Shown here piece after piece: positions 1 through 32,120 of a stretch of DNA of 32,120 nucleotides (positions are counted from its first letter, which is position 1; each line of letters begins with the position of its first letter). The translations under genes were made by a program, and so were the position numbers. This stretch comes from Pseudomonadota bacterium (GTDB lineage: Bacteria; Desulfobacterota; Desulfobulbia; Desulfobulbales; SURF-16): positions 1 through 32,120 of the forward strand of contig JAHILF010000055.1 in the NCBI GenBank assembly GCA_018897105.1. The letters are read 5' to 3'. The notes beneath the pieces are model-generated. The model was not told the origin of the DNA. It worked only from the letters and a program-made list of their open reading frames with translations, and did not search any database.

Positions 1-141
1 CCATCGGAGGAGATGGTGAAGACAGTTATCCAGCACGAGTTCTATCATCATTTCCGCAAGTTCAAGCATACCGCGATTTATCGAATAATTCGGGCCAAGC
101 GTCACCCATCCCCGGCGGAGCAACTACGGGAGGCCGCTTGA
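1..141 (+). CDS. 3' end of an unidentified protein (partial)
   Basis: Frame 1 is open from the first base to a TGA at 139-141 and gives 46 residues of a C-terminus that is basic and rich in His, Tyr and Phe (for example EFYHHFRKFKHTAIYRIIR). The composition looks coding and the stop lies 69 bp before the next start codon. I do not recognise the family. With only the tail visible no function can be given; it could be the upstream partner of the cytochrome gene or an unrelated gene. Confidence 0.45.
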   Translation, partial: PSEEMVKTVIQHEFYHHFRKFKHTAIYRIIRAKRHPSPAEQLREAA

Positions 142-210
142 CCCCTACAGAACTTTTGACTCACAAGATAAGTATTTACGGCAACAAAAAAACATATAAC
201 CGGAGGGTAT

Positions 211-2235
211 ATGAAAAAAATGATATTTACGGCAGCGGCTTTCGCCTTGCTTGCCGGCACTGGCTACGCAGCTGACCGCGGTATAGACATGTCTATCAAT
301 CCGAGTCCGGCACTTGTCGGCAGCACCGTACGTTTTGCCTGCACCGGTATCGGCGAGTGGCAAAGTACCTTGAGGTCTGCGCAGATCACCATTACTGATG
401 CATCGGATACCGTGCTGGTCTCAGGACAGAGGATGCAGATTGACGGGCGTACCGCCACCTTTGATTATACTGTTCCGGCAGATGAGATGACTGGGGAATG
501 GGATTTCAAGTGCAATCTCACGGACCGAAGGAATAAACAGACGAAAACAAGTCCGTTTACCGTAACCGGAACGATCACCGGTGGAGGTTCCGGAGGGTCA
601 GAGGGTTCCGGTGACGGGACAGGAACTCATCCGTTCATTACCTCCTATGACGGTCCGTCAACCTGTATTGCCTGTCACGAGATTGAAGCCCAGGATATGC
701 TGGAAAGCCTGCACATGCAGTGGTCCGGCCCCACCCCGGATGTGACCAATATCTCCGGCAATGACGGCAAGGGCGTCAACGGCATCAACACCTTCTGCAC
801 CTATGCCATCTCTTCTAAAGGTGCCTGTTATACCTGTCATGTCAGGGCCGACGGCAATGCCCCCCATCCGCCGAGCGTGGGTGACATTGACTGCCTCATG
901 TGCCACAACGATACCTACCAGCGGACCTTTGTTGCCGATCCGAATAACAGCGAAACCGTGGTTAATGTCAACGGCGAAACCAAAACCTATGTCTTCGGTC
1001 TAGTTGATGAAAATGGTGATTACACCACTGTTCCCGATTATGCCAAGATGCCTGCCGGCACCACTATGGTGGATCTGGCCCGCAACGTTCATCTGCCCAC
1101 CAGGCAGTCCTGTCTCCGTTGCCATGCTAAGGCGGGCGGGGGTGACTGGACAAAACGCGGCGATATGGGACTGAACACAGCGGCGCCAACTGTGACTGAA
1201 GACGTGCATATGTCTGCTGATCCGGGCGGCGCCGACCTTACCTGTACGGCCTGCCATTCCTCTGAGGGCCATAAGATCGGCGGCCGGGGTATTGACCTGC
1301 GTCAGACCGAAGCGGCCAACCCGAAATGTACGAACTGTCACGCTGCTGCCCCGCACAGCGACGCCACCTTGAACCGCCATGCCGCAGGCCAGGTCGTCTG
1401 TCAGGTCTGCCATATCCGCAAATTCGGCAAAGGCGGGGCAACGGAGATGTCGCGTGACTGGTTGCAGCCTACCTGGAACCCGGCCTTCTGTTCCGGTCAG
1501 GGCGGGTTTGTCGGTGAAGAGGTCAAGGCTGACAATGTGAAGCCTGAATACGTGTGGTTTGACGGCACCTCGCAAGTTTACAGCATCGGCCAGACTATAG
1601 CGGCTGATGAGCGGGGCGTCTATCCCATGGCCAAGGCTAACGGTGGACCGTTTGACGGTAAATCAAAGATTGTGCCGATTAAACGTCACTTCTCGATTAT
1701 GCCGCTGCATGAAAGCGGCAAGATCGTGCCGCCTGCCATCATGTGGATGTTCATGACCGGTGATTTCGATCTGGCAGTGCGCAAGGGCATGGAAGAAGAG
1801 AGCATGACCGGCAACTACCAGCTGGTTGATGTTGATGCTGAAATGCTGATTACCCACGGTGTTGAGCCGGCATCCATGGCCCCGTCCTGTGGTGAATGTC
1901 ATGATTACTCCGGTATGACTCCGGACGGAACCGGCATGGTGCCGTTTGGCCAACTCGGGTATCATACCTGGCCGGCCAAGGTTAAGGACTGTACCCTGTG
2001 CCATGAGCGGGAATCGCTTTCCTGGCAGGGAGTGCATCAGCGCCATGCGGCCGACGGTCAGGGCGAGGGGAACCTGTCATGTGTGAGCTGTCATACCGGC
2101 GAACCGACCGGTCTGGTGAAACCGAAAAGTGATCTGTGCAACGACTGTCACGGTTCCAAATCCTGGAGCGGCAGCGAACTGCATAAGAAGCACCTTGAGA
2201 AAGGCTATCAATGTGTGAAATGCCATAAGTTCTAA
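211..2235 (+). CDS. secreted dodecahaem c-type cytochrome with N-terminal Ig-like domain
   Basis: A 674-residue exported electron-transfer protein. Residues 1-20 form a Sec signal peptide ending GYA. Residues about 24-120 look like an Ig-like beta domain with Cys44 and Cys101. A Gly/Ser-rich linker occupies about 124-139, followed by a multihaem region with twelve CxxCH motifs starting at Cys152 (CIACH) and ending with CVKCH two residues before the C-terminus. The segment around CQVCHIRKFGKGG, followed by RDWLQP, resembles the octahaem tetrathionate-reductase-like cytochromes, so that part may be a catalytic or electron-transfer module of that superfamily. GGAGG precedes the ATG. The gene ends in a strong terminator and seems monocistronic. 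The product should be periplasmic or surface-exposed; substrate unknown. The haem count is seen directly; the OTR relationship is a family inference. Confidence 0.9.
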   Translation: MKKMIFTAAAFALLAGTGYAADRGIDMSINPSPALVGSTVRFACTGIGEWQSTLRSAQITITDASDTVLVSGQRMQIDGRTATFDYTVPADEMTGEWDFKCNLTDRRNKQTKTSPFTVTGTITGGGSGGSEGSGDGTGTHPFITSYDGPSTCIACHEIEAQDMLESLHMQWSGPTPDVTNISGNDGKGVNGINTFCTYAISSKGACYTCHVRADGNAPHPPSVGDIDCLMCHNDTYQRTFVADPNNSETVVNVNGETKTYVFGLVDENGDYTTVPDYAKMPAGTTMVDLARNVHLPTRQSCLRCHAKAGGGDWTKRGDMGLNTAAPTVTEDVHMSADPGGADLTCTACHSSEGHKIGGRGIDLRQTEAANPKCTNCHAAAPHSDATLNRHAAGQVVCQVCHIRKFGKGGATEMSRDWLQPTWNPAFCSGQGGFVGEEVKADNVKPEYVWFDGTSQVYSIGQTIAADERGVYPMAKANGGPFDGKSKIVPIKRHFSIMPLHESGKIVPPAIMWMFMTGDFDLAVRKGMEEESMTGNYQLVDVDAEMLITHGVEPASMAPSCGECHDYSGMTPDGTGMVPFGQLGYHTWPAKVKDCTLCHERESLSWQGVHQRHAADGQGEGNLSCVSCHTGEPTGLVKPKSDLCNDCHGSKSWSGSELHKKHLEKGYQCVKCHKF

Positions 2236-2262
2236 ACCCGCTGGTTTTTGCGGCTGTAAGTG

Positions 2263-2297
2263 AAAAAAAGGATGTCCGCTTCGGGCATCCTTTTTTT
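2263..2297 (+). terminator. intrinsic terminator of the dodecahaem cytochrome gene
   Basis: A 9-bp stem (2270-2278 with 2282-2290, one G-T pair) with a three-base loop lies between an A7 tract (2263-2269) and a T7 tract (2291-2297). This is a textbook Rho-independent terminator 28 bp after the stop codon; the flanking A and T tracts could make it bidirectional. Confidence 0.93.
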
Positions 2298-2413
2298 ATG
2301 GGCTATTTGGCAGAGCGCAAATCAAAGAGATTGACAATTACCGTGAAGAATGTCAAAATATCCTGTTTTCCTTTCTGCTGTAAGTTCCCTTGGCGTTTCT
2401 TTATGAGAAAAAT

Positions 2414-2785
2414 ATGGTAAATCCTTGTCTTGACTGTGGTGCCTGCTGTGCATTTTTCCGCGCCTCTTTTTACTGGGCTGAATCGGATTTGGCAATGGAA
2501 GCTGGGGTGCCTGCCGAGCTGACGGAAAAATTAAATGATTTCCGGATGGTTATGAAGGGGACCAATGGCCCCTCCCCTCGCTGTATAGCGCTGATGGGGA
2601 TAATCGGCAAAAAAGTTCATTGCAACATATATGAAAAGAGGGCCTCGGTTTGTCGTGATTTTCAGCCCGCCTGGCTCGATGGCGAACCGAACGAACGCTG
2701 CGACAAGGCAAGGCTTAAATGGGGTCTGCCGCTACTGATTCCGGAAGTCTGGAACCAGCCGGACAACTTCCCGAAAGCCGCTTGA
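2414..2785 (+). CDS. YkgJ-type cysteine-cluster protein (Zn/Fe-S cluster family)
   Basis: A 123-residue small soluble protein of the YkgJ/UPF0153 family. It starts [10 protein letters not shown] and carries the second half of the cluster as [15 protein letters not shown], so the conserved Cys pattern CxxCGxCC...CxIY...C is complete. Family members bind zinc or an Fe-S cluster; their biochemical role is not settled. The start is set at ATG 2414 because homologues usually begin just before the first Cys; an in-frame TTG at 2390 would add eight residues with no better ribosome site. It is not in an operon: a terminator lies upstream and a stem-loop downstream. It sits between cytochrome genes, but no functional link is shown by the sequence. 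Confidence 0.82.
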
Positions 2786-3030
2786 TTTATTTTCAGATCC
2801 TTTCAGTTTTTTGCGCAGCGGGCGTCCGTTGCGCAATACCCTGGCAGTTTATCCTCCCCGTGTCCATGGCGCTGTTACGCAAAATTTTCTGCTGCTTGCA
2901 TTTGCCCACCTCTCAAGAAATAATAGGAATTTATTTTCAATTTGCCCTGTTCTCAGGTGAATCCGGCATCCCATTGCCGGATATTTAAGCGAAAAGCTTG
3001 TTAAAACGGTCTGCGGCAAAAAATACGTGA
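2786..3030. other. non-coding stretch with an 11-bp stem-loop
   Basis: No gene is visible between the YkgJ-type gene and the haoA terminator. The only clear structure is a perfect stem-loop at 2811-2836 (TTGCGCAGCGG pairing with CCGTTGCGCAA through one G-T pair, four-base loop). It is not followed by a T tract in either direction, so it is probably an mRNA 3'-end stabiliser or a small palindromic repeat rather than a terminator. Confidence 0.5.
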
Positions 3031-3075
3031 GCCCGCGAGCTACCGGCCAGGGAGTGAGGCCGGCAGCTTGCGGGC
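3017..3075 (-). terminator. terminator of the haoC-haoA operon
   Basis: An 18-bp stem (3031-3048 with 3058-3075, one mismatch and one G-T pair) with a nine-base loop lies 26 bp after the haoA stop on the minus strand. Seven bases beyond the stem there is a run of six T (minus strand). The stem is unusually long for a terminator and the T run is displaced, but the position fits transcription stop of the operon. Confidence 0.75.
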
Positions 3076-3101
3076 TGTGCGCGGCAGTGGAGGATGAAGC
3101 A

Positions 3102-4460
3102 TCAATCTGGAGCTGTGCTCATCACATGGCTCAGCTCTTCGATTTTGTTGTTTTTCATACGCCAATCGTACAGAGCGACCATATCCTTGTAGACCTGCTG
3201 CATCTGGAAGAAGCCGTGCCAGTGGGCATAGTCCGGTCCGTTCATGGCGGCGCCCTGGCGAGCCCTGCGGCCGGTGTGGTGCCAGAGGAAGTAATAAAGT
3301 TCCTGGAAGCCGTCCTGCCACGGGTCTTTGGCAAGCAATCCCTTGGCCTCCAGGGCCTTCTGCATCTCGGTGGCTTTGTCATAGTACGTGTTGTACAACT
3401 CCACCACGTTGTCCAGGGTCTGCATCTGCACATCGGTATGGGTTGAGCCGTGACAGTTGGCGCATACCTTGCGCATCAATATGTCGGCTTTCTTACCGTC
3501 GCCCCGGACCCCGCTTCGCAGCTCACTGCGGGGATGAACCAGATCCCATTTGAGGCGCTCGTTGACATTGTGGGTGGTGGATAGTTCGCCGATGCCGCTC
3601 ATATGGCAGACTGCGCAGGTCGGAGCCGAGTAATCTCCCGGCTGCCAGGTGTCAGGAGCGGCATCCCAATTCCACTCCTCGCCGTGGGTCTGGAAGATCT
3701 GGCCATGTTTGCTTTCAAGGTAGATTTCGATATCCGGATGATCCGGTCCGAGATGGCAGCTGGCGCAGGCTTCGGGTTTCCTGGCCTCTGCTATGGAAAA
3801 TTGATGGCGGGTATGGCAGACGGTACAGTTGCCCACCGAACCGTCAGGATACCTGGTGCCCACGCCGCCGGGCCAGGTTTCCTTGATCGGTTTGTTGTCC
3901 GGACCCAGTTCAACCTGGGTGCCGTGGCAGATCTGGCAGCCAGAGGCCCGGGCTGCACGGTTGCTTGGTGAACCGATCTCATTGCCCATGAACCCGCCCC
4001 CTTCGTGCTGGTACATCAGCTTCTGGAATTTCTCTTTTTCAATGACCGGGGCGCCGGAAAGATTGGCATGGCCGCTTTTCAGAAACTGCTCGACTTCGGC
4101 GGGATGGCAGCGTTCGCAGGTTTTGGATGAAACCATGGGGGAGATATAGGTGTTCGTTCCTTTAATGCCGGAACACTGGCTGGCCATGGGAGACGTTTTT
4201 TCAACCCCATGGCAGTCATAGCAGGTGATATTGGCATGCCCCATTTTCCCCTGCTTCCACGATGCGATGATGCCCGGGGTTTTATTGGCATGGCACTCGA
4301 TACATTTGGCGGCCTCTTCAGACATACCTCTTTTGATGACTATATCCCTGGGGGCCAGGTTGGGCATCTCTGCTGCCTGGGCAGTAACTGCACAAACGGT
4401 AAAGGCGCCAAGAAGTATGGTCGAGCCGAGCAGCCCTTTGCAGATGAACTTCTTTCTCAT
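3102..4460 (-). CDS. haoA: octahaem cytochrome c of the hydroxylamine oxidoreductase family
   Basis: A 452-residue periplasmic octahaem cytochrome. Residues 1-30 are a signal peptide ending AQA-A. Eight CxxCH sites follow: CIECH, CYDCH, CERCH, CQICH, CTVCH, CASCH, CAVCH and CANCH. The C-terminal helical part contains [18 protein letters not shown], typical of HAO-like proteins. Because it is paired with a NapC-type quinol dehydrogenase in a non-nitrifier, it more likely works reductively (nitrite or hydroxylamine to ammonium), as described for the epsilonproteobacterial HaoCA module, than as an ammonia-oxidiser HAO. GGAGG lies just upstream of the ATG. It is second in the operon, 39 bp after haoC. 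Family assignment is firm; direction of catalysis and presence of the Tyr cross-link to the active haem are not decided here. Confidence 0.9.
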
Positions 4461-4499
4461 TTTTTTCCTCCTTGCTTATTTTCGCGTATCGAAAATCCA

Positions 4500-5063
4500 T
4501 TATGATTTTCGCTGGAAAAATTTATTTGCCTCTTCAATCATGTCTTTGTGGCCGACATGCGGGTGGCACTCTGTGCATCTTTTCTTCACCTCTCCCAGCA
4601 GGTAGGAGCGGTGGGCAATCAATCCGCCGGACCTGATTCCCTGGGGGGTCAGATTGTGGTGACAGCGGCGGCAGGCGCTGTCGAAAGTGAATTCAAGGCG
4701 GTTTGCTTCCGCATTTGCCGCCCAGTCAAACTCGGCAGGTTTCAAGGTCAGATTCTGGATAACATCGCCGGTGCCGGTCCGAGCCTTTGTGGTCAGGTAT
4801 TCCAGGAAATTGCCATGGGGCAGATGGCAGTCCACGCATTGGGCGGCAAAGCCCTGGGGATTTTTGCCGCCATGGGTTGATTCCTTCCATGCCGTGCGGA
4901 ATGGCGTCATGGCGTGACAGCTGACGCAAAAGGTGTCGGTATTGGTTGTTTCGATCATAAAACCGGAGGCCAACACCGTAATCAACGCCAGGATAATGCC
5001 CATGCCCAGGCCAACCCACCAGGCTTTTTTGCTGCCGGAACTCTTTGTCCCTCCTAAAGCCAT
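4500..5063 (-). CDS. haoC: NapC/NrfH-type membrane tetrahaem cytochrome (quinol dehydrogenase)
   Basis: A 187-residue protein with one N-terminal transmembrane helix (about residues 14-35) and four CxxCH motifs: CVSCH, CVDCH, CRRCH and CTECH. This is the NapC/NirT/NrfH architecture, which anchors in the inner membrane, oxidises menaquinol and passes electrons to a periplasmic multihaem partner. The partner here is the octahaem protein encoded next in the same operon. The start is fixed by a near-perfect Shine-Dalgarno sequence, AAGGAGGTGATTG, immediately before the ATG. Alternative reading: a NrfH-like protein for another reductase, but no nrfA or napA is in the window. Confidence 0.9.
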   Translation of the reverse strand: MALGGTKSSGSKKAWWVGLGMGIILALITVLASGFMIETTNTDTFCVSCHAMTPFRTAWKESTHGGKNPQGFAAQCVDCHLPHGNFLEYLTTKARTGTGDVIQNLTLKPAEFDWAANAEANRLEFTFDSACRRCHHNLTPQGIRSGGLIAHRSYLLGEVKKRCTECHPHVGHKDMIEEANKFFQRKS

Positions 5064-5434
5064 TCAATCACCTCCTTTTGGTTTTATTAGCAAAATTCTC
5101 GGTTAGTTTATCACATTCATAGAGCAATTAGTATTCCGTTCGTGAGTCGATTTTTTTGTCCGATGCTTATCTAGCTGAAATAGTGGCAAATAAATGCATT
5201 TGTCTTGCTTGCCATGCCTCGGTGCTTTATGATGGATGGGCTTGATATGTATTTTTTGTAACCGTGCGGTAACGCCTATTTTTTGCGGCTGTTACCTTGT
5301 GGTTACATCGGCGGACAAAGCTGCTGTTTGAAGGGGACATCTGATCCGCCATACCTTAGAGATGGATGTTTGTGCAGGAGTGGGAATATGTTCCAAAAAA
5401 TTCCATTGCAAGCTTATCTTGTGAGATTTCAGAT
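5064..5434. other. divergent regulatory region between haoC and the sterol-desaturase gene
   Basis: About 370 bp separate two divergent start codons. It holds the haoC ribosome site at 5065-5077 (minus strand) and a symmetrical set of four GTAAC half-sites, listed separately. It is AT-rich with several T tracts. I could not find a convincing -35/-10 pair or a -24/-12 promoter on either strand. Confidence 0.5.
5258..5306. promoter_or_regulatory. candidate operator: four GTAAC half-sites in dyad arrangement
   Basis: GTAAC occurs at 5258-5262 and again at 5269-5273, and its reverse complement GTTAC at 5291-5295 and 5302-5306. Each pair is a direct repeat with an 11-bp period, and the two pairs mirror each other around a T-rich centre. 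Eleven-base direct repeats are typical of OmpR/PhoB-class response regulators, which bind such repeats as tandem dimers. The site is about 195 bp upstream of haoC and 130 bp upstream of the sterol-desaturase start, so it could serve either gene. The arrangement is seen; the regulator is unknown. Confidence 0.5.
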
Positions 5435-6274
5435 ATGAAACCGGAAACATACCGTGTTATTTTTTTCTTTGCTATTCTGGTTCTGGTTGCGATCTGGGAG
5501 GGAGTAGCCCCCAGGCGCAGGCTTACCGTCTCCAAAGCAGGAAGATGGTTTAACAACCTGTCGATCATTATTCTTGATACATTGTTTGCCCGCCTGCTCG
5601 TTCCTGTGGCGGCTGTTGGCGTGGCCGCTGCTGCCCAGCGGCAGGGCTGGGGACTCTTTCCTTATCTGCAGTTAAAATTCTGGCCGTCCCTGATCTTTGG
5701 CGTGTTGTTGCTTGATATGATTATATATCTGCAGCATCTGATGTTCCACTCCGTTCCTCTGCTCTGGCGGCTGCACATGGTGCACCATGCCGATCTTGAT
5801 ATTGATGTGACCACTGGGCTGCGTTTTCATCCCATTGAAATTCTGATTTCCATGGCCATCAAAATGGCGGCGGTAGCAGCCCTTGGTTTGCCCGTTTTGG
5901 TTGTTGTTGTTTTTGAGGTGACTTTAAACGGCACGGCCATGTTTAATCATGGCAATATCCGGCTGCCCGGCAGGCTTGACGCACTTCTCCGTCTGCTGGT
6001 TGTCACGCCGGACATGCACCGGGTCCATCATTCTGTGACCATTCGCGAAACAAACAGTAATTTCGGTTTTAATTTCCCCTGGTGGGATAGACTTTTCGGC
6101 ACCTACCGGGCCCAACCGGTCATGGGGCATGACGGCATGACCATAGGTCTTTCTCAGTTCAGGGATGCGGCAAAACTGACCCTGCCCCATCTTCTTGCCC
6201 TGCCGTTTACCGGCAACCCGGGCTCGTATGCCATCGACAGCATAGGCCGGGATCCGCAAACATTGAAAAGATAG
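5435..6274 (+). CDS. sterol desaturase / fatty acid hydroxylase family membrane protein
   Basis: A 279-residue integral membrane protein of the fatty acid hydroxylase superfamily (PF04116), di-iron enzymes that hydroxylate or desaturate lipids. The His clusters that bind the irons are visible: QHLMFH, HMVHH, LRFHP, FNHGN and HRVHHS, followed by WWDRLFGTYR, the family's conserved C-terminal motif. At least three hydrophobic segments precede and separate these motifs. The start ATG 5435 is preferred because homologues begin just before the first membrane helix. An in-frame ATG at 5366 would add 23 polar residues; neither has a strong ribosome site. The enzyme normally needs oxygen, which is odd beside anaerobic respiration genes and may point to oxygen exposure or another substrate. 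It appears monocistronic. Confidence 0.87.
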   Translation: MKPETYRVIFFFAILVLVAIWEGVAPRRRLTVSKAGRWFNNLSIIILDTLFARLLVPVAAVGVAAAAQRQGWGLFPYLQLKFWPSLIFGVLLLDMIIYLQHLMFHSVPLLWRLHMVHHADLDIDVTTGLRFHPIEILISMAIKMAAVAALGLPVLVVVVFEVTLNGTAMFNHGNIRLPGRLDALLRLLVVTPDMHRVHHSVTIRETNSNFGFNFPWWDRLFGTYRAQPVMGHDGMTIGLSQFRDAAKLTLPHLLALPFTGNPGSYAIDSIGRDPQTLKR

Positions 6275-6316
6275 ATTCTTTACCCCCCCCCCAGCCGTTT
6301 GTATTTTTCGCCATTC

Positions 6317-6359
6317 TTGACAATATTTCCCCGTGTTATTATATATGAACATATGCTCA
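6317..6359 (+). promoter_or_regulatory. promoter and overlapping SmtB/CadC-type operator
   Basis: A -35 TTGACA (6317-6322) is separated by 17 bp from a -10 TATATA (6340-6345). Immediately after the -10 is a 14-bp palindrome, TGAACATATGCTCA (6346-6359), with one mismatched pair. It fits the TGAAC-like dyads used by ArsR/SmtB repressors. The operator covers the start-point region, so the repressor just downstream should block its own transcription until metal binds. Confidence 0.85.
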
Positions 6360-6390
6360 GATATTAATTATGTGCTTCAGGGTGGTGTGC

Positions 6391-6747
6391 ATGGCGGATT
6401 ATGAAGACCGGTGTCAGTGTAGGATTATTCATGAAGAGCGGGTTGATGGTGCACGCAGCAAGGCCCTTGCTCCTGAGGAGCTTGACAGGCTTGCCAATTT
6501 TTTCAAGGCCTTGGCGGATACTACCCGGCTCAGCATTATTCTGGCACTCCAGCATGGTGAAATGTGTGTCTGTGATCTGGCGGCCTTTCTTGCCGTTTCC
6601 GAGTCTGCGGTCAGCCATCAGCTCCGCCTGCTGCGGCAGTTGCAACTGGTTACCAACCGTCGCCAGGGGCCGGTTCTCTATTACCGACTTGTTGATGATC
6701 ATGTAAGCCAGGTGACCGATCTGGTTCTGGAGCATATTCGGGAGTAA
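6391..6747 (+). CDS. ArsR/SmtB-family metal-responsive repressor (CadC-like)
   Basis: A 118-residue winged-helix repressor. An N-terminal CQC precedes the ArsR fold, and the helix before the recognition helix carries MCVCDL, giving the Cys ligands of the CadC-type alpha-3N site (Cd, Pb, Zn or Bi). The C-terminal helix has D-D-H, ten residues, H and then E two residues on. This matches the DxH-x10-H-x2-E/H alpha-5 site of SmtB/CzrA (Zn, Co). Both classes of sensor site thus appear intact. The start at 6391 is chosen for the AGGGTGG ribosome site; an ATG at 6370 has none. The promoter and operator lie just upstream and the metal permease follows, so it is the autoregulated repressor of a metal-export operon. 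Confidence 0.88.
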   Translation: MADYEDRCQCRIIHEERVDGARSKALAPEELDRLANFFKALADTTRLSIILALQHGEMCVCDLAAFLAVSESAVSHQLRLLRQLQLVTNRRQGPVLYYRLVDDHVSQVTDLVLEHIRE

Positions 6748-6858
6748 GGCATTGCCGCAGACATCCGGCAAACACATTTGCTGAGGCGGCAGGAGGCAAT
6801 CGACTGTCTGCCAATGGTTTAAGAGCTATCGGCAAGATGGCACAGGAAGATAAATATT

Positions 6859-8040
6859 ATGGAAATACTATCATTTTCCCTGTCAGTCATCCGGGAAGCG
6901 TGGAATATGCTGGCGGATTCCTCGGTATATGTTCTCTTCGGCCTGCTGGTGGGTGGCATGCTGAAAATGTTTCTCTCGCCGGCATATGTGGCGCACCATC
7001 TGGGAAAGGGGCGGTTCAGGTCCGTGTTGAATGCTGCCCTGCTCGGCATTCCCATCCCTCTCTGCTCCTGCGGTGTGCTGCCGGCTGCCGCCTCACTCAA
7101 AAAACAGGGGGCAAATAATGGGGCAACCGCAGCTTTTCTCATCTCAACCCCGGAATCAGGGGTGGACTCCATTTCAATCAGCTACGCACTTTTGGATCCC
7201 ATCATGACAATCGCCCGGCCGCTGGCTGCCTTTCTCACGGCCCTGGTGGCTGGTTTCAGTGAAAATATCATGAATCCGCCGCAATCAGCCGGTTTGGCAG
7301 CACCGGATTTGCGCTGCCAGGTTGACAACTGCTGCAGCGGCGAGAATTGTCCGCCGGAAGAACATGCTGCGCATCATTCCTTGCCGGAGAAGATGACCGC
7401 GGGACTCCGCTATGCAAAAGACGAGATATGGGGGGATCTGGCCGGCTGGTTTTTTCTGGGGCTGCTGGCCGCAGGGTTGATCACGGTGCTGGTGCCGGAT
7501 GAGCAGATCAGCCTCTATCTTGGCGGGGGGCTGTCGGCCATGCTTCTCATGCTTGTTTTCGGCATCCCTCTTTATATCTGTGCCACCGCTTCCACCCCCA
7601 TAGCCGCAGCCATGATCCTCAAAGGCGTCAGTCCCGGGGCTGCGCTGGTTTTTCTGCTGGTTGGCCCGGCCACCAATATCACTTCCATGTCGGTTCTTCT
7701 TGGTTTGCTGGGCAAACGGGCCACGGCTCTTTACCTGCTGGCAATTTCTGTTGTCAGTGTGGGGTGTGGACTGTTGCTTGATTTCGTTTATCAGCAAGCA
7801 GGCATTTCAGCAAAGGCTGCGGTTGGGCAGGCTGCAGAACTGTTGCCGGTTGAAGTAAGGATTGCCGGAGCGCTGATTCTGCTTTTCCTTTCCGTAAGAC
7901 CTCTGGCAAAAGGGATCAGCAAACTTCTGTTTAACAAAAAGGATGGACATTGCACATGTGGCGAATGCTGTTCCCCGCCTCCCCCAGTGCCTTTTCCTGC
8001 ACTGGGCAAAACGGTTTCAGGTAAGGGGAAAAGAGAATAA
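6859..8040 (+). CDS. SO_0444-type Cu/Zn efflux permease (PF03773)
   Basis: A 393-residue polytopic membrane protein of the permease family PF03773. Two homologous halves carry the family's membrane motifs: LGIPIPLCSCGVLPAA and the ISTPESGVDS segment in the first half, and FGIPLYICATASTPIAAAMI and LVGPATNITS in the second. Cytosolic stretches are rich in metal ligands: a central loop at about 152-180 with paired Cys and an EEHAAHH cluster, and a C-terminal tail containing CTCGECC. This is the pattern of SO_0444-like transporters linked to Cu/Zn efflux. AGGAAG precedes the ATG. It follows the CadC-like repressor by 111 bp in the same direction and presumably shares its promoter. Exact metal specificity cannot be read from sequence. 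Confidence 0.88.
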   Translation: MEILSFSLSVIREAWNMLADSSVYVLFGLLVGGMLKMFLSPAYVAHHLGKGRFRSVLNAALLGIPIPLCSCGVLPAAASLKKQGANNGATAAFLISTPESGVDSISISYALLDPIMTIARPLAAFLTALVAGFSENIMNPPQSAGLAAPDLRCQVDNCCSGENCPPEEHAAHHSLPEKMTAGLRYAKDEIWGDLAGWFFLGLLAAGLITVLVPDEQISLYLGGGLSAMLLMLVFGIPLYICATASTPIAAAMILKGVSPGAALVFLLVGPATNITSMSVLLGLLGKRATALYLLAISVVSVGCGLLLDFVYQQAGISAKAAVGQAAELLPVEVRIAGALILLFLSVRPLAKGISKLLFNKKDGHCTCGECCSPPPPVPFPALGKTVSGKGKRE

Positions 8041-8237
8041 GGAATTGTAAAATAATAACATGGCTATTTTAGCAGTATTTATCTAGCTATTTCAGGTAGA
8101 TAGGGATTGAAAATGTTCAAATAATTTCTTTACATCTCCTAACCCATATTTAACAATATAAATTATTTTTCCAGTACACCCAATATGTTACATGTTTTAA
8201 AAAAAACGTAGTGGCACTACATTCGTGTATTTAGTCA

Positions 8238-8955
8238 TCAGTTTACCAATTTCCGCACCCCCACCGGAGAAGCTGTCAGGTCCAGGGCATCATAGAGTCT
8301 CTGCAGTTTCGGCTCGGCAACCGTTGTCTTGCGGACATGCAGGGTCCTCCCATTCCGCTGTTTAGAAGTGGCGGTGACCCGCTGCTGCACGGAGAAAATC
8401 TCCCGCAGCGTTGCCCAGCTTTCATTGATGTCCTGGGTCTTGAGTTTCCGGCGCAGAGCCTGGACGGCCTGATAGGCAAGCACCGTGATGAACACGTGTC
8501 CCTCGGCCCGGTCTTCCTTGTGATGGTAGATGGGGCGCAGCCCCAATTCCGATTTCAGACTGCGGAAGACCGCCTCCAAGTCGGTCAGCATGATATAGGT
8601 CTTCCACAAGGAAGCCTCATCCCAGTTCATCTCATTGGTTCGCAGGCAGTAGACACCCGGATGGGTCAATTGCGTGCCGGCAACCGGCACCCTCTCCCAG
8701 GTCAGCTCGGTTACCTTGGCGCCGGTTTCATCCGGGGTTAAATCGATACGGTAATGTGCTGCCCGATCCCGTGACTTTTCTCCTGCAGACCAGCGGCGAG
8801 CCTGGCCAGTCCGCTTTCAAATTTCTCCATAAAGCGCCCGGTCATGGCGCTTTCCTTTTCCTGCCGCCCGCAGAATGACAGTACAGGCGCACTTCCGTGC
8901 CATCACAGTACCCGGTTCTTTCACTTGTCTTTTCTTTTTCAGTTGAACACCTCGT
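8238..8955 (-). pseudogene. decayed IS1634/IS4-superfamily transposase
   Basis: The last 150 codons (8690 down to 8238) are open and carry the conserved C-terminal block of IS1634-type DDE transposases: YCLRTN, LWKTYIMLTDLEAVFRSLKS, LGLRPIYHHKEDRAEGH. Upstream the homology continues but changes frame at least twice. One frame reads AHYRIDLTPDETGAKVTELTW, an adjacent one EKESAMTGRFMEKFESGL, and a third ERTGYCDGTEVRLYC near 8880-8940. The N-terminal half with the first catalytic Asp is missing. This is an inactive, frameshifted and truncated relic; the 5' boundary given is approximate. No matching terminal inverted repeats or target duplication were found around it. Confidence 0.82.
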
Positions 8956-9087
8956 CACGGACTATAAATCCACTCTTAAGAAAGTGTCCATTAAAACCCT
9001 ACCACCTCACCTGTGGGTGGACTGGGATTCTTCTGTATCATTAAGAGTCAGGAATAGACAACGAAACTGTTTGACAAGGACAAATAA

Positions 9088-9186
9088 CTCAAAGGCCGGG
9101 AGACAGATTTAATTTTTCTTCCAGACTGAGGGGACTGAATTTTTTTCGCGGGTTTTTGCGAAAATCATTCTGTCCCCGGCTTTGAG
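9088..9186. repeat. long imperfect inverted repeat (MITE/REP-like)
   Basis: The outer arms are CTCAAAGGCCGGGAGACAG at 9088-9106 and, in reverse complement, a near match at about 9168-9186. Inside them a second dyad pairs GGGGACTGAAT (9130-9140) with ATTCTGTCCCC (9167-9177), and TTCGC with GCGAA around a T-rich loop. The whole 99-bp block could fold into one long hairpin. It lies between the transposase relic and hinT with no coding sequence. It resembles a small non-autonomous element or REP-type repeat. The rest of 8956-9279 shows nothing else apart from the hinT ribosome site. Confidence 0.65.
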
Positions 9187-9279
9187 ACAGTCAAATGTTG
9201 ACATCAGCACCATGCTTCAGTACATTTCAGCCAAATTGTATGAGATCATATCCCTCTGACCCCAACCGAGGAGTTTCAA

Positions 9280-9624
9280 ATGGACCCAAGCTGCCTGTTC
9301 TGCAAAATCATCAACGGTGACATCCCGGCCAACAAGCTCTATGAGGACGATGACGTCATAGCCTTCTGGGATATCTCCCCCCAGGCGCCAAAACATTTTC
9401 TCGTCATCCCCAGAAAACACATTGCCGGCCCCGGGGCCATGGGCAGCGAAGACGAGCAGCTCATCGGCAAAGTCCTGCGTGTCGGCGCCAGACTTGCCCG
9501 CGAGAACGGCATTGGCGATGGTTTCCGGGTGGTATTCAACAACGGCGCCGAAGCCGGCCAGACCGTTTTTCACATCCACATGCATGTTCTGGGCGGCCGC
9601 ACAATGACCTGGCCTCCGGGCTGA
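9280..9624 (+). CDS. hinT: HIT-family purine nucleotide-binding hydrolase (HinT)
   Basis: A 114-residue histidine-triad protein. The N-terminus CLFCKIINGDIPA, the SPQAPKHFLVIPRKH segment and the catalytic triad FHIHMHVLGGRTMTWPPG with the family C-terminus are all present. HinT enzymes hydrolyse adenosine phosphoramidates and aminoacyl-adenylates; the middle His of the triad is the nucleophile. Length is normal. GAGGAG precedes the ATG. It is first in an operon with mobA, whose start lies one base after its stop. Confidence 0.95.
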   Translation: MDPSCLFCKIINGDIPANKLYEDDDVIAFWDISPQAPKHFLVIPRKHIAGPGAMGSEDEQLIGKVLRVGARLARENGIGDGFRVVFNNGAEAGQTVFHIHMHVLGGRTMTWPPG

Positions 9625-9625
9625 T

Positions 9626-10243
9626 ATGTCAGCCGGGATAACCATAAGCACGGAAACCACCGGCGTTATCCTGGCCGGCGGCGCCAGCACAAGGTTCGGC
9701 AGCAACAAGGCCCTGGCCCTGCTGCACGGGACCCACATCATCAAACATGTGGCCTCGACCCTGGAAAACCTCTTCCCGCAGCATCTGCTGGTCACCAATT
9801 CACCGGACACCTACCGCTTTCTCGGCTGGCCGATGATCGGCGACCTCCATGCCGACAGCGGGCCGCTGGCTGGCATCCATGCCGCCCTGCATACTATGGC
9901 AACACCCCAGGCATTTATTGTCGGCTGCGACATGCCGATCATTGACAGCAGGTTGATTGCCTATCTATGCAATCTTGCCGGCAACTGGGACGCCGCCGTG
10001 CCATGGCTTGCCGCCGGGCCTGAACCTCTTTATGCCGTCTACCGCAAAAGCTGCCTGCCGGTTATTGATCGGCAGCTGCGAGACAAAATGGGGAAAATAC
10101 GCCTCACCCTGGAACAGCTGAATCTCCATAAAGTGACCGAGCAGGAGGTACTTGCCATCACCGGTGATCTCACGACTTTTCACAATATTAACCGCATGGG
10201 AGATCTACAGCTTCTCATGGAAAAAGAGCCCGGACGTGGATGA
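9626..10243 (+). CDS. mobA: molybdenum cofactor guanylyltransferase MobA
   Basis: A 205-residue NTP-transferase that attaches GMP to molybdopterin to form the bis-MGD cofactor of DMSO-reductase-type enzymes. The nucleotide-binding motif LAGGASTRFGSNKA sits at residues 16-29, and the metal-binding GCDMP motif at about 98. PLAGIHAAL between them is also characteristic of the family. The start follows the hinT stop with a one-base gap, implying translational coupling, and the end overlaps moeA by 8 bp. The cofactor made here would serve molybdenum or tungsten enzymes such as formate dehydrogenase or nitrate reductase, none of which is in this window. Confidence 0.92.
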   Translation: MSAGITISTETTGVILAGGASTRFGSNKALALLHGTHIIKHVASTLENLFPQHLLVTNSPDTYRFLGWPMIGDLHADSGPLAGIHAALHTMATPQAFIVGCDMPIIDSRLIAYLCNLAGNWDAAVPWLAAGPEPLYAVYRKSCLPVIDRQLRDKMGKIRLTLEQLNLHKVTEQEVLAITGDLTTFHNINRMGDLQLLMEKEPGRG

Positions 10244-11411
10244 ACCTCTCTCCCTGGAAGATGCCAGAAAACTCATCATCAGCCATATCTGTCCGGTTGA
10301 CGAAGAAACACTCCCTCTGCAGGACTGCCTGAACAGAAGGCCTTCCTGCAATCTGCTGACCACCTTACCGGTCCCTCACTTCTGCCAGTCCACCATGGAT
10401 GGCTACGCGGTTAACGGCAAAAGCCTGGCAGGAATTAAGCCCCCCCTGGAACTGCCCATAGTCGGAGAAATTGCGGCCGGCTGCACGACAATCTCCTCAC
10501 TGGGAAGAGGGGAAGCGATCCGCATCATGACCGGCGGTTCGGTTCCTGCCGGCGCCGACCGGGTCATTCCCTTTGAGTGGTGCCGGGAGGCACACGGCAG
10601 GGTCACCATTTTCAGATTCGGCCGCAAGGGCAGCTACATCAGACAGGTGGGAACAGATCTGAACAAAGGCCAGCTCATTATCCGCCAAGGTGAAACAATT
10701 ACCCCCTTCCATCTGCATCTGCTGGCCACCTCGGGGATGGCCCAGGTCCGGGTGTTTGCCCGGCCGCAAATCTTCTTTCTCTGTACCGGCAGCGAACTTG
10801 TCGAAAAAAGCCCCCTGCCGGGCCAGATCATCAGCGGCAACCGCGCCATGCTCGACGGCCTGATCAGGCAGGCGGGAGGGATTTCCCGGTATTTAGGCGC
10901 GGCGATTGATGACACGGAGCAGATCGCCATGCAATTACAGGAGGCGGGGAAAGCCAACATGCTCATCACCACCGGCGGCATGGGACCGGGAAAATATGAT
11001 CTGATGGGGGAGGTGCTGGAGAAGATCGGGGTAAAAATCCTTTACCGGTCCCTGCAGGTAAGACCAGGGCGCGCCACCATTTTCGGCGTCAGAGACCAAA
11101 CCCTTTTTTTTAGTCTGCCCGGACCACCGCCTGCGGTGCATATACTGTTCAACGAGCTTGTCCGGCCGACGATTTTCGCCCTCCAGGGCAAACGGGGTGC
11201 TCCTGAAAAGGTACGGGCCGTGCTGGAACAGGATATTGTTATCCACAAAAAAGGGCTGCTGAATCTAAAAAGCGGCATCACCGCCGTCCGCTCAGGTCTC
11301 TTCTGTGTGCGGCCTGCGGGATTAACGGAATCTTCCACCACCACCATTCTCATTCCGGCAAACCGCCGTTTGATGCGTGCCGGGGAGAAGGTGACTGTTC
11401 ATCTGCATTAG
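10236..11411 (+). CDS. moeA: molybdopterin molybdenumtransferase MoeA
   Basis: A 391-residue enzyme that inserts molybdate into adenylylated molybdopterin in the cytosol. Visible family blocks in order: MDGYAV, GGSVPAGADRVIPFE, the MoeA/MogA nucleotide-binding part with TGSELVE and TTGGMGPGKYDLM, then VRPGRATIFG, FSLPGPPPAV and a C-terminal beta domain. The start is taken as GTG 10236 because the product then begins VDEPLSLEDARKLI, as MoeA proteins normally do. An in-frame ATG at 10152 would add 28 residues wholly inside mobA with no family similarity. The 8-bp overlap with mobA indicates coupling. Confidence 0.92.
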   Translation: MDEPLSLEDARKLIISHICPVDEETLPLQDCLNRRPSCNLLTTLPVPHFCQSTMDGYAVNGKSLAGIKPPLELPIVGEIAAGCTTISSLGRGEAIRIMTGGSVPAGADRVIPFEWCREAHGRVTIFRFGRKGSYIRQVGTDLNKGQLIIRQGETITPFHLHLLATSGMAQVRVFARPQIFFLCTGSELVEKSPLPGQIISGNRAMLDGLIRQAGGISRYLGAAIDDTEQIAMQLQEAGKANMLITTGGMGPGKYDLMGEVLEKIGVKILYRSLQVRPGRATIFGVRDQTLFFSLPGPPPAVHILFNELVRPTIFALQGKRGAPEKVRAVLEQDIVIHKKGLLNLKSGITAVRSGLFCVRPAGLTESSTTTILIPANRRLMRAGEKVTVHLH

Positions 11412-11437
11412 TGCCTGCCGCGAAATTGGGCAGGCAC
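11411..11437. terminator. stem-loop between convergent moeA and PP2C genes
   Basis: A perfect 9-bp stem (GTGCCTGCC with GGCAGGCAC) and nine-base loop fill the gap between the two convergent stop codons, beginning on the last base of the moeA stop. There is no T tract on either side, so it is a candidate bidirectional terminator or 3'-end stabiliser, not a classical intrinsic terminator. Confidence 0.55.
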
Positions 11438-11440
11438 GTA

Positions 11441-12202
11441 TTAGCAGAACACCACAACCGCCGTAACATTATCCTTGCCGCCGGCCGCATTGGCCTGCCG
11501 GACAAGTTCATCACAGGCCTCCTCAGGCGAACCGGACCGCTCAAGAGTCTTGTGCATCTCCTCATCGCTCACCATGCCCCACAGACCGTCAGAACATAGC
11601 AGAATCTTATTGCCCGCTGAGAGCGGCACCCGGTGAAACTCCGGGTCTTCGGCAAAAGGAAAACCGATCCCCCTGGTGATGATATTGCGGCCCACCGCTT
11701 TTCCTCCATCCGCCAGCCCCAGCGTCTGGTCCGCCACCAGGGAATGGTCGGTGGTGAGTTGCTTGAGGATATAGCCATCGTCAAGATAGGCGCGGACATC
11801 CCCCACATGGCAGATAGAGGCAACACCGTTATCGATCAGACAGGCTACCAGGGTGCAGCCCATGCCGAGCAGATCCGAATTTTCCGCCGCCATGCCCACC
11901 ACCTTGTCATTGGTTTTATAAAAGCTCGCGATGAGTCCATGCTGGATGGCCGCAGGATTGCCCTGTATTTCGCGGATTTTCTCTGCGGAAAAATAGCTTA
12001 TCAGATACTCCGTTGCCTCCCGGCTGGCAATTTCTCCCGCCTGATGGCCTCCCATTCCGTCAGCAACCACAAAAAGGTTCCGCTCAACCAGAATGGCAAA
12101 ATTGTCCTCATTGTTTTTCCGCACCATGCCGGTATCCGTGCGGCCAAAACAGGCAAGGCTGCTCTGGGGAGCTCCAAAGAATTTTTTAAGAAACTGCAGC
12201 AT
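11441..12202 (-). CDS. PP2C-type Ser/Thr protein phosphatase
   Basis: A 253-residue PPM/PP2C phosphatase. Metal-binding and catalytic motifs are complete and in order: TDTGMVRKNNEDNF, VADGMGGHQAGEIAS, GMGCTLV, HVGDVRAYL, TTDHSLV, LLCSDGLWGM and GKDNVTAVVV. The core closely resembles bacterial Stp/PrpC enzymes that reverse Hanks-type kinases. The start at 12202 is chosen for the GGAGG five to six bases upstream; the frame stays open further upstream, but that part looks non-family. It lies last in a minus-strand series after the kinase, with a 220-bp gap containing a repeat, so it may be separately expressed. Its likely substrates are the kinase and the two FHA proteins encoded upstream. Confidence 0.93.
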   Translation of the reverse strand: MLQFLKKFFGAPQSSLACFGRTDTGMVRKNNEDNFAILVERNLFVVADGMGGHQAGEIASREATEYLISYFSAEKIREIQGNPAAIQHGLIASFYKTNDKVVGMAAENSDLLGMGCTLVACLIDNGVASICHVGDVRAYLDDGYILKQLTTDHSLVADQTLGLADGGKAVGRNIITRGIGFPFAEDPEFHRVPLSAGNKILLCSDGLWGMVSDEEMHKTLERSGSPEEACDELVRQANAAGGKDNVTAVVVFC

Positions 12203-12320
12203 GCTGCCTCCATGGTAAGGGAAGGTGGACATATGTGGCCACATGCCCTTTTTGCGGGTCCTTACGGAGTAAAATTTCCCATATATTAAAAACTGATGAA
12301 CTCGAAAAAAGTCTTTTTTC

Positions 12321-12373
12321 ACCACAGAGCGCACAGAGAAACATTTTTTATTACAGTCAGGCAGCTCTGTGGT
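12321..12373. repeat. inverted repeat ACCACAGAGC, REP-like
   Basis: ACCACAGAGC at 12321-12330 is matched exactly in reverse complement at 12364-12373, with a second CACAGAG copy at 12332-12338 inside the 33-base loop. Repeats built on this CACAGAG core are common in intergenic DNA of many environmental bacteria. It lies between the kinase stop and the phosphatase start and could act as an mRNA-processing or attenuating hairpin. Confidence 0.55.
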
Positions 12374-12422
12374 AATTTTTCAGTTTTTACGAATCCATCA
12401 AAAAAATATTCACAGACAAACT

Positions 12423-14888
12423 CTAAAGGCTGCGCAATGCCGAGGGCAGCCCATCATCAAACGCCAGGTGATAGATGACGCTCCACATGACAATAGCCCC
12501 ATCCTGGCGGCCGGAAAGAAAGGTATGGGGTTTGGGTCCCGGCGCCAACGTGCAGACCCCGTCTCCCCGGGCATCAAGAATCTGGTTGCATTTACCGGAC
12601 TGCCAGTTCCACAGTCGAATGATGTCGTCCTCGCAGCCGGAAATGATCGTCTGCCCGTCCTCAAGAAATAAAACCGCGGTCACCGCGTCTTGATGACCGT
12701 CGATTGTCAGCAGACACCGGCCTGCCGTGCAATCCCAGATCCTGACCAACCGGTCGGCACTGCCGGTTGCAATTCTTGCCCCATCAGCACTTACCGCCAT
12801 CGTTGTCACCGACAGGGCATGGGCCTCAATCTCCCGTCGGCACTCCCCTGAGCGGCCATCGTAAAACCGCAGGGAGCCGTCCTCACAGGAGGCGGCAAAA
12901 TTGCCATCCTTTACCCAGGCAAGACCGCGCACCCCTCCTCCTCCGGACAGGCCAACTTTTTTCAGTTTGCCATCCGCCGTGGCAAAGAGCATGATGTTGC
13001 CGTCCCCCATCCCTGCCAGTAACTGCCTGCCGTCAGGACTGAAGGCCAGGGATAAAATGGCGCTGTTGCCGAATGCCACCTCATGCTGCTCCCCGCTCTT
13101 ATAACAACGGAACCTGACCGCACCGTTTTTCTGGCCCACGGCAAGGGAGGACAGACCGGCAGCCAGTGCGGTAATTGCCTTTGCCGTCTCGGTAAAAAGC
13201 ACACTCTTTTTTTTCTCTCCCACGCTCCGCACCTGAACTCGGGTGCCGGAGGTGACGAAAAAAACAAGCTTTCTTGCCGGCAGACTGGCCAGAAAGGAAA
13301 CAGGGCCGGCGTCGATATCCGTATGGGTCACCAGCCTCTGCACCGTGGACAGCGCCCGTTTGCTTCCCTCGGGCAGCAGCTGCTCATAAATCTTGTAATA
13401 AAACTTGTCTTTCTTAAACTGTTCATTGCTCCAGCTGACCAGCAGGGTATCATAGCATTCCGTCAGCCGCCTGTTCTGCAGGAGAGTAAGAATATTATGA
13501 TGCACCGAGCTGCGCAGCTGGGCATCACGGAATATCTCCATGGGTGCCTTGGGAAAACAGAGCAGCAGCTGGGGCTCCCTGTCGCGATCTTTTCTCTGCA
13601 CCTCGCCTTCGTGCTCGATATTCTCGGCAATCTCCTTTTCAAGATCGTCAAAGATGGAGAGCTTGGGAAATCTCTTCTTGCTGGCCTCAATCCGGCGCAG
13701 CAGGCGCTCCGGGCTTTCCGTACTTTTGCACCATTTCATCATATACGAGTTGTAGAGAGCCTCGGTCAGCGAGTCATTGATCTCCAGGGTGCGGTCAAGA
13801 TACCCGGCGGCCTCCTTGTATTTGCCCAATTCCGCCAGTGAAACCGCCCGGTTATTCATATTTTCGGCGCGCAGATCGATTTTCCCCATAATGGCATAGG
13901 GGCATGACACCTGAAAAAGTTCGAGATAAACCTGGTTCAAGGCCTCCTTCAGTTCGGTAAAATCCTGAAAACGTTCGTCCTGTTGAAAGGCCACGCACTT
14001 TTTCAGAATATCTTTCAGCGTCTCAGGCAGGACAATTTCCGGTTTTGCCGGCTCGGGTTCGGGGCACTTCCCCTGGGCATTGTGTTTATACGGCCTTTTG
14101 CCGCAGAACATCATCCACAGGCAGAGGCCGAAGGAAAAAATATCCGTCCGCCGGTCAACTTTATGAGCATTGCGCAACTGTTCCGGGGAGGCATAGTTGG
14201 GGGTGCCGCGGAAACCGACGGTGTCGTTCCTGGACTGTCCTTTTTTCTGCGGAGCATCAACCTCACTGCTTGTATCATCAATGAGACGCAGAATGCCGAA
14301 ATCCGTGATTTTTACCAGACCGTCTTTGGAGAGCAAAATATTCTGGGGTTTGATGTCACGGTGGATGAACCCCTTGGAATGGGTATACTCCATGCCGTTA
14401 CAGAACTGGATGGCGATGGACAGGGCGGTTCGCATGTCCTGGCAACGTCCCCGGTTGATCCATTCCTCAAGAGTCCCGCCGGACACATATTCGATAAAAA
14501 TATGAGGTATTCCGGCAATTGACTTGACGTAATAGCAGGAGGCGATATTAGGGTGCAGGCCCAGACGAATCCAGCTGTTGGCCTCCGTCAGGATGCGCTG
14601 CAAACCTTCACGGTCTGCCCATACCTCCGGTTTGGGCGCCTTGATGGCCGTCCAGATGCCCCATGACAGGTGTTCGGCAATATAGACCTTGCCCATGGCG
14701 CCGCTGAAGATGCGATCAATACGGTAACGGTCCTGGACAACTTCACCCGGCAGCCAGTTCAGGTGGTTGGCATGATTGGCGGCAGCGGAATCGGACAGAA
14801 TCTCGGTGAGTTCGGCCGGCGGTGATGGCTCCGCGGCCTCCTGTCCTTTGAAACCCTTGCTTGCTCTTTTAAAAAAACGGGTGAGCAT
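12423..14888 (-). CDS. Hanks-type Ser/Thr protein kinase with TPR-like linker and WD40 propeller
   Basis: An 821-residue cytosolic kinase. The catalytic domain covers about residues 54-325: glycine loop FSGAMGKVY (61-69, first loop Gly replaced by Phe), ATP Lys83 in AIKAPK, alpha-C Glu near 102, catalytic HRDIKPQN (176-183), DFG (196-198) and GTPNYASPEQL. A TPR-like segment follows at about 344-380. After a helical linker the C-terminal 300 residues form WD40 repeats, with units such as LAFSPDGRQLLAGMGDG, IATGSADRLVRIWD and IISGCEDDIIRLWNW; about six or seven blades are discernible. No transmembrane helix is present, unlike PknB-type kinases, so input probably comes through protein contacts on the propeller. 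It is encoded between the FHA genes and the PP2C gene. Substrates are inferred, not shown. Confidence 0.93.
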   Translation of the reverse strand: MLTRFFKRASKGFKGQEAAEPSPPAELTEILSDSAAANHANHLNWLPGEVVQDRYRIDRIFSGAMGKVYIAEHLSWGIWTAIKAPKPEVWADREGLQRILTEANSWIRLGLHPNIASCYYVKSIAGIPHIFIEYVSGGTLEEWINRGRCQDMRTALSIAIQFCNGMEYTHSKGFIHRDIKPQNILLSKDGLVKITDFGILRLIDDTSSEVDAPQKKGQSRNDTVGFRGTPNYASPEQLRNAHKVDRRTDIFSFGLCLWMMFCGKRPYKHNAQGKCPEPEPAKPEIVLPETLKDILKKCVAFQQDERFQDFTELKEALNQVYLELFQVSCPYAIMGKIDLRAENMNNRAVSLAELGKYKEAAGYLDRTLEINDSLTEALYNSYMMKWCKSTESPERLLRRIEASKKRFPKLSIFDDLEKEIAENIEHEGEVQRKDRDREPQLLLCFPKAPMEIFRDAQLRSSVHHNILTLLQNRRLTECYDTLLVSWSNEQFKKDKFYYKIYEQLLPEGSKRALSTVQRLVTHTDIDAGPVSFLASLPARKLVFFVTSGTRVQVRSVGEKKKSVLFTETAKAITALAAGLSSLAVGQKNGAVRFRCYKSGEQHEVAFGNSAILSLAFSPDGRQLLAGMGDGNIMLFATADGKLKKVGLSGGGGVRGLAWVKDGNFAASCEDGSLRFYDGRSGECRREIEAHALSVTTMAVSADGARIATGSADRLVRIWDCTAGRCLLTIDGHQDAVTAVLFLEDGQTIISGCEDDIIRLWNWQSGKCNQILDARGDGVCTLAPGPKPHTFLSGRQDGAIVMWSVIYHLAFDDGLPSALRSL

Positions 14889-15062
14889 GATTTCACAAAA
14901 CCTTATGCATGGTAGTCAATGCAGGGAGAAGAGATACCTTCAGTGATTTTTTCTGCATCGTGGGGAAAGACCTTTTTTCACAGACCGCAAATGTTGCGGG
15001 ACAATCGCTGCACCCAGGCACACAGGCAGCATCACCGCGAAAAATGGTGAAAGATGCGGCCG

Positions 15063-15761
15063 TTATTCAAAACGTATCTGTACTCCGCGAATTTGAATAA
15101 TATCGCCTTTGAGCAGCTCCCGCTCCTCCCGCACCGCAATGCCGTTGACAGTGGTCTTTACCCAGCTGCGCTGCGGGACGAGATAAAATTTCTTATCACG
15201 ATTGATAACGTAACACTGGGCCTGGGCCACGAACCAGCTGGATACCCGCAGGTCGCAGTTGATGTCCTTGCCGATCTTAACGCTGCTGCGACCAAGCAGG
15301 GGGACCTCCGCCGGGCTGCCATTGCCCTTGAGCACCGTCAGATGATGGAGGGCTTTCCCTTTTTCTTTGGCCTTCGGGGCAGCGTCCGAGCGAGGGCCGC
15401 GGTTGACGAAAACCGTTTCATCGCCATAATCCATCGGCGCGCTTTGGGAAACGAATTTGGCATCCTTCAACGCCTCGGCAGGCAGCAGAAGGAATTTACC
15501 GACCTCGACGACATCATCATCAAAAAGCTGCACACATGAATCGATCTTCTTGCCATTGACCATGGTGCCGTTCAGGCTGCCGAGATCCTCCAGAAAATAG
15601 ACCCCGTTTCTTCTTTCAAGAGCAGTATGCTTGCGGGAAATAGCCGTATTATCAACCACCACGTCTGCTTCAGAACTTCTGCCGATTACCAGACGCTCGC
15701 CATCCTCAATGGCAAACTGCTTAACAACCTTGTCATGAAGCTTAATTGCCCATACAGCCAT
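15063..15761 (-). CDS. double FHA-domain phosphopeptide-binding protein
   Basis: A 232-residue protein with two FHA modules. The first (about 20-95) has the full phosphothreonine pocket: IGRSS (26-30), ISRKH (41-45) and GSLNGT (61-66). The second (about 145-232) keeps the fold pattern (GRSSVKIGKD, VNG, LLKGDIIQIRGVQIRF) but lacks the Arg-x-x-His and Ser-x-Asn-Gly contacts, so it probably no longer binds phosphate. Between them lies GDETVF (113-118), a candidate phospho-Thr site at Thr116. The same motif occurs in the neighbouring FHA-cyclase. By analogy with GarA/OdhI it may be phosphorylated by the adjacent kinase and fold back on its own FHA domain. It sits 166 bp after the cyclase gene and 174 bp before the kinase gene. 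Confidence 0.9.
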   Translation of the reverse strand: MAVWAIKLHDKVVKQFAIEDGERLVIGRSSEADVVVDNTAISRKHTALERRNGVYFLEDLGSLNGTMVNGKKIDSCVQLFDDDVVEVGKFLLLPAEALKDAKFVSQSAPMDYGDETVFVNRGPRSDAAPKAKEKGKALHHLTVLKGNGSPAEVPLLGRSSVKIGKDINCDLRVSSWFVAQAQCYVINRDKKFYLVPQRSWVKTTVNGIAVREERELLKGDIIQIRGVQIRFE

Positions 15762-15927
15762 AGTACACTCCTCTGCCAGCCGCTGCGCCGAAATTAAAAT
15801 TTGACATCCCTTTCTGCTTCCCTTCCGACAGGTAACAACATCACCTTCCCATGCGACGGATATCTTCCGAATCCACCGTTCCTATCCCAACTATGTCACA
15901 CAATTTGACAAATGTCATTTCCCGAGC

Positions 15928-16902
15928 TTATTTTTTCAGCAAAGATTTCCATTTGCCCAGATATTGCCGGATCGTTTCAAACGATGCGCTATAGGTCTGC
16001 ACGGATTCCGTCTTGCCTCTGACCGTATACGTCTGGGGTGTAAAATATGACGAGGCATCCTGCAGCTGTTGATAGGTCTTTTCCCCGAGTATCACATCTA
16101 TTTTCTGCCGGGAGGTAATTTCCTGCAACCTGAAGGCCACATTGACCACATCCCCGACAATGGTGAAATCCCGTTGTCCGTCGACACCGATATTGCCCAT
16201 CACCGCTTCACCGCTGTTTAAGGCGGCCCCGATTTTCAACTCCCGTCCGATACCCGGCACACTCTGGCCGAGTTTGCCTGTCAGGATACTGATTTCCAAA
16301 GCGGATAGCAAAGCCGTGGCCACGGCGGCGAAATCCGCGCCCTCGGGCCACACGGCAAGCACCGCATCCCCGATGAACTTGTCAACCTGGCCACCGTTTT
16401 TCCGCACAACCCCATCCACCTTCTTGCTCCACAGAGCCAGAAATTGCGAAACAGGGCCTGCGCCCACCTCTTCTGACAACGGGGTAAACTGCCGGATATC
16501 GCAAACAAGAATGGTTACATGGTTCTTCTGCAGAAAGGCGACCGTTTCATCGCCGGTGGCATCTGTCTCATCGCCTGACGGGGGGGAAAGCAGGGTCTCC
16601 TGCTGAAAAATCAGCTCCGATTTGCCTATCTTGACATGATCATGAGAGTTCAACTTGGTGGGGGTATAGACGCGCCGGCCATTGACAAAGGTGCCGTTGG
16701 CACTGCCGAGATCAACGATATTGTGACTGAAATTCGACTCCACCTGGACCATGGCATGCTGGCGGGACACCCAGCGATAGGGCAGGAGAATATCGCTCCC
16801 TTCACCGCGCCCCACGCGGTATGTGCTCTTCCCGGCCAACGTCCAGGTATGTTCTTCTCCACCGGCAACAAGTTTTAAAAAAGCTTTGGGCGAATCGCTC
16901 AT
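15928..16902 (-). CDS. FHA-domain class III adenylate cyclase
   Basis: A 324-residue soluble cyclase. The N-terminal FHA domain (about 24-100) has an intact pocket: VGRGEGS, WVSRQH (44-49) and GSANGT (66-71). A linker carries two GDET motifs (Thr113 and Thr120). The class III catalytic domain starts at about 128: metal-binding Asp135 in VCDIRQFT and Asp179 in DKFIGDAV, base-selecting Lys175 and Thr247, and transition-state Asn254 and Arg258 in GDVVNVAFRL. Lys plus Thr at the selectivity positions predicts ATP as substrate, hence cAMP. AGAGGAC precedes the ATG. It is the first gene of the minus-strand signalling series and is divergent from the HDOD gene. FHA-cyclase fusions are known, but their phospho-control is poorly described. 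Confidence 0.93.
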   Translation of the reverse strand: MSDSPKAFLKLVAGGEEHTWTLAGKSTYRVGRGEGSDILLPYRWVSRQHAMVQVESNFSHNIVDLGSANGTFVNGRRVYTPTKLNSHDHVKIGKSELIFQQETLLSPPSGDETDATGDETVAFLQKNHVTILVCDIRQFTPLSEEVGAGPVSQFLALWSKKVDGVVRKNGGQVDKFIGDAVLAVWPEGADFAAVATALLSALEISILTGKLGQSVPGIGRELKIGAALNSGEAVMGNIGVDGQRDFTIVGDVVNVAFRLQEITSRQKIDVILGEKTYQQLQDASSYFTPQTYTVRGKTESVQTYSASFETIRQYLGKWKSLLKK

Positions 16903-17232
16903 TGTCCTCTTTTATTATGATAGAAAATTGCATATACCATTGCCCCTTGGGGACATGAATCTTGCGGTTGCTCATTGTCGCCGCTTCCTGCCATTCCTGA
17001 CACGCCGGCACCAGGAGCCCGACAAATACCCGACTGATCTTTGCGGACAAGCGCCACCTGACATCTGCAAGGTATCAGGCATCATTGCCCGGAAGGCTGC
17101 TCGCGGCTTGCGGGAGAATGGTTTACCGGCAGAGAATGTTGAACCTAAAATATGGCAATTCTTTTTTTTTTCCCGTATAATACCATTTTATCGGGACAGG
17201 GTATAATTATTTAACCGGCAAATCATCACAAA
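16903..17232. other. divergent intergenic region, FHA-cyclase / HDOD gene
   Basis: This is a 330-bp gap between divergent genes and should contain both promoters. Two TATAAT hexamers occur on the plus strand at about 17174-17179 and 17202-17207, upstream of the HDOD start at 17233, but neither has a clear -35 partner. Open frames crossing it have unconvincing composition and overlap the cyclase start, so I call no gene here. Confidence 0.4.
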
Positions 17233-18747
17233 ATGACAGAATCGCAAGACAAACCGTCTGGGAAATTAGCTGAAATCTTTGCCAAGATGAACATGAGCGA
17301 ACTGCCAGCCATGTCCACCAATGTGCAGGAACTCATCTCCCTGGTACACAGTCGCCGCAGCGCCTCCTACGACCTGTCACGGGTTATCCTGAAGGACTAC
17401 TCCCTGACCAACAAGGTATTGCAGGTTGTCAATTCCGCCTACTACTCTCTGGGCCAGTCAGTCAGTTCCATCTCCAAGGCTGTCACCATTCTGGGCTTTG
17501 ACGCGGTGCGCGATCTGGCAACGGCCATAGCAATTTTTGAAGATTTCATCAAATCCGGGGTCGAAAAAGAGGGTATCACCAAACTGATGACCCGCTCCTT
17601 TCTCAGCGCCCTGCACTGTAGGGACCTTGCCGGCGAGAAAAAGCTCAATGTGCTGCCGGAAGAGGCTTTCATCTGCGGCCTGCTCCACAATCTCGGCAAA
17701 ATTATTACCTTTATATACATGCCCGAGATCTATAAAAAAATCGAGCACAATGTATTCCTGGGCATCCCTGAAGAAACCGCCACACGGGAACTTCTCGAAG
17801 ATCTTACCTTTGCCGATCTGGGCAAGGAGATAGCCAAATTCTGGAACCTCTCCCACAAAGTTGTGGTTTCAATGGAGATCCATCCAGCCAAACCAAAAAG
17901 CAGTTACGATGCTGAAGGATATCTGCAGAATCTCGCCGATTTCAGCAACCGTTTTGTCGAGCTGGTTTGTCACGAAGAAGACACCAGCGAACTGCTGAAC
18001 CACTATGCTGAAATAATATCCATCAATCAGGAACAGGCCCTGGCGTTGCTAAGTAAAGGCGTGGAGGCATCCCAGGACATCTCCGACTCCATCCGCTTCG
18101 GTCTGTCGAAGCTTAAAATCCACAGCAGACTGGAAAAGGCCGCCAGGCGCGAACCGGCCTCTGGCGAACAGGAAGAAACAGCAAAAAAGGGGAAAAAAAA
18201 CGGACAGGACATTGAGGTGCTGGACGAATTACCGTCCAGCGATAAATCCATCAACGACTTTATCAAAGAAATGACTGAGACCCTGATGGGTTCCTTTCAA
18301 CTCAATGAATTTTATGCCAACCTGCTGGAAGCCATATACCGGGGAGTAGGGTTTGACCGGGTAATCCTCTGCGTGATGAGTATCCAGACAACTAAAATCG
18401 TGCTGGCAGGACGCTTCGGTTTAGGCGACATAGATGCCCAGGATATTGCCAATTTTGAACAGCCTCTGGCCAATGTGGATCAGGTCATTCCGCGGGCCAT
18501 GAAACAATGCAAGGATATTGCCGTAGTAGCTGATGCGCCGGGAGCTTTCCCCGAAAACATGCATTACCTGGTCAAAGGACGAACCATTTACCTTTTCCCC
18601 ATCGTTGTCAATAACAAGGCCATCGCCCTGCTTTATATGGATCGCAAGGCAGGCAGACCCAAACTTAACAAAGACCGCATCAAGGCCCTCAGACTTTTTC
18701 GTGATTTTGCCGCCATGGCTATCAAGAAAAGCAGCAAAAAAGGATAA
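17233..18747 (+). CDS. HDOD-domain signalling protein with C-terminal GAF domain
   Basis: A 504-residue soluble protein. Residues about 20-220 form an HDOD domain, with the characteristic LPAMSTNVQELI start, VVNSAYYSLGQSVSSISKAVTILGFDAVRDLA and a degenerate HD region (FICGLLHNLGKII). HDOD proteins lack most metal ligands of HD hydrolases and act as scaffolds in signal transduction, motility or dispersal. A charged linker (about 300-330) separates it from a C-terminal GAF-like domain (about 340-500; YRGVGFDRVILCVM, IYLFPIVVNNKAIALLYMD), a likely ligand sensor. The ribosome site is weak. serS begins six bases after its stop, so the two are co-transcribed. It is divergent from the FHA-cyclase, suggesting a role in the same signalling island. 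Confidence 0.87.
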   Translation: MTESQDKPSGKLAEIFAKMNMSELPAMSTNVQELISLVHSRRSASYDLSRVILKDYSLTNKVLQVVNSAYYSLGQSVSSISKAVTILGFDAVRDLATAIAIFEDFIKSGVEKEGITKLMTRSFLSALHCRDLAGEKKLNVLPEEAFICGLLHNLGKIITFIYMPEIYKKIEHNVFLGIPEETATRELLEDLTFADLGKEIAKFWNLSHKVVVSMEIHPAKPKSSYDAEGYLQNLADFSNRFVELVCHEEDTSELLNHYAEIISINQEQALALLSKGVEASQDISDSIRFGLSKLKIHSRLEKAARREPASGEQEETAKKGKKNGQDIEVLDELPSSDKSINDFIKEMTETLMGSFQLNEFYANLLEAIYRGVGFDRVILCVMSIQTTKIVLAGRFGLGDIDAQDIANFEQPLANVDQVIPRAMKQCKDIAVVADAPGAFPENMHYLVKGRTIYLFPIVVNNKAIALLYMDRKAGRPKLNKDRIKALRLFRDFAAMAIKKSSKKG

Positions 18748-18753
18748 GAGAAC

Positions 18754-20022
18754 ATGCTGGAACTCCGTTTTATCCGGGATAATATCGACCTGGTTAAAGA
18801 TAAAATCAAACTCCGCGGCATAACCAACAGCCGTATTGATGAATTTGTAGAAATTGACCGCCACCGCCGCGAATTCCTCTCCGAAGTTGAGGAGCTGCGC
18901 AACCGCCGGAAAACCGTGTCCCAGGAGATCGCCGACTTGAAAAAACAGCAGGCTGACGCGGAAACGCTTATTGTGGAAATGCGCCGGGTGAATGACCGGA
19001 TCAAGGAGATTGAGGGAAGCCTGTCAGGCATCGAGGAGGATCTGCAGAAGATCGTTCTGGATATCCCCAACATCTGCCACGACTCGCTCCCTGTGGGCAA
19101 GGATGAGAGTGACAACGTTGAGGTGAAAAAATGGGGAGAGCCCACTCGCTTTTCCTTTCAGCCCAAGGCCCACTGGGAGCTTGGTGAAGCGGACGGCACC
19201 CTTGACTTCAAACGGGCGGCTAAAATATCAGGAGCCCGTTTTGCCCTGCTGAAAGGCTTTGCCTCCCGGCTTGAGCGTGCCCTGATCAACTTCATGCTGG
19301 ATCTTCACACCCAGAAGCACGGCTACCAGGAGCTTCTGCCGCCCTTTCTGGTCAACAGCGCCACCATGACCGCCACAGGCCAGTTGCCGAAATTCGAGGA
19401 AGATCTTTTTCATGCCCAGGGCTGGGATCTCTATCTTATCCCCACGGCCGAGGTGCCGGTAACCAACATCCACCGGGACGAAACCTTGGCCGCCGATGAT
19501 CTGCCCGTCAAATACTGCGCGTATACCCCCTGTTTCCGTTCGGAAGCGGGATCATACGGCAAAGACACCAAGGGCCTCATCCGCCAGCACCAGTTCGACA
19601 AGGTGGAACTGGTGAAATTCACCACGCCCGAGACCTCCGAGGCCGAACTCGAATCCCTGCTTGCCGACGCGGAGGAAGTCCTGCAGCTCTTACAGCTCCC
19701 TTACCGAGTTGTCGTGCTCTGCACGGGCGATATCGGCTTTTCCGCCACCAAGACCTATGACATCGAAGTGTGGATGCCGGCCCAGAACAAATACCGGGAA
19801 ATCTCCTCCTGCAGCAATTTCCTCGATTTTCAGGCCAGAAGAGGCGGCATCCGTTATCGCCCCAAGGGCGAGAAAAAAAGTGCGCTCCTGCATACCTTAA
19901 ACGGCAGCGGCCTGGCTGTAGGTCGCACCCTTGCCGCAATTTACGAGAATTATCAACAACAAGACGGCACCATCAAACTCCCGGCAGTGCTTGCTCCCTA
20001 TTTTGAAAATCGCTTTTCCTGA
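18754..20022 (+). CDS. serS: seryl-tRNA synthetase
   Basis: A 422-residue class II aminoacyl-tRNA synthetase that charges tRNA-Ser (and tRNA-Sec if present). The N-terminal long coiled coil that grips the tRNA variable arm covers about residues 30-105. Motif 2 is [20 protein letters not shown], preceded by [10 protein letters not shown]; motif 3 is [20 protein letters not shown]. Length and order are standard. A GGATAAGAG ribosome site overlaps the end of the HDOD gene. Two tRNA-Ser genes lie 11 kb downstream. Confidence 0.97.
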
Positions 20023-20040
20023 TTACACTGCAACAGCACC

Positions 20041-20081
20041 GCGTTCCCGCTTGCCAATACAAAAAAGGTAACCGGGAACGC
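20041..20081 (+). other. strong stem-loop after serS (possible terminator)
   Basis: GCGTTCCCG (20041-20049) pairs perfectly with CGGGAACGC (20073-20081). After one mismatch the stem continues five more pairs (TTGCC with GGTAA) around an A-rich loop. The following bases are only weakly T-rich, so it may terminate serS inefficiently or protect the mRNA end. The remaining part of 20082-20236 shows nothing else distinct. Confidence 0.5.
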
Positions 20082-20236
20082 CCTCTTGTCATTCCCCGGC
20101 AGTTTACTCCCCTTTTCCGTCTTCCCGGAATCCGAGATCCGCAAAATTGGAAACCTCACAACCTCTTACCAGAACCCCACACTGAAGAAAACCGCAATCT
20201 ATCGATAACGCGGCAAAATGTCTCACCAGCGCTAAT

Positions 20237-20252
20237 TGGCACGAATAATGCT
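20237..20252 (+). promoter_or_regulatory. sigma-54 (-24/-12) promoter of the PEP-CTERM gene
   Basis: TGGCAC (20237-20242), five bases, then ATGCT (20248-20252). The invariant GG and GC are at the correct spacing, and only one base departs from TGGCAC-N5-TTGCW. The expected start point is about 20263, giving an 84-base leader to the ATG at 20347. PEP-CTERM genes in other bacteria are controlled by RpoN with the PrsK/PrsR two-component system, which fits. AAAATGT lies 15 bp upstream at 20215-20221. Confidence 0.85.
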
Positions 20253-20346
20253 TTTGTTAATCTGTTAATGAGACAATGAGGGTCTCTGAAAGAAAATAAT
20301 ACAACTATGTTTCAACAGTCGGGTAACTGAGGATGAGGAGATAACA

Positions 20347-21129
20347 ATGAAAAGAACCATGTTGTGGGTTTCAAAAAAATACGCAGTCCAGGTTATTGCC
20401 GCCCTGGTGATTGCAAGTGCGGCCTGCCAGACAGCAAATGCAGATCCCATCACCACCGTCTTTAACTCAACCTGGACCCAGATAGCAGCCGAGGACTACG
20501 TCGGTCCCAGCGGCTATGTCAATCCAGGCTATGGCGGCCAGGATTTTGATGCCGAATATCTTTACTACAAACGGAACGGCAATACCCTTTCCATCGGGCT
20601 ACAGTCCGGATTCAACCTTGTTACCGGCAGGGTTGACTATGGCGGCAAAGCATATTATGCCGGCGACCTGGCGCTCTCCTTTGACAATAATATATCCAGC
20701 TATGAGTACGCCTTTGATTTCGGCCTGCTCACCAAAGACTACTACGTAAATCTTGTTGATGCCGACCCGGCTGGTTCAAGCGATGGCATTGATGCCTCCG
20801 GTCTCTATGCGGTCACCCAATGGAATAACGGCGTATACTTCACCGCCGCAAATCCCTTTGCCATGGATGGCGGCAGCCAGATAGAATCAGGTGCGACATC
20901 GGCAGGTTATGACAGCACCCTGGATTCCTATTGGCGCATCGTCTCCTTCGACATTACGTCAATCGGCAATTTCGCTGCCCTGGACGCCCACTGGACAATG
21001 TCCTGCGGCAACGACGTTATTGATGGTCATGCTGCCGCCCCGGTGCCCGAACCGGCAACCATGCTGCTCTTCGGTACCGGCATCAGCGGCTTGGCCGCTT
21101 GGCAGCGTCGTAAGTTCAGAAAAGCATAA
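20347..21129 (+). CDS. PEP-CTERM sorting-domain surface protein
   Basis: A 260-residue exported protein. It has an N-terminal signal peptide (hydrophobic core about 13-28, cleavage likely after TANA near residue 32). The beta-rich middle is acidic, with many Tyr, Asn and Gly. The C-terminal sorting signal starts VPEPATMLLFGTG, continues as a short hydrophobic helix and ends in the basic cluster QRRKFRKA. Such signals are processed by an exosortase (EpsH/XrtA) and usually accompany exopolysaccharide production; no exosortase is in this window. GAGGAG precedes the ATG. Expression is from the -24/-12 promoter upstream and ends at an intrinsic terminator, so it is monocistronic. The central domain is not one I can name. 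Confidence 0.92.
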   Translation: MKRTMLWVSKKYAVQVIAALVIASAACQTANADPITTVFNSTWTQIAAEDYVGPSGYVNPGYGGQDFDAEYLYYKRNGNTLSIGLQSGFNLVTGRVDYGGKAYYAGDLALSFDNNISSYEYAFDFGLLTKDYYVNLVDADPAGSSDGIDASGLYAVTQWNNGVYFTAANPFAMDGGSQIESGATSAGYDSTLDSYWRIVSFDITSIGNFAALDAHWTMSCGNDVIDGHAAAPVPEPATMLLFGTGISGLAAWQRRKFRKA

Positions 21130-21160
21130 AACAAATACCTTCATCCTCCTCTTTACCCCA

Positions 21161-21189
21161 GGCGGAGCCTTCGGCTCCGCCTTTTTTTT
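21161..21189 (+). terminator. intrinsic terminator of the PEP-CTERM gene
   Basis: A perfect 9-bp GC-rich stem (GGCGGAGCC with GGCTCCGCC), TTC loop and eight T residues, 31 bp after the stop codon. Confidence 0.96.
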
Positions 21190-21422
21190 ATCCCCTGCAG
21201 TAAAGGGCCGACTACACCTTCCCCTCACAATCAGCCAAATTACCCAAAATTACCCCGCGCCAATGGCGAAATCATCATTTTTATCTGGGCATATCACCCA
21301 ACAACTCCCGCATTTCATAGGTCGCGGCAAGTGAGAACACCAACGAACAAACAACTCAAACACTGACATATCAATTAGTTATACAGGAAACAACCATCTA
21401 AAAATGTAGTGAAACAACAAAG

Positions 21423-21438
21423 TGGCACCCTTATTGCT
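21423..21438 (+). promoter_or_regulatory. consensus sigma-54 promoter of the 64-residue orphan gene
   Basis: TGGCAC (21423-21428), CCTTA, TTGCT (21434-21438): an exact match to TGGCAC-N5-TTGCW. The predicted start near 21449 gives a 36-base leader to the ATG at 21485. AAAATGT is present 15 bp upstream (21401-21407), exactly as at the PEP-CTERM promoter. The rest of the 21190-21422 gap is AT-rich, without other recognisable elements. Confidence 0.9.
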
Positions 21439-21484
21439 CTTGCCTCTCTACAAAATACAAAAACTCAGCATAGAGGAGCATGCA

Positions 21485-21679
21485 ATGTTTACCCGAGAGA
21501 ACGGCCAGATGTGGGTGAAAAGCCCGGAAGCGGATGGGGCGCCCCCAAAAGGGGTATGGGTCTATCCCAGTGAAGACATAGAATGGCATTACGTCTGCAC
21601 CCCGCTGGGTATGCTGGTGACAGGCTACACCATCAAACCCTCGCGAATCGATAGTCAAGCCCTAAACGAGGCGCAGTAA
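21485..21679 (+). CDS. small protein of unknown function under sigma-54 control
   Basis: A 64-residue, probably cytosolic protein, with no signal peptide or membrane helix. It is rich in Trp, Tyr and Pro (GVWVYPSEDIEWHYVCTPLG) and has a single Cys. I do not recognise a family. The start at 21485 is fixed by GAGGAG eight bases upstream and by the promoter at 21423-21438; the frame is open further 5' but would run into the promoter. Its stop is two bases from the convergent ddl stop, with no terminator visible between them. The consensus promoter and good ribosome site argue that it is real; the function is unknown, possibly linked to the PEP-CTERM or exopolysaccharide response. Confidence 0.75.
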   Translation: MFTRENGQMWVKSPEADGAPPKGVWVYPSEDIEWHYVCTPLGMLVTGYTIKPSRIDSQALNEAQ

Positions 21680-21681
21680 TC

Positions 21682-22620
21682 TTATTTCTGTTCCAGGGCC
21701 AGACCGATCAGCAGGTCAAGGAGTTGCGGAAAGCTGTAACCAACCGCCTGTGCGGCCTGAGGAAGGAGACTGGTTGGCGTCATCCCAGGGATCGTATTTG
21801 TTTCAATAACAAAAACCTCCCCCTCTTCCGATACAATCATATCCGTCCGACTGTAACCCCTTAAACGCAAGGCACGGTGGGCACACAAGGCGTTATCCTG
21901 GGCCTTGCGGGTTATCTCTTCGGGGAAATCAGCAGGACAGATCTCCCTGCTTGCACCAGCCTTGTATTTGGCCTCATAATCGAAAAACAGATAGTCTTTG
22001 CCTGGAATGATCTCAACCAGCGGCAGGGCCTGCAAATCATTATTCCCGAGAACCCCACCCGTTATTTCCCGCCCGCGGATAAATTCCTCCACCATGACCT
22101 CGCTGCCATAGTCAAAGGCCTGCTTGAGACCTGCGGCAAGCCCAGCATTATCATGGGCGATACTCATGCCAAGGCTGGAGCCCTGGCCAACAGGCTTCAC
22201 AACCAAGGGAAAGCACAGTTGGGCCGAGAGATTTTCCGGACTGTCGATATCCCGGCGGGAGGCCATCTGCCAGTCTGCCACCCGCAATCCTGCATGTTTG
22301 TAGAGAATTTTGGCCAGATTTTTATTCATGGCCAGGGCGCTGCCCAGGACGCCTGATCCTTGATAGGGCAGGCCCAGCAGATCAAGAAAACCCTGCATGG
22401 AGCCATCCTCGCCCAAGGGACCATGCAGGAGGATAAAGGCCACATCAAGGCCTGCCGCATCCGCCGCCAGCCTGGCCAGGTCAATGGCCGGGTCGTACTG
22501 CCGCACAACATACTTTTCCTTATCAAGCGCGGCCAGCACACCTCGTGCGCCGGTCAGCGATACTTCACGTTCACCGGATTTGCCGCCGGCCAGCAGGGCA
22601 ACCCGTAATTTATTCGTCAT
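21682..22620 (-). CDS. ddl: D-alanine--D-alanine ligase
   Basis: A 312-residue ATP-grasp ligase that makes D-Ala-D-Ala for peptidoglycan. Motifs in order: LLAGGKSGEREVSL (first substrate loop; the usual aromatic or hydrophobic residue is replaced by Lys-Ser-Gly), LHGPLGEDGSMQGFLDLLG, VVKPVGQGSSLGM, EEFIRGREITGGVLG and the metal/ATP motif VIETNTIPGMTPTSLLP. The start at 22620 is chosen for the GAGGGAGA ribosome site. An in-frame ATG at 22677 would add 19 non-conserved residues and nearly reach the divergent gene. It stands outside a mur cluster, next to a divergent oxidase gene 74 bp away. Confidence 0.94.
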   Translation of the reverse strand: MTNKLRVALLAGGKSGEREVSLTGARGVLAALDKEKYVVRQYDPAIDLARLAADAAGLDVAFILLHGPLGEDGSMQGFLDLLGLPYQGSGVLGSALAMNKNLAKILYKHAGLRVADWQMASRRDIDSPENLSAQLCFPLVVKPVGQGSSLGMSIAHDNAGLAAGLKQAFDYGSEVMVEEFIRGREITGGVLGNNDLQALPLVEIIPGKDYLFFDYEAKYKAGASREICPADFPEEITRKAQDNALCAHRALRLRGYSRTDMIVSEEGEVFVIETNTIPGMTPTSLLPQAAQAVGYSFPQLLDLLIGLALEQK

Positions 22621-22694
22621 AATCTCCCTCTTTTCGCCTTGTTGATCCTGTTTCGGCTTGCATATTACATTTTCCATTATACATTAGCAAGGTC

Positions 22695-24119
22695 ATGAAA
22701 CGTGAAATTATCAACAAGCTGAAAAGCATTGTCGGCAAGGACCAACTGACAACTGCCCCGGAAGAACTACTCTGCTACTCTTACGATGGCACCGGCCGGG
22801 AATACCAGCCGGAAGCCGTAGTCTTTCCTGTAAACACTTGCGAAATAACCGCCATTATGCAACTGGCCAATGCCACGCCGTTTCCCGTGGTACCAAGAGG
22901 AGCGGGCAGCGGTATGACAGGAGGGGCATTGCCGGTTGCGGGCGGAGTGGTTATCGCCCTGAGCCGCTTTAATCGCATCCTGGAAATCGATGAGGCAAAC
23001 CAGGTTGCAGTGGTTGAACCGGGCGTCATCACCGGAGATTTCCGGAAAACACTGGAAAAGAGAGGACTCTATTATCCCCCTGACCCGGCCAGCCTGAAAT
23101 TCTGCACCATGGGAGGCAATGTAGCCGAATGCGCCGGCGGCCCCAGCGCGGTGAAATACGGGGTAACCCGCGATTATGTGCTCGGCCTTGAGGTTGTCCT
23201 GCCAGATGGCCGGGTTATTCAAACCGGCGTTAGAACCGCCAAAGGTGTGGTGGGATACGACCTTACCCGGTTGTTTATCGGCTCGGAAGGCACGCTGGGT
23301 ATCATCACCAAAATAACGGTCAGACTCATCCCGCATCCCAGCGCCAAAAAAACGTTTCTCATTTTGTGCAACAGCATTAAGCAGGCCACATCGCTCGTTG
23401 CCGAGATCCTGACCAGGCATCGCCCCTGTACCCTGGAATACATGGATCGCACTGCAATCCAAATCGTCAGAGAAAAGCTGCCTTTTACCCTCGCCGAGAA
23501 CACACAAGCCCTGTTGCTGCTCGAGGTGGATGGCGATGCCCCTTCAGTTGCCATCCAGGTGGATGCTCTGCAAGAATTTCTCACAGCGAAAAGAGATCTG
23601 CTATCGGTCATGCAGGCCGAAAAGGCTGATGAAATTGACGCCCTGTGGGCCGCCCGCCGCGCAGTCTCTCCCGCCGCCTTTAATTTAAAACCGCACAAGA
23701 TCAGTGAAGACGTGGTGGTGCCCCGCAGCAGAATTCCGGAGCTGGTCTTCTTTGTGGAAAACCTGGCAACAAAAAACGCTCTCACCATTTTCACCTTCGG
23801 CCATGCAGGAGACGGCAACATACACGTCAATATCATGCTTGATAAAAATGAACCGCAGGAAGTCAACAGGGCGGCAATCGCCACAAAAGCCCTGTTTGAG
23901 CAGGTAATCAAGCTTGGCGGGACCCTCTCCGGCGAACACGGCATCGGCATTACCAAGGCAGCCTATCTTCCTCTGGAGCTTGACGCTGCAAGCCTTGAGG
24001 TCATGCGCGGCATTAAAAAATTCTTTGACCCGAACAACATTCTCAATCCGGGAAAGATTTTTCCCGCCGAACGGCACGCAAAAAAAACAATTGACAAAAT
24101 AACGGATGGTAGATTATAG
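22695..24119 (+). CDS. glcD: FAD-linked oxidase, glycolate oxidase subunit GlcD / D-lactate dehydrogenase type
   Basis: A 474-residue flavoprotein of the FAD-binding PCMH plus FAD-oxidase C family. The FAD site is PRGAGSGMTGGALPV with IALSRFNRI following, then EGTLGIITKITVRL; the C-terminal domain has FGHAGDGNIHVN and the closing LSGEHGIGITKAAYLPLEL. These enzymes oxidise D-2-hydroxy acids (glycolate or D-lactate) and hand electrons to an FeS partner. No GlcE or GlcF gene is adjacent, so the partner and exact substrate are unknown and D-lactate is equally likely. There is no strong ribosome site before ATG 22695. Divergent from ddl. Confidence 0.88.
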   Translation: MKREIINKLKSIVGKDQLTTAPEELLCYSYDGTGREYQPEAVVFPVNTCEITAIMQLANATPFPVVPRGAGSGMTGGALPVAGGVVIALSRFNRILEIDEANQVAVVEPGVITGDFRKTLEKRGLYYPPDPASLKFCTMGGNVAECAGGPSAVKYGVTRDYVLGLEVVLPDGRVIQTGVRTAKGVVGYDLTRLFIGSEGTLGIITKITVRLIPHPSAKKTFLILCNSIKQATSLVAEILTRHRPCTLEYMDRTAIQIVREKLPFTLAENTQALLLLEVDGDAPSVAIQVDALQEFLTAKRDLLSVMQAEKADEIDALWAARRAVSPAAFNLKPHKISEDVVVPRSRIPELVFFVENLATKNALTIFTFGHAGDGNIHVNIMLDKNEPQEVNRAAIATKALFEQVIKLGGTLSGEHGIGITKAAYLPLELDAASLEVMRGIKKFFDPNNILNPGKIFPAERHAKKTIDKITDGRL

Positions 24120-24201
24120 ATATCTGTTTACGGAATTTTAAAGCGTAAGCCTTTTGTATTAGGTTACACAACTTAACATAATTTATTTTTTCGGAGTTAC
24201 C

Positions 24202-24399
24202 ATGATCGAGGTTGAGGTACGAGGAGACATCGAATACGCCATTCGTCAGCTTAAGAAAAAACTGCAGCTTGACGGTATCAAAAAAGAGCTGAAACGACGC
24301 GAGCACTACGAAAAACCCAGCGTGAAAAAACGGCGGAAACAAGCGGAAGCAAAAAGAAAACTCCGCAAGGTCATGTACCGCATCGAGCGGGAAGGATAA
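24202..24399 (+). CDS. rpsU: 30S ribosomal protein S21
   Basis: A 65-residue, strongly basic protein with the S21 pattern: [34 protein letters not shown] and a Lys/Arg-rich helix to the end. A GGAG ribosome site lies five bases before the ATG. S21 helps base-pairing of mRNA leaders with 16S rRNA. xerD starts 17 bases after its stop, and the two probably share a transcript. Confidence 0.97.
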
Positions 24400-24415
24400 T
24401 TCACGCATTCCTCGG

Positions 24416-25402
24416 ATGACTAAAAAACCGGGAATCCTTCAACCTCCTTCAACCTCTTCGCCCCTTTATCAGAACAGGTCTCCTGGCAGCATCCTTCCTG
24501 CGGAACTGCATCACTGCCAGGACCTGTTTCTTCATTATCTTGCTGCCGAAAAAAGGCTTTCAGATAATACGATACGATCTTACCAAGCCGATCTCGAATC
24601 ATTTCTTTCTTTTCTTGCCAGCATCAAAATTTCACTGCGGGAAACAAGTTCTTCCCAGATAAGGGACTATTTCTCCGCCAGTAAGAAAAAAGGGATAGCA
24701 AACCGCAGCAATGCCAGACGCCTTTCCTGTCTCAGAGGCTTTTTCCGCTTTCTGCTGGCTGAAAAAATCATTGATCTCGACCCGACCGGCATACTGGAAA
24801 TCCCCAAAAGCCGTCGAACTCTTCCCGAAAACCTTTCTGTTACCGAGGTGGATAAGCTTCTGGCCGGCCAAGGTGACAAAACTCCTCTCAGCATCCGCAA
24901 CACGGCCATGCTCCACCTTTTGTACGCAACCGGTATGCGGGTTTCCGAACTGGTCAATCTACCCTTCATGGCGCTCAACCTGAACGCAGGCTTTGTCCGG
25001 GTAATCGGCAAGGGAACCAAAGAACGCCTGATCCCCTTTGGCGAGGAGGCTAAGGACAAGATTCTTTTCTACCTCCAGAACAGCAGGGGCAAACTCCTGA
25101 GCTCCAAAAAAAGTCGCGCCCTTTTTGTTACCAGCCGCGGCACCACCATGACCCGTCTCCGCTTCTGGCAGATCATCCAGGAAACCACATACAAATCCGG
25201 CATTGCCAAAAAAATCAGCCCGCATATGCTGCGCCACTCCTTCGCCACCCATCTGCTGGCACGCGGTGCAGACCTCAGATCGGTACAGCTCATGCTCGGT
25301 CATGCCGACATCTCCACCACCCAGATATACACCCATGTTGACAGCTCCCGGTTGAAGGCCATCCATCAGAAATTCCACCCCCGAAGCATCAGGAAAAAGT
25401 GA
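24416..25402 (+). CDS. xerD: tyrosine recombinase XerD/XerC
   Basis: A 328-residue tyrosine recombinase that resolves chromosome dimers at dif. The N-terminal core-binding SAM-like domain covers about 33-120 ([20 protein letters not shown]). The catalytic set is complete: Arg175 ([11 protein letters not shown]), Lys199 ([10 protein letters not shown]), His270 and Arg273 ([12 protein letters not shown]), His296 ([10 protein letters not shown]) and nucleophile Tyr305 (YTHVDS). The C-terminus [14 protein letters not shown] favours XerD over XerC. It carries about 30 extra N-terminal residues, Pro/Ser-rich; no alternative start exists downstream in frame before the domain. Chromosomal context (rpsU before, core RNA enzymes after) argues against a phage integrase. 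Confidence 0.9.
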
Positions 25403-25478
25403 CGGAAGCTCCGCCAACATGATTCTTTACTTTCCGGGCAACATCAAGCATTATGCGTGCATGGGAGCGTAACTGTCG

Positions 25479-28127
25479 ATGGAAGTCATAACAACTCATT
25501 TAAACGCCGATTTCGACGGCATGGCCTCAATGGTTGCCGCGAAAAAACTCTACCCCGAGGCCGTTCTGGCCTTTTCCGGATCCCAGGAGAAAAACCTGCG
25601 GAAATTTTTTGTGCAGTCCCTGATGATCTATGATTTCCAGCGCTTGAAAAACATTGATCTGGAAAAAGTAACCAAATTAATCGTAGTCGACACCAGACAG
25701 ACATCACGGATCGGCAGTTTTGCCAAATGTCTGGAGAATCCCGGCATACAAATCCACTTGTACGACCACCATCCCGATGCCCCCGGAGATATGAAAGGTG
25801 ACGTGGAAGTGGTGAGACCTGTCGGCTCCACCGCCACTGTTTTCATCGAAATCTTCCAGAAACAAGGCATCTCCATCACGAAAGAGGAGGCCACCCTGCT
25901 GGCCATGGCGGAACATGAAGACACCGGCTCCTTCACCTTCAGCACCACCACCCCCGCCGACTTACACGCCATGGCCTGGCTGATGGGGTGCGGAGCTGAG
26001 CTTCACACTGTTTCCCAGTATATTATCCATGAGCTGACAAGTTACGATATCTCCCTGCTGCATGAACTGATCAAGTCAGCAACCACCTATACGATCCAGT
26101 CCATACCCATTACCGTCACCAGGATTGCCTGCCGACAGTATGTTGATGAATTTTCCCTTATTGTCCGCCAGTTCATGAGCATGGAAAACCTGAACGTCAT
26201 CTTTGCTTTGGCCAGCATGGGAGAACGGATTTATCTGATTGCCAGAAGCAGAATTCCCGAAGTCAATGTCGGCAAGATTGCCATGGAATTCAATGGTGGC
26301 GGCCATGCCTCTGCCGCAGCGGCAACGATTAACGACATGACCCTGATTGAGGCTGAAGAAAAGCTCATCCGCCTTCTGCACAAGCATGTGCGACCCGAGA
26401 GCAAAGCCTGGGAACTGATGTCCTCGCCCATTATTTCCGCGGGGCCGGAGTTGACGACAGCAGAGGCAAACGACCTACTTATCCGCTACGGCATCACCAT
26501 GCTGCCGATCATAAAAGACAGCAAAATCCTGGGGCTTTTTTCACGGCGGGATGCCAGCAAGGCAATTTTCCATAATCTGGGTCATCTGCCTGTCACGGAA
26601 TTCATGAGCACGGAATTCGCCACCCTGCCGCCATCCGCCACCCTTGGCGATATCCAGGAACTCATCATAGAGCACCGGCAACGCTTCATTCCCATTGTGG
26701 AAGAGGGATGCCTGCAAGGGGTAATCACCAGAACGGATCTGTTCAACCTACTGGTCAATGACCCAACCTATCTCCCCAGCCTGAACACAACCCAGAGTCA
26801 GCCATCGGCAGAGCGCAACAGAAATCTGACCAACCTGCTCAGCCAGTCACTCAACCGGAAAATGCTTATTCTCCTGCAAACCATCGGCGAGGTGGCTAGG
26901 GAGAACCATTTTACCGCCTATGCCGTGGGAGGTTTTGTCCGTGACCTGCTGCTGCACATTGAAAATTATGATCTGGATATCGTCGTCGAAGGCGACGGCA
27001 TAACCTTTGCCAAAAAGCTGGCCAAGGCCTTAGACGGTTCCTTGCGCACCCATGTCAAATTCAATACCGCCATGGTGAAGCTGCCCACTGGTTTTAAAAT
27101 CGATATCGCCACGGCCCGTCTCGAATATTATGAATATCCGGCGGCTATGCCCACGGTTGAGTTAAGCTCCATCAAGCTGGATCTCTTCCGCCGCGATTTC
27201 ACCATAAATGCCATGGCGATTTACCTGAATCCGGACAAATTCGGCATCCTCGTCGACTTCTTCAACTGCCAGAACGATCTCAAAGACAGACAAATCCGCA
27301 TCATCCACAATTTGAGTTTTGTTGAAGATCCAACCCGGATTTTCAGAGCCATTCGCCTTGAGCAGCGCATGGGCTTTAGTCTGGGGAAATTAACGGAAAA
27401 GCAGCTGAAGAACGCAGTGAAAATGAACCTGTTTGACCAAAAACTCGGACGCCGCTATTTCCACGAAATCCAGCTGATTCTTTCCGAGCATAATCCTCTG
27501 CCGGCAATCCAGCGTATGGCCCAGTTCGACCTGTTAAAATTTCTGCACCACTCCTTAATCCTCGATCCTCGGCTGAGCCAAATCCTGGAAGAAACCCAGC
27601 GAGCCATCTCCTGGCACAAACTCCTCTATCTTTCCGAAAACTGCCAGCCGTGGATTGTTTTCCTGCTGGCCCTGATGTCCCGTATCCAGACCAGGGCTAT
27701 GCTCGCATTCTGCCGAAAATTCGAGGTACCGGAAAGACACACCCAGATTTTAATCAGGGAAAAAATTGAGGCAAAACGGATTGTCCGCATCCTGGAACGA
27801 CGCGCGCACCTGTGTCCCAGCGAAATCTACTGGCTGCTCAAGGGGTTAACCCATGAGGGGCTGCTTTTTGTCATGGCGCTTTGTCGGAACAAAATGGGGA
27901 AACAGGCTGTCTCGCTCTATGTAACCCAACTGCGCCACATGAGAACCTACCTGCGTGGCGAGGACTTGAAAAAACTGGGATACCGGCCAGGACCACGATA
28001 CCAAACGATACTGAATCATCTTCTGGAAAATAAGCTGAACGGAGAATTGCACACCAGGGAGGACGAGTGCAGATTTCTTGGCAGAGAGTACCCTTTGCCT
28101 CCAGAGACAAATAAGGATACAAAATGA
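25479..28127 (+). CDS. DHH phosphoesterase - CBS pair - class II tRNA nucleotidyltransferase/poly(A) polymerase fusion
   Basis: An 882-residue three-part protein. Residues 1-300 are a DHH/DHHA1 phosphoesterase: HLNADFDG (7-14), DTR (71-73), DHH (96-98), HEDTGSF and GGGHASAAAA (about 272). Residues about 305-435 are two CBS domains, usually adenine-nucleotide sensors. The C-terminal half is a CCA-adding/poly(A) polymerase catalytic domain with VGGFVRDLLL (about 483), metal motif DLDIV (about 498), RRDFTINAMA (about 570) and VEDPTRIFRAIRLEQRMGF. In Deltaproteobacteria and Aquifex such enzymes add A, or C and A, to tRNA ends. The DHH part could be an oligoribonuclease or cyclic-dinucleotide hydrolase. 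The next gene overlaps by 4 bp (ATGA), indicating coupling. The specific nucleotide added cannot be told. Confidence 0.9.
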   Translation: MEVITTHLNADFDGMASMVAAKKLYPEAVLAFSGSQEKNLRKFFVQSLMIYDFQRLKNIDLEKVTKLIVVDTRQTSRIGSFAKCLENPGIQIHLYDHHPDAPGDMKGDVEVVRPVGSTATVFIEIFQKQGISITKEEATLLAMAEHEDTGSFTFSTTTPADLHAMAWLMGCGAELHTVSQYIIHELTSYDISLLHELIKSATTYTIQSIPITVTRIACRQYVDEFSLIVRQFMSMENLNVIFALASMGERIYLIARSRIPEVNVGKIAMEFNGGGHASAAAATINDMTLIEAEEKLIRLLHKHVRPESKAWELMSSPIISAGPELTTAEANDLLIRYGITMLPIIKDSKILGLFSRRDASKAIFHNLGHLPVTEFMSTEFATLPPSATLGDIQELIIEHRQRFIPIVEEGCLQGVITRTDLFNLLVNDPTYLPSLNTTQSQPSAERNRNLTNLLSQSLNRKMLILLQTIGEVARENHFTAYAVGGFVRDLLLHIENYDLDIVVEGDGITFAKKLAKALDGSLRTHVKFNTAMVKLPTGFKIDIATARLEYYEYPAAMPTVELSSIKLDLFRRDFTINAMAIYLNPDKFGILVDFFNCQNDLKDRQIRIIHNLSFVEDPTRIFRAIRLEQRMGFSLGKLTEKQLKNAVKMNLFDQKLGRRYFHEIQLILSEHNPLPAIQRMAQFDLLKFLHHSLILDPRLSQILEETQRAISWHKLLYLSENCQPWIVFLLALMSRIQTRAMLAFCRKFEVPERHTQILIREKIEAKRIVRILERRAHLCPSEIYWLLKGLTHEGLLFVMALCRNKMGKQAVSLYVTQLRHMRTYLRGEDLKKLGYRPGPRYQTILNHLLENKLNGELHTREDECRFLGREYPLPPETNKDTK

Positions 28128-28738
28128 ACATCATACAACAGATCATCATACTGGCGCCGCCCTTTCTCTTCGCGCTCACCATCCATGAATACAGCCATGG
28201 ACTGGTGGCTTACCGCCTGGGCGATCCAACAGCCAGCAACCTGGGACGGTTGACCTTAAACCCGCTGAAACACCTGGACCCTTTAGGCGTGCTGGCCTTT
28301 ATCATCATGAAAATAGGTTGGGCCAAACCTGTGCCGGTCAATCCGCGTTATTTCAAAAATCCCTTGAAAGATATGATATGGGTCGCGCTGGCAGGGCCAG
28401 CGGCAAATCTGATGACTGCTATTGCCAGCAGCCTTGTGGCTGAACTTCTGAGTCTCTTTGCGGCCTTTATCCCCAAGGCCATTCTTTTTCCCCTCTTTCA
28501 GATGGTGGGGGCGAGTATCTGGATCAATATTGTCTTAGCGGTTTTTAATCTGCTGCCTATTCCTCCGCTGGACGGGAGCAAGGTCCTGATGGGCATCCTG
28601 CCGCCCCGCCAGGCAGCCACCTTTGCCCGACTCGAGCCATTCGGCTTTCTCATCCTGCTGGCCCTCTTTTACACCGGCTTCCTGCAGAAGGTACTCATGC
28701 CCATCATCGGGCTTGCCGAGCGCATGATAACCGGTTGA
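28124..28738 (+). CDS. site-2 protease family (M50) membrane metalloprotease
   Basis: A 204-residue polytopic membrane protein. The zinc motif HEYSH is at residues 21-25 in the first helix, and the third ligand motif LLPIPPLDGSK is near residues 143-153. Four or five hydrophobic segments are visible. It is the short YwhC/group III type of M50 protease without a PDZ domain, which cuts substrates inside the membrane; targets of this subgroup are mostly unknown. Its ATG overlaps the stop of the nucleotidyltransferase gene. Confidence 0.9.
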   Translation: MNIIQQIIILAPPFLFALTIHEYSHGLVAYRLGDPTASNLGRLTLNPLKHLDPLGVLAFIIMKIGWAKPVPVNPRYFKNPLKDMIWVALAGPAANLMTAIASSLVAELLSLFAAFIPKAILFPLFQMVGASIWINIVLAVFNLLPIPPLDGSKVLMGILPPRQAATFARLEPFGFLILLALFYTGFLQKVLMPIIGLAERMITG

Positions 28739-28751
28739 TCATCGAATCGAA

Positions 28752-28874
28752 TTATATGTCAAGCCCGTCATACAAAGCACAAAATTCATACACAAGTTTT
28801 CTTCTTGCAGCAACATCGAGCCGAAAGTATATGGGGCTCAGCATTAAAACTCTGATTGCCTGTCGAGGTGTCAT
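28752..28874 (-). CDS. 40-residue conserved-looking small protein
   Basis: On the minus strand GGGAGG lies six bases before an ATG at 28874, followed by 40 sense codons and TAA. The product begins MTPRQAIRVLMLSPIYFRL and continues as a charged amphipathic helix (AARRKLVYEFCALYDG). It is small, basic and predicted helical, with no membrane segment. I have an impression of similar MTPREA...LSPxYFRL small proteins in other Deltaproteobacteria but cannot verify it. It is convergent with the M50 protease gene (14-bp gap) and has no partner in an operon. Function unknown; the ribosome site and codon pattern are the evidence. Confidence 0.7.
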   Translation of the reverse strand: MTPRQAIRVLMLSPIYFRLDVAARRKLVYEFCALYDGLDI

Positions 28875-29112
28875 AGCATTCCTCCCTTATATGGTTGAGA
28901 CTTGTCTATACATAAAGCAACTTCCGGGCCGCAAGCAACATTAAGAAAAAAATACCTATAATTCCGTTATGTTGGCCAGAAAGCCAGCCCTGGCACGCCA
29001 ACTCCCTCTCCTTATTTCATCTCTTTTTGAACATATTTTTTCGGAAACCAGGAAAAGCGAACTAAGCCTATCCGATTTCTCGGAAAGCCCGCGGCAAAGT
29101 GCAAATAAAGCG

Positions 29113-29140
29113 TTGGCTTTTTTTTTGCATCATTTATAAT
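29113..29140 (+). promoter_or_regulatory. sigma-70-type promoter of the coiled-coil gene / radA
   Basis: TTGGCT (29113-29118), a 16-bp T-rich spacer and a perfect TATAAT (29135-29140). The start point would be about 29147, some 12 bases before the ATG at 29159, a very short leader. Confidence 0.6.
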
Positions 29141-29158
29141 GTGAGATATGGTGACCAT

Positions 29159-29428
29159 ATGACCGAACCAACAGCGCAAACGAAAACAGAAAAGAGCAAG
29201 GAACTGGCCCGAATCCAGACCTACAAGCTCTATTACGAAAGCAAAATAGCCTGCCTGAACAACAAGCGGCTATCTCCTGCGCTGCATCTACTTGCCTGCA
29301 AAGACGCCCCAATCGAACGGGGCGACCTTGATTCCAGCTGGCAACATGGCCGCTACATCAGAAAATGCCTGCGATATTACAAAAAAAAGTTAAACGAATT
29401 GGAAAAAGAACTAAAGAAAATTAAATGA
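29159..29428 (+). CDS. small Lys/Glu-rich helical protein of unknown function
   Basis: An 89-residue hydrophilic protein, mostly charged helix with a Lys-rich coiled-coil C-terminus (KKKLNELEKELKKIK) and two Tyr/Arg/Lys-rich segments. No known domain recognised. The start at 29159 is taken because TATAAT at 29135-29140 leaves no room for the upstream ATG at 29099; GGTGA gives a weak ribosome site. It overlaps radA by 4 bp (ATGA), so the two are translationally coupled. Basic charge suggests nucleic-acid or ribosome contact, but that is inference. Confidence 0.7.
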   Translation: MTEPTAQTKTEKSKELARIQTYKLYYESKIACLNNKRLSPALHLLACKDAPIERGDLDSSWQHGRYIRKCLRYYKKKLNELEKELKKIK

Positions 29429-30789
29429 AAGAAGGCAAAGTGAAAACACTCTTTGCCTGTGACAGTTGCGGTTCGACTTTTAGCAAATGGGCCGGTCAAT
29501 GCCCTGAATGCCAGGAATGGAATACCATAAAGGAGCAGAAACAGCCCGCGGCCTCCTCCCCTTACCATGGATACAGTGGAGCACTCTCTCCAGTTCAACC
29601 GATTTCACAGGTCACGCTCAGCAACACGCCAAGAATCACCACCGGCATGTCCGAATTTGACCGGGTGCTTGGTGGCGGCCTGGTCAGAGGATCTGTGGTT
29701 CTGGTTGGCGGTGATCCCGGCGTAGGCAAAAGCACCTGTCTTTTGCAGGTCTGCTGCAGACTCAGCGAAAAAATGAAGGTGCTGTATGTCACCGGCGAAG
29801 AATCTCCCCAGCAAATTGCCATGCGGGCCAAAAGACTCCGTCTGCCCGATCAACACCTCTTGCTCATGGCGGAAACAGAGGTGGGAAATATCTGCGCTAC
29901 CGCCTATCAGCACCAACCGCAGGTCATGGTTATTGATTCGATCCAGACCATGCATACCGCAACCGCTTCTTCAGCTCCCGGCAGTGTATCGCAGGTCCGT
30001 GAGTCCGCCGCCCAGCTCACCCACTTTGCCAAACACAACGATCTAGCCATTTTTCTTGTCGGCCATGTGACGAAATCAGGTGATATTGCCGGCCCCAGAG
30101 TGCTGGAGCACATCATCGACGTGGTCTGTTATTTTGAGGGCAACAGTGACAGCAGATACCGCGTCATGCGGGCTGTCAAGAACAGATATGGAGCGGTAAA
30201 CGAACTGGGTGTCTTTGCCATGACGGAAAATGGCCTGAAAGAAATCAGCAACCCCTCGGCTATTTTTCTGAGCCGCCTTGCCGAACCCATGCCGGGCAGC
30301 GCTGTCATGGTTATCTGGGAGGGAAGCCGCCCCCTGCTGGTTGAGGTCCAGGCCCTGGTCGATGAGAGTCATGCGGAAAATCCTCGCAGGATCACAGTGG
30401 GCATCGAACAGAATCGTCTCATCATGCTTCTGGCCGTTCTCCATCGCCATGGCGGGATCATCACCTATAATCAGGATGTCTTCATTAATGTGGTGGGAGG
30501 GGTGAAAATCAATGAAACAGGCGCGGACCTGGCCATACTCCTGTCAATCACCTCAAGCCTGCAGGACAAACCGCTGCCAACCGATCTGATAATATTTGGC
30601 GAAATCGGTCTGGCCGGAGAAATAAGACCGGTCCCCAACGGCCAGGAGCGGCTCAAAGAAGCGGTCAAGCACGGCTTTCGCCGTGCAATAATACCCAAGG
30701 CAAACGCCCCCCAGGAAAAATTTTCCGGGCTTACCGTCTTTCCTGTGGAGAAACTAAGCGATGCCTTGGCGGCAATCTCCAGTTTATAA
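29425..30789 (+). CDS. radA: DNA repair protein RadA (Sms)
   Basis: A 454-residue RecA-related ATPase that drives branch migration of recombination intermediates. The N-terminal C4 zinc finger uses Cys12, Cys15, Cys26 and Cys29. Walker A GGDPGVGKST has Lys102, Walker B is VMVIDSI, and the RadA-specific KNRYG motif is at 252-256. The C-terminal third is the Lon-protease-like domain (ADLAILLSITSS, FGEIGLAGEIRPV). All parts are present at normal length. The ATG overlaps the preceding small gene's stop. No clear terminator follows; the tRNA genes begin 150 bp on. Confidence 0.97.
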   Translation: MKEGKVKTLFACDSCGSTFSKWAGQCPECQEWNTIKEQKQPAASSPYHGYSGALSPVQPISQVTLSNTPRITTGMSEFDRVLGGGLVRGSVVLVGGDPGVGKSTCLLQVCCRLSEKMKVLYVTGEESPQQIAMRAKRLRLPDQHLLLMAETEVGNICATAYQHQPQVMVIDSIQTMHTATASSAPGSVSQVRESAAQLTHFAKHNDLAIFLVGHVTKSGDIAGPRVLEHIIDVVCYFEGNSDSRYRVMRAVKNRYGAVNELGVFAMTENGLKEISNPSAIFLSRLAEPMPGSAVMVIWEGSRPLLVEVQALVDESHAENPRRITVGIEQNRLIMLLAVLHRHGGIITYNQDVFINVVGGVKINETGADLAILLSITSSLQDKPLPTDLIIFGEIGLAGEIRPVPNGQERLKEAVKHGFRRAIIPKANAPQEKFSGLTVFPVEKLSDALAAISSL

Positions 30790-30938
30790 AAAAAGCGCCC
30801 ACCCTTCTCGCAACTGCAGAGGCTGATGCAAAAATACCAAAGATTCCAGGGGCAAAAATTTCCCTTCATTAGCCAGGAAAGGAACATCTAACATTGACAT
30901 GAAAATTTTGAGATGGTAAATAACGGGTCAAATCAAGG

Positions 30939-31024
30939 GGAGGAATGGCCGAGTGGTTGAAGGCGGCGGTCTTGAAAACCGTTGAACGAAAGTTCCGTGG
31001 GTTCGAATCCTACTTCCTCCGCCA
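30939..31024 (+). tRNA. tRNA-Ser (anticodon TGA)
   Basis: Acceptor GGAGGAA pairs with TTCCTCC. The D arm, an anticodon loop CTTGAAA with TGA, a long class II variable arm (GAACGAAAGTTC) and the GTTCGAATC T arm are all seen. The discriminator G and a genome-encoded CCA end at 31024. Confidence 0.97.
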
Positions 31025-31049
31025 TTTTTTTGCTGCTTCCGCTGATTAC

Positions 31050-31142
31050 GGAGAGATGACCGAGAGGCCGATGGTGCTCGCCTGCTAAGCGAGTGTAGGG
31101 TCAAAAGCTCTACCGAGGGTTCGAATCCCTCTCTCTCCGCCA
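31050..31142 (+). tRNA. tRNA-Ser (anticodon GCT)
   Basis: Acceptor GGAGAGA pairs with TCTCTCC. The anticodon loop CTGCTAA carries GCT, and a long variable arm of about 20 bases marks a serine tRNA. GTTCGAATC forms the T arm and CCA is encoded. It lies 25 bases after the first tRNA-Ser, probably on the same transcript. Confidence 0.97.
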
Positions 31143-31518
31143 GTTTTTAAAAACTTAATGATTTTAATAAGTTAAGAAGAAAGACTGGCCGGAATGTGTG
31201 ACAAAATGTGTGGAATTATGTGAGCCACTTTTTTTTCACCTCCCCTGCCCCACCCAAGTATCACCTTAGCATCAATCAAAAAAAAACTAAACTCATACGA
31301 ACACCCCCTCACAATCCTACCCTCAGCAGAATAACAAATGGGCAGGTTCTCTTTGCCATGCTTCCCTGTTGTCGCTAATATTTAACTTTTTTACACACCC
31401 AACTCCTTCATTCTTCGGAATATTCACCATCACGCTGACAGGATAAGCAACCATCTTAAACGGTGAGAATGGCCGAAGGAATCCCTTCAGAGATGTCCCA
31501 TCACTTGTCGGGGAACAT
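31143..31518. other. non-coding stretch after the tRNA genes with phased repeats
   Basis: A 376-bp stretch without a convincing gene and lower in GC than its surroundings. AACTTA/TAAGTT form a weak stem at about 31152-31173. Three ATGTG(T/A)G heptamers start at 31194, 31206 and 31218, exactly 12 bp apart. A stem-loop at 31491-31520 (AGATGT with ACATCT, CCC with GGG) overlaps the stop of the downstream minus-strand gene and may end its transcript, though no T tract follows. Confidence 0.5.
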
Positions 31519-31962
31519 CTAGGATTCGTCTGACTGGATTTCTTTACTTACCCTTGAATACATAATGCGATTAAAGTTCTCAACCTGCACACAACGCACC
31601 GGGCAAAAATCTTTGTCTTTTAGTCCTGCGTCGCTGACGGTTAAATTGCTGTCGACATCAATGAATGTGTCTCCTCGTCGAACCTGAAGAATTGGAAGAT
31701 ACCAGCGCCTCATAGCTTGTACTTTTTCACGAGCCGGTCCTCGGGCAAGTAAATTCAGAAACTCGTACAAAAAGTCACCAACTTGCATGTTCGCAGAAAC
31801 TCTAAGTGAGTAGGTTGCACCATCTGATGCAGAGGCGACGCTAAGTGCGACAAAAGGGAGGTCGTGAATTCTATACCATCGATAACCACGTAGAGTTGCA
31901 ATCACTACGAGAAATGCAGCACACAGGATTAATAGGTAGTGCCCGACCGAAAACCCTTCCAA
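31519..31962 (-). CDS. membrane-anchored protein of unknown function
   Basis: A 147-residue protein with one N-terminal transmembrane helix (HYLLILCAAFLVVIATLRGY, about 8-27) and a soluble domain after it. The domain includes a mixed alpha/beta stretch with FIDVDSNLTVSDAGL and a single CPVRC pair. I recognise no family. The only usable start is TTG at 31962, with GGAAG a few bases upstream; an in-frame stop lies 24 bases before it. Codon use is more AT-rich than in the housekeeping genes, and it sits in the post-tRNA segment, so it may be acquired. It could be a cassette gene if the neighbouring palindrome is an attC site. Confidence 0.55.
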   Translation of the reverse strand: MEGFSVGHYLLILCAAFLVVIATLRGYRWYRIHDLPFVALSVASASDGATYSLRVSANMQVGDFLYEFLNLLARGPAREKVQAMRRWYLPILQVRRGDTFIDVDSNLTVSDAGLKDKDFCPVRCVQVENFNRIMYSRVSKEIQSDES

Positions 31963-31993
31963 GCGTCTTCCAGCACATGAAATTTAAGCAAAC

Positions 31994-32038
31994 GCTTAAC
32001 CTTTTTTTCCGCTACACACCCATAGGCGGCAGTTAGGC
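31994..32038. repeat. attC-like imperfect palindrome
   Basis: GCTTAAC (31994-32000) and GTTAGGC (32032-32038) match the integron consensus pair RYYYAAC / GTTRRRY and are complementary apart from one G-T pair. Between them CCGCTA pairs with TAGGCGG, leaving one bulged G, the kind of extrahelical base attC sites use. At 45 bp it is shorter than usual attC sites and only one copy is seen, so the call is tentative. Confidence 0.35.
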
Positions 32039-32120
32039 CCGCCAATTCAACAAATTGGAGGGATTCTGGACACACCTATCCCTTGGTTTGGAAACTCTGT
32101 GTATTTTGTTTACGTCTACG

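Follow-up and report, generated by a model that had tools for sequence, protein, structure and literature searches.

Can a Ser/Thr kinase, a PP2C phosphatase and FHA proteins that are encoded together govern cyclic AMP synthesis through phosphothreonine? This question is raised by a stretch of 32,120 nucleotides (contig JAHILF010000055.1 of assembly GCA_018897105.1; hereafter, the window), for which the original prediction had proposed such a phospho-Thr/FHA route from the letters. The five open reading frames concerned, four on one strand and an HDOD gene divergent from them, were found where they had been placed, and Pfam searches confirmed them as follows.

11441..12334 as called (11441..12202 the likely true extent), minus strand: PP2C phosphatase (Pfam PP2C, E 7e-16)
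12423..14888, minus strand: Ser/Thr kinase with WD40 propeller, 821 aa (Pfam Pkinase, E 5e-42)
15063..15761, minus strand: double-FHA adaptor, 232 aa (Pfam FHA, E 3e-29, two stretches)
15928..16902, minus strand: FHA-class III nucleotidyl cyclase, 324 aa (Pfam FHA, E 2e-17; Guanylate_cyc, E 1e-12)
17233..18747, plus strand: HDOD protein with a weak C-terminal GAF (Pfam HDOD, E 4e-42)

Two of the domain labels first given held in part. The kinase had been read as a TPR/WD40 protein; its WD40 part was recovered by Pfam, and TPR, which was not among the best 25 Pfam families listed, comes solely from the earlier reading. In the gene called HDOD-GAF, the HDOD half stood, and the GAF half (E 0.006) lay under the Pfam cut-off. 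The kinase had also been described as soluble; no segment of the five proteins was strongly hydrophobic (means over 19 residues reached 1.75 at most), and a soluble kinase is therefore plausible. For the PP2C gene, a start at ATG 12202 is probable, since alignments with its more distant relatives begin only at about residue 31-45.

The FHA-cyclase was divided into the following parts.

16624..16821, minus strand: FHA domain (domain search)
16546..16593, minus strand: linker, residues 104-119, modelled with low confidence (pLDDT <50) and probably flexible
16543..16545, minus strand: codon of Thr120, candidate phospho-acceptor at the linker/cyclase border, invariant in 57/57
15991..16530, minus strand: class III cyclase catalytic domain (domain search), with D135, D179, K175, T247, N254 and R258 present

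The FHA domain has the GR, SxxH and NG set expected of a phospho-Thr-binding pocket, which is the motif set given in an excerpt of PMC1262709, and G31, R32, S46, R47, H49, N69, G70, T71 and N74 were invariant in the alignment (53/53). In the catalytic domain, alignment with CyaB (3r5g) located the two metal Asp, the substrate Lys, the Asn and the Arg of class III nucleotidyl cyclases; among 53 sequences, D135, K175 and N254 were invariant and D179 and R258 were conserved in at least 90%, and all of them are present in the window protein. We take D135 and D179 to bind metal, K175 and T247 to recognise the base, and N254 and R258 to be active-site residues. The invariant K175 and the T247 found in at least 90% of the 53 sequences are those of an adenylate rather than a guanylate cyclase, and the protein is accordingly predicted to be an adenylate cyclase, presumably of class IIIb. 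Its catalytic fold and residues match the class IIIb enzymes CyaC, CyaB and OaPAC, whereas its regulatory domain is an FHA domain followed by a candidate phospho-Thr linker. Among the papers listed in searches of the open-licence literature, outside which most subscription journals lie, none dealt with kinase control of an FHA-adenylate cyclase.

The double-FHA adaptor showed a related arrangement.

15498..15689, minus strand: first FHA domain, with canonical pocket letters (domain search)
15354..15464, minus strand: linker, about residues 100-136, of low confidence in the structure model and probably disordered
15414..15416, minus strand: codon of Thr116, candidate phospho-acceptor, present in 33/33 in the order and 19/20 outside
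15090..15281, minus strand: second FHA-like domain (E 2e-7), pocket letters replaced in the alignment

The first FHA domain carries the phospho-Thr-binding motif, with G27, R28, S42, H45, N64 and N69 invariant (51/51) and G65 conserved in at least 90%. In the alignment, the second lacks this motif and is a probable pseudo-FHA domain.

Both FHA proteins thus carry a threonine in the variable linker that follows an FHA domain, in the context acid-x-Thr-Val/Ile. In the cyclase, this residue was also invariant in the stricter set (53/53), and neither there nor in the 33 adaptors of the order was it ever replaced by Ser; this would be expected of a site read by an FHA domain, FHA domains preferring pThr. 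Position -2 is acidic in 54 of the 57 cyclases (Asn in the other three) and, by alignment column, in 33/33 adaptors, and position +1 is Val or Ile in every cyclase and adaptor compared. As a background, [DEN]xT[VI] occurs in 3.2% of 40-residue segments of ten other proteins of the window. The self-peptides of the FHA proteins GarA, OdhI and DgcB have an acid at -2, a hydrophobic residue at +3, another at -3, and Ser at +1, according to an excerpt of PMC6733907; the match is partial, the linker sites here having mostly D/G/E at -3 and V/I at +1. For the route to cAMP first proposed, each of the two FHA proteins now offers a definite candidate site; that this site acts on cAMP is what we infer from sequence.

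The kinase, as the presumed writer of these marks, contains the following features.

13929..14711, minus strand: Hanks kinase domain, with K83, D178, N183 and D196 invariant in 9/9
14220..14222, minus strand: codon of Thr223 in the activation-loop motif T-x-G-F, invariant in 9/9
12477..13148, minus strand: WD40 propeller, about residues 581-804 (Pfam)

It is a Hanks-type Ser/Thr kinase, with H176-R177-D178 and D196-F197-G198 as well as K83 invariant (9/9). The PASTA kinase model (Stk1/PknB) gave 180 bits against the 450 needed and matched the kinase part only, and the Stp1/IreP equivalog model gave 210 bits on PP2C with a cut-off of 230. Bacterial WD-repeat Ser/Thr kinases were reported in 2005, mainly from cyanobacteria (excerpt of PMC1262709); the present protein shares their combination of kinase and WD repeats and differs in belonging to an FHA/PP2C/cyclase set in another bacterial group. 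Three further kinases are encoded in the genome and could act on the FHA proteins. A third conserved Thr motif, in the N-terminal tail of the kinase in several members of the window's family, was rejected; it is lost across the order.

We consider it somewhat probable that these proteins form a kinase-phosphatase-FHA switch governing, among other outputs, a class III adenylate cyclase. The WD40 part would perhaps sense the input of the kinase, which would phosphorylate the adaptor at linker Thr116 and the FHA-cyclase at Thr120, ahead of its cyclase domain. The intact FHA domains would bind pThr116 or pThr120, within one molecule or between partners, and docking of pThr120 may displace the N terminus of the cyclase domain, at which tuning of class III cyclases is known, and thereby change the cAMP output; an excerpt of PMC5995499 describes the region N-terminal to the core of class III cyclases as a transducer element. 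By analogy with DgcB, cAMP would go up rather than down, although the sign is a guess. PP2C would undo the phosphorylation. To a fuller version we give even chances: an order-wide pThr relay gating the adenylate cyclase, in which the soluble WD40 Hanks kinase and PP2C write and erase the linker pThr. In this version, the cyclase itself would hold both phospho-acceptor and reader, and its gene would have joined the kinase cluster of one family at a later time.

The original prediction had staked itself on the occurrence of these genes together in relatives. In a genome-wide search for three of them, the FHA-cyclase, double-FHA and kinase genes indeed co-occurred across the order sampled, which is probably Desulfobulbales; co-occurrence of PP2C and HDOD was taken from fetched neighbourhoods. 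Among 146 genomes, 56 had both the cyclase and the double-FHA gene, 4 the cyclase only, 11 the double-FHA gene only and 75 neither; among 54 genera, 26 had both, 3 and 4 had one only and 21 had neither, kinship being ignored in both counts. Of the 71 genomes that had at least one of these FHA genes, 15 were without the other. The kinase was counted in 60 genomes, or in 63 when three with a match only behind the kinase domain (G004, G028 and G110) are included. When 297 genomes were searched for the FHA-cyclase, there were 3 matches, all inside the order.

Across the order, the conserved core was the HDOD gene divergent from double-FHA–kinase–PP2C. The four-gene block kept the same order in nine of the 12 named loci of relatives (L006-L010, L013 and L015-L017). 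At 19 fetched loci outside the window's family, which have the core without the cyclase, HDOD was found at 17, the kinase at 18 and PP2C at 18, and the HDOD gene lay divergent beside the double-FHA gene at 17; two of these loci (L102 and L110) are broken off at contig ends, and the presence counts include such partial contigs (L014 and others as well), which are unable to show missing neighbours. The cyclase gene adjoined the double-FHA gene in 16 of the 17 genomes of the window's family, the 17th being divided by contig ends, whereas the two were never adjacent on one contig in the 39 genomes outside this family that have both. Adjacency of the cyclase to the double-FHA gene is thus confined to the window's family, its usual place being elsewhere; in this, as in the genomes with one FHA gene alone, the result departs from the original prediction, which is partly supported. 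In unconstrained trees, the window's family fell into two parts for the FHA-cyclase, one on a long branch, and was likewise not one clade for the adaptor. Two independent linkages of cyclase and module were dropped, since a single clade was rejected by neither tree (p 0.42, cyclase; p 0.28, adaptor); one relocation of the cyclase gene into the kinase cluster would be the simpler reading.

These distributions bear on an alternative that we judge possible and rather unlikely, in which the kinase module switches other partners in the manner of GarA (metabolism, on which GarA itself acts at the TCA cycle, or HDOD output), and the FHA-cyclase is a mere neighbour in one family and reads pThr from other kinases or none. 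The core without the cyclase at the 19 loci and the linker-Thr double-FHA proteins outside the order, where the search of 297 genomes found no FHA-cyclase, agree with it, and the 11 genomes with the adaptor and without the cyclase indicate that the kinase module has another job too. However, 56 of the 60 cyclase-bearing genomes have the adaptor, the two genes adjoin throughout nearly all of the window's family, and one linker signature is common to both FHA proteins. According to an excerpt of PMC5448819, GarA and OdhI are small FHA proteins that carry a Thr motif separate from the FHA fold and are switched by Hanks kinases. With PknB/PknG in Actinobacteria, they thus resemble the adaptor, whereas their ETTS motif is N-terminal and the adaptor has its motif in the linker and, in addition, a degenerate FHA domain; the OdhI model gave 56 and 43.5 bits against 200.

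Somewhat more doubtful is the explanation that Thr120 is a structural residue of the cyclase N-terminus rather than a phosphorylation site and that the FHA domain recognises a phosphoprotein from outside, such as the adaptor or the activation loop of the kinase; this explanation overlaps the other readings, and the odds are not mutually exclusive. A122 (at least 90%) and F123 (49/57) are conserved beside Thr120, and order in the model sets in at about residue 124, so that part of the conservation of Thr120 may be structural, the three residues being co-conserved where the model enters the cyclase strand. The invariant Thr223 of the kinase points the same way, and GarA is said, after Villarino in 2005, to be recruited via the activation loop of PknB. 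Against this, the acid-x-Thr-V/I motif also occurs in the linker of the double-FHA protein, which no cyclase domain follows, and Thr was at the equivalent place in 0/32 class III cyclases without an FHA hit, as checked by FHA search, and within two residues of it in 6/32.

Control of type VI secretion through the threonine phosphorylation pathway (PpkA-PppA-Fha) is very improbable. That pathway likewise unites kinase, PP2C and FHA protein, and TssC-like genes were found in 8 of the 22 sampled genomes of the window's family. The statement that secretion genes are lacking held among the window products scanned, but two TssC-like (VipB family) genes lie elsewhere in the genome. Across the order, however, TssC-like genes were not associated with the adaptor (10/67 genomes with it, 10/79 without; Fisher p 0.81), and the TagH/Fha model scored 50 bits where 120 are required. 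Anti-phage defence by a kinase and a Pycsar-like cyclase is more improbable still, since the PADLOC models matched by the five island proteins scanned (mad6, E 9e-61, and PD-T4-6 for the kinase; PycC, E 1e-19, for the cyclase) match general kinase and cyclase domains and the gene trees track families closely, unlike typical defence islands.

For the preferred switch acting on an adenylate cyclase, Bdellovibrio DgcB (FHA-GGDEF; PDB 6hc0, 6hc1 and 6hbz) is the nearest precedent. It likewise fuses an FHA domain to a nucleotide-messenger cyclase and its flexible segment contains a conserved Thr, with an acid at -2 and a hydrophobic residue at +3 (excerpt of PMC6733907), and its structures were among the Foldseek matches of both FHA-protein models. 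However, DgcB makes c-di-GMP, whereas the FHA-cyclase is predicted to make cAMP and has a Guanylate_cyc domain (Pfam) in place of GGDEF. The Thr of DgcB lies in an N-terminal tail and that of the FHA-cyclase in the linker ahead of the catalytic domain, and the residues at -3 and +1 differ from those in the excerpt. DgcB-like gating, in which the FHA domain would bind the protein's own phosphorylated peptide and so activate the cyclase, is suggested by a partial match in sequence pattern. In the excerpt, the authors had not identified the DgcB kinase; here, a kinase and a phosphatase are supplied in genetic linkage.

If the switch operates as proposed, one residue, Thr120, would make it testable in a bacterium whether a Ser/Thr kinase acts directly on cAMP. 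The linker Thr of double-FHA proteins within and beyond the order would suggest a general GarA-like switch in adaptors. The setting is a group of sulfur-cycle bacteria in which kinase, phosphatase, adaptor and predicted cAMP enzyme tend to go together.

The four same-strand genes are separated by 166, 174 and 88 bp, the last gap widening to about 220 bp if PP2C starts later; as regards co-transcription, we count gaps of 88-220 bp against our preferred explanation. A scan for promoter-like sites (11 against 5.8 expected) and terminator-like sites (9 against 8.1 expected) was uninformative on operon structure. On the other strand, the HDOD gene is followed in the window by serS after a gap of 6 bp.

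Both ORF calls and Pfam matches agreed with the original prediction of four genes in a row on one strand and a divergent fifth:

11441-12334, minus strand, PP2C phosphatase
12423-14888, minus strand, kinase with WD40
15063-15761, minus strand, double-FHA adaptor
15928-16902, minus strand, FHA-cyclase
17233-18747, plus strand, HDOD protein

The last gene had been described as HDOD-GAF; its HDOD part was confirmed, whereas the GAF part was weak (E 0.006). Ordinary genes flanked the island: mobA and moeA to one side, and to the other serS, a PEP-CTERM protein, ddl, an FAD oxidase, and an integrase-family recombinase. The cyclase gene has close relatives in Desulfurivibrio sp. SURF_16 (85%) and in a MAG titled Proteobacteria (94%). 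Because Desulfurivibrio belongs to Desulfobulbales, this is probably the order within which the genomes below were compared. Elsewhere in the window, 211-2235 and 3102-4460 gave matches to the octahaem tetrathionate-reductase family, at 233 of 375 bits, and, far under the cut-off, to hydrazine dehydrogenase (72 of 900 bits), and 25479-28127 encoded one 882-aa protein in which a polyA polymerase head domain and two CBS stretches accompany DHH/DHHA1.

In both FHA proteins the stretch that follows the FHA and precedes the next domain was variable, except for a Thr-centred motif. In the cyclase, T120 was present in 57/57 sequences, preceded by D/E (54) or N (3) at position 118 and followed by V/I at 121 (57/57), A122 (55/57), and F123 (49/57). 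In the adaptor, T116 was present in 33/33 sequences, as were D/E at 114, V/I at 117, and F118, with one extra residue ahead of the Thr in three rows. Ser occupied this column in none of the 57 cyclases and 33 adaptors, sets from which only identical sequences had been removed and which included a few partial genes; T120 was likewise kept in 53/53 of a stricter cyclase set. AlphaFold models placed T116 inside a low-confidence linker (about residues 100-136) and T120 at the end of another (104-119), just ahead of the first cyclase strand. Outside the order (probably Desulfobulbales), the linker Thr was kept in 19 of 20 double-FHA proteins with 23-34% identity to that of the window (L138-L157; 35 genomes there had a match, and 19 of them supplied these loci). 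The residue after it was most often M, V, or I, and the linker often read D-x-T-M/V/I-x-L-D-T, which suggests that the Thr may be a general switch in the double-FHA adaptor family.

As controls, 32 class III cyclases were used, several closely related to one another and one partial. An FHA profile built here (E up to 1), which detected three positive controls, found no FHA in these 32 sequences, and none had Thr at the place equivalent to T120 by ungapped count back from the metal Asp; six had Thr within two residues of it. [DE]xT[VIML] occurred anywhere in 40 residues in 2/32 controls, and [DEN]xT[VI] in 148 (3.2%) of 4643 segments of 40 residues taken from ten further proteins encoded in the window.

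The cyclase and the kinase look active from their residues. In the alignment of 53 non-redundant cyclases, D135, K175, and N254 were invariant and D179, T247, and R258 were kept in at least 90%; class IIIb adenylate cyclases have the same Lys/Thr pair. The FHA residues G31, R32, S46, R47, H49, N69, G70, T71, and N74 of the cyclase were invariant in 53/53, and the second FHA of the adaptor, read by eye in the alignment, was without the usual pocket letters. Kinase K83, D178, N183, and D196, together with activation-loop Thr223, were kept in 9/9 sequences. The window's genome encodes three class III cyclases including the FHA-cyclase, four kinases (E 1e-10 or better) including that of the island, and 12 cNMP-binding-family matches, which are possible cAMP receivers. 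A kinase paralogue of this genome (L137:2230-4440, G000:C136) has the WD40 part and a kinase region without HRD and DFG letters, and is apparently a pseudokinase. Genomes G004, G028, G110, G016, and G050 also contain matches to the region behind the kinase domain.

Among 146 genomes of the order, the cyclase was found in 60, the adaptor in 67, and the kinase in 63 (60 without three matches behind the kinase domain). Cyclase and adaptor occurred together in 56 genomes, the cyclase alone in 4, the adaptor alone in 11, and neither in 75; the corresponding numbers for 54 genera were 26, 3, 4, and 21 (Fisher 5e-24 for genomes and 4e-8 for genera, relatedness ignored). In a phylum-wide sample of 297 genomes, the cyclase (E 1e-50 or better) was found in three, all of the same order, and 38 had double-FHA relatives at E 1e-25 or better.

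Linkage was compared in 12 named loci (L006-L017). Nine of them (L006-L010, L013, L015-L017) had the full succession of cyclase, adaptor, kinase, and PP2C; L014, a short contig, held the cyclase, the adaptor, and part of the kinase, and L011 and L012 had the cyclase with no adaptor, kinase, or PP2C nearby. A divergent HDOD gene adjoined the cyclase in L006, L007, L010, L013, and L015-L017, and none was found in the 3-4 kb of upstream sequence covered in L008 and L009. The kinase orthologue at L007:9948-12366 lay in two frames around residues 442-456, either a frameshift or an assembly error. In 16 of the 17 cyclase-bearing genomes of the window's family the cyclase directly adjoined the adaptor in the same direction, and in the 17th (G016) both genes were at contig ends with matching orientations. 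Outside the family, 39 genomes had both genes, on different contigs in 35, where contig ends could in principle conceal neighbours, and on one contig in four, about 7, 21, 47, and 88 kb apart. The 19 adaptor loci fetched there contained a divergent HDOD gene (17), the kinase (18), and PP2C (18), and the cyclase in none. Eleven of 20 fetched cyclase loci, 19 of them outside the family, shared TatD and YggS-like (alanine-racemase N-terminal fold) neighbours, as typed on one locus (L081); Dfp (9), nitroreductase (6), MinD-like ATPase (6), and PilZ (5) were also shared, in smaller numbers. Co-occurrence, the check proposed with the original prediction, was found genome-wide for cyclase, adaptor, and kinase and in most fetched loci for HDOD and PP2C; the cyclase adjoined the others only in the window's family. 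Since the adaptor loci fetched outside the family lack the cyclase, which has another shared place there, the core module is HDOD / adaptor-kinase-PP2C, and the simplest reading is that a single relocation in an ancestor of the family brought the cyclase in between HDOD and the adaptor. The family was not one clade in the free cyclase or adaptor tree; a single-clade constraint was not rejected (p 0.42 and 0.28, respectively). Near the 20 double-FHA loci outside the order, several of them short contigs, a PP2C was found in 15 and a kinase in 10, so the kinase/PP2C/FHA set is of a widespread kind, and the cyclase is its order-specific part.

Going beyond gene content and conservation, we consider it most likely that the kinase would phosphorylate T116 and T120, that FHA docking onto the phosphothreonines would alter cAMP, and that PP2C would reset them. 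This proposal is based on a likeness to GarA, OdhI, and DgcB and on the location of T120 near the class III transducer-element region, the segment ahead of the core (PMC5995499). The self-peptides of these three proteins are described with an acid at -2, hydrophobic residues at +3 and -3, and Ser at +1 (PMC6733907); both linkers share the acid and the hydrophobic +3, whereas the hydrophobic -3 and the Ser were not found in them. The GarA sites are described in an unstructured extension, with the phosphothreonine bound by its own FHA (PMC5448819), and the phospho-tail of DgcB was proposed to switch the cyclase on, its kinase being unknown in that work (PMC6733907). FHA-gated c-di-GMP synthesis is known from DgcB, and PMC1262709 describes WD-repeat kinases as well as clusters in which FHA genes accompany kinases and phosphatases. 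Among the papers listed in an open-licence literature search, none covered such a set combined with an adenylate cyclase, its co-occurrence, or the common linker Thr.

The strongest rival to cAMP control is that the kinase module serves other targets with the cyclase as a side branch, because 11 genomes, five 60-86% and six 90-99% complete, have the adaptor without the cyclase. A role in type VI secretion would fit TssC in 8/22 genomes of the family, but across the order TssC was about as common without the adaptor (10/79) as with it (10/67). Defence is the weakest reading; the matches of the five scanned island proteins to defence models were at domain level only.

Two further FHA loci were observed in the same genome. 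At L159:2810-5154 (G000:C90), a double-FHA protein whose linker reads as proline-rich and without the Thr motif adjoins a PP2C-like gene. In a second cluster (L158:5189-10949, G000:C49), an FHA-GAF-HisKA protein, a third FHA protein of this genome, accompanies a Cache-HAMP cyclase and a TPR Ser/Thr kinase; right behind its FHA it has an acid-x-Thr-Val motif, read as E-Q-T-V-V-L.
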